From Undibacterium parvum (lineage in GTDB: Bacteria; Pseudomonadota; Gammaproteobacteria; Burkholderiales; Burkholderiaceae_D), in assembly GCF_003955735.1 (NCBI RefSeq), contig NZ_CP034464.1:2666001-2730000 (forward strand): DNA of 64,000 nt. Direction: 5' to 3'. This document shows positions 1 through 64,000 of this stretch, in pieces. A program made the translations under genes and the position numbers. Below the pieces are notes generated by a model that saw only the letters and a list, made by a program, of their open reading frames with translations, ran no database searches and was not told the origin of the DNA. How positions within the stretch are numbered: position 1 is the first letter of the stretch; each line of letters opens with the position of its first letter.

Positions 1-938
1 TGGTAACTGCCATACATGGCGGGACGCGCCAGATCATTGAAACCGGCATCGACCATGGCAAAGAAATTGTTGCCGACTTGTTTTTGCGCCCGCAGTTCAG
101 AAATCAAGATGCCAGCTTGCGCCACCAGAAAACGTCCCGGCTCTATCTCCATGCTGATTTTATGACCCAGATGCGCTTCGATTTTTTGCCGGGCCTGATC
201 CCAGATCTGAAAGTAGTGTTCGGTATCGACTAGCGCTTCGCCTTCCTGATACGGGATAGACAGGCCGCCACCGATGGAGATCGCCTGCAGATCACTGCCG
301 CATAGTTTGACCTGTTCCAACATGGCATCGCAAACGCTTTGCAGATGCGCGTAATCGACCCCTGAACCTATGTGCATGTGCAGACCGACTAACTGCAAGC
401 CGTATTGCTTGATCAGCGCTAAGGCCTGCGGCAAATATTCATGCCAGATGCCGTGCTTGCTTTGCTCACCGCCGGTATTGGTCTTGCGGCTGTGGCCATG
501 CCCGAAACCCGGGTTGATGCGTAACCAGACCGGGTGGCCAGGATGGGCCAAACCGAGTTGCTCTAGCATCTGGGGTGAGCCGCAATTGACCGGGATATTC
601 AGTTCAACCACGCGCTGCAAGGCGTTTTTATCGAGCAGATCGGCGGTGAAAACGATAGGCGCATGCGCCGCCCCATTGACTTGCGCGTTCGGCGCATAGC
701 CAGCCGCCAGCGCCCGTTCTACTTCGCCTAGCGAGACTGAATCGACCATCACGCCTTCTTCGCGCATCAGCTTGAGCAGGTGAATATTGCTCGATGCTTT
801 TTGCGCGAAACGGATCACGTCAAATTGACGCAATCTGGCGATTTGACTGCGTACCACTTGCGCGTCATAAGCCCAGCAAGGGGTAGCAAATTCACGCGCG
901 ATTTGGGCGATTTGGGCGGGGCTGATGGCATTACTCAT
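1..938 (-). CDS. lysA: diaminopimelate decarboxylase (partial, C-terminus beyond window)
   Basis: PLP enzyme that decarboxylates meso-diaminopimelate to L-lysine, the last step of lysine synthesis in the cytoplasm. The reverse strand reads from ATG at 938 through about 312 residues to the window edge without a stop. Visible fold-III decarboxylase landmarks are FAQKASSN with the PLP lysine at about residue 47, VDSVSLGEVERALAAG, the glycine-rich HMHIGSG, and EPGRFLVAQ. The order and spacing follow E. coli LysA closely, not the arginine or ornithine decarboxylases. It is transcribed divergently from the Lrp/AsnC-type gene at 1105, a layout that suggests, but does not prove, regulation by that protein. 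Confidence 0.93.
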   Translation of the reverse strand, partial: MSNAISPAQIAQIAREFATPCWAYDAQVVRSQIARLRQFDVIRFAQKASSNIHLLKLMREEGVMVDSVSLGEVERALAAGYAPNAQVNGAAHAPIVFTADLLDKNALQRVVELNIPVNCGSPQMLEQLGLAHPGHPVWLRINPGFGHGHSRKTNTGGEQSKHGIWHEYLPQALALIKQYGLQLVGLHMHIGSGVDYAHLQSVCDAMLEQVKLCGSDLQAISIGGGLSIPYQEGEALVDTEHYFQIWDQARQKIEAHLGHKISMEIEPGRFLVAQAGILISELRAQKQVGNNFFAMVDAGFNDLARPAMYGSY

Positions 939-1104
939 GGTCGTTTCGATTCTCAGGATTATTTCGTTCATTGCCGCTTACCGGAACTCGAAAGCGGTAT
1001 TGTTAACCTATACTGTAACAAGGCTAAGGCGTAAAATGAAGCTGATACGATAGGTAATAAAGCGTATTTTTCGTGAATTGAATTGAAATTGAGGCGAAAT
1101 GCTT

Positions 1105-1560
1105 ATGAATCAAAAAATCGATCAGTTCGATCAAAATATCCTGCAATTGTTGCAACAAGATGCCCGTGTCTCGCATGCCGAGATAGGTCGCAAAGTGCAT
1201 CTGAGCCAGCCCGCAGTCTCGGAACGGATCAAGCGCCTCGAGGCTGCCGGCGTGATCCGTGGCTACCGTGCCGATATCAATCCCCGGGCGCTGGGTTACC
1301 AGATCACCGCCATGATACGCATCTCTACTCAGCAAGGCCGACCGTATGCCGAGTATGTCGCGGCTTGCCCCGAAATCATAGACTGTTATACCGTCACCGG
1401 TGAAGACGGTGCCGTGATGCGCGTGCTGGCCACCGATGTCGAGCATTTGCAACGCATCATCAATGAGCTTAACGCCTACGGCTCTACCTCGACCGCGATT
1501 GTGCTGACCACCCATGTGGCGGGCAAGCCTATCTCGGTGCCGAAATCTCTCGAATTATAG
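1105..1560 (+). CDS. Lrp/AsnC family transcriptional regulator
   Basis: DNA-binding regulator of the feast/famine family, about 151 residues. The N-terminal helix-turn-helix reads LDQNILQLLQQD-type then EIGRKVHLSQPAVSERIKRL, followed by GVIRGYRADINP. The C-terminal half is a RAM ligand-binding domain (VTGEDGAVMRVLATDVEHLQ). An in-frame ATG lies at 1099, but the GAGG at 1091-1094 is correctly spaced only for the ATG at 1105, so I take the latter. It is divergent from lysA, so amino-acid-responsive control of lysA or of itself is likely; the effector cannot be read from sequence. The following gene begins 9 bp after its stop and may be co-transcribed. Confidence 0.9.
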   Translation: MNQKIDQFDQNILQLLQQDARVSHAEIGRKVHLSQPAVSERIKRLEAAGVIRGYRADINPRALGYQITAMIRISTQQGRPYAEYVAACPEIIDCYTVTGEDGAVMRVLATDVEHLQRIINELNAYGSTSTAIVLTTHVAGKPISVPKSLEL

Positions 1561-1569
1561 GAGCATCAA

Positions 1570-2376
1570 ATGCAAACTTCAAAATTTCAATCCGGCATGA
1601 TTAGTAGCGCACTTTCAGGATTTTCCCTTAGCTTAGTGCTGTTGGCGGCGCCAGTGTTAGCCGCGGATAACGCTGCCAGCGAAGACGCGATCACCCCGTA
1701 TCGACCTTCGGTTTCTAGCCCTGCGCAATTGCCGCTGGCTGGGCAATTGGAGCTGGAGTTGGGCGGCTTAAGCAGTCGCAGCGATCAGGCGCGTAGGCAT
1801 AGCATGCCGTATCAATTAAAACTGGCGTTCTCGCAAGAGTGGGGCATGCTAGTGGGCGGCGAGTTGCTGGTGCTCGCCAACGATGGCGTAGGCCAAGTTG
1901 ATCGCGGTTATGGCGATACCACGCTGGTGCTAAAGCGTGCTTTCATGGTCGATGAGCAGAGCGCCTTCGGGCTGGAGTTGTCAAGCAAACTGCCTAGCGC
2001 CGCCAAGGCAATAGGTTCGGGTAGCGCTGACTATGCGATCAATAGCATTTATAGCCGCGACTTTGGATCGCTGCACATGGATGCCAATCTGAATGTCACG
2101 CGACTCGGTGTGATGGAACCGGACACTTCGCGTTTGCAAACTGGCTTATCTTCATCCTTTTCTTCCGCACTGAGCGAACGTTGGGGCATCACCGGCGAAT
2201 GGTCGGGATCGCGTCGCAACGGCACCAAGGCGCAAGGACAAATTTTGCTGGCGCTCAGCTACAGTCCAAGCAAGCGCATGACCATGGATATCGGAGTGAG
2301 TAAGGGCTTAACCAGCAGTTCGCCAGACTTGGCGCTGTTCGCTGGTATCGTGCTGCCGGTAGCGAAACTATGGTGA
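1570..2376 (+). CDS. putative outer-membrane beta-barrel protein
   Basis: A 268-residue secreted protein of unknown role. It starts with a hydrophobic signal sequence ending near VLAADN (about residue 32). The mature part has alternating amphipathic strands (QLELELGGLSSRS, GMLVGGELLVLAN, ITGEWSGSRRNG, ILLALSYSPSKRMTMDIGVSKGL) and an aromatic C-terminal residue (Trp), all consistent with a small porin or the 'MetA-pathway/transporter-like' OMP group. A good Shine-Dalgarno AGGAG precedes the ATG, only 9 bp after the Lrp gene, so the two may form an operon. The family call is an inference from composition and strand pattern. Confidence 0.6.
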   Translation: MQTSKFQSGMISSALSGFSLSLVLLAAPVLAADNAASEDAITPYRPSVSSPAQLPLAGQLELELGGLSSRSDQARRHSMPYQLKLAFSQEWGMLVGGELLVLANDGVGQVDRGYGDTTLVLKRAFMVDEQSAFGLELSSKLPSAAKAIGSGSADYAINSIYSRDFGSLHMDANLNVTRLGVMEPDTSRLQTGLSSSFSSALSERWGITGEWSGSRRNGTKAQGQILLALSYSPSKRMTMDIGVSKGLTSSSPDLALFAGIVLPVAKLW

Positions 2377-2408
2377 GGCTGAATCGGGGTTTTTAAATGG
2401 GCACCCTG

Positions 2409-2473
2409 CCAGCGCTCATATCCCTTGCGGCCTACAGGCCGGCATGGCTGGAAAGCCGCATGGAATATGCGCT
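2409..2473. repeat. REP-like palindromic repeat, copy 1
   Basis: Imperfect inverted repeat with arms of the type AGCGC-CATATCCCTTGCGG and CCGCATGGAATATGCGCT around a GC-rich centre. It lies just downstream of the gene ending at 2376. The same palindrome recurs near 13226, 20611, 21415, 33811, 47330, 51900 and 61750. Confidence 0.75.
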
Positions 2474-2508
2474 ACAGGCCGATGCCATTTTAAAATCTGC
2501 TTCAAATC

Positions 2509-2673
2509 GTTACTGTTCAGCCTACTATTAAGAAAGTCAAAACCCCTCACCGCAGAGACGCTGAGGCGCAGAGAACGGCAAAGTAATTCTCCGGTTTTCC
2601 TCGGCGTCTCGGCGTCTCAGCGTTGAGAGGTCTTAGTTGTTTTTGTCGTGCTCCTAGTAGGCTGAACAGTTAC
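2509..2673. mobile_element. MITE with IS66-like ends (165 bp)
   Basis: Non-coding element bounded by inverted repeats: GTTACTGTTCAGCCTACTA on the left and, read outward from the right end, GTAACTGTTCAGCCTACTA. It is flanked on both sides by the same 8 bp, TTCAAATC (2501-2508 and 2674-2681), a clear target-site duplication. The GTAA end and 8-bp duplication match what is known of the IS66 family; that parentage is an inference. The interior carries inverted copies of a CGCAGAGACGCTGAGG-like repeat. No transposase is present. An element with the same ends lies at 21512-21794. Confidence 0.8.
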
Positions 2674-2780
2674 TTCAAATCTACCGCGTCGCAGACGCGA
2701 TCTGGCCAGGATTTATCTTCTCTGGTGCTTGACCGTATAATAGACACACTTTGTCGTCATTCCTCTTGTATTGATCTCTC

Positions 2781-3302
2781 ATGCTAACACCCACCGCACC
2801 CCGCAAGTTTTTACTATTCGCTCTGTTGGCGGCTGGTTTCCTGATCGTTTTGGCGATCTTGTTTTATCAGTCGCTGTCTGCTAAGCAGGCCGCGCCAGAG
2901 GTCAGCTATGTCAATCTTAAGGGTGAAAAAATCAGCAGTGAGAGCTTGCGCGGCAAAGTCGTGATGGTCAATTTTTGGGCCACCTCATGCTCCACCTGCG
3001 TGGCCGAGATGCCGCAGATGGTAGAAACCTATAATAAATTTCACGCACAAGGTCTGGAATTTGTGGCGGTGGCGATGAGTTATGATCCACCGAATTACGT
3101 CCTCAATTACGCCGAGACACGCAAGCTGCCTTTTCATGTGGCGCTCGATGTGCAGGGTAAATTGGCGCAGGCTTTTGGCGACGTCAAGCTTACCCCGACT
3201 ACCTACGTGATCGACAAGCAAGGCAATATCCTCAAGCGCTATGTCGGCCAGCCTTCCTTCACAGAACTGCACGCCTTGCTGGCCAAAGCGCTGGCGGCCT
3301 AA
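2781..3302 (+). CDS. TlpA/ResA-like thiol-disulfide oxidoreductase
   Basis: Membrane-anchored periplasmic thioredoxin, 173 residues. A single N-terminal transmembrane segment (about residues 10-30) is followed by an AhpC/TSA-Redoxin fold with NFWATSC and active-site C70-S-T-C73, then the cis-proline region LTPTTYVID. Such proteins reduce cytochrome c haem-binding cysteines or other exported thiols; CSTC differs from the commoner CPPC or CxPC, so redox potential and substrate are uncertain. A TGTATTGATCTCTC leader gives no obvious Shine-Dalgarno. It converges with the FMN reductase and shows no operon partner. Confidence 0.85.
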   Translation: MLTPTAPRKFLLFALLAAGFLIVLAILFYQSLSAKQAAPEVSYVNLKGEKISSESLRGKVVMVNFWATSCSTCVAEMPQMVETYNKFHAQGLEFVAVAMSYDPPNYVLNYAETRKLPFHVALDVQGKLAQAFGDVKLTPTTYVIDKQGNILKRYVGQPSFTELHALLAKALAA

Positions 3303-3316
3303 TCTGTTTGTCTAAT

Positions 3317-3853
3317 CTATTTGCTGGGCATTGCTAAGGCCAGATGCGCTTGCATCGTCGCCAGCGCGCCGCGCACCTGAGCGGCGATTCCGGCGTGCGC
3401 AAGCATCCCTTCTTCATCGAGTCGCGCGCCGACTATCGCTAGCGTAATTGATGCTTCGGCGATGATATCGGCTGACATCATCGTGATGATTTCTCGCAAA
3501 GCAGCATCCGCGTGCGTGGCACGGGGCGAGGCATTTAAGATCGCTACCGGCTTATTCACAAACACCTCACAACTGACCATCCAGTCCAGCGCATTTTTCA
3601 TCACGCCAGTGATGCCGTGTGCGTATTCAGGGCTAGCGATGAGCAAGACATCGGCATTGCGTATGGCCTCCCGCAAAGCAGCTACTGGCGGCAGATTTAG
3701 ACTTTCCAGATCCGGATTAAACAAGGGTAAATGTGCCATGCCGTCGAACTGCTGGATGCTGATGTCAGCAGGTGCCAGCCGCGCAAAAACGCGCAATAAA
3801 GCAGAATTGAGCGAGGCAGCCCGCAGGCTGCCGGAGAGCGCGAGAATTTTCAT
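3317..3853 (-). CDS. NADPH-dependent FMN reductase family protein
   Basis: Flavodoxin-like oxidoreductase of 178 residues. The N-terminus has the FMN phosphate-binding loop LSGSLRAASLNSALL, and the mid-region has LLIASPEYAHGITGVMKNALDW, the SPEYxxxxxGxxKNxxDW signature of the NADPH-dependent FMN reductase/chromate reductase group (PF03358). These enzymes pass electrons from NAD(P)H to FMN, quinones or metals in the cytosol; the physiological substrate here is unknown. It converges with the TlpA-like gene and has only 14 bp between the two stops. Confidence 0.88.
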   Translation of the reverse strand: MKILALSGSLRAASLNSALLRVFARLAPADISIQQFDGMAHLPLFNPDLESLNLPPVAALREAIRNADVLLIASPEYAHGITGVMKNALDWMVSCEVFVNKPVAILNASPRATHADAALREIITMMSADIIAEASITLAIVGARLDEEGMLAHAGIAAQVRGALATMQAHLALAMPSK

Positions 3854-3866
3854 GTGGCAAATTTAA

Positions 3867-4177
3867 AGTGAGTTCTGGCGCAAAATTGAGCTTAGGATTA
3901 TGGCATACCTAGCAGGCTATTTGGTCTGCAAGCGAGAGACAGTAGCAGGCTTAAATTGCTACTTGTAAAAAAGATAGGATTGGGGAATACTACTGGCAAG
4001 CAAGAGTGTGGCAAATTGGTGATTTTTTTGTAACAGACATGAAATAGTCACAATTCTTTGGTATAAATTGAAGTGGGAAGAGTTAAGCTAAAGTAAATGC
4101 GTTTTGCACCTCGCAGCAGCTGCAATTTGTATTTTTTAGTTCGGTAAAGATAATTGTTTGCACTTTTTAGAAAGTAA
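3867..4177. other. intergenic region, nothing recognised
   Basis: About 310 bp of AT-rich DNA upstream of both the FMN reductase (leftward) and a possible small ORF (rightward). It presumably holds their promoters, but I see no convincing operator, repeat or RNA structure. Confidence 0.4.
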
Positions 4178-4366
4178 ATGATGTATCGACGTTCCAATCA
4201 GCACACGCACAATACAGCAGACCTAGAGCAATTAATGACCGCAGCACCTATGGACCAGGAACTCCACGCGCAAATACTGCGCAAACAAATTAAATTAAGA
4301 CGCTCCATAGAAGATGCTCAGGAAGCGGCCAGATACAATAATCTCGATTTGTGCGGTGCCAGTTAG
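4178..4366 (+). CDS. small hypothetical protein (62 aa)
   Basis: Short ORF rich in charged residues. The C-terminal half KQIKLRRSIEDAQEAARYNN could form an amphipathic helix and recalls the short RRxIEDxxE patterns of small proteobacterial proteins, but I do not recognise the family. The ribosome-binding site is weak (AGAAAG), and codon use gives no strong support. It may be real or a chance ORF. No operon link is evident, as it stands 365 bp upstream of nrdD. Confidence 0.35.
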   Translation: MMYRRSNQHTHNTADLEQLMTAAPMDQELHAQILRKQIKLRRSIEDAQEAARYNNLDLCGAS

Positions 4367-4623
4367 TCGCACTCAGTAAGTATGCGAAGTGGTGCGGAAT
4401 AGAAGCTGACAGGGCGTACGCGCTCTGTGGATCCTGTATCCTCAAGGTCTGGATCTCTCCGCTATCTACCCAGCTTATCACCCCCCCTCAAAGACTAGGT
4501 CCGAAAGCTATTTTTTGGGACTGCATTGTCATTCATTTTTTTTCAAATACCCCGAACTTCAACATTCATTTCTCTGCGTTCAGGCGGATCGCTGTGCCGC
4601 GTGCGGCTCTGCTTGGTCTGAAA

Positions 4624-4637
4624 TTGATATGCGTCAA
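4624..4637 (+). promoter_or_regulatory. FNR/Anr-type binding site upstream of nrdD
   Basis: TTGAT-ATGC-GTCAA matches the FNR consensus TTGAT-N4-ATCAA with one mismatch. Its centre (4630.5) is 41.5 bp from position 4672, where a start site is expected from a TACAAT -10 box at 4660-4665. That is the class II activator position, so anaerobic activation of nrdD is the natural reading. Confidence 0.65.
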
Positions 4638-4659
4638 AGAATTGTAATCAACTCATTTT

Positions 4660-4665
4660 TACAAT
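4660..4665 (+). promoter_or_regulatory. putative -10 box of nrdD promoter
   Basis: TACAAT resembles the sigma70 -10 hexamer and sits at the right distance from the FNR-like site for a class II promoter with a start near 4672. A second possible arrangement, TTGACC at 4665 with GATAAT at 4686, has a short 15-bp spacer and is less convincing. Confidence 0.45.
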
Positions 4666-4670
4666 TGACC

Positions 4671-4686
4671 ACGCTATATTTAGTCG
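4671..4686 (+). promoter_or_regulatory. NrdR box 1 (degenerate)
   Basis: ACGCTATATTTAGTCG is a degenerate copy of the NrdR box ACACTATATNTNGTGT. It starts exactly 30 bp before box 2, about three helical turns, as is usual for paired NrdR sites. It overlaps the predicted transcription start. Confidence 0.6.
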
Positions 4687-4700
4687 ATAATCTATAAAAC

Positions 4701-4716
4701 ACACTATATCTTGTGT
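4701..4716 (+). promoter_or_regulatory. NrdR box 2
   Basis: ACACTATATCTTGTGT is a near-perfect NrdR box. It lies directly in front of the nrdD start codon, downstream of the predicted start site, so NrdR bound here would block transcription when dNTP or dATP levels are high. Confidence 0.75.
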
Positions 4717-4730
4717 TTTATGGGCGAAGA

Positions 4731-6746
4731 ATGAAACAGCAAACTTTTTTAATTGATACGCAGCTGATCAAGCGCGATGGTAGCGCGGTTCCTTTTGATG
4801 CAGGCAAAATTGAATCTGCCATAATGCGCGCAGCGCTTGCCAGTGGCGAATTTGACCTTGCGCGGGCGCGTCAACTGACGGCGCAAGTGCTGAGCCTGAT
4901 CGCGGATTTGCCGCAATCCCCTTGCCTCGCGATCGAACAAGTTCAGGATATGGTGGAGGCTAGTTTGTTCGCCGCAGGTTTCCGCAAGACCTTGCGTGGG
5001 TATATCATCTACCGCGAACAACATCAAAAATTGCGGCGTGACAGTAAGACCTTGGTCGATGTGGAAGCCTCTATCAATGAGTACCTTGACCGGCAGGATT
5101 GGCGCATCAATGCCAACGCCAATCAAGGCTATTCCCTGGGCGGCCTGATACTTAATGTGTCCGGAAAAGTGATCGCCAATTACTGGCTCAGTCACGTGTA
5201 TCCGTCTGAGATCGGGCAAGCCCATAGAGACGCTGATTTACATATTCATGATCTCGATATGCTGGCCGGTTATTGCGCCGGCTGGTCATTGCGAACTTTG
5301 TTAAATGAGGGGCTCAATGGTGTGCCTGGTAAGATAGAGTCGGGCCCGCCCCAGCATTTTTCCAGCGCGGTAGGGCAGATCGTGAATTTTCTTGGCACCC
5401 TGCAAAATGAATGGGCTGGCGCTCAGGCCTTCAGTTCTTTCGATACCTATATGGCGGCCTTTGTGCGCAAAGACCAGCTTGACTACAGCAGCCTTAAGCA
5501 GTGTATACAGGAGCTCATTTATAACCTGAACGTGCCTTCGCGCTGGGGTACCCAAACGCCCTTTACCAATCTCACTTTCGATTGGGTATGCCCGCAAGAT
5601 CTGCGTGAACAAGTCCCTGTTATTGCAGGTGTTGCGATGGCGTTTAGCTATGGCGACTTGCAGGCCGAGATGGATATGATCAATCGCGCCTATATCGAAG
5701 TGATGATGGAAGGCGATGCCAAGGGGCGGGTATTTACTTTTCCTATCCCCACTTACAACATCACTGAGGATTTTGATTGGCATAGCCCGAACGCCGAGTT
5801 GTTATTTGAAATGACGGCACGCTATGGCTTGCCTTACTTCCAGAATTTCATCAATTCGGAACTCAAGCCGAACATGATACGTTCTATGTGCTGTCGCTTG
5901 CAGCTCGACCTGCGTGAGTTACTTAAACGTGGCAATGGTTTGTTCGGCTCGGCCGAGCAAACCGGTTCTTTAGGCGTGGTCACTATCAACTGTGCACGCT
6001 TGGGTTATTTGTATCAGGGCGACGAAGCGGCGCTGTTGGTGGCGCTCGACAAGTTGCTGGAACTGGGGAAGAACAGTTTGGAAATTAAACGAAAAGTGAT
6101 ACAGCGGCATATGGACAATGGCCTGTTTCCCTACACCAAACGCTATCTTGGCACTTTGCGCAATCATTTTTCTACGCTGGGTGTGAACGGTATCAATGAA
6201 ATGATACGTAACTTTAGCGCCGGTCAATATGACATCAGCAGCGATGTCGGGCATGCGATGGCGCTGCGTTTGCTAGACCATGTAAGGGCGCGCATGTTGG
6301 CATTTCAGGATGAGACCGGCCACATGTATAACCTGGAGGCGACTCCGGCGGAAGGGACTACCTATCGTTTTGCCAGGGAGGACCGCAAACGCTACCCGGC
6401 TATTTTGCAGGCTGGCACCAAGGATATGCCCTACTACACTAACTCATCACAATTGCCCGTGGGCTTTACCGATGATCCGTTTGCCGCGTTGGAACTGCAA
6501 GACGATTTGCAGCGTAAATATACCGGTGGCACGGTCTTGCATCTGTATATGAGTGAGCCCTTGACCAGCGCGGATGCCTGCCGCAATTTAGTGCGGCGCG
6601 CCTTGAGTCGATTCTCGCTGCCGTATATCACGATTACGCCTACATTTTCGATTTGCCCTAAGCATGGCTATCTGGGTGGAAGCCATGCGTTTTGTCCCAA
6701 ATGCGATGCCGAATTGATCGCCCGCAAGCAGCGTCTGGCTGCCTGA
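4731..6746 (+). CDS. nrdD: anaerobic (class III) ribonucleoside-triphosphate reductase, large part without glycyl-radical domain
   Basis: Reduces ribonucleotides to deoxyribonucleotides without oxygen. About 671 residues: an N-terminal ATP-cone (IKRDGSAVPFDAGKIESAIMRA), then the ten-stranded barrel with SMCCRLQLDLRELLKRGNG and GSLGVVTINCARLGYL, and a C-terminal zinc-site remnant CPKH...CPKC. The chain stops 13 residues after this site, just where the glycyl-radical loop should follow; that loop is encoded by the next gene at 6769. A GTG start at 4713 is possible but would overlap the NrdR box, so I prefer ATG 4731. Order nrdD - small glycyl gene - nrdG indicates one operon, apparently controlled by FNR and NrdR. 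Confidence 0.95.
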   Translation: MKQQTFLIDTQLIKRDGSAVPFDAGKIESAIMRAALASGEFDLARARQLTAQVLSLIADLPQSPCLAIEQVQDMVEASLFAAGFRKTLRGYIIYREQHQKLRRDSKTLVDVEASINEYLDRQDWRINANANQGYSLGGLILNVSGKVIANYWLSHVYPSEIGQAHRDADLHIHDLDMLAGYCAGWSLRTLLNEGLNGVPGKIESGPPQHFSSAVGQIVNFLGTLQNEWAGAQAFSSFDTYMAAFVRKDQLDYSSLKQCIQELIYNLNVPSRWGTQTPFTNLTFDWVCPQDLREQVPVIAGVAMAFSYGDLQAEMDMINRAYIEVMMEGDAKGRVFTFPIPTYNITEDFDWHSPNAELLFEMTARYGLPYFQNFINSELKPNMIRSMCCRLQLDLRELLKRGNGLFGSAEQTGSLGVVTINCARLGYLYQGDEAALLVALDKLLELGKNSLEIKRKVIQRHMDNGLFPYTKRYLGTLRNHFSTLGVNGINEMIRNFSAGQYDISSDVGHAMALRLLDHVRARMLAFQDETGHMYNLEATPAEGTTYRFAREDRKRYPAILQAGTKDMPYYTNSSQLPVGFTDDPFAALELQDDLQRKYTGGTVLHLYMSEPLTSADACRNLVRRALSRFSLPYITITPTFSICPKHGYLGGSHAFCPKCDAELIARKQRLAA

Positions 6747-6768
6747 TTTATCTTTAAAAGGAATTACC

Positions 6769-6963
6769 ATGCACAACATTACAGCTCTTACCTGCCAACC
6801 CACACAAGCCATCGTTCTGGATGACTCTGAACGCCAGGCCTGCGAAATCTGGACCCGGGTCATGGGCTACCATAGACCAGTCAGTTCGTTTAATACAGGC
6901 AAAAAAGGCGAGTTCTATGAGCGCACTTACTTCGAGGAAAACAGCATAGAAAAACAGTGCTGA
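6769..6963 (+). CDS. separately encoded glycyl-radical domain of NrdD (64 aa)
   Basis: Small protein whose core CEIWTRVMGYHRPVSSFN followed by TGKKGEF aligns with the glycyl-radical C-terminus of class III reductases (E. coli type RTCGYLG...FNAGK). Gly33 in RVMGY would be the radical-bearing residue, activated by NrdG encoded next. The gene has its own Shine-Dalgarno (AAAGGA), lies 22 bp after nrdD and is in a different frame (nrdD is in frame with 4731, this with 6769), so it is not a simple read-through. NrdD (about 671 aa) plus this peptide gives about the length of a complete enzyme. YfiD/GrcA, a spare glycyl domain for pyruvate formate-lyase, is the nearest precedent I know. Confidence 0.8.
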   Translation: MHNITALTCQPTQAIVLDDSERQACEIWTRVMGYHRPVSSFNTGKKGEFYERTYFEENSIEKQC

Positions 6964-6964
6964 C

Positions 6965-7681
6965 ATGTCCTCCACCCTAAGTGCAGGTGACTTGAAGGTC
7001 GGTGGCATCACCGCCTTCAGCACTAGCGATTATCCGGGTAAGTTTGCGCTGGTGATTTTCGTGCAAGGGTGCCCGTGGCGCTGCCGCTATTGCCATAATC
7101 CGCATTTGCAGGCGCGCTCTGCCAGCAAAATTAGTTGGTCAGAGATACTGCTCTTGCTCAAGCACCGCGTAGGTTTGATCGATGCGGTAGTCTTTAGCGG
7201 AGGGGAGGCCAGCATTGATGCCGCCTTGGGGCTGGCCATAGCCGAAGTGAGGCAGTTAGGATTTGCGATAGGCCTGCATAGCGCTTGTATTTACCCGCGC
7301 CAGCTACAAGCAATTTTACCTTCGGTAGACTGGATAGGCTTTGACATCAAGGCGCCCTTTGAACGTTACGCCGCCATCACGGGCGTTGCGGACAGCGGAC
7401 GCCATGCGCGCGCCTGTAGCGAAATGATACTGGCCAGCGGGGTCGATTACGAATGCCGTAGCACGATACACCCTTCGCTCTTGTCAGAACACGAGATCAT
7501 GGATATGGCGCAGAATTTGTCACAGATGGGCGTGCAGAATTATGTTTTGCAATTGTTTCGTGCGCAAGGATGCAGCGATGCCGAACTTAAAGCAAACATG
7601 CGCGCCGATTATCCGAGCAGGTCCTTGCTGCAAAGTATGCAGTCAATGTTTGCGCGTTTTAGCTTAAGACAAAATAATTGA
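6965..7681 (+). CDS. nrdG: anaerobic ribonucleotide reductase-activating radical SAM enzyme
   Basis: Radical-SAM activase, 238 residues, that generates the glycyl radical on the reductase using S-adenosylmethionine and a [4Fe-4S] cluster. The cluster motif is C36PWRC40RYC43 in QGCPWRCRYCHNPHL, followed by the GGEA-type SAM-binding segment VVFSGGEAS. Length and the TSDYPGKFALVIFVQGC start match the longer NrdG2 type rather than the roughly 155-residue E. coli form. Its ATG follows the glycyl-peptide stop by 1 bp, so translation is probably coupled and all three proteins are made together. Confidence 0.92.
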   Translation: MSSTLSAGDLKVGGITAFSTSDYPGKFALVIFVQGCPWRCRYCHNPHLQARSASKISWSEILLLLKHRVGLIDAVVFSGGEASIDAALGLAIAEVRQLGFAIGLHSACIYPRQLQAILPSVDWIGFDIKAPFERYAAITGVADSGRHARACSEMILASGVDYECRSTIHPSLLSEHEIMDMAQNLSQMGVQNYVLQLFRAQGCSDAELKANMRADYPSRSLLQSMQSMFARFSLRQNN

Positions 7682-7700
7682 TCGGTTTAGACCGCGCAGT

Positions 7701-9875
7701 TCATTGGGAAATCGATTGTTTGGTGCCCGCCTCTGCCTGTCTATCGGTTTCCCGCGAGACGTCGGCGATCTCGAAATAGAAGATTGTGCCTTGATCTTGG
7801 GCGCTGCTGAAGCCTATGCTGCCGCCCATTTGTTCTATGATGTCTTTGGCAATCGACAGCCCCAGACCGGTGTTGCCAACTTGTAGTTTGCGGGTGTCGG
7901 AAGAATCCGCCTGGGCAAATTTTTGAAATATTCTGCTCTTAAATTCTTCTGGTATGCCACTGCCATAGTCTCTGATCTCGACTCTTACCAGACTCGCCTG
8001 ACGTAACAGCGAAATCTCTACTGGCTTATTCTCGGGCGAGAATTTCGCCGCATTCGAGAATAAGTTGCTGATCACTTGCAATAGCCTATCGGGATCGGCC
8101 TGCACAAACACTTGATCGACTGCGCTGATCATCTCAAAGCGCGTACCGCATTGCTGGGCGTAAGCCTGATTTTCCTGGGTTGCCTGGATCAGCAGAGGGT
8201 AAATATCAAAACGCTTCAGATTAAAGTGATAATTGCCGGATTCGAGTTTTTCTACATCTAAAATATCATCGATGAGGCGGGCTAAACGCGTACAATTTTT
8301 TTCGGCCAAAGCGACCAATAATTTTGCTTTTTCTGGTATCGGTCCGACCGCACCAGCGACCACTAAGCCTAGTGAGCCGCGGATCGAGGTGAGCGGGGTG
8401 CGTAACTCATGGCTGACGGTGGAGATAAACTGGCTCTTGATTTTCTCCATCTGCTTGCGCTGGCTGATATTCGTCACCACGCTAGAGCTGCCGCAGTGTT
8501 CGCCATTTTTGTTATGCATAGGTGAGACATTCATGGAAACATCGAGACGCGAGCCATCCTTGCAAATACACACGGTTTCCAGATTTTTGACGACTTCGCC
8601 ACGCGCTAGTTTTTCTGTGATCAGCTGCGATTCGGCCAAACGCTCTGGCGGCACGATAGTGCGTATCGATCGCCCTAGCATTTCGGCTTGGGTATAGCCG
8701 GTCATTTGTTCTGCGGCCGGGTTCCAGATGATGACCTCGCTCTGCAGGTTCATACTGATGATGGCATCGCTAGCGGAGGCCACGATGCCAGAAAATTGCG
8801 CCTCTTTCTCAAATAGATCATCGGCCATTTTTGCTGCCAATTGATGGGTTCTGCGATTTCTATTATTCAGTGAGTAGAAAATATAAAATAGGCTCAAGGA
8901 AATGAGCGTGCCGGCAATTGCGATGATGCTGCTTTGCGGTGAATACGTCGACTCTATGAATTCCTGTTTCGCTGTGATATGCAATAACCATTTTCGTCCA
9001 CCGGTCTCTATCACGACATCATCGCTGTAGTTGGACTTAGGTATCTTGCTTTGACTGGCATACATTCTATGCGCCTGATCCTGTAGTCCCTCATCATAAA
9101 TTTGCAGATCGACATCGCTCTCCTTGCTGCCAAAGATCCCCTTCATCAGATCGTTCATGCGAAAGGCGCCAAACACCAAAACTTTCAGTGCCGCTCGTCT
9201 TTGTTCTGGAGTCTGCGGGTTGGCGTCATTGCGATACACAGGCAGATACACTAAAAAACCATGTTGCACATCGGTCTGGGTTTCTTGCACTAGCGTCACC
9301 ATCCCCGACATACTGGGCAAGCCCGAATCTATCGCCCTATCCATGGCGGCGCGCCGCACCGGATTGGTATACATATCAAAACCAAAAGCACGCAAATTGC
9401 GGGCGATATAGGGTTCTGGATAGATGATGCTGTGATACATGGGGCGCTCAGGCAGAGCCGGTGATATTTTATACTCAGGGAAACCCTGCGCGCGTATCTC
9501 TTGTATATGCTGCGCCAGTTGGGCGGCCGGAACCGGCAGACTGACTGCCATATTTTGTATACCGGGATAATGCCGCGCTATTTCTGCATTTTCTACATAC
9601 TCGTGCCATTGCTGGCGGCTGACCGTGCCACTGGCACGAAACAGGCCTACGCCACCATGCAAGACTTGCTGATAAGCCAGTAAGCGACCTTCGACCGCTT
9701 CCTTGACACTCTGTACCCGGAAGGCAAAGCGCTCTTGCGCGCGCTGCTCCAGATATTGATTGGAGTAATTCCAGGCCAGCGCCGTGATGCATAAAAAACT
9801 CAGTAGCAGCAACCAGGGTAATTGCTGGCGCCATCCGCGCATGTTTTTTTCTTGGGTTTGGACTACAGATTCCAT
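7701..9875 (-). CDS. CHASE-PAS sensor histidine kinase
   Basis: Membrane histidine kinase, about 724 residues. Order: TM1 (about 20-37), a periplasmic CHASE domain (about 65-300) with the PGIQNMAV and YPEPYIARNLRAFGFDMYTNP-type motifs, TM2 (about 316-337), one PAS domain (about 363-476, ASDAIISMN...IIWNPAAEQMTGYT), HisKA with VSHELRTPL (His489), and HATPase with NLFSNAAKFS, DYGSGIP and GNTGLGLSIAKDI. The track of upstream codons begins with TTG at 9902, but ATG 9875 has AAGG at proper spacing. No response regulator is adjacent, so the partner is unknown. CHASE domains usually bind small extracellular ligands such as cytokinin-like adenines or peptides. Confidence 0.92.
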   Translation of the reverse strand: MESVVQTQEKNMRGWRQQLPWLLLLSFLCITALAWNYSNQYLEQRAQERFAFRVQSVKEAVEGRLLAYQQVLHGGVGLFRASGTVSRQQWHEYVENAEIARHYPGIQNMAVSLPVPAAQLAQHIQEIRAQGFPEYKISPALPERPMYHSIIYPEPYIARNLRAFGFDMYTNPVRRAAMDRAIDSGLPSMSGMVTLVQETQTDVQHGFLVYLPVYRNDANPQTPEQRRAALKVLVFGAFRMNDLMKGIFGSKESDVDLQIYDEGLQDQAHRMYASQSKIPKSNYSDDVVIETGGRKWLLHITAKQEFIESTYSPQSSIIAIAGTLISLSLFYIFYSLNNRNRRTHQLAAKMADDLFEKEAQFSGIVASASDAIISMNLQSEVIIWNPAAEQMTGYTQAEMLGRSIRTIVPPERLAESQLITEKLARGEVVKNLETVCICKDGSRLDVSMNVSPMHNKNGEHCGSSSVVTNISQRKQMEKIKSQFISTVSHELRTPLTSIRGSLGLVVAGAVGPIPEKAKLLVALAEKNCTRLARLIDDILDVEKLESGNYHFNLKRFDIYPLLIQATQENQAYAQQCGTRFEMISAVDQVFVQADPDRLLQVISNLFSNAAKFSPENKPVEISLLRQASLVRVEIRDYGSGIPEEFKSRIFQKFAQADSSDTRKLQVGNTGLGLSIAKDIIEQMGGSIGFSSAQDQGTIFYFEIADVSRETDRQAEAGTKQSISQ

Positions 9876-10026
9876 GTGCATCCTTATCGCAGAAAAGACC
9901 AAATTTCGGCTGTGGGCAAATCATGTTTCTGTTAGTGAGTACAAAAGTAGATATTAATAAGGCTAGTTAGTCTAGCATTTTTTTCAGCCGATACAACGTA
10001 ATCATGCGGCAGATCAGACGCCTTTT

Positions 10027-12645
10027 TTATGCGGTGCGCATACTGCTGACAAGAAATTTCACTAGCGCAATGCTGGCGATGCAGGCGCCGGCGATCGCTA
10101 TGCTGATCGCAAGCTGGAGCATGCTTGGTTGCGTAAAATAAAACAGGCTAGAGAGTGCCGGAACGAAGAGCGCTGCGCTCAAAATTGACAAGGCAGCGCC
10201 AACGACCCACCATAGTGCCGGGTTGGGTAAGCTGAAGGCTTTGCGCAAGCTAGCTGAGAGCGAGCGGTTGATGAAAATTAAGCCGATATTGCCTAACACC
10301 ATGACGCAAAAACCCAGTGCCCGTGCTTGCTGCTCGCCCAGTTTTAGATGCAGGCAAGTGGCGTAAGTAGCGAATACCGCCGCCAGTAATGCCAGCCCTT
10401 GTAGCGCGCCTTTGAGCAAGATTGTGCGATCAAAAATACTGGCATCGGTGGCGCGCGGCCCGCGCTGCATCAGATCGTCTTCTTCCGCTTCTGCCTCAAA
10501 CACCAAAGAACAGGTCGGGTCTATGATGAGCTGCAAGACCAGAATATGCACAGGCATTAAAAAGATAGGCCAGTCCAACATCACCGGGATCAACGACATG
10601 CCTATCACAGGGATATGCACGGCGACGATGAAGCTGACAGTTTTTCTGAGGTTATCAAAGATGCGCCGCCCCAGTTTGACCGCCGCCACGATCGATGAAA
10701 AATCATCATCCAGCAAGACCAGGGCGGCTGATTCGCGTGCCACGTCGCTGCCGCGTTTACCCATCGCCACACCGATATGCGCAGCCTTTAAGGCCGGTGC
10801 GTCATTGACACCATCGCCGGTCATGGCGACGATTTCTTGATTCGATTTCAGTAGATTCACCAAGCGCAATTTTTGCTCTGGTTGCACCCGGCAAAAGATG
10901 TTGATGTTCTGGATTTTTTGCTGTAACTGGACATCGCTCAGTGCCGACATTTCGGTCCCGGTCATGATGCCGCCGGCTGATAACAAACCACATAATTTGG
11001 CAATGCTGCTGGCGGTGGCGGGGTAATCACCGGTGATCATGATCACGCGTATGCCGGCGCTCTGGCATTCACGGATGGCGGCCGGTACCGCGGGTCGTAT
11101 CGGGTCGGCCAGACCAATTAAACCGACCAGTTCAAAATCGTAATCATGCTGTATAGGCGGTAAATCGCCCAGTAGATCACGGGGTTTAAAGATGGCCTTG
11201 GCGACCCCTAGCACACGCAAACCTTGTGCTGCCAGGGTGTTTACCTCTGCCATCAGCTTGGCACACTGTATGGCTGTCAGATGGCAAAGATCGGCAATCG
11301 CTTCCGGCGCGCCCTTGGTGGCGATCACATAGTGTTGATTATCCTTCGATTCCCAGACCCGCGACATGGCCAATAATTCTTTCGATAGTGGGTATTCGTT
11401 GACCAGATTCCAGCTCTGATGCAGATGCTCGGTATCCTTGAGGGTGGCGATACCAGCCTCGAGTATCGCCACTTCCATAGGGTCGTAAGGATCGCGGTGG
11501 CTGGCCAGAATCGCGTATTCGAGGACTTCGTGAAAGTCTTCCGGTAGTTGTTGGTCGGCGTGCCCCAGATGATGATATTGATCTCCACAAAAAACCTGTG
11601 CCACCGCCATCTTGTTTTGCGTGAGCGTGCCCGTCTTGTCGACGCATAAGACGGTGGCTGCGCCCAGGGTTTCTATGGCGGGTACGCGTCGCGTCAAGAC
11701 ATTTTTTTGTGATAGCCGCCACGCCCCCAATCCCAAAAATAAAGTCAATACCACCGGCAATTCCTCCGGTATCAGTGCCATCGCAAAGGTAATCCCGACC
11801 AGAATGCCCGCTAACCAGTCACCCCGGCTATAGCCATACCAGAGTGCCAGCAGCAGTGCGATACCGATACTCAGGCTAGCGACGTATTTGACCACGCGGG
11901 TGGTTTCGAGTTGGACCCGGGTTGGTTCTTGTTCCAGCGCAAACAAAGCTTTGCCTATGCGCCCGATGGCGCTATCACTGCCAGTGGCAATCACGCGTGC
12001 CATGCCCTTGCCTTGCACTACCAGCGAGCCTGAGAATATAAACGGCAGGTCGTCGCCGCCGGCCACTTCCATCTTGCTCGGGGCGGGCTCTAGCAAGGCT
12101 TTATTGACCGGCATGGATTCTCCGGTCAGCAGTGATTCATCGACCGTCATATTCAGGCATGACAGCAAAATAGCATCGGCCGGCACCCGGTCGCCTTCGG
12201 ACAACAAGATAAGGTCGCCGCGCACCACCTCGCGCCCCGCTACCCTTTGCTGAACGCCATCGCGCAGCACTAATGCGCGCGGACTGGAAAGCTCGCGCAG
12301 CGCCTCTAGGGCACGTTCAGACTTATGCTCTTGAAAGAAGCTAATGCTGATGATGACAAAGACAAAGACCAGTAATACCAGCGCTTCATGCGTGTCGCCT
12401 AGTAAGAGATAGATGGCACCGCAGGCGATCAACAGCAACAGCATGGGTTCTTTGATGACGTCCAGAGCAATGTGCCAGATACGGCGCGGTTTGGCCGAAG
12501 GAAGTTCGTTGTAGCCATCGCTGGCCAGCAGAGCGGCGGCCGCTTGCGCGCTCAGGCCGCTGTTGCTGTCGGGTTCGCTTGGTAACGCTGGAGTGGCTAG
12601 ATTCGGACTCATTGCTGGGCTTACCTCAGATGAATGCCGCGACAT
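10027..12645 (-). CDS. cation-translocating P-type ATPase (P2-like)
   Basis: ATP-driven cation pump of 872 residues in the inner membrane. Visible landmarks: N-terminal cation-ATPase domain (GLSAQAAAALLASDGYNELP), actuator motif TGES (about 174-177), transmembrane PEELP (293-297, in place of the PEGLP of SERCA), phosphorylation motif D336KTGT, the KGAPE nucleotide-domain motif, TGDYPATA and GDGVNDAPALKAAHIG, then a C-terminal transmembrane block. Overall it resembles bacterial Ca2+ or Mn2+ exporting P2-type ATPases; the ion cannot be fixed from sequence. A CDF transporter lies upstream in the same direction, so divalent-metal efflux is a shared theme. The start may be ATG 12645 or ATG 12612. 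Confidence 0.92.
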   Translation of the reverse strand: MSRHSSEVSPAMSPNLATPALPSEPDSNSGLSAQAAAALLASDGYNELPSAKPRRIWHIALDVIKEPMLLLLIACGAIYLLLGDTHEALVLLVFVFVIISISFFQEHKSERALEALRELSSPRALVLRDGVQQRVAGREVVRGDLILLSEGDRVPADAILLSCLNMTVDESLLTGESMPVNKALLEPAPSKMEVAGGDDLPFIFSGSLVVQGKGMARVIATGSDSAIGRIGKALFALEQEPTRVQLETTRVVKYVASLSIGIALLLALWYGYSRGDWLAGILVGITFAMALIPEELPVVLTLFLGLGAWRLSQKNVLTRRVPAIETLGAATVLCVDKTGTLTQNKMAVAQVFCGDQYHHLGHADQQLPEDFHEVLEYAILASHRDPYDPMEVAILEAGIATLKDTEHLHQSWNLVNEYPLSKELLAMSRVWESKDNQHYVIATKGAPEAIADLCHLTAIQCAKLMAEVNTLAAQGLRVLGVAKAIFKPRDLLGDLPPIQHDYDFELVGLIGLADPIRPAVPAAIRECQSAGIRVIMITGDYPATASSIAKLCGLLSAGGIMTGTEMSALSDVQLQQKIQNINIFCRVQPEQKLRLVNLLKSNQEIVAMTGDGVNDAPALKAAHIGVAMGKRGSDVARESAALVLLDDDFSSIVAAVKLGRRIFDNLRKTVSFIVAVHIPVIGMSLIPVMLDWPIFLMPVHILVLQLIIDPTCSLVFEAEAEEDDLMQRGPRATDASIFDRTILLKGALQGLALLAAVFATYATCLHLKLGEQQARALGFCVMVLGNIGLIFINRSLSASLRKAFSLPNPALWWVVGAALSILSAALFVPALSSLFYFTQPSMLQLAISIAIAGACIASIALVKFLVSSMRTA

Positions 12646-13225
12646 AAAACAGGTCAGGGCTTAGTGCTGTGGAGTGGCTTAGTGGCATTGCGATTGCCAA
12701 AGGCGATTATGACTTTACTAGCTTAAGCGCTGCAGGAATATTTTTCTATGACCTAGCGCATATTTTATGCTGGTTTTCGGCATGTCCTGGCTGTAGGGCA
12801 TATCGGATCTGCGCCCTGGGCTAAAGGTGTTTTTAGGTGTCGTGCCTAGGGTGTGCGGATTGCGTAGGACAGCGCTCCCTAGGCATTTCATGCGCCGCAA
12901 CACGCCTGCGCTGCTTGGTAGTCTTGGAAGTGAGTCTTCCCTACTTTTACAGCATACTCCCCCTAGTGTTTTTTAAGTGCGCACGTTGTATATGCGCAAA
13001 TAGGTCTATTTGATGCTAAAAACGGGGGAGTATAGGTTTATTGGCGGATTTTTGTTGAAACCATGATGGTGCTAGTTTGGGCTTATCTGGCTTATTTTAT
13101 TCTATCGTCGCGTGGTGATTGGCGACCGCTGGATCGATCAAGCCGCCGCCGGCAATTGCATCCCTACGAGGGACGACTATTTATTGCAGAACAGGCGCAA
13201 AGCAAAACCAAAACACCGCTCTGCC
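12646..13225. other. long intergenic leader of the P-type ATPase with structured DNA
   Basis: About 580 bp without a credible gene. It contains a perfect 9-bp inverted repeat TGCCTAGGG/CCCTAGGCA (12843-12851 and 12877-12885), and an inverted pair ATACTCCCCC (12954-12963) and GGGGGAGTAT (13024-13033). Read on the minus strand, this is the leader of the P-type ATPase, and its GGGGGAGTAT recalls the GGGGAGUA loop of Mn2+ (yybP-ykoY) riboswitches, but I could not identify the other conserved parts of that aptamer. Confidence 0.4.
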
Positions 13226-13294
13226 AGCGCGCATATCCCATGCGCCTTTCCGGCCATGCAGGCTGCCAAGGCGCATGGACTATGCGTGAGCGGG
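13226..13294. repeat. REP-like palindromic repeat, copy 2
   Basis: Arms GCGCATATCCCATGCGCC and GGCGCATGGACTATGCGTGAG around a GC-rich centre. It lies immediately downstream of the CDF transporter gene. Confidence 0.75.
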
Positions 13295-13319
13295 TTGCCT
13301 CTAAAATTATTCTGAGTAA

Positions 13320-14264
13320 TTAAGTTGGCGTCGCGTTCGTCAGTTTGACCGGATCGACGTGGGTCATGAGGTTTAACACCGCATGTTTTTGCATGACGCG
13401 TTTGCGGGCATCGAGTGCGATGTCATGACCCTGTGCGACGCTCATGTCGGCATCGATTTCCAGATGCACATCGACCAGGATTAAGTCGCCCATTTTGCGC
13501 GTTTTCAGGTCATGCCAGCCTAATACGCCGGGGGTGTCGCTGATGGTCTGGCGTATGCTTGCCAAACTCTTTTGGTCGACCGCCCTATCCATCAAATCGT
13601 GCAGCGCATCCCAGGAAAATCCCCAGCCCATTTTTGCCACCATAAAACCAACGATCATCGCCGCCACCGGATCGAGCATGGCATAGCCCATCAGATTGCC
13701 GATGATGCCTATCGCCACCACTAACGACGCCGCCGCATCCGAGCGGGCGTGCCAGGCATTGGCAATTAACATGCTGGACCTGACCTGCTCACCTATGCGC
13801 AACATATAACGGAACAGCAACTCCTTGGCCACTAGTGCGCCTAGCGCCACCCATAAGGCGATGGCTTTTACCTGCTGGATAGACTCGGGCTGCTCCATCT
13901 TGCGAAACGAGCTCCATAACATGCCGGCACCAACTATCAATAACAGTACACCTAAGGTCAGCGAGGCGGCGTTCTCATACCGTTGATGCCCATAGTGATG
14001 ATCTTCGTCCGGGCCTTTTTGGCTATGGTGATTGGCAAACAGCACGACGAAATCGGCGACCAGATCCGAGAGAGAATGGATGCCGTCAGCGATCAAGCCT
14101 TGCGACCCTGAGAATATCCCGGCGGCGACCTGGGTGATCGTCAAACCGATATTTGTGACGACGCTGACCAGAGTGCTGCGCTTGGCAGCCAGATGTTTGG
14201 AAGGGGTTTCTTCATCGTGCTCATCGAGGTCATCGAGTTCGTCGAGTTCGCCATTAAATGACAT
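13320..14264 (-). CDS. cation diffusion facilitator (CDF) family transporter
   Basis: Proton-coupled divalent-cation exporter of 314 residues. After an acidic N-terminal tail (NGELDELDDLDEHDEE), the membrane domain shows the metal-site helix DGIHSLSDLVADF, the YENAASL motif and a second HARSDAAASL site. The cytoplasmic C-terminal domain ends with DARKRVMQKH and LMTHVDPV. This pattern is typical of the FieF/MamB-like CDF group (Zn, Fe, Mn, Co); the ion is not determined. The start is supported by AAGGAAG before ATG 14264. It is upstream of, and codirectional with, the P-type ATPase but separated by more than 600 bp, so probably not in one transcript. Confidence 0.92.
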   Translation of the reverse strand: MSFNGELDELDDLDEHDEETPSKHLAAKRSTLVSVVTNIGLTITQVAAGIFSGSQGLIADGIHSLSDLVADFVVLFANHHSQKGPDEDHHYGHQRYENAASLTLGVLLLIVGAGMLWSSFRKMEQPESIQQVKAIALWVALGALVAKELLFRYMLRIGEQVRSSMLIANAWHARSDAAASLVVAIGIIGNLMGYAMLDPVAAMIVGFMVAKMGWGFSWDALHDLMDRAVDQKSLASIRQTISDTPGVLGWHDLKTRKMGDLILVDVHLEIDADMSVAQGHDIALDARKRVMQKHAVLNLMTHVDPVKLTNATPT

Positions 14265-14552
14265 TGTTCACTTCCTTAGTCTAAAAATTTGTACAGCCAT
14301 GGCGCAATGATAGGCGACTCGCACCATCCTGTGCTAAATGCCTGAGGTCTCGCGAAGGAAATTGTGGCAGCAGAGACGCGATGCTGCAAACGTCTTTTTG
14401 GCCTGGCGCTACCGAGGTTTGATAATTCGCAATGAAACCTTCAATTTAAATCGCTTGATATCCTCATTGCATAAGAAGCTCTTAAGAATTCGCGCACACT
14501 ATGATGACGTGGCCATCAATGATGTCGGCGCTTTTTTACACTAGGAGTAATC

Positions 14553-14942
14553 ATGAAAAAAACTTTATTCTCTTTCTTGTTACTGATGTTTGACCTTGCA
14601 TTTAGTCAGGCCTGGGCCGATAGCCCGGTCGACATGCAAAAGGCGTATGAGGCTGCTTCTGGAAAAGCATCGGTCGCACGTGGCGAACAATTTTTTAACA
14701 GCAAGCATGGCAAGGAATGGAGCTGTGCCAGTTGCCATACCGCGCAACCGAACAAGGTGACAGAGCATATTGTGACCGGAAAACGGATAGAGCCACTGGC
14801 ACCGGCCGCCAACCTCAATCGCTTTACCGATGCGGCCAAGTCGGAGAAGTGGTTCAAGCGCAACTGTAAAGACGTGGTTTCCAGAGAATGCAGCGCGCAA
14901 GAAAAAGCGGATGTGATCGCTTGGCTACTCACCATTAAGTAA
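14553..14942 (+). CDS. shp: SHP-like monohaem cytochrome c (DUF1924)
   Basis: Periplasmic c-type cytochrome, 129 residues, with a signal peptide ending at about AWA (residue 22). The haem motif is C58-ASC-H62. The C-terminal half carries PLAPAANLNRFTDAAKSEKW, RNC and REC in the order and spacing of sphaeroides haem protein (SHP), in which an asparagine (here Asn104 in KRNC) is the displaceable distal ligand and two cysteines (105 and 113) form a disulfide. SHP binds O2 and NO in the reduced state; its physiological role is unsettled. It is first in a three-gene operon with a diheme cytochrome and a cytochrome b, the same set as in Rhodobacter and Shewanella. Confidence 0.88.
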   Translation: MKKTLFSFLLLMFDLAFSQAWADSPVDMQKAYEAASGKASVARGEQFFNSKHGKEWSCASCHTAQPNKVTEHIVTGKRIEPLAPAANLNRFTDAAKSEKWFKRNCKDVVSRECSAQEKADVIAWLLTIK

Positions 14943-14955
14943 AGGCAGAACTGAC

Positions 14956-15453
14956 ATGAAAAACCTCTTGCAAACACAGGTTGCGGCAAGCCTCATTAAA
15001 TCCGGGCTGGCCTCGGTGCTGGCGCTGTTTATTTACGCCCCTATGGCGATGGCCGACGATGTCGGGATGCCGGTCAGCATACCGAAAGCCTATACGGCGG
15101 AATGTGCCAGTTGCCATACCGCATATGCGCCCGGCTTACTGCCAGCTAAATCCTGGCAAAGCATCATGGGCACGCTCGATAAGCACTATGGCAGTGACGC
15201 CAGCATAGATCCGAAAGCGCTGAAAGAGATCTCTGCATGGTTGCAAACCTATGGCGCTAGCGCACGGAAATTTGCCGAGGTACCGCCGGAGAACCGCATC
15301 ACCAATAGCGAGTGGTTCAACCGCAAACATCGCGAAATTAAGAAAGACGTGTGGTTGCGCGCTTCCATCAAGAGCCGCTCCAATTGCATGGCATGCCATC
15401 AGCAAGCCAGCAAGGGCGATTTTGATGATGACAGTGTCAGGATTCCAAAATGA
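14956..15453 (+). CDS. diheme cytochrome c (DHC)
   Basis: Periplasmic diheme cytochrome of 165 residues. An N-terminal hydrophobic export segment (about 10-33) is followed by two haem-binding sites, C50-ASC-H54 and C144-MAC-H148. The sequence between, with WQSIMGTLDKHYGSDASID and NSEWFNRKHREI, matches the DHC family (PF09626) found beside SHP. It is the known electron donor partner of SHP in other bacteria. It starts 13 bp after the SHP gene and its stop overlaps the start of the cytochrome b gene (ATGA), so the three are translationally linked. Confidence 0.88.
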   Translation: MKNLLQTQVAASLIKSGLASVLALFIYAPMAMADDVGMPVSIPKAYTAECASCHTAYAPGLLPAKSWQSIMGTLDKHYGSDASIDPKALKEISAWLQTYGASARKFAEVPPENRITNSEWFNRKHREIKKDVWLRASIKSRSNCMACHQQASKGDFDDDSVRIPK

Positions 15454-16070
15454 CTACGCCACAAAAAAACAGCGGTCTGGTGTGGGATCTCCCGCTGCGC
15501 TTGTTTCATTGGTCGCTGGCGCTGTGTTTTGCCGGCGCCTGGTTGACTGCTGAAAGTGAAGTTTGGAAATTATGGCATATCAGTTTCGGGTATTCGATGG
15601 GGCTACTGGTAGGTTTTAGGCTGATCTGGGGTGTGCTCGGCACACGGTATGCCCGCTTCTCTGAGTTTGTCAAAGGACCATCCGCGGTAAAAGCCTATTT
15701 TCTCTCGCATCTGCGCGGACAGGCACAACAGCATGTCGGGCATAATCCCGCCGGTGCATTGGCGATCATCGCCATCTTATTCAGCACGATAATCATTGTT
15801 GTGAGCGGCTATCTCACTTATCAGGAGATCGGTGGTGAATGGTTGTCGGAAGTCCATGAAGTGATGGCGAGTCTGCTGATGGCGATCGTGGTCTTGCATA
15901 TCGCAGCGGTTGTGGCGACCAGTGTGCTGCAGAAAGAAAACTTGGTACGTGCCATGCTGACTGGAAAAAAGCAGCTCGCTGATGGTGCAGCAATACAGCA
16001 GTCTAGACCAGTAGTTGCCTTGGTGTTGTTAGCAGCGCTGATGGCGGTGTGGTGGGGCGTGTTCAGATAG
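15450..16070 (+). CDS. cytochrome b561-family membrane protein
   Basis: Inner-membrane di-haem cytochrome b, 206 residues, with four or five transmembrane helices. Haem-ligand candidates lie in LRLFHWSLALCFAGAW, WHISFGYSMG, EVHEVMASLLMAIVVLHIAAV. The family is prokaryotic cytochrome b561/Ni-hydrogenase b-type subunit (PF01292). It would take electrons from the quinol pool and pass them to DHC and SHP in the periplasm. Its ATG overlaps the stop of the DHC gene by 4 bp. Confidence 0.9.
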   Translation: MTTPQKNSGLVWDLPLRLFHWSLALCFAGAWLTAESEVWKLWHISFGYSMGLLVGFRLIWGVLGTRYARFSEFVKGPSAVKAYFLSHLRGQAQQHVGHNPAGALAIIAILFSTIIIVVSGYLTYQEIGGEWLSEVHEVMASLLMAIVVLHIAAVVATSVLQKENLVRAMLTGKKQLADGAAIQQSRPVVALVLLAALMAVWWGVFR

Positions 16071-16223
16071 CGATTTCTTATAAAAAAGACCGTCGTTTGA
16101 TACCACAGGGGAGTGAGCACAATATGCTGCTCACGCGGTACTTTTACTGCCATGCGCAAGATAAGTGAACCTTCATAGGCTTAGCTTGTCCATCCACCTC
16201 AGGATTCGATAATGAGGGATGTG

Positions 16224-17141
16224 ATGAAACTATTTGCCGGCTTGTTGTTCCTTAGCACTTTTTTCTTTTCTTTGGCCTCGTCGGCAGCACAGCCTGAGGC
16301 CAACTATGATCTGCGCCGTAGCCTGCAATACGGAACGCACGATGGCGTTGCGCTGACCGGAGACTTGTATGTACCGAAGGCGGCCGGTGCTCATCCTGTG
16401 CTGGTAGCGGTACATGGTGGCGATTGGCAGTTTGCCGATGCGCAACTGTACCAGTATTGGGGGCCGTATCTGGCGCAGCGCGGTTATGCCGTGTTTGCGA
16501 TCAATTATCGCCTGACTAAGGCAAACCAGAATTTGTATCCGGCCGCGCTCAATGATGTGCGCGCCGCTGTGCAATTTTTGCGCGAGCGTGGGGCTAGCAT
16601 GCAGATAGACCCGAATCGTATTGGCCTGATGGGCGATTCGGCTGGTGCGCATCTGGCAGCCTTGGCCGCTTTAACAGCGGATCAAGCAGCATTTTCCGGC
16701 AGTTATGCCGATGATGTTTACGCCAGAGCCAGTAGCAAGGTCAAAGTCTGCGTCGGCATTTATGGGGTCTATGATATGGCTGCACAGTGGCAATACGATA
16801 GCGTGCATGATGCCAGCGATAATATTGCTCAGATGTTTCTCGGCACCAGCTTAGCCGATAACCGCCGCGTGTATTTCGACGCCTCGCCGCTGTCTTACGT
16901 CACGCGTGGCAATAATCAGACCGCCTTCTTTTTGGCCTGGGGTAGCAAGGACGATAGGGTCGATAGTGCCAGTCAGTCAGGCGCTTTTGCCAAGGCTCTT
17001 CAAACTTCCGGGTTTTCTGTGCAGTCGCAAGTCTTGCCGGGCGCCCCGCATTACTGGGCCTCGGACGAGATTAAGAGTGCGCATAGTTATCCAGGATTAA
17101 TGGCGCCGCGTCTGCTCAAATTTTTACAAGAAAAGCTTTGA
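16224..17141 (+). CDS. secreted alpha/beta hydrolase (carboxylesterase-like)
   Basis: Esterase-type hydrolase of about 305 residues with a signal peptide ending near SSAAQPE. Catalytic features: oxyanion HGGDW (HGG motif), nucleophile elbow GDSAGAHLAALAAL, an acid in WGSKDDRVDSASQ and the histidine in LPGAPHYW. This is the BD-FAE/hormone-sensitive-lipase-like set. The substrate is unknown; the type usually cleaves short-chain or hemicellulose-linked esters. An upstream in-frame ATG at 16212 is also possible; GAGGGA favours 16224. It is monocistronic as far as can be seen. Confidence 0.85.
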   Translation: MKLFAGLLFLSTFFFSLASSAAQPEANYDLRRSLQYGTHDGVALTGDLYVPKAAGAHPVLVAVHGGDWQFADAQLYQYWGPYLAQRGYAVFAINYRLTKANQNLYPAALNDVRAAVQFLRERGASMQIDPNRIGLMGDSAGAHLAALAALTADQAAFSGSYADDVYARASSKVKVCVGIYGVYDMAAQWQYDSVHDASDNIAQMFLGTSLADNRRVYFDASPLSYVTRGNNQTAFFLAWGSKDDRVDSASQSGAFAKALQTSGFSVQSQVLPGAPHYWASDEIKSAHSYPGLMAPRLLKFLQEKL

Positions 17142-17163
17142 TAGACTGAGGCGCAATCAAACT

Positions 17164-17430
17164 CTACTCAGGCGTAATCTCTAAATAATCGAGCTTACCG
17201 CCCTTATTGAAATTGATCTCGACTAGCAGCGTCGCGCCGCTGTACAGCGCACGGTAACGGTAGCGCCGGTCTTCTCCATAGACGCTACGTGATAGCAGTT
17301 GCAGGCGTAAGCTAATCCACCATTTGGGTCGGAAGCCCGCCTGTATATTGGGTATGCTGTTTTTATTTTGAATAGATGCGAGGCAGGATGTGAATCCAGT
17401 GAGAGCGATGCGCACCGCAGTGATAGGCAT
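17164..17430 (-). CDS. small hypothetical protein (88 aa)
   Basis: Unrecognised ORF. The second half (KWWISLRLQLLSRSVYGEDR, then YRYRALYSGATLLVEINFN) has coding-like third-position use and plausible beta-strand character, while the first 30 residues are less protein-like. It could be a real small protein or the C-terminal remnant of a longer gene. It converges with the hydrolase gene, and a strong terminator stands just upstream of it. Confidence 0.4.
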   Translation of the reverse strand: MPITAVRIALTGFTSCLASIQNKNSIPNIQAGFRPKWWISLRLQLLSRSVYGEDRRYRYRALYSGATLLVEINFNKGGKLDYLEITPE

Positions 17431-17460
17431 GCATGGAAAAATACAGAATGCAGCAGAGCG

Positions 17461-17498
17461 AAAAGAAACGGCAGCGGGGGAGCGCTGCCGTTTCTTTT
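17461..17498. terminator. rho-independent terminator (bidirectional)
   Basis: Perfect 16-bp palindrome AAAAGAAACGGCAGCG / CGCTGCCGTTTCTTTT with a 6-nt loop. A and T runs on both flanks allow termination in either direction; it closes the leftward FilA-like gene at 17526. Confidence 0.85.
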
Positions 17499-17525
17499 AC
17501 AAAAGAAGTTCAAACAATTTTCAGC

Positions 17526-18032
17526 TTAGTGCGCCCAGATGTAAGCAGTAGTACCTTGCAATTTGATGTCATTCAAAGCGGTAGAGCCGAAAGACGCAGT
17601 GCTATGACCCATCTTGATGCTGGCAACAGACATGTTCAACTCATGACCAGCAGCTACTGTGATTTGAGGAACCGCGATTTTAACGACATCGCCAGTTGGC
17701 ATGAAAGCCGGCGCACCAGCACCACCGATAACGCCTAATACTGAGCCAGCACCTTGCGCTTCAGTGACGAAAGTCGCGTTGTTGATGATGTCGATAGTCG
17801 CAGCCAAAGAACCAGTGATAGAGATGTTGTTATGGCTGATAGAACCACCAGTAGCATCAGTGTCTGTGTAGACGAAAGAGCCGATGTTGATGTTCAGGTT
17901 AGCCGCGATAGACACACCGTCTTGACCGCTGACTTGGCTCAGGTCGGAATCATCAATAGTCGACATGGCAGATGCCGCCATTGCGAAAGACGACAAAGCT
18001 GCTGCGAGGGCGAGTTTCTTGAACAGTTTCAT
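17526..18032 (-). CDS. secreted FilA-like / DUF6160-type protein
   Basis: A 168-residue exported protein. The signal peptide is KKLALAAALSSFAMAASA, followed by the motif DDSDLSQVSGQDGVSIAANL, which I associate with FilA-like (DUF6160) proteins found near atypical pilus systems in Acinetobacter and relatives. The rest is rich in Gly, Ala, Thr, Ile and Asn with predicted beta strands and no catalytic motif. It is monocistronic, with a good Shine-Dalgarno and a perfect terminator, which suggests high expression. A role in surface fibres or adhesion is only an inference. Confidence 0.6.
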   Translation of the reverse strand: MKLFKKLALAAALSSFAMAASAMSTIDDSDLSQVSGQDGVSIAANLNINIGSFVYTDTDATGGSISHNNISITGSLAATIDIINNATFVTEAQGAGSVLGVIGGAGAPAFMPTGDVVKIAVPQITVAAGHELNMSVASIKMGHSTASFGSTALNDIKLQGTTAYIWAH

Positions 18033-18528
18033 GTTAAATCTCCAGTGGTGAGTAAATTATTTTTATATGCGTTGAAACATGTGCGTTGACACTTAACGGA
18101 GCACTCGCTAGCTGATTATTTCAGCGTAGACGAGGCCCGGTAATACGGTACTTTTGAATGGGGTCAAGAGTGCTGCATCACGTAATAAAGATTAAAGGAA
18201 TTGCTTTTTTTCTTACAGAATATATTTAGAATCTTTATTCGATTTTCAATGAAAAGCGTCTGATCTGAGGACATCTTTTGGTGGAAAAATACGCATCAAT
18301 TGACGATATATTGATGCCTATTTTGCTATGAAAAATATAATCTTTGTGCACACTGTCATCACAGTGAAATTTCAGTCTGAAGAGCTGCGAGTAAAAAAAC
18401 AACGGATGAAAAATAGCACGCGACGGAAGTTTCTCACCGGAATTTATATGGAAAAAATTCGAGAGAAAGTTCATCAGATACGCCCCAAATCTGCAGTGCT
18501 TAGGTGGCAGAGTTGAGTAAATGTTAGA
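18033..18528. other. intergenic region, promoters only
   Basis: About 500 bp between the divergent FilA-like gene and the thioesterase. It is AT-rich in the centre (18180-18350) and must hold both promoters. I see no repeat, operator or small RNA that I can defend. Confidence 0.4.
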
Positions 18529-18570
18529 GTGACGCATATTTTCAACATTGATCGCAAGGATATTCCCGGC

Positions 18571-19050
18571 ATGACCCAGCACATTATCCAAAACCCAGAA
18601 TTTCAGGCTTTACTCAAGCATGTGATGGAAGAAAAAATCCCATTTTGTCAGCTGCTGGGAATTAAGCTGAGTAGCTTTGACCCTGATAATCCGCAGATTA
18701 GTATCGATATGCGCGAACAATTGTTGGGTAATTTTTCCAAGGGCATGTTGCATGGTGGCGTGATCGCCTCGGTGCTCGATAGCATGGCTGGTTTTGCGAT
18801 CTTGCTCAAGATGGCGCAGCATAGTCCTAAGGACGATGCGATGTCGCAGCTGAAGGAATTTTCACGCATGAGTACCATCGATCTGCGCATTGATTATTTA
18901 CAACCAGGATTGGGCAAGAGCTTTACCGCCAGCGCTGAAGTGACGCGTCTGGGCAAGCGCATCGCCAATGTGCTGATGACGCTCAAAAATGAGAAAAATG
19001 ACTTGATCGCCACTGGCGCGGCAGCCTTTATGTTGCACGAGAAAGCCTAA
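18571..19050 (+). CDS. hotdog-fold thioesterase (PaaI/YigI-like)
   Basis: Acyl-CoA thioesterase-like protein, about 159 residues. The hotdog core shows MLHGGVIASVLDSMAGFAIL, the HGG...D motif of the PaaI group, followed by TIDLRIDYLQPGLGKSFTA and GKRIANVLMTL. It likely hydrolyses a medium or aromatic acyl-CoA in the cytosol. A GTG at 18529 would add 14 residues, but AAGGA stands 10 bp before ATG 18571, so I take the ATG. The next gene, selO, begins 5 bp after its stop, so they share a transcript. Confidence 0.85.
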   Translation: MTQHIIQNPEFQALLKHVMEEKIPFCQLLGIKLSSFDPDNPQISIDMREQLLGNFSKGMLHGGVIASVLDSMAGFAILLKMAQHSPKDDAMSQLKEFSRMSTIDLRIDYLQPGLGKSFTASAEVTRLGKRIANVLMTLKNEKNDLIATGAAAFMLHEKA

Positions 19051-19054
19051 TCCT

Positions 19055-20569
19055 ATGCCTAATACCAACCCTAACAATACTGCTGGCTTCGCGTTTGATA
19101 ACAGCTATGCGCGTGAACTGGCTGGCCTGTACGCACCGTGGCAAGCGGCGCAGGTGCCGCAGCCGAACGTGCGCAAATTGAATCAGACTCTGGCTGCGCA
19201 ACTCGGGCTTGATGTCGCGCTTTTAGATGGCGAGCTCGGTGCCGCGATCTTCTCCGGTAATCTGGCTCCGGCTGGCGCCACGCCTTTGGCGCAGGCGTAT
19301 TCCGGGCATCAGTTCGGACGATTTTCTGGGCAGTTGGGGGATGGACGTGCGCTCTTGTTGGGCGAAGTGATTGATATGCTAGGACAGCGCCGCGACATCG
19401 CCTTTAAAGGTTCTGGAGCTACCCCCTTCTCGCGTGGTGGTGATGGCAAGGCCACGCTGGCACCGATGCTGCGTGAGTACTTGATCAGTGAAGCCATGTA
19501 TGCCTTGGGCATACCGAGCACCAGAGCACTGGCCGTGGTCAGTACTGGCGAGGCGGTCGTACGCGAAACCGTGTTGCCCGGTGCGGTGCTGACCCGCGTC
19601 GCCAGCAGTCATCTGCGGGTAGGGACATTTCAGTTTGTGGCAGCACAAGATGATGAGATCGCACTGCGTCAACTGGCCGACTATGCGATAGCGCGCCACG
19701 ATGCCGCATTGGCCGATCACGAAAATCCCTATTTGAGTTTTCTACAAGCCGTCAGTGAACGGCAAGCTGCTTTGTTGGCTCAGTGGATGCTGGTCGGCTT
19801 TATTCACGGCGTGATGAATACTGACAATATGACGATCTCGGGCGAGACTATCGACTACGGTCCTTGCGCCTTCATGGATAGTTACGACCCCAACACCGTA
19901 TTCAGTTCTATCGACAGACAAGGTCGCTACGCGTATGGCAATCAGCCACAGATCGCGCAATGGAATCTGGCACGTCTGGCCGAAACTTTATTGACGCTGA
20001 TCGATCCAGACCCGGAACGCGCCGTGCTGCTAGCGACTGCGGTGTTAGATAGTTTTCCGCAACGCTATCAGGCGCATTGGTTGACGGGTATGCGGGATAA
20101 GCTGGGTTGGGTAGGTGAGCAGCCGGGTGATATGGAATTGGCCAAAGATTTTCTGACGAGTATGGAAGGGCAGGACGTCGATTTTACGCTGGCGTTTCGC
20201 GCTCTGGCGGAGCTGCTAGCGTCACCAGCTAACCAAGCTGCTAGCGGCTTGCACGCTTTGTATCAGGACAGCGCAAAGCTCGATCGCTGGTTGCCACTGT
20301 GGCGCCAACGTGTGCTGAACCAGGCACAGGTGCCGGAAGCTTTAGCCCAGCGCGCCAGCGCGATGCGTGCCGTTAATCCTGCCTATATTCCGCGCAATCA
20401 TCTGGTCGAACAAGCTTTGAATGCCGCGCTGCAAGGTGATTTTGAAGCCTTCGAACAATTGCTAGAGGTGCTGCAAAACCCGTATCAAGAAAGGGCGGAG
20501 TGGGCCTCGTATGCCGAGCCAGGGCCGGCCAGCGCGGCAGCATGTTACCGTACCTTTTGCGGTACCTGA
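19055..20569 (+). CDS. selO: protein adenylyltransferase SelO (YdiU/UPF0061)
   Basis: Pseudokinase-fold AMPylator, 504 residues, that transfers AMP from ATP to protein hydroxyls and is linked to redox stress. Signature segments: YSGHQFGRFSGQLGDGRA, AFKGSGATPFSRGGDGKA (glycine-rich ATP loop), REYLISEAMYALGIPSTRA, HGVMNTDNM and DYGPCAFMDSY (metal-binding Asn and Asp). The C-terminus YRTFCGT has the conserved cysteine in place of selenocysteine. Length is normal for bacterial SelO. It is translated just after the thioesterase gene. Confidence 0.95.
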   Translation: MPNTNPNNTAGFAFDNSYARELAGLYAPWQAAQVPQPNVRKLNQTLAAQLGLDVALLDGELGAAIFSGNLAPAGATPLAQAYSGHQFGRFSGQLGDGRALLLGEVIDMLGQRRDIAFKGSGATPFSRGGDGKATLAPMLREYLISEAMYALGIPSTRALAVVSTGEAVVRETVLPGAVLTRVASSHLRVGTFQFVAAQDDEIALRQLADYAIARHDAALADHENPYLSFLQAVSERQAALLAQWMLVGFIHGVMNTDNMTISGETIDYGPCAFMDSYDPNTVFSSIDRQGRYAYGNQPQIAQWNLARLAETLLTLIDPDPERAVLLATAVLDSFPQRYQAHWLTGMRDKLGWVGEQPGDMELAKDFLTSMEGQDVDFTLAFRALAELLASPANQAASGLHALYQDSAKLDRWLPLWRQRVLNQAQVPEALAQRASAMRAVNPAYIPRNHLVEQALNAALQGDFEAFEQLLEVLQNPYQERAEWASYAEPGPASAAACYRTFCGT

Positions 20570-20610
20570 GGCCAGTTGAGGCGCCCGGTGTTTTTAATGA
20601 GCCTGCTGTG

Positions 20611-20676
20611 ACGCGCATATTCCATGCGCCTTCCCAGCCTGCCTGCCCGCAGAACCGCATGGGATATGCGTGAGCG
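20611..20676. repeat. REP-like palindromic repeat, copy 3
   Basis: Arms GCGCATATTCCATGCGCC and CCGCATGGGATATGCGTGAG around the CCAGCCTGCCTGCCCG centre. It lies between selO and the GST gene. Confidence 0.8.
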
Positions 20677-20735
20677 CAGTGTGCCATAGAATTATTTAGG
20701 GCGTTTTTTAGTGAATCTTTTTTGAGGGCGTAAGC

Positions 20736-21371
20736 ATGCTACTTTATGGCAGTACCGACTCCGGTCACTCCTACAAAATCCGTGCGTTTTTATTGCTCAC
20801 GGCAAGCCCACACGCATATCAGTGGATAGATCTGGCTCTGCCTCAGTCACACAGATTGGCGGCCTTTGTGGCGGCCAGTAAATTTGGCGAGGTGCCGGTA
20901 TTGCTCGATCAAGGGCAAGCTATGTGCCAGTCGAATGCGATTCTGATGTATCTGGCGCAGCGCGTCGGCAAACTGGCAGGCGCTGAAACGGAATGGCAGG
21001 GCGTGCTTGAATGGCTCTCATGGGAAAGCAATCGCATAGGATTTAGCCTGCCCAATCTGCGTTATGCGCTACGCTGGAGCGCGCAACCGCCCGAGGTTCT
21101 GCATTACCTGCGGCAGCGCGTGCTGGCCGATCTGGCCAGGCTGGATGCGGCCGTCTCTGCGCAGGATTTCTTGCTGCCGTCCGGTCCCAGTATTGCCGAC
21201 CTCAGTTGTTCTGCGTATTTGTTTTGGTTAGATCAAGTCGGGATAGACGAAAGCGCCTACCCGCATCTGCAGCGCTGGCTGGCGCGTCTGCGCGCACTAC
21301 CGCACTGGCAGCATCCGGATCTGGCGATGCAAGCTGTCGCGCCAGATACTTCCCTTGCCAGAGATGAGTAG
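20736..21371 (+). CDS. glutathione S-transferase family protein
   Basis: Cytosolic GST-fold protein of 211 residues. The N-terminal thioredoxin-like domain has LLYGSTDSGHSYKIRAFLLL (active-site serine region), the cis-proline GEVPVLLD and the glutathione-contacting QSNAILMYLA. The C-terminal helical domain contains PSIADLSCSAYLFWL, the usual N-capping box, and ends in PHLQRWLARLRALPHW. The substrate is not predictable. GAGGG precedes the ATG. The gene is bracketed by two REP-like repeats. Confidence 0.88.
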   Translation: MLLYGSTDSGHSYKIRAFLLLTASPHAYQWIDLALPQSHRLAAFVAASKFGEVPVLLDQGQAMCQSNAILMYLAQRVGKLAGAETEWQGVLEWLSWESNRIGFSLPNLRYALRWSAQPPEVLHYLRQRVLADLARLDAAVSAQDFLLPSGPSIADLSCSAYLFWLDQVGIDESAYPHLQRWLARLRALPHWQHPDLAMQAVAPDTSLARDE

Positions 21372-21414
21372 ATCTAGCGGCTGCGGCCAATCAGGATTTT
21401 TTTGATGCAAGGCC

Positions 21415-21485
21415 CAGCGCGCATATTCCATGCGCCTCGCCAGCCTGCCTGCCCGCAAAGCCGCATGGAATATGCGCGAGCGGGC
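21415..21485. repeat. REP-like palindromic repeat, copy 4
   Basis: The cleanest copy: GCGCATATTCCATGCG and, after CCTCGCCAGCCTGCCTGCCC, GCCGCATGGAATATGCGC. It lies 27 bp upstream of the second MITE. Confidence 0.8.
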
Positions 21486-21511
21486 AGGGGTGTTTTTTAT
21501 TACACTAACTT

Positions 21512-21794
21512 GTTACTGTTCAGCCAGCGATGAAAACTCCCTCGCCCGCTAGCGGGAGAGGGCCGGGGGCGGAACAGGGAATTTGGATAGCATGCCATCC
21601 ACCTGTGTAGCAATATTCGCTTATATGCGAATATGCGCACTGCAAGGGAGGACGATTGAGCAAGGCTTGTCTTCAAATAGCTGATGCGCTTAGCAATATG
21701 AAAAATCAAACATTGTGCAAATTTGAACTACCCTCACCCCAACCCTTGTCCCGCGAGCGGGAGAAGGGCTTTGTATAGCAGGCTGAACAGTTAC
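21512..21794. mobile_element. MITE with IS66-like ends (283 bp)
   Basis: Bounded by GTTACTGTTCAGCC on the left and GGCTGAACAGTTAC on the right, the same ends as the 165-bp element at 2509. CTAACTT is duplicated on both sides (21505-21511 and 21795-21801), a 7-bp target duplication with the eighth position differing. The interior is unlike the first element: it holds two copies of a CCCGCTAGCGGGAGAGGGC-type palindrome, one at each end. No transposase is encoded. It sits between the convergent GST and S9 peptidase genes. Confidence 0.78.
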
Positions 21795-21816
21795 CTAACT
21801 TGCTGACACTAGCGAT

Positions 21817-24501
21817 TTACTTGGCAACGCCCAAATGCTGGAGGAAGAAGCTTTCGTATTTCTTGTGGCGACCCTTGGCTTTGACGACGCCATCGAGGCC
21901 ATGTTCGCCGTCTGGATCTAGGAACAGATCGACTAGACCTTCCTTGCCGTTCTCCAATAAGGCACGATACACGTTGACGGTATCCTGATACAGCACATTC
22001 GGATCTTGCATACCATGTACCAGCATCAGTGGTTTTTTTAGTCCTGTGGTGAGCGGTAATAAGGAGTAGCGGCGCAGCGTGGGTTTGCTGCGTTCGGTCT
22101 TGCCTATGGTGCGGCCGCTGTACCAGCTATTATAGTTTTCCCATTCGGTGGGGCCGGCTCCGGCGATGCCAGCGGCAAAAGTGTCGGGGCTGGTGTACAT
22201 GGTGTATTGGGTTTGGAAGCCACCGAAACTCCATCCTGTTAAACCTATGCGCTGGGCATCGACGCCTAGATTTTTTTGCATATAACTGGCCAGGTCTTGC
22301 AGGTCTTCGGTTTGTGGTTTGCCGACTTGTTCCCAGTTGGCGTCACTGAATTTTCGCCCGTAATTGGAGTGTCCGCGCGGATCGACGGCAACCATCACAT
22401 AACCATGTTTGGCCGCCATATACATGCCGAATAAATAGGCAGTCGCTTGAAAACTGTCGGTCTCGACGATATGCCTGTCATTGAGCGGGCCACCGTAGGT
22501 GTACACCACCGCAGGGCGCAGATCGCTGGCTTGCCAGTTGGCCGGTTTGAAGACATACGCCTCGATCGCATCACCGTGCCGGTTCGCATAGCTAAACCGG
22601 GCGGGGCGTAAGAGGTCAATATTTTTCCATTGCGGGTCGTGGCTATCGGTCAGCACACTGCGGGCACGCGTATCGAGCTTGATTAATTGCAGCTCAGGGC
22701 GCTTAGACCATTGGCCTGCAACACTGACCAATTGTTGGCCGTTCTCTGCCATCGCGCTGTTGCGATGAAAGTCGCCAGCCTGACCAAGCGCCGTCATACT
22801 GCCATCGGCTAGCTTGACGCTATACGCATTCATGGCGGCAAAATCGTCGCGATTGGCCAGCACCAACATGGTTTTGCTGTCTGGGCTAAAACCTATGATG
22901 TGATGCGCCTCAAAATTGCCCTTGAGTAGAGCTTGTGCCTTGCCCTTGCCGTCTTTAGCGTCGCTATCGATCAGGTAGGGTTGGCGGTAGCCGTTCTGAT
23001 CCAGAATGGCAATGAGGCTCTTGCCATCCGGTGTAAAGCGCGGTGCGATGACATTGACCACCTCGTGGCCGACATCGCCGCGTTGCTCAAACACTAGCGT
23101 CGGTTTGAGGTTTTCATCGGCTTTGCCTACATAGATGCGCAGCAATTGCTTCTCACGTTCCCAGGTTGAAAAGGTATACCGGCTGGCGTCCTTGGCCCAG
23201 CTTACTTTACTCATTTCAAACCAGACATCGCCGCCTTCATTGCTAAACACAGGCGGAGCTTGCAATTTTGGATCTGCATTATTCTCGCTGACGCGGCGTA
23301 TGTAGAGCGCACTGGCAAGTACTTTGCGTTTGTCATCCGAGACTTCGCGCGGCACTTTTTTAGCGCTGGCAAAACGTTCGCTGTAATTCATGATTTCGAC
23401 CTGGCGCTCCGCCGCTGGTGCGGGTTTGCCAGCTTCTGGCACCGCGTCTGGGGCTTCCGCGCTGATCGCCATCCAGCGCCGGTCTTCGCTTAAGACGGTT
23501 TCTTTGATGCTGTATTTTTTATCGGCGTCGTCCGGATGGATTAATTCGCGGTTGAGTTGACGCAAATCACCATTCTCAAAATTGGCGCTATAAATGCGCT
23601 TGTCGTCCATGTACAAATAGCCTTGATCTTCGGCGCTATAGCCGATCAGGCGTTCAGCTTTATCGGTCTGAGTTAGGCGCGCTATCTTGCCAGTGGCTGC
23701 TTGCAGACGGAATAGATCACCACGGTATTGGAAGATCAGTTCATTGGCCTTTTTTGCCCATGCCAGGTTCTCGACGCCGGGATAGAGATCGCTGGCTTTG
23801 AGCCTTTCTTTGACGAGTTTCTTTTTCAGTTCGTCGCGCAATTCCCAGATTTCCTTGGCCTTATCGTCTTCTGAACTCTTGTCGGCTTTCTCGTCTTTTT
23901 TATCTGCATCCGCTTTGCCGGCCTCGGCTTTATTGGTTTTTCCTAAGGCTGCCATGGCGATTTTTTCTTTGGCGGCATCGGCCGCGAGCATGGCTTTTTT
24001 GGTGGCGTCTTTGGTTTTTTTATCTGCCAGTTCTTGTTTGATGCCCGCTAATGCGGCGGTTTCCCAGAGACTCAGATCGACTTTCTCTCCGCGCAAATAG
24101 GCAGCGTGGGCTTCGGCCTTGGCTTGCCGCTCGCTTTCTTCTTGTTCTTTTTGGAGAGCCTTTTTATCGAAGCGCAGCCAGTCCTCTGGGGCATCGTAGC
24201 TTTTCATGAGGGTAGGCGAAGTGATGCGGCTCGTGCTGCCTGTGAGCGTGTCGTGCAGGTAAAGGTCGGAACCATTTTCACCGAAAGGATTCCACAAATA
24301 CGCCAGATAACGGCCATCTGCGCTAAAGTGCAACTGACTCGCGGCCTGGCCTGCATAGCTTTTGGCGCGGTAGACCTGCTCTAGTGTCAATTCACTAGCA
24401 GTAGCGCTGACAACCGAGGCCGTACTTTGATTATTCGCGGCCAATGCTAAGCTGCTAGAAAACGCCAATGCGATGCTAAGGCTGAGTAGTTTGGGTAACA
24501 T
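21817..24501 (-). CDS. secreted S9 family prolyl oligopeptidase-like peptidase
   Basis: Exported serine peptidase of 894 residues, DPP IV-like. A signal peptide (about 1-21) precedes a beta-propeller domain and a C-terminal alpha/beta-hydrolase domain. The catalytic triad can be read: Ser758 in TGWSFGGFQ, Asp833 in HGMQDPN and His867 in DGEHGLDG. Residues 112-236 are an unusual charged, Ala/Lys/Glu-rich insertion likely to form coiled coil, placed inside the propeller. Such enzymes cut after proline or alanine near peptide N-termini in the periplasm. It is transcribed alone and converges with GST. Confidence 0.9.
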   Translation of the reverse strand: MLPKLLSLSIALAFSSSLALAANNQSTASVVSATASELTLEQVYRAKSYAGQAASQLHFSADGRYLAYLWNPFGENGSDLYLHDTLTGSTSRITSPTLMKSYDAPEDWLRFDKKALQKEQEESERQAKAEAHAAYLRGEKVDLSLWETAALAGIKQELADKKTKDATKKAMLAADAAKEKIAMAALGKTNKAEAGKADADKKDEKADKSSEDDKAKEIWELRDELKKKLVKERLKASDLYPGVENLAWAKKANELIFQYRGDLFRLQAATGKIARLTQTDKAERLIGYSAEDQGYLYMDDKRIYSANFENGDLRQLNRELIHPDDADKKYSIKETVLSEDRRWMAISAEAPDAVPEAGKPAPAAERQVEIMNYSERFASAKKVPREVSDDKRKVLASALYIRRVSENNADPKLQAPPVFSNEGGDVWFEMSKVSWAKDASRYTFSTWEREKQLLRIYVGKADENLKPTLVFEQRGDVGHEVVNVIAPRFTPDGKSLIAILDQNGYRQPYLIDSDAKDGKGKAQALLKGNFEAHHIIGFSPDSKTMLVLANRDDFAAMNAYSVKLADGSMTALGQAGDFHRNSAMAENGQQLVSVAGQWSKRPELQLIKLDTRARSVLTDSHDPQWKNIDLLRPARFSYANRHGDAIEAYVFKPANWQASDLRPAVVYTYGGPLNDRHIVETDSFQATAYLFGMYMAAKHGYVMVAVDPRGHSNYGRKFSDANWEQVGKPQTEDLQDLASYMQKNLGVDAQRIGLTGWSFGGFQTQYTMYTSPDTFAAGIAGAGPTEWENYNSWYSGRTIGKTERSKPTLRRYSLLPLTTGLKKPLMLVHGMQDPNVLYQDTVNVYRALLENGKEGLVDLFLDPDGEHGLDGVVKAKGRHKKYESFFLQHLGVAK

Positions 24502-24622
24502 GCGGTCCTATCGTTTTTTTAGTGGAAATGTAGTCTGCGCCTTCGACTAGCAAGAGAGGCAAACAGTTCCCTGGTCACTAAATCAGATTCAGCACAGGCA
24601 AACTAAAGTTTGTGCCGACAAA

Positions 24623-25672
24623 TCAGACCACCCACTGACCATCGCGATACACCACTTCATCGTCCAGCAAGACCGTTTCGGTGACGGCGAAGACGTCGAC
24701 GTGGTGTTTGCCGTCGCCGCGTTTAAAATTCGGTTTCCCGTAGATGCCGTGTTTGGCGCCCAGCGATAAGTGGATGCCGCACATGCGCTCGTAAGTGCCG
24801 ATGTCGCTCACGGTGCGGTCTTTGGTAAACGAGCGGTTCATGCCAAAGCCAAGTTCGCGCACCCAGACCACGCCGCCTTCATCGGCGCGAATATTCGCCA
24901 GTACCTGATCGAATTCCGGTGTCGAGTCTAGTGCTGCTATCACCTGGCCTTGTTCCACTACCAGCGTGATCGGCTGAGCTGGTTGATTAACGCTAAAAGT
25001 GGTGTCGCCGAAGATGAAGATGCGGACCCGGCCACTGACCGCTTGCAGATCTTTGGCTTCGGTAAATACTTCACCGATAGGGAACTGACCGCCGACGTTT
25101 TTCATTTCGCTATAGTCGCCGATATTCAGTTTGGCCGATTCAAACGGCGAGGCGAAGATTAACTTCTCACCTCCGCTATCGACCACGCCATGGCTGGCGG
25201 CATCGATCTTTTGTTTTAGCGCATTGCCGACGCCTCGGTAGTAGGCAGGGTCGTAAGCCAGCGCATCGATGTAGTACAACACTTGCTCGCCAGGCATACG
25301 CCCTAGATGCGGATGCTCGATGACCTTGAGCTCACGCTTGAACAGCTCGACCCGGATACGGAAGGCGTCCATACGAAAATTGGTACTTTGTATCAGTACC
25401 ACCAGATCGGAGGCGACTAGCGGAGCCAGCATTGCCAATACCGCTTCCGGCGTGCTGGTGTCAAAGTCTATGAACTGCGCCTTAGGCAAGGCGCGACGAT
25501 ATGCCGCAGTCAAAGCTAGAGCCAACTCACAGCGGGTATCGAACACCACCACGGCAGCGTGGCTGTCATCATGCTTAAATGCAAAGCTCAAAATATCGCT
25601 GATATGGCGTGCTGCGGTTGCGATGCTAGCGGCTTGTTGAGCGCTAGGCTCCGTGTTGGTGGCGTGTGTCAT
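24623..25672 (-). CDS. M29-like aminopeptidase family protein
   Basis: About 349 residues, related to the thermophilic metallo-aminopeptidase (M29/AmpS) fold. Supporting segments are GGQFPIGEVFTEAKDL (metal-ligand Glu region), VWVRELGFGMNRS, and CGIHLSLGAKHGIYGKPNFK followed by HHVDVFA with candidate metal-binding His and Asp. The N-terminal half (AVVVFDTRCELALALTAAYR) is Rossmann-like. The first codon at 25684 is TTG; ATG 25672 is the likelier start. The enzymatic function is an inference from motifs. Confidence 0.65.
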   Translation of the reverse strand: MTHATNTEPSAQQAASIATAARHISDILSFAFKHDDSHAAVVVFDTRCELALALTAAYRRALPKAQFIDFDTSTPEAVLAMLAPLVASDLVVLIQSTNFRMDAFRIRVELFKRELKVIEHPHLGRMPGEQVLYYIDALAYDPAYYRGVGNALKQKIDAASHGVVDSGGEKLIFASPFESAKLNIGDYSEMKNVGGQFPIGEVFTEAKDLQAVSGRVRIFIFGDTTFSVNQPAQPITLVVEQGQVIAALDSTPEFDQVLANIRADEGGVVWVRELGFGMNRSFTKDRTVSDIGTYERMCGIHLSLGAKHGIYGKPNFKRGDGKHHVDVFAVTETVLLDDEVVYRDGQWVV

Positions 25673-25684
25673 AGGGGAATGCAA

Positions 25685-26218
25685 TAGAGAATCGGACGTT
25701 TGAAAGTGTCGTTATTAAGCGCGACTGCAAACTAATTCGCCATTTTATAGAAGTGTCGCTTGATGCGCACTGTTTGAGCGCTATTACTGAATTTTAGTTT
25801 GTGATAGCGCAAATCGCGTGTGCACATTTTTAGCCTGAATGGCAATAGTGTGCGGCTAGGATTTGCGCCAAATAATCTTATAGATTGTGGCGCGCGACTA
25901 AACGTAAACGGTGGAAAACTTGAGCGCTCTATTTAATGCTTGCTCCAACGCGATTTTTGCCAACTTCCTAATCTGTGATGCGATGCCAAGGGCTGTGAAT
26001 TGATGTGCGCATTGATACGGGCTAGGCATCGTCCGGCGTAGCTTGCCAGACTTCTTAGCCCATAAGGATAGCGGTTTTTGTCGGATATAGTGCGCAGAGT
26101 ATTCATGATGCATGGCTTGTTTAGTTGGATGAGATGCCATTATAGGTGTTAATATTTGCACTGAATATGTGGTAATTTGCAGTTTTTATTTGCGGAAACG
26201 CACAGTTAGAGTGAGCCT
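25685..26218. other. intergenic region, nothing recognised
   Basis: About 530 bp between the divergent M29-like and LysR genes. An 87-codon open frame on the minus strand (25898-26161) has no recognisable family or Shine-Dalgarno and is probably chance. No repeat or RNA structure is convincing. Confidence 0.4.
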
Positions 26219-27157
26219 ATGTCGGTAAAAATTTCTGACGATAAAATTCCCTATGCTAGCCGTATCGATTGGGATGATTTGCGCTATGTATTGGCATTGG
26301 CGCGTAGCGGCTCACTCTCGGCAGCCGCAAGAAGCTTGAGGGTGACGCATACCACGGTATTGCGTCGGCTTGATGTGATCGAAGAACGTTTGCAGGTGCG
26401 TTTGTTTGAGCGCCTGCGTAGTGGCTACCAAGCCACTGCCGCTGGCGAAACCTTAAGACTAAGTGCCGAGCAGTGCGAGCCGCTAGTGGCGCAGGCTGAA
26501 CGACATATTATGGGCGGCGATACGCGGCTAACTGGTAACTTGCGCGTTAGTACAGCACATGTATTGGCGCTGCATTTGTTGCCGTCAGCTTTGGCTTTGT
26601 TTCATGCTGAACACGCAAAAATCGTGGTGGAAGTAAGGGCCAGCCGAGAACGCGTCGATCTGGCACGGCGAGAGGCCGATATTGCCTTGCGTATGACCAG
26701 GGAAGTGCCAGATACTTTAGTCGGACGGCAACTAGGGCAAATACGGGTAAGGGTCTACGGCTGGCATCAGGACCCGCGTATCCTGGCTCTGCGCGGACAT
26801 GCATTGCCTGATATGGCCGGTTTACTTAGTGATTTTCCATGGATAGGATTTGATGGGCAGGACAGAATTTATGATCGGTGGATAGATGCGCATGTCGCGC
26901 TGAGTGCTATCGTGGCGCGTGCCGATCATTTTCCTAGTGCGCTGGCATTACTAAGAGCCGGATTAGGACTGACAATATTGCCAGAATTTGTCGCGCTTGA
27001 TACGCCGGGCCTGGTCGCTTTATCCGCGCCTATCGAGGCCTTGCAGACACCTCTTTGGATACTTACCCACGCCGATTTACGCAATACCGCGCGAGTGCGC
27101 GCCTTCATGCAGACGGTAGGAAACGGCTTAGAAAAAACTCTGGCTGCGATTTTGTAG
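26219..27157 (+). CDS. LysR family transcriptional regulator
   Basis: Regulator of 312 residues. The winged helix-turn-helix reads WDDLRYVLALARSGSLSAAA then VTHTTVLRRLDVIEERL, followed by the effector domain with LTGNLRVSTAHVLALHLLP and LRAGLGLTILPEFVA. The N-terminal WDDLRYxLAxARxGSLSAAAR variant is frequent in proteobacterial LysR proteins. It ends 7 bp from the convergent DUF1045 gene. No divergent partner stands close, so the target gene is not evident. Confidence 0.93.
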   Translation: MSVKISDDKIPYASRIDWDDLRYVLALARSGSLSAAARSLRVTHTTVLRRLDVIEERLQVRLFERLRSGYQATAAGETLRLSAEQCEPLVAQAERHIMGGDTRLTGNLRVSTAHVLALHLLPSALALFHAEHAKIVVEVRASRERVDLARREADIALRMTREVPDTLVGRQLGQIRVRVYGWHQDPRILALRGHALPDMAGLLSDFPWIGFDGQDRIYDRWIDAHVALSAIVARADHFPSALALLRAGLGLTILPEFVALDTPGLVALSAPIEALQTPLWILTHADLRNTARVRAFMQTVGNGLEKTLAAIL

Positions 27158-27164
27158 CGGCTGT

Positions 27165-27857
27165 CTACACTGGAAATTGATAGCGCTTAAGTAATCTGAA
27201 GTCTGCCCCTGGTTCATCTTCACAAAATAGTGCGATGCCCTTGATGCACATGCTTTCAGTGATCTGAAAGTGTTTGACCGCGGCATCGCGCAAAATGTTG
27301 GTATGCGTCTCATCGCAGTAAGTCATGGTGTCGCTGAGGGTGAGATGGAAGCGATATTCTTCTTCAGTATACGGATAACCCCAGCGCTGCATCAATTCTT
27401 GCTGGCGCAAACTGAGTGCCTGACTATTGCGTCTGGCCATTTCCGTGTTATTCAGTGGTGCACTCAATTCTGCAAACTGGCGCACGCAGCGCATCGCTAG
27501 GGCATCGAGCGATGGGCATTCGCAATTCGGGCGTAAACTCAGAAAACTCCCCATCCATAAGACTTGCGGTGAGGGGACGATGATAGGGCGTTGCTGGCTG
27601 CAAAAGCTGCTCAATTTTTCTTCTAAAACGGCGAGCGTATAACCCTGAGCGAGACGAAATGGTGCTTTTAAGGTGGCATGAAAACCATAGCGACGTGCAT
27701 CGCGGGTGTAATGATGGAGCAATTCTTTGCTCAGACCCGCGATAGGGACTTGTGCCAGCGCGCGCGAAGAGGCGCTATCCCGTCCTAACCATAGACTACC
27801 TGCCAGCCACCATTGGCTACCGGTTTCAGGTGCAAAATACAGCGCATAACGTGCCAT
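27165..27857 (-). CDS. DUF1045 phosphonate-metabolism-associated 2H phosphoesterase-like protein
   Basis: A 230-residue protein of the TIGR03223/DUF1045 family. The two histidine motifs YGFHATLKAPF and YRFHLTLS are the HxT pairs of 2H phosphoesterases. The family is normally encoded with C-P lyase genes; its exact substrate is not settled. The gene is divergent from phnM at 27988, and a strong Shine-Dalgarno AAGGAAG precedes its ATG. The C-P lyase core genes phnGHIJKL are absent from the window. Confidence 0.85.
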   Translation of the reverse strand: MARYALYFAPETGSQWWLAGSLWLGRDSASSRALAQVPIAGLSKELLHHYTRDARRYGFHATLKAPFRLAQGYTLAVLEEKLSSFCSQQRPIIVPSPQVLWMGSFLSLRPNCECPSLDALAMRCVRQFAELSAPLNNTEMARRNSQALSLRQQELMQRWGYPYTEEEYRFHLTLSDTMTYCDETHTNILRDAAVKHFQITESMCIKGIALFCEDEPGADFRLLKRYQFPV

Positions 27858-27987
27858 GTTTAAGTCTTCCTTAAAGGAAAGAATATTGCACTATTTTCTG
27901 TTAGCGATTGTTAGCGAGATAGATTAAAGCCAAGAAGGTGTGATACTGTGAATTGTTATACTTCCTCTATCTTGTCTTTGTTTGTCT

Positions 27988-29145
27988 ATGAAATCAAGCA
28001 TCAATCACTTATTTATTAAAAACGCACGTATTATCACTGCCGATGCGCTCGCCTATGGATCGCTAATGGTGCAAGATGGCCTGATCGCTGAGTTTGGCAG
28101 CATCGCAAGTTCGCCTGATCTAAGTATAGAGGACTGGCAAGGCGACTACCTGCTTCCAGGTTTGGTTGAGTTGCACACAGACAATCTCGAAAAACATTTG
28201 ATGCCGCGCCCCAAGGTGAATTGGCCAGTATTGCCCGCTATCTTGGCGCATGATGCCGAGATCGCAGCTGCCGGTATCACCACCGTGCTCGATGCGATTG
28301 CGGTAGGTGATCTGGATGCCAACAGCGTGCGTATGCAGACACTCAGCAGTTGCACCCAGGGTTTGCAAGAGGCCGCCGATGCGTCTTTATTGCGCGTCGA
28401 GCATTTTTTGCACATGCGTTTGGAATTGGCCGAGCCAGACTTAATCGATATGTTTAAGCCATTCTTGCATGATGAGCGTGTGAAGTTGGTGTCTCTCATG
28501 GACCATACTCCCGGGCAGCGTCAGTGGACTGATCTGCATCATTATCGCGTGTATGTCGGCGGCAAGCGCGGCTGGAGTGAAGAGAAAGTCGATTCCATGC
28601 TAGAGCATATGCGGGAACGCCAGCAGTTACATGCCGCCGAGAATCGCCAAAGAGTGGTACAGCTGTGTGCCGAGCGCGCTCATCCTATTTGCCTGGCGAC
28701 GCATGATGACACTACTCTGGAACACGTCAGTGAGGGCGTGGCCGACGGCGTCAGTGTTGCTGAATTCCCGACCACGCTGGCGGCAGCGCAGGCGGCCCGT
28801 GCGCATGGTTGGAGCATTATCATGGGCGCGCCGAATCGTGTTCGTGGCGGCTCGCATTCCGGCAATGTGGCCGCTAGTACTTTGGCACGTGCCGGTTTGC
28901 TCGATGTGCTGTCTTCTGATTACGTCCCCGCCAGTTTATTGCATGCGGCATTTTTGTTGCAGCAGGATGGTTTTAGTCTACCGCAAGCAATCGCCACCGT
29001 AACCCGCAATCCGGCCCGACTCATAGGCCTGCACGATAGAGGTGAAATCGCGCTGGGCTTAAAGGCTGACTTCATCCGGGTACGCATGCATGGACAGATA
29101 CCGGTGGTCATGGGTGTCTGGAAGGCGGGCCAGAAGATCGCCTAA
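27988..29145 (+). CDS. phnM: alpha-D-ribose 1-methylphosphonate 5-triphosphate diphosphatase
   Basis: Amidohydrolase-fold enzyme of about 385 residues that removes pyrophosphate from the phosphonate-ribose triphosphate intermediate, preparing it for C-P lyase. Metal-binding sites include GLVELHTDNLEKH (HxD-type) and LATHDDTT, with GSHSGNVAAS and SSDYVPASLL in the C-terminal half. An in-frame TTG at 27982 is less likely than ATG 27988. It is followed by a terminator at 29171. Without the C-P lyase core nearby its role is uncertain: the rest may be elsewhere on the chromosome or lost. Confidence 0.93.
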   Translation: MKSSINHLFIKNARIITADALAYGSLMVQDGLIAEFGSIASSPDLSIEDWQGDYLLPGLVELHTDNLEKHLMPRPKVNWPVLPAILAHDAEIAAAGITTVLDAIAVGDLDANSVRMQTLSSCTQGLQEAADASLLRVEHFLHMRLELAEPDLIDMFKPFLHDERVKLVSLMDHTPGQRQWTDLHHYRVYVGGKRGWSEEKVDSMLEHMRERQQLHAAENRQRVVQLCAERAHPICLATHDDTTLEHVSEGVADGVSVAEFPTTLAAAQAARAHGWSIIMGAPNRVRGGSHSGNVAASTLARAGLLDVLSSDYVPASLLHAAFLLQQDGFSLPQAIATVTRNPARLIGLHDRGEIALGLKADFIRVRMHGQIPVVMGVWKAGQKIA

Positions 29146-29170
29146 GCGAAAAAAAATGATAGCAAAACTA

Positions 29171-29206
29171 AAAAGCCCAAACCTGAATACGGTCTGGGCT
29201 TTTTTT
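29171..29206. terminator. rho-independent terminator after phnM
   Basis: Hairpin AAAAGCCCAaACC ... GGTcTGGGCTTTTTT with a 7-nt loop and a T run. It lies between convergent phnM and the lipoprotein gene and can serve both. Confidence 0.8.
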
Positions 29207-29224
29207 GATACAAATTAATGCGTG

Positions 29225-31174
29225 CTAGTTAATATTTAAGATGCCGCGTAGCTGATCCATCGCTACTCCATTCAGGCGCAATTCGCGGTTGGAATCGAGA
29301 CGGGCGCGGCCTCCTAGCATGACGTTGCTATCACGCTCTACATACACCCTGTCATTGCGCCACAGCGGGATTAACTCATCTGGCATTTTGGCGAAACTTA
29401 ATACCCGTGCATCTGCCTTGGTTTCGATTTTGTAGGCGGTATCGCTAACGCTGGTACATCCGTAGCTACTATTTGCGACATATCTGTCGACTGCAGTATC
29501 GTTGGCTACCACTTTGCAACGATAAATGCGCGCTTGTTTTTCGCTTGGATTGAACGCGACCCGATATCTACTGAGTGGATAAAAACTCACGGTGCCGGTT
29601 TTCCCGCCACTGGTATCGAGTATCGGATCGGCGGCAGTACCTAGTGTTATGGTTTTAAAATGCAAGCTATTTCTGCCGCCTATATACACGCCATCGGTCA
29701 AGGCACTTAGTGGGTAGCTGCTGATCATGTCATCTAAAGTAGTGGCCAATACCTGAGTACCGGTTGGCGCACCTAGTAGCATTTTATCTTCGCTTAAACT
29801 GCTATACGATAGTGGGTTTTCGATCTCGCTTGTAACATGGTAAAACAGCTTGGAGCCAGCGACGAATGCTACATCTAAGCCCGCAGTTGCTGGATCGGCA
29901 CCCCAGAATTTGTAGCTGCCATAATTCACATCTGCGTACGGAAATTTCCTAATTTCAGTGATCACATCTTTAATGTTTTTACCGCTAATATCTTTTACAG
30001 TGCGTACTGTTTTGCTTTTAAGTGCATCGCAGTAAGTTGAGAAATTTTCACCCGCGGCATTTCTGACTGTCGCGGTATTTTTGAAATCTGCTGGACATGC
30101 AAACCATGCTGTACCGGTAAAATACACTTCGCTGCGCCCCCAGTCGTTACCGCTAGATTTCTTGATGTCCTTTATCATTTGATAGCGTTGATCGGTATAA
30201 AAATACCTGCCTGTGGTCGCTGCGTCTTTGATATCGTCATCGGTCACCACAAATTGCCGCACAAAATAACTGATCTTGCCTAGGCTGTTGGCGTAACTGA
30301 ACCAGCGTACACTGGCGCCCGCTGTGAGTGCGCTCACATCAAGCTTGTCTTCGCTGTGATTTTTATCGTCTTCCAAAGCATCTTTCAGACTATCTTTGTC
30401 GATATGTGTGAGTTCTTTTATCTCCGCTACTGCAGCTGCCAGATCTGCCAGCGACAGTTTTCCACTCTTGAGTTTTTCCTGCAAAGACGCGAGCAGTTCC
30501 AATAAGCGTTTATTCAACAAAGCTTCTACTTGCGCCTTGCTGAGACTACTGTCGCTGTCCATCAGCGTTTTTAAATCGTCCAGATGCGCTTGTTTTATTT
30601 TGACCAATACGCGCCCCGCATCAGCCGCTTTCAGCGAGTCGTCATCCGTTTTTCCGACGATATTGTCTAGAGGCGAGCCGCTCAGTTTGAGCTGTTCTTT
30701 GACCGCTGCCACCGCAGCATCTACGCCGGCGCTAGGATTTTGCAGCAGATAGGTTTGCACCATGGTCGTCAAAGGGCTGATATAGCCAGTTTTGCCGGCG
30801 GGCGCACTCAGGGTGTAAGCCGTGCCTACCGTGCCTGTGGGATTGTCGGCATCTACTGCATCGGCGGGGATCTCGACTAGGATAGGAAATTTTGTGCCAT
30901 CTGTGCCCACGGGCACCAGTATAGTTGCCTTACCATTTGCGTCCGATTTGGCCGAGGTCGGCTCGTTGGTATCGCATTTTCCATTAAGATTAATGTCTAA
31001 ACAGGCGATGGCACCCTTGATGAGACCGTCATTGATAATGGTATCGTAACTGATGCCGCTAGGTGTAGGCGTGACGCTTGGCGTATCGTAGCTAGAACCA
31101 CTACCGCAAGCGATTAAACTGAGGGACAGGGCGAGCGCGGTCGCGCTGCCTAGTGGGGGCAATTGATGCTTCAT
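29225..31174 (-). CDS. large putative lipoprotein of unknown function
   Basis: A 649-residue exported protein. The lipobox LSLIAC followed by GSGSS gives a lipidated N-terminal Cys23. Residues 50-120 hold GAIACLDINLNGKCDTNEPT, an acidic DxNxNGxCD calcium-loop-like motif, followed by a carboxypeptidase-regulatory-like strand segment. A helical Ala/Leu/Lys region (about 150-280, with KLSLADLAAAVAEIKELTHI) follows, and the C-terminal 350 residues are beta-rich with paired cysteines and no known motif. It has a good Shine-Dalgarno (AGGAG). I do not recognise the C-terminal family. Likely cell-surface or periplasmic outer-membrane leaflet. Confidence 0.7.
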   Translation of the reverse strand: MKHQLPPLGSATALALSLSLIACGSGSSYDTPSVTPTPSGISYDTIINDGLIKGAIACLDINLNGKCDTNEPTSAKSDANGKATILVPVGTDGTKFPILVEIPADAVDADNPTGTVGTAYTLSAPAGKTGYISPLTTMVQTYLLQNPSAGVDAAVAAVKEQLKLSGSPLDNIVGKTDDDSLKAADAGRVLVKIKQAHLDDLKTLMDSDSSLSKAQVEALLNKRLLELLASLQEKLKSGKLSLADLAAAVAEIKELTHIDKDSLKDALEDDKNHSEDKLDVSALTAGASVRWFSYANSLGKISYFVRQFVVTDDDIKDAATTGRYFYTDQRYQMIKDIKKSSGNDWGRSEVYFTGTAWFACPADFKNTATVRNAAGENFSTYCDALKSKTVRTVKDISGKNIKDVITEIRKFPYADVNYGSYKFWGADPATAGLDVAFVAGSKLFYHVTSEIENPLSYSSLSEDKMLLGAPTGTQVLATTLDDMISSYPLSALTDGVYIGGRNSLHFKTITLGTAADPILDTSGGKTGTVSFYPLSRYRVAFNPSEKQARIYRCKVVANDTAVDRYVANSSYGCTSVSDTAYKIETKADARVLSFAKMPDELIPLWRNDRVYVERDSNVMLGGRARLDSNRELRLNGVAMDQLRGILNIN

Positions 31175-31404
31175 AGTGGCTCCTATTAGATGAGCAAACT
31201 AGTGCACAATTGTATTAACTATATTCTGTGACGCTGCTTGCTGAAAGTTGAGTGTAGGTCAGAGATTGAAAATTCACAAAGAATAAATGTCACTTATAGG
31301 TATTTTTTTGTCAGTTAATTTGTGCTCGATTTTAAATCTATAACAGGAGGGGAAAACAGTTTCCTCCTCCTCTCGCTTGAATTTGGCAGTTTAAAATTTT
31401 TAAC

Positions 31405-32346
31405 TCAGCCATCTAGGCAAATGCGTGTGATCAGGGTGCCCAATACAGTTTCGGCATTCTCATTTTCTACCTGGCAAGTGCCGGCATTTTCGTGCCCGCC
31501 GCCACCGTATTCCAGCATCAATGGGCCGATATTGGTTTTGGATGTGCGATTGAGTATGGATTTGCCGGTAGCAAAGACGGTGTTCTGATTTTTCAGACCC
31601 CACAACACGTGGATAGAGATATTTGTGTCTGGGAATATGGCGTAGATCAGGAAGCGGTTGCCAGCGTAAATAATCTCTTCCTTACGTAAATCCAGTACCA
31701 CCAGATTTTTGTGAACTGTGGCGCAGCGCAGGATTTGTTCTTTGCATTTCGCCTCGTGTTCAAAGTACAGATCGACCCTTTCTTTGACATCGGGGATCTG
31801 CATGATCTCATCTATGCCGTGATTTTTACAAAAATCAATCAGATCCATCATCAGGTTGTAATTCGAAATTCTAAATTCGCGGAAACGCCCCAGGCCGGTT
31901 CTGGCATCCATCAGAAAATTCAATAAATCCCAGCGCTGCGGATTGAGTACTTCATCACGGTTAAATTGGGCGGAATCGCCTTTGTCGACTGCCGCCATCA
32001 TCTCATCCCAAGAGGCCGGGAAGGCTTTGAGGCCGCCGTAATAGTTGTAGACGACTCTGGCCGCCGATGGCACATCCGGTTGTATCACATGGTTGGTCCG
32101 TGTTTCACTATTGCGCAGGGTCTCGGATAGATGATGATCGAAGGCTAGATGCACCCCTTCTACATACGGTAGATTGGTAGAAATATCGTTTTCTGTGACG
32201 GTAATTTTCCCATCTTGCATGTCTTTAGGATGAACGAACTGTATGTCGTCGATCAGATCTAGATGCTTGAGCAAGACGGCGCAGACTAGGCCGTCAAAAT
32301 CGCTGCGTGTGATGAGACGGAATTTTCTTGCGTGTATAGACATCAT
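31405..32346 (-). CDS. DHH-family phosphoesterase
   Basis: Cytosolic phosphoesterase of 313 residues. The DHH domain shows ITRSDFDGLVCAVLL (Mn-binding Asp), a DHH triplet in LAFDHHLSE, and the C-terminal DHHA1 domain has GGGGHENAGTC. The overall pattern recalls exopolyphosphatase-like and nanoRNase/c-di-AMP phosphodiesterase relatives, but the substrate cannot be assigned from sequence. It is transcribed alone. Confidence 0.85.
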   Translation of the reverse strand: MMSIHARKFRLITRSDFDGLVCAVLLKHLDLIDDIQFVHPKDMQDGKITVTENDISTNLPYVEGVHLAFDHHLSETLRNSETRTNHVIQPDVPSAARVVYNYYGGLKAFPASWDEMMAAVDKGDSAQFNRDEVLNPQRWDLLNFLMDARTGLGRFREFRISNYNLMMDLIDFCKNHGIDEIMQIPDVKERVDLYFEHEAKCKEQILRCATVHKNLVVLDLRKEEIIYAGNRFLIYAIFPDTNISIHVLWGLKNQNTVFATGKSILNRTSKTNIGPLMLEYGGGGHENAGTCQVENENAETVLGTLITRICLDG

Positions 32347-32368
32347 TGCCCCCGGGTGGTTGATGATA

Positions 32369-32447
32369 CTTAGTCAGCGATATTATTCAGCGATTTTATT
32401 CAGCAATTTTATTCAGTAATACTTGGTCAGCGATACTTGCTCAGCCT
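32369..32447. repeat. short tandem repeat, 13-bp unit
   Basis: Three direct units, ATTCAGCGATTTT, ATTCAGCAATTTT and ATTCAGTAATACT (32385-32423), flanked by two more diverged GTCAGCGATA units. It lies just upstream of the DHH phosphoesterase start at 32346 and could affect its promoter. Confidence 0.7.
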
Positions 32448-32659
32448 TATTAATCGGCGCGTTTGGGATGGTGTTTTTTTGCGGGTGTTGTCGCAAAACT
32501 CACTGTAGCCATTTTTTTGGGGAATGTCTATGAGTGCTTGTTGCAGGAGCGTCTGTATTTGCGCAGGTTTGCCCAAAAGCAAAATGTTGATGATAAAATG
32601 CCATGAAAATTCGCATCCTTGTTTAATCGCCGTCTGGCAAATTTAGCTAAAAAAACGCA

Positions 32660-33718
32660 ATGAAAAAATTACTCTGTAGCACAACACTCTTGGTGCTTTC
32701 CAGTCAGGCGATGGCAGTCGACACAGGATGCACGCAAATCCTCAAGGACAGTGAACGTTTGGCTTGCTATGACCAGGCCAGCGGCAGGACTGCTCCGATA
32801 GCGATTTTGCCACCGGATCAGGCGAGTGAAAAAAATGCCAGCGAGGCTAGCCAAGCAGCGGCTAAACAAGCGCAATACGAAAAAATTCGTCAAGAGCGCA
32901 TAGGTTCGAATATGGTCGATCGTTGGGAGCTCGATTCCAGCAAATCAACCGGGAGCTTTTTGCCACGCGCCTATAAACCCATGTATGTGTTGCCGGTGAC
33001 CTATACCAGTGAAATTAATAATAACCCTAGTTCGCCTTCGCCGAATCACACTTCTAAGAATACCGGCGCGCCTTTGAATCCGCTGGAAGCGAAATTCCAG
33101 ATCAGTTTGAAAGCCAAGCTGTGGGAAAATCCTCTGGGCCTGGATGCCAATCTGTGGGCCGGTTATACCCAGTCTTCGCGTTGGCAGGTGTACACGCCAG
33201 CTTTGTCGCGACCTTTCCGCGAAACTAATTATGAGCCAGAAGTGATGGCAGTGTTTCATACGCCATATGAAATTTTCGGTTGGCAAGGCCGCATCGCTGG
33301 CGTGAGTCTGACCCATCAATCGAATGGCCGGGCGCAACCTTTGTCGCGTAGCTGGAACCGCGTGATTGCTGAAATCGGTATGGAAAAAGGCGACTGGAGT
33401 CTGAGTCTGCGTCCCTGGTGGCGCATTAAAGAAGCTGCCGCGGATGATGATAATCCTGGCATAGAGAATTACCTAGGACGCGGCGAACTCTTAATCACGC
33501 GTGTGATGGGACATCATGTGTTCACTTTACGCGGCCGCCATAGTCTTAAGGGCGGTGCCGAGTCGCGTGGCTCAGCACAGCTCGACTGGGCTTTTCCGAT
33601 CGGTAGCGGGGTGCATGGCTACTTGCAATTGTTTACTGGTTATGGCGAAAGTATGATCGATTACAACGTCAAACAAACCAAGTTAGGCGTCGGAATCTCT
33701 CTGGTCGAGTGGCGCTAA
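32660..33718 (+). CDS. pldA: outer-membrane phospholipase A1 (OMPLA)
   Basis: Calcium-dependent outer-membrane lipase of 352 residues. After a signal peptide (MKKLLCSTTLLVLSSQAMA) and a helical, Ala/Gln-rich linker (about 50-85) comes the beta-barrel. The catalytic block is SLTHQSNGRAQPLSRSWNR, with the His-Ser pair of the OMPLA active site, and the upstream YTQSSRWQ supplies the Asn/Gln-type third residue region. The C-terminus VGISLVEWR is a terminal strand. The linker is longer than in E. coli PldA. It hydrolyses phospholipids that reach the outer leaflet. A terminator follows at 33766. Confidence 0.92.
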   Translation: MKKLLCSTTLLVLSSQAMAVDTGCTQILKDSERLACYDQASGRTAPIAILPPDQASEKNASEASQAAAKQAQYEKIRQERIGSNMVDRWELDSSKSTGSFLPRAYKPMYVLPVTYTSEINNNPSSPSPNHTSKNTGAPLNPLEAKFQISLKAKLWENPLGLDANLWAGYTQSSRWQVYTPALSRPFRETNYEPEVMAVFHTPYEIFGWQGRIAGVSLTHQSNGRAQPLSRSWNRVIAEIGMEKGDWSLSLRPWWRIKEAAADDDNPGIENYLGRGELLITRVMGHHVFTLRGRHSLKGGAESRGSAQLDWAFPIGSGVHGYLQLFTGYGESMIDYNVKQTKLGVGISLVEWR

Positions 33719-33760
33719 AACAGGTTTCGTTAGACTTGATTAGCTAAGCGAGAAAATAAC

Positions 33761-33800
33761 AAAAGCCTCCTGCTGCCATGCATCAGGAGGTATTTTTTTT
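33761..33800 (+). terminator. rho-independent terminator after pldA
   Basis: Stem CCTCCTG (33766-33772) / CAGGAGG (33784-33790) followed by an eight-T run at 33793-33800. Confidence 0.8.
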
Positions 33801-33810
33801 AAGGGCACCG

Positions 33811-33880
33811 CCAGCACGCATAGCCCATGCGGTCTGCAGGCCGGCATGCCCGCAAACCCGCATGGGATATGCGCGCTGGG
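33811..33880. repeat. REP-like palindromic repeat, copy 5
   Basis: Arms CCAGCACGCATAGCCCATGCGG and CCGCATGGGATATGCGCGCTGG around TCTGCAGGCCGGCATGCC. It lies between convergent pldA and the kinase gene. Confidence 0.8.
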
Positions 33881-33891
33881 CCTATGCCCAT

Positions 33892-35325
33892 TTATTTTCC
33901 GTGGGATTTTACGACGGTGACGGTGCATTCGGCTTCCGCCACGACTTGTGCCGAGACACTGCCCAGATAGCGCCGTATGCTAGAGCTGCCGCGTGAACCG
34001 ATGATGATGTGATCGACATTATTATTTTGTGCATAGTCGATGATGGCCGCGGCCGGATCGTGGGCCTCGAGCACGTGGAAGGTGATTTTATCGGGACTGA
34101 TATTGAGCGGCCTGGCCCAATGCTTGAGCTCTACCAATTGTTTGACGTGCACATTTTGCCCTTGCTGCACGATGCTGTCGTCCATCCCTATGCGACTGGT
34201 TTTGCGTATCGTCAGGCAGGCCAAGCGTGCGCCCGGTTCGGTTTGCAACATACGGCGGGTGATGGAACGCAGTTTGTCGGCCAAAGCCGTGGAGCCATTG
34301 GTCAGATCGAGCGCGGCCACGATGATGGGCGCTTGCGATAATTGTTCAGAGACACTGTGCTGCAAAACAGGCTCAGAACCTGCTGCATGAAAGCGCCTTT
34401 TTATGACTGCCAGATAGCCATCCTGCGCGATTTTTTCGGCGCGTGCGGTGAGCTGGATCTGCCCGGGATTTTGCAGCATAAATGCCAGTTGGGCCGCGGT
34501 ATCGAAGCGTGCGCCAGACTCTACCTCCAGGCAGCGCAAGATCACTTCTTGCAGCCATTTCGGGATGGCAGGATTGTGGCTGCGCGGCGGGATCGGATCG
34601 CGATACAGGCGCTTCTTTAATCCTGACACCGAGGTTGGGTGGCCATAAGGGCGCTCGCCAGTGGCCAGGTGATACAGCAAGACTCCGAGCGAAAACAAGT
34701 CGCTACGCGGTTCATTGCGCACCCCCAAGACTTGCTCGGGGGAGATATAGGGGCCGGTACCCATAGGCAGGCGGAATTCTTCATCGAGTAAATCGGGCAG
34801 CTTGTCATGTCGCGACAGCCCAAAATCGATCAGCACCGCGTTGCCGTCAGGGCGGAACATGATGTTACTGGGCTTGATGTCGAGATGGATCACGTGCTGT
34901 CTATGCAAATCTTGCAAGGCATGGGCGATCTTGATGCCGGTGCTGACCACTTCTTCTATCGGCAAGGGCGCTGCATCGAAACGACTGCGTAGCGAAACCC
35001 CGGCAATCTGCTCCATCACGATATACGCTTGGGCATCAAAATCACCCGCGCCAAAGTAGCGCGGCACATGCGGGCCCTTGAGCTTGGGCATGATCATCTG
35101 TTCCACTTCAAAGGCCACGATCGCGGTCGGGTCTTCGGTAGAGAACAGCAAGGGCACCTTCATGATCAGTGGTGGCAGTGCAACGTCACCTTCTGTTTGG
35201 TGACGGTTTTTTAAGTCGGTAACACTCCACAGCGCCGCCATGCCGCCAGTGTGAAGTTTCTCTTCTAAACGGTAACCGTCAAATTCCATACCGGCTTGTA
35301 AGCTGCGATGGCTGGACGGGCTCAA
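33892..35325 (-). CDS. serine/threonine kinase fused to a universal stress protein domain
   Basis: A 477-residue Hanks-type kinase with a C-terminal UspA domain. Kinase: glycine loop LHTGGMAALWS, ATP-binding Lys56 in IMKVP, catalytic loop HLDIKPSN (Asp149, with HLD instead of HRD, so a non-RD kinase), DFG at 167, and the GPYISPEQ activation segment. The C-terminal domain (about 330-477) ends with IIIGSRGSSSIRRYLGSVS, the G-2X-G-9X-GS nucleotide-binding motif of ATP-binding USPs. No transmembrane segment is seen, so it is soluble. The start is TTG at 35325, one base after the stop of the phosphatase gene, with GGAG in front. Co-transcription with the phosphatase is expected. Confidence 0.9.
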   Translation of the reverse strand: MSPSSHRSLQAGMEFDGYRLEEKLHTGGMAALWSVTDLKNRHQTEGDVALPPLIMKVPLLFSTEDPTAIVAFEVEQMIMPKLKGPHVPRYFGAGDFDAQAYIVMEQIAGVSLRSRFDAAPLPIEEVVSTGIKIAHALQDLHRQHVIHLDIKPSNIMFRPDGNAVLIDFGLSRHDKLPDLLDEEFRLPMGTGPYISPEQVLGVRNEPRSDLFSLGVLLYHLATGERPYGHPTSVSGLKKRLYRDPIPPRSHNPAIPKWLQEVILRCLEVESGARFDTAAQLAFMLQNPGQIQLTARAEKIAQDGYLAVIKRRFHAAGSEPVLQHSVSEQLSQAPIIVAALDLTNGSTALADKLRSITRRMLQTEPGARLACLTIRKTSRIGMDDSIVQQGQNVHVKQLVELKHWARPLNISPDKITFHVLEAHDPAAAIIDYAQNNNVDHIIIGSRGSSSIRRYLGSVSAQVVAEAECTVTVVKSHGK

Positions 35326-35326
35326 C

Positions 35327-36070
35327 TTAGTCTCCCGAGATTAGACGTTGGCCTAAGCTGGCTGGTAGGCCGGCCGCGATAATTTTTTCGGCTGCTGCCT
35401 CGGTATCGTAAGGAATTCTATAGTAGGTCAGCTCCAGCGTGACGCTGTCAAAGGTGGCGTAACAGGCTGCCGGATTGCCATCGCGCGGTTGTCCTACTGA
35501 GCCCGGTATTACCAGCCAGCGTCTTTGCTTGCTGAGCGGAATGCTGTTTTCCGGAGTCGGTAAAAATTCACCGGTCTTGCCAGTGAGCGTCATGTGATAC
35601 AAGGTGGGCAGATGGACGTGGCCGCAGAAGGTGATGTGCGCCTTGGTTGCATGCATGCTGCGGGTGGCTTCCATCGTGCCTTCTACATATTCCCATTTTT
35701 CTGGTGCCCAGGCATTGGCGTGCACCATCAGGAGTTCCTGGATTTCGATGCGATAAGGGAGATTGCGAATGAAGTTCAGATGGGTTTCGCTGAGCTGGGC
35801 GCGGGTCCACTCTACCACTTGAAAAGCAATCGGGTTCATGCCTTTGCGTTCTTCCTGTATCAGCGCAATATCATGATTGCCCATCAAGACATAGGCACCG
35901 CGGCTGGCATACTCCATCACGGTATCGAGCACCCAGACCGGATCGGCACCATAGCCGACCAGATCACCCAGAAACGCGTACTGGCTGACATTTTGCTGCT
36001 GCGCATGCGCTAAGCAAGCACTGACGGCTTCGCGGTTGGCATGTAGATCGGTCAGCAAGGCTATCAGCAT
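35327..36070 (-). CDS. metallophosphoesterase (calcineurin-like)
   Basis: Metal-dependent phosphatase of 247 residues. All sequence motifs of the fold are present: LLTDLHANREA (DxH), FLGDLVGYG (GD), LMGNHDIA (GNHD), VHANAW and FCGHVHLP (GHxH). It resembles the small prokaryotic PP2A-like/YfcE group with a C-terminal strand region. The next gene downstream, a kinase-USP fusion, starts 1 bp after its stop; the pair looks like a kinase-phosphatase module acting on the same targets. This partnership is an inference from operon structure. Confidence 0.9.
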   Translation of the reverse strand: MLIALLTDLHANREAVSACLAHAQQQNVSQYAFLGDLVGYGADPVWVLDTVMEYASRGAYVLMGNHDIALIQEERKGMNPIAFQVVEWTRAQLSETHLNFIRNLPYRIEIQELLMVHANAWAPEKWEYVEGTMEATRSMHATKAHITFCGHVHLPTLYHMTLTGKTGEFLPTPENSIPLSKQRRWLVIPGSVGQPRDGNPAACYATFDSVTLELTYYRIPYDTEAAAEKIIAAGLPASLGQRLISGD

Positions 36071-36170
36071 AGGGAATTTCTGTGGTGGGGGTAAGTAAAA
36101 TGCCTGCTTAGAGTCGCATGCAAACCGGAATAGTTAGGATCAATACTAGACCTTGAAACTAACAACAAGC

Positions 36171-36878
36171 TTACAAAGTTCCTGCATATTCCTGATAACC
36201 CCGGGCGCGTAAGGCGCAGGCCGGGCAAGTGCCGCAGCCGTGACCCCAGGGATGCAGCGTGCCGCGTTCGCCCAGATAGCAAGTATGGGTGTCGCTACGT
36301 ATTAAGTCGACCAGATTGCTGCCGCCTAATTGCTCCGCCAGTTTCCAGGTTTGCGCTTTATTAATCCACATGAGCGGGGTCTCTAATTTAAGACGGGTCG
36401 CCATGCCCAAATTGAGCGCCACCTGTAAGGCCTTCATACTGTCATCGCGGCAATCCGGGTAGCCCGAAAAATCGGTTTCGCACATGCCACCGACCAGCAC
36501 ATTGAGTCCGCGCCGGTAGGCCAGCGTCGCTGCCACCAGCATGAACATCAGATTGCGACCCGGCACGAAGGTATTGGGCAAGCCATTTTCTTGCATGGTG
36601 ATTTCTATTTCTTCGGTCATCGCGGTGTGCGAGAGTTGCGAGATCAGACCTAAATCGAGCATGTGATCTTCGCCTAGCTTGGCGTGCCAGTCATCAGAAA
36701 AACCGCGCATCTTGGCCAACAGGCTAGGGCGCATAGTCAGCTCTATCGCATGCCTTTGTCCGTAATCAAAGCCTATGGTTTCGACGTGCTGATAGTGCGC
36801 CAAAGCCCAGGCCAGGCAGGTGGTGGAATCTTGTCCGCCGCTAAATAAGACCAGGGCGCGGTCGTTGCAGGTATTCAT
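36171..36878 (-). CDS. queC: 7-cyano-7-deazaguanine synthase
   Basis: Makes preQ0 from 7-carboxy-7-deazaguanine, ammonia and ATP in queuosine synthesis. The 235-residue protein has the PP-loop [14 protein letters not shown], the conserved segment [19 protein letters not shown], and the C-terminal zinc site C-YLGERG...GCGTCPAC. Length and motif set are standard. It stands alone; other queuosine genes are not in the window. The upstream leader (36879-37080) is rich in inverted repeats, described separately; I could not show a preQ1 riboswitch. Confidence 0.95.
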
Positions 36879-37332
36879 GTGTTCTGTGGCTCCCGTAAAA
36901 TCGGATACTGAGGGTGAGTATAAGTATTATTTTACACATTGCGCAGATTCTACGTGCGCAATCCAGCACTTGATAGTGATACTCCCCCTTTTTTCGTATA
37001 CCTCATGGCGCAAGGGTGCTTCTAAAAAACCATCCTCGTGCGCCTTGCGCTGCATTCCGATTAAATGGTTTTTAGAAGGCCCCGAAATGCCGAGGCCTGC
37101 CGTTGGCACATTGCGGTAAGCGTGCGCTATTTCATTCTATGCAATCAAGCGCAGAGTGCAAGCGCCACAGATGGTGTCGAGCGCGAGAAATTAGTCTTGT
37201 CCAAAATCAAGATAACTTGCATAATCGATACACTCTTGCTAATCAGATCATGGACTCACAAAGATCTAAAAGAGTCAGCGCAGATCGCGCCACACTTAAA
37301 GTTTTTGGACCATAACGATAAAAGATGAAACC
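36879..37332. other. intergenic region with large inverted repeats
   Basis: Contains an ATTGCGCA/TGCGCAAT hairpin near 36940-36965, the motif ATACTCCCCC at 36979-36988 followed by a T run (the same motif as near 12954), and an inverted repeat CTTCTAAAAAACCAT (37019-37033) / ATGGTTTTTAGAAG (37065-37078) with nested GCGCAAG/CTTGCGC arms. The right part holds the promoter of the sulfite dehydrogenase operon. The role of the palindromes is unknown. Confidence 0.5.
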
Positions 37333-38565
37333 ATGACTAAGCAACTAAAACCGAGTAATCCCTCGCGCCGCCATCTACTGACCGGCGGTGCCGTGGCACT
37401 GGCCGCGGGCGGCATGGCAGGCATCAGCAAAAGCGCCTTGGCGCAAGCCGCCGCCAGTGTCGTTCCGGCTGCAGCAAAACCCCTGCCCGCCTATGTCGCC
37501 TGGAAAGATCCGACGGCCATGATAGTGCACACTTCCAGCACCCTGGAAACCAAGCGCAGCGCCTTTGGTACCAGTGTGATTACACCCGCCGAGCAACTGT
37601 ATATCCGGAATAATTTACCGGCACCGGATGCTTCGATTATCGCCGACCGGGATGCCTGGGAAGTGCAGATCGAAGGCGTGAAAAATCCACGCAACTTCAA
37701 TCTGAAACAACTCAAGGGCATGGGGCTGGAAACTACCGCGATGGTATTGCAGTGTTCAGGCAATGGCCGCGGTTTATTTCCGACTAAGGCCAGCGGTACC
37801 GCATGGGCGGTTGGGGCGGCCGGTTGCGTGGTCTGGAGCGGCGTGCCAGTGCGCGATGTGGTGGCAGCACTGGGCGGAGTAGCGGATGGGATGGTCTACA
37901 TGACCGGCACAGGCGGCGAAAAAATCCCTGAAGGTCTGGATCCTAAGAGTGTCATGGTAGAGCGTTCGGTACCTCTCAAAGCCATGGGTGACGCCTTGCT
38001 GGCATGGGAGATGAACGGCGCGCCTATCCCGTTGGCGCATGGCGGCCCTTTGCGCCTGATCGTGCCCGGTTACGCCGGTGTCAACAACGTTAAATACATT
38101 AAACGGCTGGCATTCACACTGGCGCAAACCGAGGCGGCAATACAGAAGACCGGTTATCGACTATCGCCGCCGGGGCAAAAGGGCGATCCTAGCCATCCCG
38201 CCGTGTGGGAAATGGCGGCCAAGTCCTGGATCAACTCGCCAGCACCTGATGCTGGCGTTGTGCCGGCCGGAATGAGCTTGATCAAGGGCGTGGCCTTCGG
38301 TGGTATGCAAGCGCTCAAAGCTGTGGAAGTGTCGATTGATGGTGGCGCGTCCTGGTTGGCGGCCAAATTTGTCGGGCCCGATCTGGGTCGTTATGCCTGG
38401 CGTCAGTTTGTACTGAGCGTGAAACTCGCGCCCGGTAATTACACCATCGCCAGTCGGGCCATCGATGTCTTGGGGAATCTCCAGTCCGAAGTGAGTATGG
38501 AAAACACTGGTGGCTATAACAATACCAGTTGGCGTGACCACGCCTTAAAAATCAGCGTTGTGTGA
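37333..38565 (+). CDS. sorA: sulfite dehydrogenase molybdenum subunit (SorA/SoxC-like)
   Basis: Periplasmic Mo-pterin sulfite:cytochrome c oxidoreductase, 410 residues. A Tat signal (SRRHLLTGGAVALAAGG) fits export of a folded cofactor enzyme. The oxidoreductase domain has the Mo-ligand Cys141 in VLQCSGNGRG, and the C-terminal dimerisation domain has AVEVSIDGGASW and YAWRQFVL. The next gene encodes a monohaem cytochrome c, the classical SorB partner, and starts 11 bp after the stop. Sulfite is oxidised to sulfate and electrons go to cytochrome c. A SoxC-type role is the main alternative; no other sox genes are seen. Confidence 0.88.
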   Translation: MTKQLKPSNPSRRHLLTGGAVALAAGGMAGISKSALAQAAASVVPAAAKPLPAYVAWKDPTAMIVHTSSTLETKRSAFGTSVITPAEQLYIRNNLPAPDASIIADRDAWEVQIEGVKNPRNFNLKQLKGMGLETTAMVLQCSGNGRGLFPTKASGTAWAVGAAGCVVWSGVPVRDVVAALGGVADGMVYMTGTGGEKIPEGLDPKSVMVERSVPLKAMGDALLAWEMNGAPIPLAHGGPLRLIVPGYAGVNNVKYIKRLAFTLAQTEAAIQKTGYRLSPPGQKGDPSHPAVWEMAAKSWINSPAPDAGVVPAGMSLIKGVAFGGMQALKAVEVSIDGGASWLAAKFVGPDLGRYAWRQFVLSVKLAPGNYTIASRAIDVLGNLQSEVSMENTGGYNNTSWRDHALKISVV

Positions 38566-38576
38566 GGAAATTAAAA

Positions 38577-38903
38577 ATGATCAACTTGAATAAATTAATG
38601 CAAAAGCTAGTGCTGGCAGCCCTAGCACTTTCCGCACAAGCAGTGTTGGCGCAAGATACATTGGAAGCCGGTAAAAAGTTGTTTACCGAAAGTGCGGTAC
38701 CGGCCTGCGCGCTCTGTCATCGTCTCAAACACGCCGACGCCGCCGGTGAAATCGGCCCGGTACTCGATGAATTACGACCAGACGCCGCCCAGGTAGAGAA
38801 AGCCATACGCAACGGCATAGGCCAGATGCCGGCCTTCACCACACTCAGCGAGAGCGACATCAAATTGCTGGCAAAGTATGTCTCTGAGGTGGCGGGTAAA
38901 TAG
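38577..38903 (+). CDS. sorB: sulfite dehydrogenase cytochrome c subunit
   Basis: Small periplasmic monohaem cytochrome c of about 108 residues. A signal peptide (LVLAALALSAQAVLAQ) precedes haem motif C44-ALC-H48, and the Met ligand is likely in IGQMPAFTTLSESD. It is the electron acceptor for the upstream Mo subunit. A GTG at 38562 overlaps the sorA stop, but GAGGA sits 8 bp before ATG 38577, which I take as the start. A terminator follows at 38926. Confidence 0.88.
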   Translation: MINLNKLMQKLVLAALALSAQAVLAQDTLEAGKKLFTESAVPACALCHRLKHADAAGEIGPVLDELRPDAAQVEKAIRNGIGQMPAFTTLSESDIKLLAKYVSEVAGK

Positions 38904-38925
38904 GCTTAGGCGCTACTACATCAAT

Positions 38926-38966
38926 AAAAAAACGGAGCTTCACCTAGAGTGAGCTCCGTTTTTTTA
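38926..38966. terminator. rho-independent terminator after sorB
   Basis: Stem AAAACGGAGCTtCAC / GTGAGCTCCGTTTTTTT with loop CTAGA and one bulge; a T run follows. It lies between convergent sorB and the PhnD-rhodanese gene. Confidence 0.85.
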
Positions 38967-39010
38967 AAAATTTCAGTTGAAGCAGTGCAAATTTTATCGT
39001 GCTATCAGGC

Positions 39011-40183
39011 CTAAGATTTTTGCGCCACAGGCAAAGATTTTTCACGCCATTCTGGCATGCCACCGCGGTACCAATGGATTTTTTTTGCACCTTTGGCCTG
39101 AGCCGCGATCGAGGCCTTGTAAGATTTCCAGCACTCCGGACCGTTGCAATAAAAAATCAAAGTCTGGTCCAGGGATAGTTTGGAGAGGGCTGAAAAGTCG
39201 TCCAGTGTGCCATCATATTCCCGGTCTTTCAGGCTCTTTTCGAGATAGGGGGCGTGTACCGCGCCTTTGATATGTTCAAGTTCATATTCCTTAGCACCGC
39301 GCGTGTCTACTGCTACTGCACCTGCCGCCAGCAATTTCACGACCTGATCTGCACCTACACGGGCAATCCCGGGAATACTCTCAGGCGTCAAAATCCCGAG
39401 TGATGCAATGTAGCGGTATTGCTCTTCATCGGCGCTGCTGGTGCTCTGAAACTTCGCAAAACCACTGCTGCTGGCATCCGGTGAGGCTAGCCATTTCAAA
39501 AGTTTTTTTCTATCGCTATCGGGCATATCCTTGCGCACCATCATGGCCGCACCAGACGGCACAGTACGGGTAGATTTTAGAATCTTAGCAATGTTAGGAT
39601 TGCTCTTCATCCAAATCTGCGCCTCCTCTTGCTCGGCAATGGTGACGTCTGCCAGATTGGAAGAAATCGCCAGCAAACCGGCACCGCTGGTTTTGCCAAA
39701 CGTAGCTTTTTGGAAGCTTTTCATGCTCACACCCATTTCTGTCAGCAAGCCTTTGGCCAGGTAAGTTCTGGCGGAGTCTTGCTGAGTCAGGTATAGACGT
39801 GCGCCCTTCATTTTGTCTGGCGTGTCGATTTCTTTACGTGCGATCAGGACAAATTGCGTATTTTGTTTGTTGCGCGCCAATAAATCATAACTATGACTAA
39901 TGGCCGATGCAGTAACGTGCGGCGGGCCAATCAGGATATCGTTTTCCTGTGTGCGCGAAGCGCGCATGACATCGGTTAGATCTGAGGTTTGCTTGAGCAC
40001 TATCTGTGATCCAAGCGCTGCAGTCAGTGTAGGGGTAGGCGAAGCCAGCATGGATTGCTGTTGTTTAACATTGTCATCAGCTGGGTCGTGACCGATTAAT
40101 ACCTTGATTTCTGCCTGAGCCACGAGCGGGAGTGCGATACTCAGTGCAACTGCATACAGCTTTAGATGTAGAGACATACTCAT
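39011..40183 (-). CDS. PhnD-like periplasmic binding protein fused to a rhodanese domain
   Basis: Exported 390-residue protein with a signal peptide (ALSIALPLVAQAE). Residues about 25-270 form a phosphonate/phosphite-type solute-binding domain (PF12974-like: TSDLTDVMRASRTQENDILIG, KMKGARLYLTQQDSARTYL). Residues about 285-390 are a rhodanese domain with VDTRGAKEYELEHIKGAVHA and an active-site Cys in FYCNGPECWKS, ending in WYRGGMPEW. A periplasmic sulfurtransferase joined to a binding domain facing the sulfite dehydrogenase operon hints at a thiosulfate or organosulfur role. No ABC permease is nearby. The ligand is unknown. Confidence 0.85.
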   Translation of the reverse strand: MSMSLHLKLYAVALSIALPLVAQAEIKVLIGHDPADDNVKQQQSMLASPTPTLTAALGSQIVLKQTSDLTDVMRASRTQENDILIGPPHVTASAISHSYDLLARNKQNTQFVLIARKEIDTPDKMKGARLYLTQQDSARTYLAKGLLTEMGVSMKSFQKATFGKTSGAGLLAISSNLADVTIAEQEEAQIWMKSNPNIAKILKSTRTVPSGAAMMVRKDMPDSDRKKLLKWLASPDASSSGFAKFQSTSSADEEQYRYIASLGILTPESIPGIARVGADQVVKLLAAGAVAVDTRGAKEYELEHIKGAVHAPYLEKSLKDREYDGTLDDFSALSKLSLDQTLIFYCNGPECWKSYKASIAAQAKGAKKIHWYRGGMPEWREKSLPVAQKS

Positions 40184-40264
40184 AATTATTTAGGATGTGA
40201 GGAAGCTGAAAAAAATTCACCGCCAAAAGCCGTGAAAAAGTATGCAGAGCGAAAGAACGAAATA

Positions 40265-40315
40265 ATTGCAGTGCATCAATATATTTATAGCATGTAATAC
40301 TATTGCAGTGCAATA
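40265..40315. promoter_or_regulatory. candidate operator upstream of PhnD-rhodanese gene
   Basis: A perfect palindrome TATTGCA-G-TGCAATA (40301-40315) and a second, imperfect copy ATTGCAGTGCATCAAT (40265-40280), 37 bp apart on the same face, stand about 100 bp upstream of the start at 40183. They look like paired sites for a dimeric repressor, which is not identified. Confidence 0.45.
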
Positions 40316-40496
40316 ATAATTACTTTTAGTAAAACAATTTCCTGTGCCAACTAGCGCAATACAGCTGCGGCGTGCAGCCCCGTATAGGCTGGAAGCGCTT
40401 TAGGTATTGCACGTTGGCGGCATGCTTGGACGGGACTAACACGGACGACCAGCGTCAAAATGACGTGGCTTGCTGCGCTTTAACGCTTCACTATCC

Positions 40497-41240
40497 TTAC
40501 TTATTCATGCTGCTCAGGGTCTGGTCGACGGTATCACCGTCGGCATCGGTAAACTTCAGGCGCACCGGATACCATTCCAGTTTGGGTGCCAGCCAGATTT
40601 CCAGTTGCTGGTCCTTGGAATCGGGTGGCGGTGCTTTGATGATGTGAACGCTAGAAAATTCGCCCAGTGCAGTATTTAAAGTAACGACCTCTGCTACCTT
40701 GAACGACCAGGCTTCGGCATCGCGTCGGCCTGCCACAAACATTTTCCATTCGCTACCAGGGATAAATTTATCTCCCGCCGCTCTGGCTAGCGCCACCAGT
40801 TGCCAGGTGGCGCTACTGCGATCTTGTTCACCACCTTTAATAGTGTAAATGTCATTGGAGGCGGTAAATTGTATGGTTTTTTTGCTGCGATCAAAACTGG
40901 TGGTGGTGGCGTCTTTACCGAATCGTTTCTCTACATATTTATCGGGCGCGACGCCAAATTCATCGATATTGCCGTAGCTATTCGCCTCCAGAATTTTGCC
41001 AAACAACATCACCCGGGTTTCGGTCAGTAAGGTATAGGACTTCTTATTTTTTTGCTCCGTGAGCTGCCATTTCACCAAGGCTTCGCCGCTGACCGACAAG
41101 CCTTTTTGTCTGGCTTTAATCGCGTACTGTAGATCCACCGAAGGCGGCAGATTGATCGCGCTGTCGGCGTAAGCCAGGCTATAGGCGCTAAAGCCTAAGA
41201 TAAGAAACAAGCCTTGTAAGCGGGAGATAGAATTGTGCAT
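40497..41240 (-). CDS. DUF3108 domain protein, secreted
   Basis: A 247-residue exported protein of the DUF3108 family with a signal peptide at about residues 8-25 (LFLILGFSAYSLAYAD). The characteristic blocks are IKARQKGLSVSGEALVKWQL, KTIQFTASNDIYTIKGGEQD and LEIWLAPKLEWYPVRLKFTD. The function of the family is unknown; proteins of this kind are predicted outer-membrane or periplasmic beta-barrel-like folds. It starts 2 bp after the stop of the longer DUF3108 gene, to which it is paralogous, so the two form one operon. Confidence 0.8.
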   Translation of the reverse strand: MHNSISRLQGLFLILGFSAYSLAYADSAINLPPSVDLQYAIKARQKGLSVSGEALVKWQLTEQKNKKSYTLLTETRVMLFGKILEANSYGNIDEFGVAPDKYVEKRFGKDATTTSFDRSKKTIQFTASNDIYTIKGGEQDRSSATWQLVALARAAGDKFIPGSEWKMFVAGRRDAEAWSFKVAEVVTLNTALGEFSSVHIIKAPPPDSKDQQLEIWLAPKLEWYPVRLKFTDADGDTVDQTLSSMNK

Positions 41241-41242
41241 TT

Positions 41243-42388
41243 TTAGAGGTCAGGGGTATTTTTGGGGATGATCTTGATCACGCTCTGAGTCGTGACGATA
41301 CCATTGCTCTCGGTATTACGGATTTGTAGCGGATACCAGCCGGTAGCGGGGGCTAGCCAGATTTCTAATTGCGAACTATAGGCGCCTGGGCGCGGTGCCC
41401 GGACTAAATGCCAGGTGCTAAATGTGCCCAGTTTTGTGCTCAGTTCCACTTTCTCTAAAATGGTAAATACAAACACACTGAGTTCTTTTTCCTCCGCTAC
41501 CTGCAAGCTGATTTCTCTGCCCGCATAAAATTGACTAGGGTCGCCCTTGCCTATGCTGGCTAATTGCATCACAAAACTAGCCTTATCTTGGGCGCCGTCT
41601 TGTATCGCCAGTTTGGCACTGGATGCAGAGAAACTGACGGTTTTATCTTCTGGATGAAAATGGGTCGCGGTTTTGGCGCGGGTTCTTCTGGCTTCGGTAC
41701 TCAATTCTGGTGCCAGGCCAAAACTATTAATGCCGCCTTCACTGGTCAGTCGGTATAGATTAATGGAGGTGAACAGCATGTCCAGACCAGCCTCGATACT
41801 TAATTTGTAGCGGTCGCCCTCTATGCTCCAATCGATAGTGCCTACCCCATAAATTGGTGCACGCGTGCTGTCTGGATCGGTACGCAGCAGTGCCATCTTC
41901 AGTTCTACCGATTCTGGCAAAGCTAAGGTGTAGCTGGCAGGTGCTGCCGGGCTGGGTTCCGGCTCGGGTTCTGGTACAGCTAATGTCTGTGCGGGCGGCT
42001 CAGCTGGCTTGGGGGGCAAATCATTGGCGGGAGCATCAGGAATGATTTGTTGAGACTCTTCGCTATTCGTTGCTAGCTTAGGCTCAGAAATTTTAGGCTG
42101 GCGTGGCTTGGGCTGGTCTTGCTGTGCTTTGAGTTCTGGCGGCGGGCTAACTAGCGCGGGCTGTCTGTCCTCCAGCAGGGTACTCGGACTTAGGCTGATT
42201 TGCACTACTTGCTCTATGCGCGGCACCGGCATGTTATGCCAATTCGGGATGGAGCTCGCTTGCAGCAGCATGATGTGCAGCAAAATGGTCAGCAAGGCGG
42301 CAACCAGGCTAGTGCGCTTGTGCTTGAGTTCTTGCATTAGTTGCCGCTGATAGAGCTTTAGTGCGGAGTCGGGCTTAGTTGAAATCAT
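41243..42388 (-). CDS. DUF3108 domain protein with TonB-like N-terminus
   Basis: A 381-residue paralogue of the following gene. The N-terminus has one transmembrane helix (SLVAALLTILLHIMLLQAS), then a Pro/Glu/Lys-rich stretch (about 75-165, PEPEPEPSPAAP), the layout of TonB, which would span the periplasm. The C-terminal 210 residues match the DUF3108 protein at 40497 (IDWSIEGDRYKLSIEAG, LEIWLAPATGWYPLQIRN). So the domain seems tethered at the inner membrane in this copy and free in the other. Function unknown. Confidence 0.78.
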   Translation of the reverse strand: MISTKPDSALKLYQRQLMQELKHKRTSLVAALLTILLHIMLLQASSIPNWHNMPVPRIEQVVQISLSPSTLLEDRQPALVSPPPELKAQQDQPKPRQPKISEPKLATNSEESQQIIPDAPANDLPPKPAEPPAQTLAVPEPEPEPSPAAPASYTLALPESVELKMALLRTDPDSTRAPIYGVGTIDWSIEGDRYKLSIEAGLDMLFTSINLYRLTSEGGINSFGLAPELSTEARRTRAKTATHFHPEDKTVSFSASSAKLAIQDGAQDKASFVMQLASIGKGDPSQFYAGREISLQVAEEKELSVFVFTILEKVELSTKLGTFSTWHLVRAPRPGAYSSQLEIWLAPATGWYPLQIRNTESNGIVTTQSVIKIIPKNTPDL

Positions 42389-42564
42389 GCCACTAGTTTA
42401 AACCTTCTGCGCTGAGCTTGCGATGGTAAGTCAAATTTTGTCTTTGAATTTGCAGGCGCCGCGCAGCTAGGGTTCAGATAGCTTGACGATATTGCATGGC
42501 TGATGCACCATGCTCTCATGGCATTCTGATTTTCTATCGTAGCGTTTTTCTTAGGAGTAAAAGC

Positions 42565-43362
42565 ATGACCTCCCCTTTTTCAAATACTGATAATCCGGCG
42601 ATGGCCGCGATGAGCGATCCATTGAATTTCGTTAAAAACTTATGGGGTGGCATGCATGTGCCCGGCATGGTGACACCAACCGTATCGATCGATGAGTTAG
42701 ATAAAAAAATCACTGATCTTAAAACCGTCGAATCCTGGCTGAACGTGAATATGACGATGCTGAAGGGATCGATACAAGCGCTGGAAGTACAGCGCGCCAC
42801 TATCTCTACCTTAAAAGCCATGGGTGAGAGTTTTGCCGAGCAAATGAATCAGGCAAAGTCTGGCGCCGCGGCCGCTAGTAGCGACACAAAAACCAGCAAC
42901 CAGACCTGGCCCATGCATGCCGCGAGCGCAGCACCGAAGGCTGCAGCACCAGAAGCACCTGCAGCAAGTAAGCCGGAGGCCAGCAAGCCAGAGGCGCCGA
43001 AATCAAGCGCTTCTGCTGCTGCCAGCAAGCCAGCGACAGAGGCGAGCTCAAACTCTGGGTTTGGCAATCCAGCGACGATGTGGAATTTGCTGCAGGATCA
43101 GTTTAAGCAAGCAGTGAGTAAGGTGATGGAGGGCGAACAAGCGGCCAGCGCCATGGCAAAGGCTGCCACTGCGGGTGTGATGGGCACTGCCGCTGCAGCC
43201 CATAGTGGAGCGCAAGTACCGGTAACAGCGGCGGCTAAAACAAACACCAAAGTAACCCCCAAGCCAGCGCAAAAAACCACTGCCGGCACCGCATCCAAGG
43301 CTGCCCCTAAGGCGAAGGCTGCCCCCAAGAAAACCGCTAAAGTCGCGAAACCACCTGCCGCT
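42565..43362 (+). CDS. phaM: PHA granule regulator, PhaM-like
   Basis: About 266 residues. The N-terminal half (DPLNFVKNLWGGMHVPGMVTP-like start, then SIDELDKKITDLKTVESWLN and SIQALEVQRATISTLKAMG) matches PhaM of Ralstonia, which activates PHA synthase and attaches granules to the nucleoid. The C-terminal third is Ala/Lys/Pro-rich (KAAPKAKAAPKKTAKVAKPP), the histone-like DNA-binding tail. An Ala/Glu/Pro/Ser repeat region lies in between (about 110-165). The start ATG 42565 has AGGAG in front. It is transcribed alone and divergent from the DUF3108 genes. Confidence 0.85.
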
Positions 43363-43377
43363 TAAAATTTCACTGAT

Positions 43378-43917
43378 TTAGTCTGTCGCTAGCTGGCGCA
43401 GGGTCTGCAAGGCATCCTGGGTCCAGCTGATCTGACTCTGCTCGAAGGCTATCCCTGCCTTCAAGATCAGGTAGTGAATTTGCTGTTCTCGATTGAGCTT
43501 GGGCTGTTTAAAATCGCGTGCTTCAATTTTCTGGTAGGCGCATAGTTTTTCCTGGTGTAATTGCAGGCGGCGCTGCAGTTCTTCAGGTAAGCCTAGCGGG
43601 CCCAGACTAGCGTCCGCCCTGAGCTTGACCATCATTTCATCGCGTAATTGCAGCGCTTCGCTAGGCTCTCTGGCCCAGCGGCGTAGTTCTTGCTGTCCGG
43701 TGGGTAGTACCTCAAACAAGCGCTTGCCAGCGCGACCACCATCCACCTCCCTAGATATAACCCAAGCTTGCGCTTCCATACGTGCCAGTTCGCGGTAAAT
43801 TTGCTGATGGCTGGCGTGCCAGAAATAGCCGATCGATTTGTCGAAACGGCGCGCCAACTCATAGCCAGATGAGGGTTTTTCTATTAACGAGGTCAATAAA
43901 GCGTGTTGTAATGACAT
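43378..43917 (-). CDS. PadR family transcriptional regulator
   Basis: A 179-residue repressor-type protein. The N-terminal winged helix shows LLTSLIEKPSSGYELARRFDKSIGYFW, then QIYRELARMEAQAWVIS, and the C-terminal helical domain has a Leu/Arg/Gln-rich coiled-coil (LQRRLQLHQEKLCAYQ). It is divergent from fadH, with matching palindromes in the shared promoter region, so it probably controls both itself and fadH. The inducer is unknown; PadR proteins often sense phenolic acids. Confidence 0.9.
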   Translation of the reverse strand: MSLQHALLTSLIEKPSSGYELARRFDKSIGYFWHASHQQIYRELARMEAQAWVISREVDGGRAGKRLFEVLPTGQQELRRWAREPSEALQLRDEMMVKLRADASLGPLGLPEELQRRLQLHQEKLCAYQKIEARDFKQPKLNREQQIHYLILKAGIAFEQSQISWTQDALQTLRQLATD

Positions 43918-43950
43918 GGGTATGCAATGTGTTTGTTTTCACGCATTTTA

Positions 43951-44011
43951 TATGCAACTGCTTGCATAGTTAAAAAAATGTCGTTATAGTTTTATGCAAC
44001 CAGTTGCATAA
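43951..44011. promoter_or_regulatory. candidate PadR operator pair between padR-type gene and fadH
   Basis: Two palindromes built on TATGCAA: TATGCAA-CTGC-TTGCATA (43951-43968) and TTATGCAAC-CA-GTTGCATAA (43992-44011), the second with 9-bp arms. A third half-site TATGCAA stands at 43921, next to the PadR start. Centre spacing is about 42 bp, four turns. Confidence 0.6.
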
Positions 44012-44070
44012 TATTTTTTACTTTCGTTTTAACTTAGGACTTAGGCGCATCGCCGCTGTTGCGGTTTAGC

Positions 44071-44102
44071 GTAAGTCCGTAAGTCCGTAAGTCCGTAAGT
44101 CA
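44071..44102. repeat. 8-bp tandem repeat in the fadH leader
   Basis: GTAAGTCC repeated three times in perfect register, followed by GTAAGTCA, 22 bp before the fadH start codon. It lies between the second PadR-type palindrome and the Shine-Dalgarno AGGAA. Confidence 0.85.
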
Positions 44103-44111
44103 TTTAACTAA

Positions 44112-46139
<2,028 letters not shown>

Positions 46140-46152
46140 TCTGGAGAAAATT

Positions 46153-46578
46153 ATGTCGCAATTACATCCTCAGGTTGCCAACTCGCTGGCGATTTGGCAC
46201 CAAATGATCGCAGGTAAAGATTTAAGTCATTTACCCGCCTTGGTGCATGCCGATGCGGTGTTTCGCTCACCGATGGCATTTCAGCCCTACGCCAGTGCGC
46301 AGGCGGTGGTGCTGATCTTAAGTACGGTGATCAATGTTTTTGAAAATTTTGTATATCACCGTGAGTTGGCGACAGAAGACGGTCTCAATGTGGTGCTGGA
46401 ATTTAGCGCCACGGTCGGTGATAAGCAGCTCAAGGGTATCGATATGATACGTCTTGATACTGACGGCAAGATCGTCGAATTTGAAGTCATGATACGACCT
46501 CTGAGCGGCTTGCAAGCGCTGGGAGCGGAGATGGGCGCACGCCTGGCGCAATATCTGCCCGCCTTTAAAAAAGCCTAA
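46153..46578 (+). CDS. SnoaL/NTF2-like small protein
   Basis: A 141-residue protein with the cone-shaped NTF2 fold pattern: ANSLAIWHQMIAGKDLSHLP, HADAVFRSPMAFQPYAS, VVLEFSATVGDKQLKGIDMI, KIVEFEVMIRPLSGLQAL. Such proteins act as isomerases, hydrolases or ligand-binding proteins; none of the known catalytic sets is certain here. It starts 13 bp after fadH with GGAGA in front, so it belongs to the fadH operon and may help in the same pathway. Confidence 0.8.
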   Translation: MSQLHPQVANSLAIWHQMIAGKDLSHLPALVHADAVFRSPMAFQPYASAQAVVLILSTVINVFENFVYHRELATEDGLNVVLEFSATVGDKQLKGIDMIRLDTDGKIVEFEVMIRPLSGLQALGAEMGARLAQYLPAFKKA

Positions 46579-46581
46579 AGT

Positions 46582-46625
46582 AAAATGGCCTGGATAATCG
46601 GCCTGGTTCATCGCCAGGCCATTTT
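46582..46625. terminator. terminator between the NTF2-like gene and gpx
   Basis: Perfect 12-bp arms AAAATGGCCTGG (46582-46593) and CCAGGCCATTTT (46614-46625). It stands between convergent genes and can work in both directions. Confidence 0.7.
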
Positions 46626-46651
46626 GATCTTCAGTGTGAGATCTGTCTGGC

Positions 46652-47215
46652 TTATTGTGCCAGCGCTTTTTCTATATCCGCGACCAGGCTCTTGTCTTCG
46701 GGTGTGGTGACGCTAGTGTAAGAGTCCACCACTTTGCCGTTACGATCTATCAGATATTTGTAAAAATTCCATTTCGGAGTCGTGCCACTGGTCTTAATCA
46801 GTTGTGCGTACAGGGGATTGATGTCCTTGCCCTTGACCGAGGACTTAGAAAACATAGGGAATTTGACGCCGTAGGTATTGAAGCAAAATTCAGCAATTTG
46901 CTTATCATTACCAGGTTCTTGTTTGCCAAAATCATTGGTAGGGAAACCCAGCACCACCAGGCCTTTACTCTGATATTTCGCGTAGAGTTTTTCTAAACCC
47001 TCGTATTGACTGGTGAAGCCACAATAGCTGGCGGTATTTACCACCAAGACCACCTTGCCGGCGTACTGACAGAGATCTTGCGGCGTTTCATCCTGCAGAC
47101 GATTAAAACTGTGTTTGAGCACCTCGGGGCAACTGGCACCCTCCGCCATCGCGCCACCTGCAGTCGCGAACAAACCTAAGCCAATGACGAGAGCGCACTT
47201 CTGAAAAGGGGACAT
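46652..47215 (-). CDS. glutathione peroxidase family protein, exported
   Basis: A 187-residue thiol peroxidase. An N-terminal signal or anchor (ALVIGLGLFATAGGAMAE) suggests a periplasmic location, unlike the cytosolic BtuE type. The catalytic tetrad can be seen: Cys65 in NTASYCGFTSQYEGLEKLY, Gln99 in DFGKQEPG, and Trp149-Asn150 in PKWNFYKYL. Cysteine replaces selenocysteine. Like most bacterial members it may use thioredoxin rather than glutathione. It is divergent from rfaE2 across about 390 bp. Confidence 0.9.
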   Translation of the reverse strand: MSPFQKCALVIGLGLFATAGGAMAEGASCPEVLKHSFNRLQDETPQDLCQYAGKVVLVVNTASYCGFTSQYEGLEKLYAKYQSKGLVVLGFPTNDFGKQEPGNDKQIAEFCFNTYGVKFPMFSKSSVKGKDINPLYAQLIKTSGTTPKWNFYKYLIDRNGKVVDSYTSVTTPEDKSLVADIEKALAQ

Positions 47216-47606
47216 GATGATTCCTAAAACAATGAAGCGCTAATCTTAGCCTATCTTTTTCACCCTACATATAAAATTCTATGCTGCAACGCACGCTAGC
47301 AATACATACTTACAAACTAGCATGCCCAACGCGCATATTCCATGCGCCTCTGCAGGCATGCAGGCTGGAAAGCCGCATGGAATATGCGTGAGCGGGCAGC
47401 TGCTTGTAAGATGTCGTCTTGATGAATCCTGTTCGCCGTCATCAACTGCCTTTTCGGATTTTGCGAGAGCTTAAGCCTTACCGTAAGCAGCATGCGAGCC
47501 TTGGCTTACTCAACTTAAGTCAGGCATAAACGGCAAAGGGGCTCAGTTTCACATAAAATGTCGACAACGCTAAGCGATTGATCACCTCGACTATTTAGAA
47601 ACCACC
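47216..47606. other. intergenic region between divergent gpx and rfaE2
   Basis: About 390 bp. The left half holds a REP-like repeat (47330-47398). The rest carries the two promoters; no operator is evident. Confidence 0.45.
47330..47398. repeat. REP-like palindromic repeat, copy 6
   Basis: Arms GCGCATATTCCATGCGCC and GCCGCATGGAATATGCGTGAG around TCTGCAGGCATGCAGGCTGG. It is the only copy between divergent genes, so outside the usual 3'-end position. Confidence 0.78.
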
Positions 47607-48086
47607 ATGCCCCACTTTGAAAATAAACTCAGTACGCAGGCTACTTTAGCTGCACAGTTGGCGGCCTTGCCAAGACCTATCGTCATGACCAATGGGGTGT
47701 TTGATATTTTACATCGCGGCCATGTCACCTATTTAGCCCAGGCCAGAGCGCTAGGTGCTTCGCTGGTGGTGGCAGTAAATACCGATGCCTCGGTAAAACG
47801 TCTGGGCAAGGGCGACGATAGGCCACTGAATACCTGTGCCGACCGGATGGCGGTGCTGGCTGCCTTAGCCGCTGTCGATCTGGTGCTGGAATTTGACGAA
47901 GATACGGCGCTCCAGGCCGTGCTGGCGGTGCATCCGGATATTTACGCCAAGGGCGGCGATTATCAGATGAGCGCCATCCAGGAAGGCCAGGCAGTGCTGG
48001 CTTACGGTGGCCAAGTCGCGGCGATCAGCTTTGAGCATGATAGATCGACTAGTAAGTTGCTTGCCAAGGTCAGAGCACAAGAGTAG
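47607..48086 (+). CDS. rfaE2: D-glycero-beta-D-manno-heptose 1-phosphate adenylyltransferase
   Basis: A 159-residue nucleotidyltransferase that makes ADP-heptose for LPS core synthesis. It begins with MTNGVFDILHRGHVTYL (the HxGH motif), has VVAVNTDASVKRLGKG, and ends with FEHDRSTSKLLAKV, the ISTSxxxxKI-like motif. It is the stand-alone form of the HldE C-terminal domain, as usual in Burkholderiales. The kinase half (rfaE1) is not in the window. Confidence 0.92.
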   Translation: MPHFENKLSTQATLAAQLAALPRPIVMTNGVFDILHRGHVTYLAQARALGASLVVAVNTDASVKRLGKGDDRPLNTCADRMAVLAALAAVDLVLEFDEDTALQAVLAVHPDIYAKGGDYQMSAIQEGQAVLAYGGQVAAISFEHDRSTSKLLAKVRAQE

Positions 48087-48158
48087 GACTTACGCACAAT
48101 CGTCCCAACGTCCTTGTATCCGCTTTGTCGTACTAAGCTACTGTCTTCGTTGTTAGCC

Positions 48159-50669
48159 CTAGTTGGAACAATTTTGCCTCAGTCCAGAATTTTTTTGCTG
48201 CTGTTGCAAGAGCATCTCAAATTGTTCCGCCGGCATAGGCTTGGCGAATAGATAGCCTTGCGCAAAGTCGCAACCGGCGGCGCTCAGTATCTCGCTCTGG
48301 CTAGCCGACTCTACCCCTTCCGCGACGACTTTTAAACCGAGTTTATGTGCCATCACGATGATCGCCTCGGACAGCGCCAGATCGCTTTCATCGCTACTGA
48401 GATTGCGGATGAAGGACTGATCGATCTTTAAATAATCGATCTTAAATTTTTTCAAATAAGACAGAGACGAGTAACCAGTGCCAAAATCATCCAAGGCCAC
48501 CTGAATACCTGCATCGCGCAATTGACCAAGTTTTTGGCTGATCTTGGTACTGGCATCGAGCAATAAACCCTCGGTGATTTCTATGCAGATGGCCTGACCA
48601 GGCAAGCCCTGTTGATGCAGTTGCTGCACCCAGTTCAGATAGCGAGTCGTATCGCTTTGAAATTCCATGGGCGACTGATTGATGCTGATTTGAAATTGGC
48701 TTTGATACCGGCTACGCCATTTTTTTATCCACAGCAGTGCTTGCTGAAACACGTAATCACCAATCTGCGTAATCAAGCCGCAACTCTCCGCGATGGGAAT
48801 AAATTCAACCGGACTAATCATGCCCAATTGTGGATGCTGCCAACGTATCAGCGCCTCGGCCTTGTCTATTGTTCCACTGGCAAGACTGACGATGGCTTGA
48901 AAATGAACTTCCAATTGTTGCTCGGCGATCGCAGTACGTAGCTCGCTGGTGAGGCGCATGCGTGCCAGCGCGGCGGTTTGTAGTTGCGAGGTAAAGTAGC
49001 TAAAGCGATTACGCCCGCTTTCCTTGGCCGCATACATGGCCTGGTCCGCATGTTTGAGCAAATTTTCCAAATTCTGCGCATCATTTGGGTAGACGGTGAT
49101 ACCTATGCTGGCGGAGAGATAAATTTCTTCATTTCCAAGATGGAAGGGCTGCGCCATTTTGGCGATGATATTCTGGGCGATTGCCTCCACATGATCGGGG
49201 TCGTGCTGATCTGGTAGTGAGACTGTGAACTCATCTCCGCCCAGACGCGCCACGGTATCGGATGCGCGTACGCAGGCCTGTAGTCTTTGCGCCGCTTCGA
49301 CTAATAAGGCATCGCCTATCGCATGCCCCAAAGTGTCGTTGACCTCTTTGAAGTGATCCAGATCGATAAAAAACACCGCCAGCGGCAGACCGCTGCGCCG
49401 GCTTTTTTGTATATCGTGTTCCAACCTGTCGTAGAACATGCGGCGATTCGGCAAACCTGTGAGGGCATCGATATTCGCCTGACGCCAGATCAGGGCTTCT
49501 GATTTCTTTTTCTCGGTAATGTCGAGATGCGTGCCCAGCATGCGCAAGGGGCGGTTTTGCGCATCGTATTCGACAATCGCGCCGACTGTGAGTATCCAGA
49601 TATACTCGCCATTTTTCTTTTTCTGGCGGTATTCAACTCTATACTCGGCAGATTTTCCATTCAGATAATTTTGATAGGCCAGAGTGATCGCCTCTTTATC
49701 ATCGGGGTGTATGCGGCCCTTCCATGCCTCATTGCTCTCATGAAAATTGGCGTGATCAAAGCCGAGCATGCTGGCATATTCGGGATTGACTATGGCGATG
49801 CCGCTTCGTATATCTAAATCGTAGAGACCCTGGTGGGTGGCGGCCAGCGCCAGACGCAAGCGTTCTTCGCTCTGGCGTAGCGCGGCTTCCGCATGCTTGC
49901 GCACTGAAATATCAGTATGCGTGCCTATCACTCTGACAGGCTGGCCCTGGGCATCTCTTACGATTACCGTGCCACGGGTGAGTATCCATTTCCAAGCACC
50001 ATCCTTACATTGCACCCTGTGCTCATTGGTGTAGATGGGGGTGATGCCGTCGAAATGCGCCTGCCTATCAAGGCGCATTTGCAAGAGATCATCTGGATGG
50101 GTGCGTCTATCTAATTCATTGGATAAGTCGGCGATCTCATCTTCACCGTAACCATAAATTTCCTTGAGGCGTTTAGAGAAAATTTCGATTCCAGTTTGCG
50201 GATACCAATCCCACACGCCGTCCCCGGCGCTTTCCAGCGCGAGTTGCCAGCGCTGCTCTTGTTCGTGATTCAGATGTTCGGAAATTTTTTTCTCAGAAAT
50301 GTCTTCCAATATGGCGTAGCAACCAAGCACCGTACCGGCTTCAGAAAAAACCGGCAGTAACTGCGCATTGATGTCTCTGGCACCGCCCGATAAATAAGGA
50401 ATGCGCGCCTGGTAACAGGTGTTGTGCCCAGCCATAGCTTGTGCTACATAAGGTCGAACTAAGTCAAAGGCGGCAGTTCCTATCACCTCGGGTAATAATT
50501 TTCCCAACACCTGTTCTGGCGTGAGTTGAAACCATTTTAGATAGGTGTGATTGATGAATTGGTAGCGAAATTGCGCATCCAAAAACGAGACGCACATAGG
50601 CAGCGCATTGAGTAAGGCCAGTAGTTGCGCCGTATCTTCCTGAAATGGCCGAGCCGGGGATGCGCTCAT
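48159..50669 (-). CDS. PAS-GGDEF-EAL cyclic-di-GMP protein
   Basis: Soluble 836-residue c-di-GMP enzyme. Three PAS modules lie in series (about 14-130, 140-260, 268-390), followed by GGDEF (about 400-560) with intact RLGGDEFTVS and an upstream inhibitory RASD (RxxD) site, and EAL (about 575-820) with KAEALIRWQHP, EITEGLL, LDDFGTGYSSL and VVAEGVES. Both catalytic sets are intact, so synthesis, hydrolysis or both are possible. No transmembrane segment is visible. It converges with rfaE2. Its place 1.3 kb from the chemotaxis cluster suggests a link between motility and c-di-GMP, but this is only context. Confidence 0.93.
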   Translation of the reverse strand: MSASPARPFQEDTAQLLALLNALPMCVSFLDAQFRYQFINHTYLKWFQLTPEQVLGKLLPEVIGTAAFDLVRPYVAQAMAGHNTCYQARIPYLSGGARDINAQLLPVFSEAGTVLGCYAILEDISEKKISEHLNHEQEQRWQLALESAGDGVWDWYPQTGIEIFSKRLKEIYGYGEDEIADLSNELDRRTHPDDLLQMRLDRQAHFDGITPIYTNEHRVQCKDGAWKWILTRGTVIVRDAQGQPVRVIGTHTDISVRKHAEAALRQSEERLRLALAATHQGLYDLDIRSGIAIVNPEYASMLGFDHANFHESNEAWKGRIHPDDKEAITLAYQNYLNGKSAEYRVEYRQKKKNGEYIWILTVGAIVEYDAQNRPLRMLGTHLDITEKKKSEALIWRQANIDALTGLPNRRMFYDRLEHDIQKSRRSGLPLAVFFIDLDHFKEVNDTLGHAIGDALLVEAAQRLQACVRASDTVARLGGDEFTVSLPDQHDPDHVEAIAQNIIAKMAQPFHLGNEEIYLSASIGITVYPNDAQNLENLLKHADQAMYAAKESGRNRFSYFTSQLQTAALARMRLTSELRTAIAEQQLEVHFQAIVSLASGTIDKAEALIRWQHPQLGMISPVEFIPIAESCGLITQIGDYVFQQALLWIKKWRSRYQSQFQISINQSPMEFQSDTTRYLNWVQQLHQQGLPGQAICIEITEGLLLDASTKISQKLGQLRDAGIQVALDDFGTGYSSLSYLKKFKIDYLKIDQSFIRNLSSDESDLALSEAIIVMAHKLGLKVVAEGVESASQSEILSAAGCDFAQGYLFAKPMPAEQFEMLLQQQQKNSGLRQNCSN

Positions 50670-51094
50670 GAGAAGCGCACTGCCAGCGCAGAGTTATAGG
50701 CATTCATGGTGAGCAGCTGCTGTGCGTTCAAAGTCTGAGCCTAACAAATAGGAACATCGATGGTGCGAGAGCCTAGCAATAATGCGAATTACAATTCCAG
50801 AATAGCTGTGCCAACTCATTTCTGGATACTTGTGTTTCCACACTATTTTACGCAAATCAAGCGTCAACAGAAAGAATTATGGCTAAAAATCAGGGCTAAA
50901 TTTTATAGACTAGTGAACAATGAAATCGCATCTCTCTAGCGCTTGCTTTTGCTGCTAGATATAAATATGATAGCAAGATAATGGCGATCCCGTTCTGGTG
51001 TTGGCGCTAACGCTAAATTTGTATTACTGTCCTATAATTGCACTACCGAATTGCGGCGCTGAATTGCAAGGCTTCTGTTGAAAGAGAAAGTGCA
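50670..51094. other. intergenic region, nothing recognised
   Basis: About 425 bp between the divergent GGDEF-EAL and Hpt genes. Promoters for both are expected; no clear repeat, operator or small RNA was found. Confidence 0.4.
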
Positions 51095-51844
51095 ATGGAT
51101 CAAGTAAAGGCAATGCTCTCTGCATTGCGAGCCAATTATTTGAGCGACTTCCCTAGTCATATCGACGAGCTAGAGCAATTATTGCTAGAGCTGGAAAGAC
51201 ATGGCTATCAACTAGAAACTTGTCGCGATCTCTACCGCCGTGTACATAGTTTAAAAGGCAGTGGCGGCACTTACGGCCTGCATGTTATTTCCGATGTTTG
51301 CCACCCATTTGAGGATCTACTCTCGCACTTGCTGGAAAATACAGCTTTACTCAAAGAAAATTTTACAGAAACAGCCTTGTTGTATGTCGATCTGCTGCGC
51401 CAGGCACATAGCTCGTATCTCAATGGGGAAGAACCGGGTTCTGAAATACACAGCGCCTTATCAGGCATCCGGCAGGCGAACACTAAAACCGCACACTCTG
51501 CATTGCTGGTCGTATCCTCAGAGCTGGTGCTGGGCTTGTTAAAAGACGTTTTGAGGTCTGAGGGATTTCGGATAGAAGTGGTCAATGATGGCTACCTTGC
51601 ACTTGGACGTATGCTGGGCGAACATTTTGATCTCTTGATTACCAGTCTGGAAACCAAGCGACTGAACGGCCTGGCCTTGATCAGTGCGGTGCAAAAAAGC
51701 GGCGTCCGTAGTCACAAGACCAAGACCATCTTGCTGACCACCACGCAATTGAAAATAGTCGGTGAGCAACCCGATTTCATCATCAAAAAAGACGCGCATC
51801 TCAAAGATAAATTCAAGCAAGCGGTGGCGGAGATTATTCGTAGT
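51095..51844 (+). CDS. Hpt domain protein with degenerate receiver domain
   Basis: About 250 residues. The N-terminal Hpt domain has the phosphorylatable His51 in YRRVHSLKGSGGTYGL. The C-terminal half has the receiver fold pattern (ALLVVSSELVLGLLKDVLRS, then LLITSLETKRLNGLALISA, then IIKKDAHLKDKFKQA) but lacks the acidic pair and phospho-accepting Asp: the usual DD is SSE and the usual D is S in ITSLE. So it is a pseudo-receiver. It could take phosphate from a hybrid kinase on His51 while the second domain serves as a docking or dimerisation unit. ATG 51095 is preferred over 51038. Confidence 0.78.
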
Positions 51845-51899
51845 TAGCGCCTGCCTGAAACAGTATTGCGCGTCTTCTTCCTCACTATTTAAATCGCCT

Positions 51900-51960
51900 G
51901 CGCAGCATCCATGCGCCTCGCAGCCTGATATTGGTCTGCAAGGCGCATGGATATTGCGCA
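51900..51960. repeat. REP-like palindromic repeat, copy 7
   Basis: Shortened copy: GCGCAGCATCCATGCGCC and GGCGCATGGATATTGCGC around TCGCAGCCTGATATTGGTCTGCAA-like DNA. It lies between the convergent Hpt gene and cheB. Confidence 0.7.
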
Positions 51961-51981
51961 TCGTTTTTTAAAAGTTCGCCT

Positions 51982-53082
51982 TTAGCCGTGCTTACGGCCA
52001 TACGCTTCTATCAAGCCTGCGATATTGCTCAAAGGCGTAATCTTGTCGATTGCGCCCAGTTTGACGGCTTCTTTAGGCATGCCATATACCACGCAAGTTT
52101 TTTCATCCTGGGCGATGGTTTCGGCACCTGCGTCATGCATCTCGCGCATACCTAGTGCGCCATCGTCACCCATGCCTGTCATGATGATGCCAAGCACATT
52201 ACGGCCGGCGCATTTGGCGACCGAGCGAAATAGCACATCCACTGAAGGCCTATGCCGATTGACGGGCGGTGCATCGATCACCTCGACATGGTATTGCGCG
52301 CCACTACGCTTGACCTGCATATGCCGTCCGCCAGGGGCGACCAGAGCGCGACCGGGTATAACCCTATCGCCATTCTTGGCCTCTAGCACTTCTATGTCAC
52401 AAATACTATTGAGCCTATCGGCAAACGCCGCGGTAAATTTTTCCGGCATATGTTGCACAATCACGATACCAGGGACAGTACGCGAGAGCTGCGTCAGCAC
52501 CACCTCTAGTGCTTGGGTGCCGCCAGTGGAGGTGCCGATTGCCACCAATTTGTCGGTCGTAATTGCCATCGAAGTGAGCGAGGTCTGGCTAGCCTCACTC
52601 GCTGGCATGACCTGATCTATACTCAGTTTTTTTGGCGGGGTGAGTCCAGCCATGGTCATCGATTTTACGTGCCGCATATTCGCAGCAGCAGCGGCTTTCA
52701 CGGCCTGTACAATATCGCCTTCGTCGAGTTCTAAAAAATTCTTCAAGCCCGCTTTGGGTTTGGTTACGATCGCTACCGCGCCAGCCGCCATCGCCTGCAT
52801 AGAAGTGGCGGCACCTTTCTCAGTGAGGGTAGAACAAATCACCACCGGAGTAGGGCGGATAGACATAATTTTTTTCAGGAAGGTGATGCCATCCATGCGC
52901 GGCATTTCTACATCCAGCACGATCACATCAGGCCACTGCACATTCATCTTATCCATGGCAAAGATGGGGTCGGGCGCCGAAGCGATCACTTCTATACCGG
53001 CGTCTTTTCCCAGTAGTGCGGCCAGTACCTGTCTGACTACAGCAGAATCATCGACCAGCATGACCTTAATTTTTCCGCTCAT
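51982..53082 (-). CDS. cheB: chemotaxis protein-glutamate methylesterase/deamidase
   Basis: A 366-residue receptor demethylase activated by phosphorylation. The receiver domain has [14 protein letters not shown] and the phospho-Asp in [13 protein letters not shown]. The catalytic domain has [10 protein letters not shown] (Ser), [17 protein letters not shown] (His) and [12 protein letters not shown] (Asp). It removes methyl groups from chemoreceptors. Its ATG overlaps the cheD stop by 4 bp (ATGA), so it is the last gene of the cluster. Confidence 0.95.
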
Positions 53083-53573
53083 GGCGTCATTACCTTTTCT
53101 ACGTGTTTCACCCAGACGTCACCAGACCAGACGTCGAACATGATATTTCTATGACCATTGCCTCCCATATGCTCGGATTTAATTTTGAAACCATGCTGCG
53201 CCAGTAGATGACGTCCTACCTCTACATTTTGGTCGGAAACTGAAAACACGCGTTTATCCTGGGTAGGAAATTGATTGCCACCACCAAATATCTTTACTTC
53301 GTAATCGTGTGGATGGGTACGGGCTTTTTTAATTTCATGCATAAATAAATGGATGGTGTCCTCTGCATATTTGCCATCGAGTTGGGCATTGTGTCCAGCT
53401 CTCTTATTCTTGGGCAGCATGTAATGACACATGCCACCTATATGTTTTTTTGGGTGCCAAAATGTGATGGATACGCAGGAGCCTAAGATAGTGCGTATCC
53501 GTGTTTCCCGGTCGCCGAAGTAAAACTCTCCGGGTTGCAGGAAAATATCAATATAAAAGCCTGGTTCGTCCAT
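53079..53573 (-). CDS. cheD: chemoreceptor glutamine deamidase
   Basis: A 164-residue receptor deamidase. The catalytic cysteine is in [12 protein letters not shown] and the histidine in GGMCHYMLP, both in the usual order. It converts glutamine side chains of receptors to glutamate and may also act on CheB-linked adaptation. It overlaps cheB by 4 bp and is preceded by cheR. Confidence 0.93.
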
Positions 53574-53595
53574 AAACTTTCTTTACTTGTTAGGC

Positions 53596-54429
53596 TTAAG
53601 CTTCTTTGCGGTAGATTGATGGCCCAACCAGTTTTAGTGAAGAGTTGATGCCATTCAAAGTCTCAGAATGGCTGATAATAAAGTAGCCGCCCGGGCGCAG
53701 TTTCTCGTATAGTCTTTGCACCAATTTTTGCTTGGTCTCCATATCAAAATAGATCATGACATTGCGTAAAAATATTACCTCAAACAATCCCAAATCAGGC
53801 AATTTTTCTATCAGATTGGCGACACTAAAGTGGACTTTTTTACGCAATACACCATCCACCAGGAAAAAATCTTCAAACTCTTCGCGCCCTCGCAAACAAT
53901 ATTTTCTGAGTAAAGATGTGGGGATCTTTTCTGCTGCCGACATAGGGTAGAGTGCACGCCGCGCTTTTTCTAACACGCGGGTAGAAATATCGGTGCCTAT
54001 CACCTCCCAGCCATCGCCCGGGAAATGCTCGGCTAAGGTCATGGCGATGGTGTAAGCCTCTTCGCCGCTAGAGCTGGCGGCGCTCCAGATCCGTATCCCA
54101 CGCAGGCGTGCATATTCTGGGAATACCGTTTTTTGCAAAAATTCAAAATGCTTGGGTTCGCGAAAAAAATAGGTTTCGTTGGTGGTCAGTAAGTCGATGG
54201 CGGCGGTGGTTTCGTCCTCATAACCAGGACGCCCGAGTAAGGCAAAATACGCGCCATAACTGGTCAGATCGCGGCTCCTTAGGCGCTTATCAAGCCGCCC
54301 CATGACCAGCGCTTGCTTGCCTTCATTGAGGGCAATCCCGGTGCGTTCATACAAAAATTTAGAGATCCATTCGAACTCTTGTTTTTGTAGCGCCACCGGT
54401 GCCAGGCTGCGTACTTTGTTAACTTGCAT
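53596..54429 (-). CDS. cheR: chemotaxis protein methyltransferase
   Basis: About 277 residues. It methylates receptor glutamates with SAM. Signature segments: TTNETYFFREPKHFEFL, the SAM motif IWSAASSSGEEAYTIAM, and VIFLRNVMIYFD. An upstream in-frame start at 54462 would add 11 residues inside cheW. ATG 54429, overlapping the cheW stop by 11 bp, is more likely. It fits the receptor's C-terminal KFERF tail, which can tether CheR. Confidence 0.95.
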   Translation of the reverse strand: MQVNKVRSLAPVALQKQEFEWISKFLYERTGIALNEGKQALVMGRLDKRLRSRDLTSYGAYFALLGRPGYEDETTAAIDLLTTNETYFFREPKHFEFLQKTVFPEYARLRGIRIWSAASSSGEEAYTIAMTLAEHFPGDGWEVIGTDISTRVLEKARRALYPMSAAEKIPTSLLRKYCLRGREEFEDFFLVDGVLRKKVHFSVANLIEKLPDLGLFEVIFLRNVMIYFDMETKQKLVQRLYEKLRPGGYFIISHSETLNGINSSLKLVGPSIYRKEA

Positions 54430-55015
54430 GCTCAGACTCTGTCGCTGGCACCTCAGCGCCACTCAAGGTTTGCCCCAGGGCTACCATCTCTTCGATCGAT
54501 AGCACTCTATCGAGGTTGAGTACGATGATGAAGCGTCCGGCTTGCTTGGCCATGCCGCTGATAAAGTCGGGCCGGATTTTTGCACCGAAAGACGGCGGTG
54601 GTTCGATCTCGGCAGCGGCGATATCCACCACTTCGTTGACCGCATCGACCATCACGCCTATGCTCTGGCCTTCGTTTTCCTCGCTCTGCGCCATCTCTAT
54701 GATGACGATACTGGTGCGGCGTGAGACGCTGGTGACGCCGCGCCCAAAGCGGGCTGCCAGGTCGACTACCGGCACTACCCGTCCGCGTAAATTAATCACC
54801 CCACGGATGAAGGAGGGCATCATCGGTACTTCGGTTAAATCACCGTATTGAATGATTTCCTTGATGTTTAAGATGCCCAGCGCATACACCTCACCGCCCA
54901 AGACGAAGGTTAGATATTGGCCAGAATTTTGCGCCGCTTCCAGTTGCGCTCTGGCCGCCAGCTCTGACGCTGTTTCGGTTTTCTTTGCTGCCATTGATCC
55001 TGAGTTGCTAGCCAT
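54419..55015 (-). CDS. cheW: chemotaxis coupling protein
   Basis: A 198-residue scaffold linking receptor and CheA. The N-terminal 30 residues are a charged extension; the CheW fold follows with LTFVLGGEVYALGILNIKEI, MMPSFIRGVINLRGRVVPVVDL and GVMVDAVNEVVDI. It is longer than E. coli CheW (167). It sits directly downstream of the receptor gene and translationally overlaps cheR. Confidence 0.95.
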   Translation of the reverse strand: MASNSGSMAAKKTETASELAARAQLEAAQNSGQYLTFVLGGEVYALGILNIKEIIQYGDLTEVPMMPSFIRGVINLRGRVVPVVDLAARFGRGVTSVSRRTSIVIIEMAQSEENEGQSIGVMVDAVNEVVDIAAAEIEPPPSFGAKIRPDFISGMAKQAGRFIIVLNLDRVLSIEEMVALGQTLSGAEVPATESEHAS

Positions 55016-55023
55016 GGTCGCTC

Positions 55024-58000
55024 CTAGAATCGTTCAAATTTGGCGTCGTCGAAACCGGTATTGGCGACTGTCTTACTGTGTTTAGGCGCGCTTTGACGTT
55101 TGCTAGACTTGGCTTCGTGCCCACCCTGGCGGCTAGATTTGCCTTGCTGCCCGAGATTAAAGAAGCCTACCAATTCCATCAATTGTTCGGCCTGACTAGT
55201 CATTTCTTCTGCGGTGGCGGCCAGCTCTTCACTCGATGAGGCATTTTGCTGGGTGATTTGATTCATCTGGTTCATGGCGGTATTGATTTGCCCGACCCCG
55301 GCCGATTGCTCTTGTGATGCCGCAGCAATCTCTTGCACCAGATCCGAGGTGCGGCCTATGCCTGGCACGATCTCATCGATCAGTTCACCGGCACGTTCCG
55401 CTGTTTTGACGCTGCCGCCAGCTAAGTCGCCAATTTCTTTGGCGGCAATCTGGCTACGTTCCGCCAGTTTGCGCACTTCTGCAGCCACCACCGCAAAGCC
55501 TTTGCCGTGCTCACCGGCGCGTGCCGCTTCGATTGCCGCATTCAAAGCCAGCATATTGGTCTGGTAGGCGATGTCGTCGATGATGCCAATTTTAGAGGCG
55601 ATCTCTTTCATGGCCGAGACCGTGCGTTTGACGGCGTCGCCGCCTTCTATCGCTTCTTTGGAGGCCTTGCCGGCGATGCCATCGGTGACTTTGGCATTCT
55701 CGGCATTCTGGTTAATCCCCGCTGCCATTTGCTCTATGCTGGCACTGGTTTCTTCTACGCTGGCGGCTTGTTCGCTGGCCGCTTGCGATAAGGCTTGCGA
55801 GGTGGCCGAGACTTGCTCGGATGCGTTCGATAAGGCATCGGTGGCGTTGATGACGTCGGTGACGATTTGCGAGAGCTTGTCGACGGTTTCGTTACTGGCT
55901 TCTTTTAAGGCGCCGAAGGTGCCCTGGTAATCCTTCTCTATGGTTTCGGTCAGATCACCCTTGGCTAGGGCGCCGAGCACGCGCAAGACTTCATTGAGAC
56001 CCTGATCACTGGTTTCCATCAGACGGTTGATGTCGCCGCTGAGTTTGGCAAAGAAGCCCGTTTTACCTTGTTCTACCAAACGGGTGGTGAAGTTGCCATT
56101 GACCGCTTGTTCGACGATATTCGCGACTTCTTTTTCGACTGCGACTTCGGCCGAGCGATCCAGCCATTCCACCACGCTCCCTAAACGTTCGCCACTGCCA
56201 TTGATGACAGGATTGGCCGACAAAGCGAAGGTGCGCGCACCCACCACGATTTGCGCTTTGTAATTGCTGGTAAAAGTGGCCAGCAGATTTTTTTGATGCG
56301 CAGGGTTTTTATGGAATTGATCGATATTCGTACCGAGTAAGCGTGAGGCGCTGAAATTTGGCAACACCTTACGTAAATCGGCTTCGGCATTACTCAACAT
56401 ATCGACTACGGATTTATTCGCGTAGATGATGTTGCGCTCGTTATCGGCGATCATGACATTGGTGGCGCAGCCATCGAGCGCGATCTTGATGCGGGTGTTC
56501 TCTGCTGCTGTTTGCAGTTCAGCCTCGCGTGCTGCAATTTCAGCAGTGCGGTCAGCCCACTCCACGACGGTACCAACTCGTTTTCCGTCGGCATCGATGA
56601 TAGGGTTTGCAATCAATCCAAAAGCCAAGTTTCCTACCTGAATTTGTGTCTTGTAGGTGGAAGTCAATGCAGACAACATGCCGCGTTGATGTGCCGGATT
56701 TTTGTGGAAGACATCGATGTTTTCACCTATGAGTTTGCGCGCATTGAAGTTCGGCAAGCTCTTGCGTAACTCGTTTTCATTGCCCTGCATCATGGCCGCT
56801 ACCGTCTCATTCATGTAGATGATGTGGTTGCTGGCGTCGGCAATCATGACATTCGTACTGCACTTATCGAGCGCGTTTTTGATGCGGGTATTTTCTGCTG
56901 CTGCTTTGAGTTCAGCATCACGGGCGGCGATTTCTGCCGTTTTATCTGACCATTCCACTACCGTACCCTGGCGCACGCCAGCTTTGTCCATGATCGGTGT
57001 AGCGATGAGGCCAAAGATACGTCCGCCCACGGTGATTTGAGTTTTGTAGGTATCACGTAATCTGGCCAACATGTCGCGTTGATGTGCTGGATTTTTATGG
57101 AAGATATCAATGTTGCTGCCCATCACCCTAGGCGTGGAGAAGTTAGGCAAATCTTTACGGATATCACTCTCGGCGGCAGATAACATGCTATTGACCGAGG
57201 CGTTCATGAAGATCACGTTGTTGCCCGCATCGGCAATCATGACATTACTAGAGACGACTTCTAAGGCGGTGCGCACACGGGCATTAAAGTTGGCGGCGAC
57301 ATCGGCTTCGCGCAGTGCTCCTTGGGTTTGCCCCAGCGCCTCTAGTAGTTGTCCGACTTCATCTTGGCCTATCGTGCCCAAGTCTTCATCAAAGCGGCCA
57401 CTCCCTAAGCCACGCGCTATATCCACAGCACGCTCTAGTGGAGTGGTAATCGAGCGGGTGATCAAATACGCCAACGCGCCCGCAATCAATACAGCAACAG
57501 CGAGCAAAATCAGCGTGAGTCTATTGGTGCTCGCCGCAGACTTTTCAGCCTCCTCGGTGCCGTCTATCACCAGTTTTCGTTGGCTCTCCAGCATGGCCTC
57601 GAGCGATTTGTTGAGGTCAGTGAATTCTTTGCGCAAGTCGCCAAAGACTAGGCCTTCCGCCTCGGCGCGTTTGCCCTCATCCACCAGTTTGATAACTTTA
57701 TCCAGTGTGTCTTTATAGCCTGCACGCTCCTTCTTGATGCTCGCAAACAGCTCTTTGCCCTTGGGCGTATACAGTAGTGGCTCTAGCTTGTCCAAGGCTT
57801 CGCTTACTTTGGCGCGATTGTCTGCCATTCTCTCTTTGGCGGTGGCAATGTGCGCCTTGTCGCTGGTGGCGACCAGCTCGGTGGCGCGGGTAGCGTTAGC
57901 GCGACTAAACACTATGGCCTGGTAGGTATAGTCCGCCTTTTTGAAGTCTTTATCACCTATTTGTTGGGTGACCTCGTCGATTTGCTTGAGCTTATGGAGG

Positions 58001-58518
58001 CTAAACAGGCTCATGCCAATCAGAAGCGCCAACACTAGCCCAAAAGCGACATACAGACGCGTACCGATTTTATAATTATTTAAGTTCATGATCCATTTTC
58101 CTTGTGAATTATTTACCTTAGATGCCTTCATCATGACGCTAGCCATGACGCCATAAACTTCTGTCCACGCGGCTTTATGCGAGGGGGTAAAAGCGCTACC
58201 CAAGCCCTGTGCCAGGGTCTTGAGCAAAGCCGCGCCAACGGTCTGGTAGTGCGCGTCTTTGACGCCATATCCAGCATGTCGTTTTCCTAAAGATTGCAAG
58301 ATAGGCACCAGGCTGTCTAAGTCATTGAGCTTGCCTACCGCTGCGCCTATCATTTGCATCAATTTTTTACCCTGCGCCTGCATGTCGCCTTTGAATAAGC
58401 GTTGCAAGCTCGGGTCCGCTTCAAACAGATTTTTATAAAATAGTTCAGCCGCCTGCGGCGCAATTTTTGCGACTTCTTGCCAGGACTGCTGAACTAGTTG
58501 TATCGTTTCTTGTTTCAT
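55024..58518 (-). CDS. globin-coupled transmembrane chemoreceptor with three Aer2-like PAS domains
   Basis: About 1164 residues from ATG 58518 (AGGAAG in front). Order: globin (1-133) of the Vitreoscilla haemoglobin class, with FYKNLF and candidate proximal His81 in [14 protein letters not shown]; short linker; TM1 (about 152-172); periplasmic four-helix bundle; TM2 (about 334-354); HAMP (355-407); three PAS repeats of exactly 131 residues, each with FHKNPAHQ (His474, 605, 736) and VVEW (Trp523, 654, 785); a HAMP-like segment; and an MCP signalling hairpin with the tip [20 protein letters not shown]. The tail ends KFERF, a CheR-tethering-like pentapeptide. The canonical receptor start MNLNNYKIG lies inside (58089) with its own AAGGA. 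The globin must be cytosolic. O2 or NO sensing is inferred. Confidence 0.9.
58087..58110 (-). promoter_or_regulatory. internal ribosome-binding site and ATG within the globin-receptor frame
   Basis: Reading leftwards, AAGGA stands 9 nt before the ATG at 58089, which begins [17 protein letters not shown], the usual start of a free-standing chemoreceptor. Initiation here would give a receptor without globin. Three out-of-frame TAA triplets lie just upstream. Confidence 0.6.
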
Positions 58519-58589
58519 GGCTTCTTCCTGTTGAACGCGGATACCGTGATTTCGTTTGCGACGCCACTCATCATGCAAAGTTCACTCTG

Positions 58590-60803
58590 TTATCCGGTCG
58601 CCGCGCTTGGCAACTGTAGATGTTGCTGATGGGCGCGCCTGGTATATTGCTGCAACATGGCGGAAATACTGAGGATCAAGGCGACTTCGCCACTACCTAA
58701 AATGGTCGAGCCACCTATGCCTTGTAGATGCACAAAGAGTTTTCCTAGTGGCTTAATCACGGTTTGGAACTCGCCCATCAGACGATCAACGACCAGACCG
58801 GCTTTATTGCCGCCATAACCGACTACCACCACGTTTTGACGGCGCGGTAAATCGCCCTCTATATCGAATAAATTGCGTATCCGTATGAAGGGCAGTACCT
58901 CGCCACGCAAGTCCATGAAGTCGTTGTCGCCACATTCTCTGGGGAGTTCCAGGCACTCAATCACATTGTCGAGTGGCACCACAAAAGAGGAGGTGCCAAC
59001 CCCGACCAGAAAGCCATCGATGATGGCCAGCGTTAGTGGCATGCGTATGCGCATGGTGGCGCCAACCCCGATTTCGCTATCGATTTCTATGGTGCCGCGC
59101 AAGGAGGTGACGTTACGCTTGACCACATCCATGCCTACCCCGCGTCCGGATAAATTCGAGACTTGATCGGCAGTAGAAAAGCCTGCCTCAAAAATGAGAG
59201 CATAAATTTCTTTGTCGCTGAGGCTGGCGCCGGCTGGGACTAGTCCGCGCTCTATCGCTTTGGCGAGGATTTTGTCGCGATTGAGCCCGCCGCCATCGTC
59301 ACTGACTTCGATCACGATACTGCCAGATTCATGGTAGGCATTCAGCCGTAAAATGCCTTGCGCAGGTTTGCCGCGCGCCGCGCGCATGGCCGGCGCTTCT
59401 ATGCCGTGATCCATGGAATTACGCACCAGATGCATGAGTGGATCGCCAATTTTATCCACCACCGATTTGTCGACTTCAGTATCGCCGCCGCCGATTTCTA
59501 GCAGTATGTCTTTGCCTAACTCTATGCTGACATCTCTGACCACGCGCTGAAAGCGGCTAAAGGTGGTACCTATCGGCACCATGCGTAGTTGTAAGGCGCT
59601 GTCGCGTACTTCTTCTACCAGGCGCATGACTTCGCTGGTCGATTCGAGTAGCGCGATATCGTTCGACTTACTGGCGCGCAGATTGGTACCGGCGCCGGCT
59701 ATCACTAGCTCGCCCACCAGATCGATCAGTTTATCGAGCCGCTCTGCATCGACCCGGATGTTTTGTTTTTCACGTGCCTTCGTGTCTTTAACCTGCTGTT
59801 GTTTATTTAAAGCTGCATTCAAGATCGGTTGTTGCAGCATTTCCTGATCGACTAAAATTTCACCGATAGGTGCTTCTTTGCTTTGGCCAGTATTGTTGGC
59901 GTGTTTTTTCGCTTGCAGACGCAGGCATTCGTCGAGCTCATGTTTAGTGAGCACGCCGCTCTTGATCAAGATCTCGCCTAGTAATTCGTTATCGTCGGGC
60001 AGGGCATTGATGATGTCGATGTACTCGTCCATTTTGCTGTTGGGCGGGACTATCCGTATCACGCTGTCTTCACGCACAAATTCAAAGACGTTTTCGATCG
60101 CCTCTTTGTTGGCGCTACTTTTTAGCACGACCTCAAAACCCAGGTAGCAAGTCTCGGCATCCATCTTGTCTATGTGGGGCAGCTTGTCGGTGATTGTGAT
60201 GAGATTGACGACATCGCCCAAGGTGCTGAGATAGCGAATGAAAGACAGTGGATCCATGCCATTGCGCAAGCAGTCCGGGCCAAAGCGCAAGGACAGATAC
60301 CAATTGCCGTTATCGATGGCGCCACCGCCGCTCGCTTTGGTCGCGGTTGCTTCATGATGATGGGCTAGTTCGGAACCGCTGCCTGCTGGGCTGTCTTCAT
60401 GATTGAGAAAACGTCGCAAACGCACATGCAAGGCCGCTCCGGCGCTGGTTTGCTCGGGGGTTGCCTGTAGTGCCCCAGCGGCAACCCCGTCTATCAAAGT
60501 GCTGATATGGTCGCGGCAAGGGAGTAGCACGGCGATCAGCTCGGTGCAGACGCTAATCTCGTCGTTGCGTAGCATATCGAGTACGCTCTCCACCACATGG
60601 GTAAATTGCACGATATGATCGAGCCCAAATAAGCCGGAGGATCCTTTAATCGTGTGCGCTGCACGAAAGATGGCGCCGATGGCATCAGCAGGATTGTCGT
60701 CGTGCTCTAGCCCGAGCAGTCCGTCTTCCATGTCTTGCAGTAGCTCTCGACTTTCGACCACGAAAGTGTCTAGTGCGGCCTTCATTTCTTCTTCGAAATT
60801 CAT
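58590..60803 (-). CDS. cheA: chemotaxis histidine kinase
   Basis: A 737-residue kinase. P1/Hpt has His50 in FRAAHTIKGSSGLFGLDH. The usual P2 region is replaced by a diverged fold (about 165-265), and then two LGEILIxxGxLxxxxLxxxLxxQ motifs (about 275-350, LLGEILIKSGVLTKHELDEC and PIGEILVDQEMLQQPILNAA) that resemble the c-di-GMP-binding MshEN unit. Dimerisation P3 (DAERLDKLIDLVGELVIAG), ATPase P4 (HLVRNSMDHGIEAP, GRGVGMDVVKRNV) and CheW-like P5 follow. It phosphorylates the nearby CheY and CheB. Confidence 0.95.
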   Translation of the reverse strand: MNFEEEMKAALDTFVVESRELLQDMEDGLLGLEHDDNPADAIGAIFRAAHTIKGSSGLFGLDHIVQFTHVVESVLDMLRNDEISVCTELIAVLLPCRDHISTLIDGVAAGALQATPEQTSAGAALHVRLRRFLNHEDSPAGSGSELAHHHEATATKASGGGAIDNGNWYLSLRFGPDCLRNGMDPLSFIRYLSTLGDVVNLITITDKLPHIDKMDAETCYLGFEVVLKSSANKEAIENVFEFVREDSVIRIVPPNSKMDEYIDIINALPDDNELLGEILIKSGVLTKHELDECLRLQAKKHANNTGQSKEAPIGEILVDQEMLQQPILNAALNKQQQVKDTKAREKQNIRVDAERLDKLIDLVGELVIAGAGTNLRASKSNDIALLESTSEVMRLVEEVRDSALQLRMVPIGTTFSRFQRVVRDVSIELGKDILLEIGGGDTEVDKSVVDKIGDPLMHLVRNSMDHGIEAPAMRAARGKPAQGILRLNAYHESGSIVIEVSDDGGGLNRDKILAKAIERGLVPAGASLSDKEIYALIFEAGFSTADQVSNLSGRGVGMDVVKRNVTSLRGTIEIDSEIGVGATMRIRMPLTLAIIDGFLVGVGTSSFVVPLDNVIECLELPRECGDNDFMDLRGEVLPFIRIRNLFDIEGDLPRRQNVVVVGYGGNKAGLVVDRLMGEFQTVIKPLGKLFVHLQGIGGSTILGSGEVALILSISAMLQQYTRRAHQQHLQLPSAATG

Positions 60804-60895
60804 GCGTCCTCCGTGAGGTACGACTACATCATTCGGAAATTATGCTGATTTGATATTCGACTACAGAAACAAAAACGAGGTAAAACGGAATAACA

Positions 60896-60935
60896 GACTA
60901 ACTGCGGAGACTAACTGCGGAGGCTAACTGAGCCT
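60896..60935. repeat. 13-bp tandem repeat between cheA and STAS gene
   Basis: GACTAACTGCGGA at 60896-60908 and 60909-60921, followed by a diverged GGCTAACTGAG. It lies directly after the STAS gene stop, in the 134-bp gap before cheA. Confidence 0.75.
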
Positions 60936-60937
60936 AA

Positions 60938-61219
60938 CTAGGTCAAAACAATCTGATCGCCAAAATTGCTGGTCATATTGCTCATTTCAAGTACTTCTAA
61001 GACGGCCTTGCTGTGCATGGCGTAACTTAATTTTTTATTTCTACGTGCCGCTTCTTGCTTTAAGACGATCAATACTTGCAAGCCAGCGCTATCCATTTCT
61101 GAGACTTGCGATAAATTGAGTTCAAGATCGTCACCGGTTTCTAAAAAAGCCTGCAAGTTTTGCTTCTCGCTGGCCGCCGTGTAGATCGTTAATTCACCGG
61201 CTATCGTGAGCGTTTCCAT
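60938..61219 (-). CDS. STAS domain protein
   Basis: A 93-residue single STAS domain, anti-sigma-antagonist-like. The key serine lies in SEMDSAGLQVLIVLKQEA, the site phosphorylated in SpoIIAA-type proteins. It is located between cheY and cheA, 12 bp after cheY. STAS genes recur in F7-type chemotaxis clusters; the role there is not well understood. It could act as a phospho-switch or a scaffold in the array. Confidence 0.85.
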   Translation of the reverse strand: METLTIAGELTIYTAASEKQNLQAFLETGDDLELNLSQVSEMDSAGLQVLIVLKQEAARRNKKLSYAMHSKAVLEVLEMSNMTSNFGDQIVLT

Positions 61220-61231
61220 GGCGGGCTACGC

Positions 61232-61600
61232 TTAAGGCAGAATTAATTTTGAAACCGCGGCCAGCATCTGAGCTGGTTGAAACGGCTTGACCACCCAGGC
61301 TCGGGCACCGGCCGCCTGACCCTGTAATTTTTTACCTTCTTGCGACTCGGTAGTGAGCATGATCACTGGGGTAAATTTATATAAGGGCAGTTTTTTTACT
61401 TCGGTGACGAAGGTTATGCCATCCATATTGGGCATGTTGACATCGGAAATAATCAGATGGATTTTTTGACCCTTGAGTTTGGACAGGGCATCGACCCCGT
61501 CTACGCCTTCGATCACGGTATAGCCAGCGCCGCGCAGCGCCAAACCTACCACTTGCCTCACTGACGCCGAATCATCTACCACCATCACTGTCTTGGACAT
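61232..61600 (-). CDS. cheY: chemotaxis response regulator
   Basis: A single receiver domain of about 122 residues: VMVVDDSASVRQVV (acidic pair), phospho-Asp in LIISDVNMPNMDG, the TTESQEGKK Thr site and the VVKPF lysine. ATG 61600 with AAGGAAG in front is the likely start; the frame is open to 61714 without a good start. It receives phosphate from CheA. It could drive the flagellar motor or serve another output, since this cluster resembles P. aeruginosa che2. Confidence 0.93.
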   Translation of the reverse strand: MSKTVMVVDDSASVRQVVGLALRGAGYTVIEGVDGVDALSKLKGQKIHLIISDVNMPNMDGITFVTEVKKLPLYKFTPVIMLTTESQEGKKLQGQAAGARAWVVKPFQPAQMLAAVSKLILP

Positions 61601-61749
61601 AATCGTCTTCCTTAAGTGTCGTTTTAAAATGAATAAAACAAAATCTTTATGTTGCACTGTGTGCCAGCTTGGTATCTGGCTGTAGTTTTGTAGGGCATTC
61701 GAAAAAATCAGCAATTACGATGGGACTAAAACTAAACAGGCACCCCACC

Positions 61750-61800
61750 GCTCGCGCAATATCCATGCGGGTTTCCAGCCTGCCAGCGCTGCCAACCGCT
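61750..61800. repeat. REP-like repeat, one-armed copy 8
   Basis: Holds CGCTCGCGCAATATCCATGCGG and the following TTTCCAGCCTGCCAGCG, like the right half of the family in reverse orientation. The partner arm is degenerate or missing. It lies between cheY and the second receptor gene. Confidence 0.55.
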
Positions 61801-61849
61801 CCAGTATTGGGCCTTGGGCCTGCGGCTTTTTAAATCTAAGACAGCGATC

Positions 61850-63067
61850 TCAAAAAAACGTAATTTCGTCGTCTTTGCTAGCGCTTTGGCTAGGCGTACC
61901 CCTTGCTTGTACGTGGCTGCTATGCTGATCGTGCATGGTGTAATAGGTTTCCAGATCAGCCATCCATTCTGCGGTACTCGGCATAGGAATTTGCTCTGCC
62001 ATGGTTTTGAGTAGTTTGCCTATGTCGCGATCTAGCACATCGAGTATCTGGCTGACTCTATCTTGATATTGCAAGGTCACCAGCAGATTTTCTACGTCAT
62101 TGCGTATCACTTCACCACGGCTACGCATTTCCTCTGCCGCATCACCCAGGCTTTGCACATGGCCTAAGACTTCTTTCACCACCTTGCCAGATTGTTGCAT
62201 CACTTTTCTATCTTGCTCATTGGCTTTTTGTGCGGTTTTGAGGGTCGATTTTACGACCTCATTGATCTGGGTGACGCGCTCACCTATGGTCTTGCCAGTT
62301 TCGCCTGAGATGAGTGAAAGTCGCCGCACTTCGCCCGCCACCACGGCAAAGCCGCGACCGTGGGCGCCGGCCCGCGCTGCTTCTATCGATGCGTTGATTG
62401 CCAGTAAGTTGGTCTGCGCCGCAATTACGCCTACGCTATGCGCCATGTCTTTTAGGTCCGCCACTGATTCCGCCAAGGTCTTAATGGCGTCGAGCAACTC
62501 GCCTTTACTGTCTATCATCTGCTCTAGATGAGCGATCACGGGCTCTAAATCTTGTTGGCAAAGATTGATTAAATTTATCGTGGCTTGATGTTTGTCGGAA
62601 TTTTCACCGCTCGCCTTGCTGCTGAAACCGGCCTCATCGAATTGCTGGATTAAAGAGCCGAAACTGTTGATCAGTTGTATAACTGCATTTTCAGTTTGTG
62701 ATTTGACGGTGAGCACATGATTTTGCCAAACCGGGAGTACGGTGTTGAGTAATTCGCTTGGTAGTTGTTCTGAAACCAGGGTGACAGCTTGTGCTGGTGC
62801 ATAGCTGTGCCTGATGTGCGCTTTGTTTGCTGCGGCGGTGGCCAGCGCCTCTTCCGCTTCAAGCTCTTTTTTTTGATTGAGGCGCGTCCAGATTACCAGT
62901 ACCAGCAAGATGCCAAAGAATGAGATGATCGCCGGCAGTGATTTTTTAGAAAATACGGGAACAGCGGAAAATACCAAAATGAGCGCAGGAAAAGCGTAGG
63001 CGAGTTTGATAGCGCCTAGCTGACGTGAGCATGTGCCATACGCTAATTTGGACCTTGTCACTTGCAT
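61850..63067 (-). CDS. methyl-accepting chemotaxis protein without large sensor domain
   Basis: About 405 residues. Two close hydrophobic helices (about 19-60: [20 protein letters not shown] and [20 protein letters not shown]) leave almost no periplasmic part, so it probably senses from the membrane or cytosol. The signalling domain has the tip [20 protein letters not shown]. The C-terminus ends DEITFF, a pattern also seen in other short receptors, with no clear CheR pentapeptide. GAGG before ATG 63067 fixes the start. It is first in the cluster, upstream of cheY. Confidence 0.88.
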
Positions 63068-63082
63068 TGAACCGCCTCGCAA

Positions 63083-63483
63083 AAAAACTAAGTAGATGTC
63101 GCAAAATCAGGATGTTATTTCATGCAGAGTAAGAATCGAGTGCTAGGAAACGAGTATTCAAAAGGCTTAGGAAGCTAGATAGTAGGGCAGAATAAGTAGC
63201 GCGTAAAGATAAAAATAACAATTGTAATTTGGTATTTAAAGTTGACGATACTGAATCTTGTATAGAAAAGATACTACTGTTTTTGAGGAAACGGAAAGTA
63301 TATTTGTGATAATCCAAAAAATTGCTGGGTTGCATGTGTTTTTGCAACTAATTAGTCATGGCAGTTGACAAGCATTGCGCTAGCGCGTAAAAATCTTAGT
63401 TAATATTTAGGCTGTGCGGGCAAGCGGAATGCTGCCATTGAGCGGTATGGAGTTGGGCTTAACTTGTTATTGAGGCGACGACG
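63083..63483. other. intergenic region between divergent mcp and response regulator
   Basis: About 400 bp, AT-rich around 63200-63260. It must hold the promoter of the chemotaxis cluster and of the response regulator; I see no sigma28-like or other site that I would defend. Confidence 0.4.
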
Positions 63484-63888
63484 ATGGAAAATAAAATCAG
63501 AGTGGTGATTGTCGATGACTATGATATGACACGCTCATTGCTGAAAATCATACTGCGTGGCGAGAAATTCGACATCGTTGGTGAGGCGACCGATGGTCAA
63601 TCTGGGCTTGAGATGTGTCTTGCGCTTAAGCCTGATATGGTATTGCTCGATGTCGTGATGCCGATCATGAATGGGATAGAGGCGCTGGAAAAAATTCATC
63701 AAGCTTTACCAAAAACTTTGGTCATGATGGTGACAGGTAACGATGATCATAGTGTGGTGAATGAGGCGATCAGTAAGGGTGCTAGCGGCTATATCGTGAA
63801 ACCTTTCAATACCGCCAGTGTCATCGAGACCATGAACCAGGCTAGGGAGAGGTTTATTTTGTGCCATCCTGCAGGAGTGCAGCACTAA
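63484..63888 (+). CDS. single-domain response regulator
   Basis: A 134-residue CheY-like receiver. The acidic pair is in VVIVDDYDMTRSLL, the phospho-Asp in MVLLDVVMPIMNG, the Thr in VTGNDDHS and the Lys in IVKPFNT. It lies divergent from the chemotaxis cluster and may be an extra output or a phosphate sink. GAGG precedes the ATG. Confidence 0.9.
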   Translation: MENKIRVVIVDDYDMTRSLLKIILRGEKFDIVGEATDGQSGLEMCLALKPDMVLLDVVMPIMNGIEALEKIHQALPKTLVMMVTGNDDHSVVNEAISKGASGYIVKPFNTASVIETMNQARERFILCHPAGVQH

Positions 63889-63912
63889 AAATTGCTTGCT
63901 TGGATTTTATTT

Positions 63913-63946
63913 AAAAAAGCATAGTGAATTCCACTATGCTTTTTTT
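63913..63946. terminator. rho-independent terminator after the response regulator
   Basis: Stem AAAAAAGCATAGTG / CACTATGCTTTTTTT with loop AATTC. Confidence 0.85.
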
Positions 63947-64000
63947 ACGCTTGCTAGAATTGCTGGAAGCCAGCGTCAACTGAGCTTAGGCGCCACCGAT

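Follow-up and report, generated by a model that had tools for sequence, protein, structure and literature searches.

Architecture and genomic setting of the receptor gene

In the window, by which we mean the whole 64,000-nucleotide stretch of Undibacterium parvum DNA that was analysed, the minus strand of positions 55024-58518 carries a single unbroken reading frame of 1164 residues. The frame starts at an ATG (58518-58516) preceded by AGGAAG and ends at a stop codon at 55026-55024, and the plus strand of the same interval has stops throughout. The encoded protein is a chemoreceptor with an N-terminal globin (Table 1). An earlier note on this DNA had read the frame as running from a globin through a first transmembrane segment, a four-helix bundle, a second transmembrane segment, HAMP and three PAS domains to an MCP domain, and had proposed a Pfam search as a check. 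Frame reading and Pfam matches, counted above the curated cut-offs, confirm this order on the minus strand: Globin, 4HB_MCP_1, HAMP, PAS_8 and MCPsignal all match, PAS_8 in three stretches, with TarH also matching the region of 4HB_MCP_1. The earlier list was incomplete: it did not include the second HAMP domain, the che operon, the C-terminal pentapeptide and the internal start described below, nor did it recognise the PAS domains as haem-PAS. Lying ahead of the first transmembrane segment (TM1), the globin would be cytosolic.

The gene sits in a cheY-cheA-receptor-cheW-cheR-cheD-cheB run, and its last residues fit the CheR-tether pentapeptide pattern x-[HFYW]-x(2)-[HFYW] (PMC7184735). Operon content and pentapeptide agree with a receptor of the 36H heptad class and an F7 CheA.

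Table 1. Features of the globin receptor gene and the surrounding che operon (positions in the window)
Feature	Residues	Positions	Strand	Basis or remark
cheY-like receiver (limits of the open frame; actual start probably inside it)		61232..61714	-	Pfam
cheA, directly upstream of receptor gene		58590..60803	-	Pfam
globin-4HB-HAMP-(PAS)x3-HAMP-MCP receptor gene	1164 aa	55024..58518	-	open frame, Pfam
F-family globin	1-133	58120..58518	-	PF00042 1e-19; 3s1i 7e-33
Junction linker	134-143	58090..58119	-	separates globin from receptor; sequence differs widely among relatives
AAGGA, Shine-Dalgarno-like		58099..58103	-	9 nt before internal ATG; duplex -5.4 kcal/mol
Internal in-frame ATG, proposed second translation start	Met144	58087..58089	-	Met conserved; unfused receptors start there
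4HB_MCP_1, probably periplasmic	148-326	57541..58077	-	Pfam 2.5e-26
TM1	about 151-169	58012..58068	-	hydropathy
TM2	about 327-345	57484..57540	-	hydropathy
HAMP	352-404	57307..57465	-	Pfam
PAS1 (His474, Trp523 haem motif)	about 413-528	56935..57282	-	Pfam, Aer2 structure match, motif
PAS2 (His605, Trp654)	about 544-659	56542..56889	-	Pfam, Aer2 structure match, motif
PAS3 (His736, Trp785)	about 675-790	56149..56496	-	3vol 1.8e-39, motif
HAMP_2	820-882	55873..56061	-	Pfam
MCP signalling domain (MCPsignal)	949-1089	55252..55674	-	Pfam 3.5e-37
KFERF, C-terminal		55027..55041	-	CheR-tether pentapeptide, motif match
cheW, directly downstream of receptor gene		54419..55015	-	Pfam
cheR		53596..54462	-	Pfam
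cheD		53079..53573	-	Pfam
cheB		51982..53082	-	Pfam

The globin belongs to the F family

The PF00042 match covers residues 27-129 (1e-19), and the pocket is formed by Tyr28 (B10), Gln49 (E7), His81 (F8) and Tyr91 (G5). Each of the distinct fused proteins compared (74 of 74) keeps all four residues, which argues that the globin is under selection. PF00042 together with TyrB10, GlnE7 and HisF8 marks an F-family single-domain globin, whose nearest solved structure is Hell's Gate globin I (3s1i, 7e-33), far ahead of VHb (1vhb, 1.6e-14). Flavohaemoglobins use GluH23, part of the proximal triad. The equivalent residue, by alignment with seven flavohaemoglobins, is Ser in the receptor globin, and it is Ala, Ser or Thr in 68 of the 74 fused proteins; lacking both GluH23 and an FAD/NAD reductase domain (Pfam), the protein is not a flavohaemoglobin. 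The description "Vitreoscilla-type" in the earlier note holds in part: the globin is a 3/3 globin of the F family, but its closest solved relative is not VHb. Within the 4.9-Mb genome the receptor is the sole PF00042 match, and therefore no flavohaemoglobin is present there.

HGbRL and Hell's Gate globin I of Methylacidiphilum share the subgroup of the receptor globin, with Tyr B10 and Gln E7, according to the consulted parts of PMC4476040 and PMC11203436; in those parts HGbRL is likewise a fused globin, but its partner is Roadblock/LC7, and Hell's Gate globin I has no partner. Globin-coupled sensors (GCS) such as HemAT resemble the receptor in joining an N-terminal globin to a C-terminal MCP domain, yet their globins are of the S lineage (Protoglobin, PF11563, in the consulted text of PMC6194562) and, in the sections of a review available to us, HemAT consists only of globin, linker and signalling domain. 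Protoglobin has no match in the receptor among those listed by Pfam up to E = 1, and since the globin is PF00042, we reject membership of HemAT/GCS; the earlier note had likewise placed the globin outside that lineage.

Haem-PAS domains and kinship with Aer2

All three PAS domains match solved Aer2 haem-PAS structures (3vol 1.8e-39, 4hi4 1.9e-38, 6ceq 1.4e-18), and each contains FHKNPAHQ followed by a Trp 49 residues on. We take the first His of this motif to be equivalent to H234 of Pseudomonas aeruginosa Aer2, in whose haem-PAS the distal Trp is W283. Because the three PAS domains match those of Aer2, a receptor subunit is predicted to carry up to four haems. Structure 6ceq is Vibrio cholerae Aer2 (PMC8694187), and a review, in the sections available, names H234 as the haem-ligating His of P. 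aeruginosa Aer2 and assigns three haem-PAS domains to V. vulnificus Aer2 as well.

The Aer2 receptors of P. aeruginosa (McpB/PA0176), V. cholerae and V. vulnificus share with our receptor the His motif of the haem-PAS domains, HAMP and MCP domains, a C-terminal CheR pentapeptide and a che gene cluster; our receptor differs from them in its N-terminal globin, its four-helix bundle with two transmembrane segments and its internal start signal. Against the NCBIfam equivalog for Vibrio Aer2 it scores 559 bits, below the cut-off of 1200. By this score it is related to Vibrio Aer2 but is not that orthologue.

The earlier note had taken the architecture to be undescribed. For the F-globin type this stands, in that searches of open-access PMC text yielded no description of an F-globin chemoreceptor, and "globin" had 0 hits in a term search of the F7/Aer2 paper (PMC7184735, main text); for globin-plus-PAS chemoreceptors in general it does not, as the consulted text of PMC6194562 describes one with a truncated T-type globin (PF01152) and no membrane part. 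This type of protein (C. coralloides Cc_4972) resembles ours in uniting PAS, globin and MCP domains, in its che cluster and in its proposed role in aerotaxis, and differs in its truncated globin and cytosolic location; the same text reports seven such proteins and, where examined, does not mention an internal start.

Distribution of the fused gene

Among 257 collected proteins, 188 are chemoreceptors with one N-terminal globin (profile count over all 257), and the fused frame occurs in 24 distinct DNA loci from many assemblies, the window's own among them (28 fused frames minus four flavohaemoglobins, L014, L021, L023 and L159). In one of the homologue searches 120 of 125 matches were listed. 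MCP and haem-PAS domains of relatives were counted by sequence patterns rather than Pfam; the haem-PAS pattern is unmatched in eight of 181 distinct relatives. A hydropathy rule finds no transmembrane segment between globin and first haem-PAS in 136 of the 181, and we accordingly reject the idea that the membrane part is the point of the family. The combination of globin, periplasmic and PAS inputs suggested in the earlier note is modified to this extent: the PAS domains are predicted haem sensors, and the membrane part does not define the family.

The earlier note had also proposed looking in related genomes for two separate genes with a stop between them. In none of 115 distinct single-globin loci (up to 4 kb covered; under 1 kb in 3 loci) does a receptor frame follow downstream behind a stop, and an origin from an adjacent globin-stop-receptor pair is rejected on this count. 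An MCP frame occurs anywhere in the locus in three single-globin loci, upstream in L081 and L104, where a separate globin gene lies beside the receptor, and on the other strand in L105. Two proteins (P0042, P0235) carry the globin C-terminally, and the globin tree requires at least six changes of the fused state. The linker between globin and receptor has about 10 residues at its shortest and more than 60 at its longest.

A predicted second start at the junction

Between globin and receptor lies an in-frame ATG (Met144), whose Shine-Dalgarno (SD) duplex in the window's gene is stronger than that of the globin's own start (-4.3 kcal/mol). A first comparison took in 74 proteins, from which P0002, P0042, P0056-P0064 and three duplicates were then dropped. 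In 26 linkers of a Colwellia type, the ten residues before the Met are 18% identical pairwise versus 66% for the globin. All 26 carry the Met; as they were aligned on the Met itself the column is invariant by construction, and what counts is the presence of a Met in each of them. L169 was missed by the pattern, and its linker also carries the Met (by eye). A pattern screen of 193 new proteins excluded 107 (52 without globin motif, 37 tandem, 10 with the globin not N-terminal, eight without MCP signature), and 29 more were other linker types. The further set of 51 distinct linkers, left after removal of five of 56 shared with the Colwellia-type 26, has a Met in all 51, exactly one in 37, where composition would give 61%.

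The pattern-based count was later repeated with a profile across all 257 proteins. Of 181 distinct linkers, 165 belong to receptors with the pentapeptide; 145 of these have a Met within 26 residues, and in another 18 a longer linker ends in one (by eye), the junction Met being missing in P0054 and P0243. P0019, counted among the 145, has Val at the junction and a Met 11 residues on. The Met is missing in 10 of 16 receptors without pentapeptide, some of them fragments, and thus seems to decay when not needed.

At the DNA level, the comparison across the 24 loci gives SD duplexes of -5.7 kcal/mol at the junction ATG, on a par with -6.2 at the globin's own start and stronger than -2.6 at 482 other in-frame ATGs (junction versus other ATGs, p 1e-7, a value that ignores shared ancestry). 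A core SD 4-mer precedes the junction ATG in 18 of 24 loci versus 45 of the 482, the local RNA fold is -3.8 at the junction versus -11.9 at other in-frame ATGs, and KG or QG precedes the Met in 81 of 180 junctions versus 80 of 3735 other Mets at the protein level. Of 18 unfused receptors encoded after cheA, nine have a matching N-terminus and start at the codon equivalent to Met144, two of these nine (L202, L218) with a weak SD of their own (-0.4 and -0.9). A synonymous-codon test gives a combined p of 1.6e-4, which ignores shared ancestry and is carried by an AGG codon of the Undibacterium type, and p = 0.45 for the window's gene alone; for L168 and L169 it used the first ATG and the SD comparison the ATG of KEPAM. 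Because this test is mixed, our case leans more on the conserved Met and on how the junction ATG differs from the other ATGs. Start codon and ribosome-binding site are both conserved, as in a two-start gene, save that a core SD 4-mer is missing in six of the 24 loci, each of which came from the search around Colwellia. We predict a second translation start at Met144. One frame with two in-frame starts is familiar in chemotaxis from the long and short forms of the kinase CheA; here it is proposed for a receptor, and a narrow literature search found no chemoreceptor with an internal start.

A proposed tethered globin and two predicted products

We consider it probable that an Aer2-type haem-PAS receptor of the che operon, here membrane-bound, acquired an F-family globin as its N-terminal domain, that the gene yields two products and that the globin acts as a tethered module. 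Ribosomes would initiate at two places, giving a long form of 1164 aa with the globin and a short form of 1021 aa without it, and the two could mix in dimers and trimers of dimers. The globin would bind O2 or handle NO beside the haem-PAS domains, setting their range or protecting them, and would not drive TM1 by way of a rigid linker. Gas sensing would fall mainly to the PAS domains, whose signal would pass via HAMP_2 and the MCP domain to CheA and on to the flagellar motor. As the globin is found elsewhere only in two separate-gene and two C-terminal cases, the tethered reading draws on few loci. Chances are about even for the broader claim that these receptors form a widespread, undescribed Aer2-type branch with a tethered F-globin, in which the kept receptor start yields both forms from one message and tunes the number of globins in the array.

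With this receptor, bacterial oxygen steering gains a new globin lineage, and a single subunit is predicted to hold as many as four haems, of two kinds. Should both products be made, this would be the first chemoreceptor known to us in which translation decides the sensory content, and how array receptors widen or shift the oxygen range would become testable. If the tethered, two-product reading is true, the cell can set the number of globins in an array. More generally, a fused frame need not equal a single protein.

Of the alternatives, it is possible, if rather unlikely, that the fused globin is a dioxygenase that destroys NO before the haem-PAS domains are blocked and itself senses nothing. 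Its F-family pocket with TyrB10 and GlnE7 and the missing flavohaemoglobin in the genome would suit such a scavenger, but the receptor has neither a reductase domain nor an equivalent of GluH23. Somewhat more doubtful is an ordinary N-terminal input, in which ligand-driven movement would travel along the linker to TM1 or to the first coil, the internal ATG having no role. The globin does stay fused, as the single-globin loci indicate, and known globin-coupled sensors join an N-terminal globin to an output domain (in the available sections of the review that describes HemAT); against this, the linker is free in sequence and length, the same globin also occurs C-terminally and as a separate operon gene, and the junction start signal is retained.

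We think it improbable that the start is a relic, left where globin genes fused in frame, repeatedly and recently, before receptors that keep their old start, with only the full-length protein made in amount. The repeated changes on the globin tree, a junction signal resembling that of unfused receptors at the same place and, for the window's gene, synonymous shuffles that do equally well would fit a relic; yet the Met persists in every Colwellia-type linker despite their divergence, and in all 51 further ones, and is often gone where the pentapeptide is absent. That an assembly error or a frameshift merely made two genes look like one has a negligible chance and nothing in its favour, and is rejected, as the fused gene, with the same junction type, recurs in 24 distinct loci and 188 proteins from many independent assemblies.

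Domain architecture and operon context

The receptor gene of the window is a single open frame of 1164 residues. The earlier note had read it as a globin joined to a transmembrane chemoreceptor, a domain order now confirmed by the uninterrupted frame and by Pfam matches to Globin, 4HB_MCP_1, HAMP, PAS_8 and MCPsignal. The gene contains the sole PF00042 match of the whole genome and lies 71 nt downstream of cheA and 8 nt upstream of cheW, within the minus-strand order cheY, cheA, receptor, cheW, cheR, cheD, cheB. Immediately upstream of cheY lies a gene for a 410-residue short MCP-signal protein.

Coordinates of the receptor, its domains and the related features discussed in the text
Feature	Position	Location	Source
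Receptor gene	55024-58518, minus strand	window	
Junction Met144 codon	58087..58089, minus strand	window's receptor	
Globin	residues 27-129	window's receptor	Pfam
4HB_MCP_1	residues 148-326	window's receptor	Pfam
HAMP	residues 352-404	window's receptor	Pfam
PAS_8	three stretches	window's receptor	Pfam
HAMP_2	residues 820-882	window's receptor	Pfam
MCPsignal	residues 949-1089	window's receptor	Pfam
Short MCP-signal protein	61850-63082	window	
Near-identical stretch	54450-56502	window	
Near-identical stretch	4884-6936	L243	
Globin-free paralogue	2901-6362	L243	
Aer2-like receptor gene, single globin gene directly behind	3254-6438	L081	
Aer2-like receptor gene, single globin gene directly behind	3774-6450	L104	

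The globin and the haem-PAS domains

Among solved chains, the window's globin is nearest to Hell's Gate globin I (3s1i, 7e-33) and next to HGbRL (8e-27), with VHb behind both (1.6e-14). Tyr28, Gln49, His81 and Tyr91, which we take to be B10, E7, F8 and G5 from globin nomenclature and parts of the HGbI papers, are kept in all 74 distinct fused proteins, and 68 of them have Ala, Ser or Thr where flavohaemoglobins have GluH23. Because of these residues, haem binding is very likely, and an enzyme cycle like that of flavohaemoglobins is less likely.

The PAS region matches the haem-PAS structures of Pseudomonas aeruginosa Aer2 (3vol, 1.8e-39; 4hi4, 1.9e-38), best in the third PAS, and the second PAS matches that of Vibrio cholerae Aer2 (6ceq, 1.4e-18). 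All three PAS carry FHKNPAHQ and a Trp 49 residues further. A review (PMC13401364) gives H234 as the haem ligand of Aer2 and three haem-binding PAS domains in V. vulnificus Aer2, which the window's receptor resembles in its three PAS with a haem motif. The receptor ends in KFERF, fitting the CheR-tether motif that PMC7184735 gives for receptors like Aer2 (96/130), and we file it as a putative variant of the Aer2-type receptor with an F-family globin.

Distribution and novelty

Three protein searches (one represented by the best 120 of 125 matches) yielded at least 257 distinct proteins, including at least 188 chemoreceptors with one N-terminal globin, at least two proteins with a C-terminal globin and at least six with two or more; the MCP signature is absent by sequence pattern from at least 61. 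Among the matches listed, 173 of 181 distinct globin receptors carry one to six haem-PAS motifs, 165 end in the CheR-tether pentapeptide x-[HFYW]-x(2)-[HFYW], and the TM segments between globin and first haem-PAS number two in 32 and one in 13. Stand-alone genes for the same globin type occur in many Proteobacteria. Searches of ten loci, including the single globin of L039, with the che proteins of the window placed the fused gene behind cheA or behind cheA-cheW-cheW at L030, L031, L071, L075, L080, L096 and L100; with these queries neither cheA nor cheW was found in the DNA examined at L054 and L079. At L081 and L104 a che operon holds an Aer2-like receptor gene followed directly by a separate single globin gene. 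In a quick globin tree, built on a short alignment and with many unresolved forks, the fused state needs at least six changes, two of them forced by well-supported branches. The same globin is present in 7 of 43 genomes of the genus, to which Undibacterium flavidum also belongs, and is fused in four: G000, G007 (whose contig ends early), G014 and G023 (whose coordinates are those of L031).

The same globin type also occurs in dCache/HAMP adenylate cyclase proteins (P0056-P0064, P0250-P0252, P0254, P0255), C-terminally where looked at and with cyanobacteria as named members. Precomputed Pfam domains place it in a CheA-like kinase (P0253), in a Ser/Thr kinase that also has a ferredoxin domain (P0257) and in proteins with PF00924, the MscS-channel domain (P0244-P0247). 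Aquimarina proteins at L069, L077, L083 and L087 carry a tandem pair.

Searches of open-access PMC text found no account of an F-globin chemoreceptor or of an internal start within a chemoreceptor. In the parts of these sources covered here, a 2006 census divides chimeric globins into two groups, FHbs and GCSs (PMC1457004), and a 2018 report describes a protein with PAS, globin and MCP (PMC6194562), whose globin is truncated whereas that of the window is of the F type.

A putative start signal at the junction

At the level of sequence, the comparisons demonstrate both the globin receptor architecture and a conserved putative start signal at its junction, where an internal Met separates the globin and receptor parts. 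In Colwellia-type linkers, one class of junction, Met is present in 26 of 26 and exactly once in 25, pairwise identity being 18% over the ten residues before it and 66% over the globins. Further searches brought 56 distinct linkers of this type among the matches listed, 51 distinct from the first 26; all 51 contain Met (61% expected from composition), 37 exactly one. Phe, though these proteins contain it as often as Met, is present in 2% of the 56. Among the matches listed, Met lies within 26 residues past the globin in 145 of 165 pentapeptide-bearing receptors (P0019, one of these, has Val at the junction itself) and, by eye, at the far end of longer linkers in 18 more, and is absent there from P0054 and P0243; without the pentapeptide, 6 of 16 have it. 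P0030, P0034, P0215-P0219 and P0222 lack the pentapeptide, have similar linkers and often miss the junction Met. Among the matches listed, the first Met directly follows KG or QG, residues whose codons may contain a Shine-Dalgarno (SD) sequence, in 81 of 180 cases, versus 80 of 3735 control Mets; related proteins were counted individually, so that the excess is partly shared ancestry.

The window's receptor part starts MNLNNYKIG, with AAGGA 9 nt ahead of its ATG. Over 24 distinct fused loci, the mean anti-SD duplex is -5.7 kcal/mol at the junction ATG and -6.2 at the genes' own globin starts (p 0.38, kinship ignored), versus -2.6 at the 482 remaining in-frame ATGs in these genes (p 1e-7, kinship ignored). 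A core SD 4-mer stands 4-12 nt before 18 of the 24 junction ATGs and 45 of the 482 others; L161, L163, L164, L168, L169 and L170, which lack it, all come from the search around Colwellia. The 60-nt folding energy is -3.8 at the junction ATG and -11.9 at later ones, to which linker base composition may contribute. Synonymous shuffles give a combined p of 1.6e-4 for the junction SD (kinship ignored), strongest where Arg is AGG (L002, L003, L004 and L030; p 0.01-0.02 each, kinship ignored), a codon used for 11 of 126 Arg in the examined parts of those frames, junction codons counted; for the window's own gene p is 0.45, kinship again ignored.

At the cut-off applied, 21 of the 43 genomes gave 22 congeneric loci, in which the gene after cheA is a globin fusion (4 loci) or a globin-free receptor (18 loci). 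By eye, nine of the 18 have N-termini matching the fusions from the junction Met onward (global scores computed for six): L201, L202 and L218 with the window's N-terminal type, and L204-L207, L209 and L210 with a soluble type (MSQKTPSFLSKMFSGEQL). Because these nine match, seven with a clear SD (-5.4 to -8.4 kcal/mol; none clear at L202 and L218), the original start site of the receptor seems to have survived in the fusions. The remaining nine begin otherwise, which argues that receptor N-termini are exchanged at the position after cheA.

Proposed roles of the globin

One gene would thus yield two products, from two translation starts. The globin may act beside the haem-PAS domains, since its linker has neither a fixed length nor a fixed sequence, and since the same globin occurs not only at the N-terminus but also at the C-terminus (two proteins) and as a gene of its own in the operon (two loci). 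We favour a globin that would handle O2/NO for the PAS haems over one giving input through TM1; it could widen the O2 range or remove NO.

A globin-free paralogue

Of the genome's 24 MCPsignal places, examined in stretches of roughly 3.4 kb, 18 yielded a frame that could be read, and the haem-PAS motif occurs in two of these frames, the window's gene and one paralogue. The globin-free paralogue on L243 has 1153 residues, three haem-PAS and its own cheW copy. A stretch of 2053 nt spanning receptor end and cheW is 98.3% identical between window and L243, a sign of a recent copy or of gene conversion.
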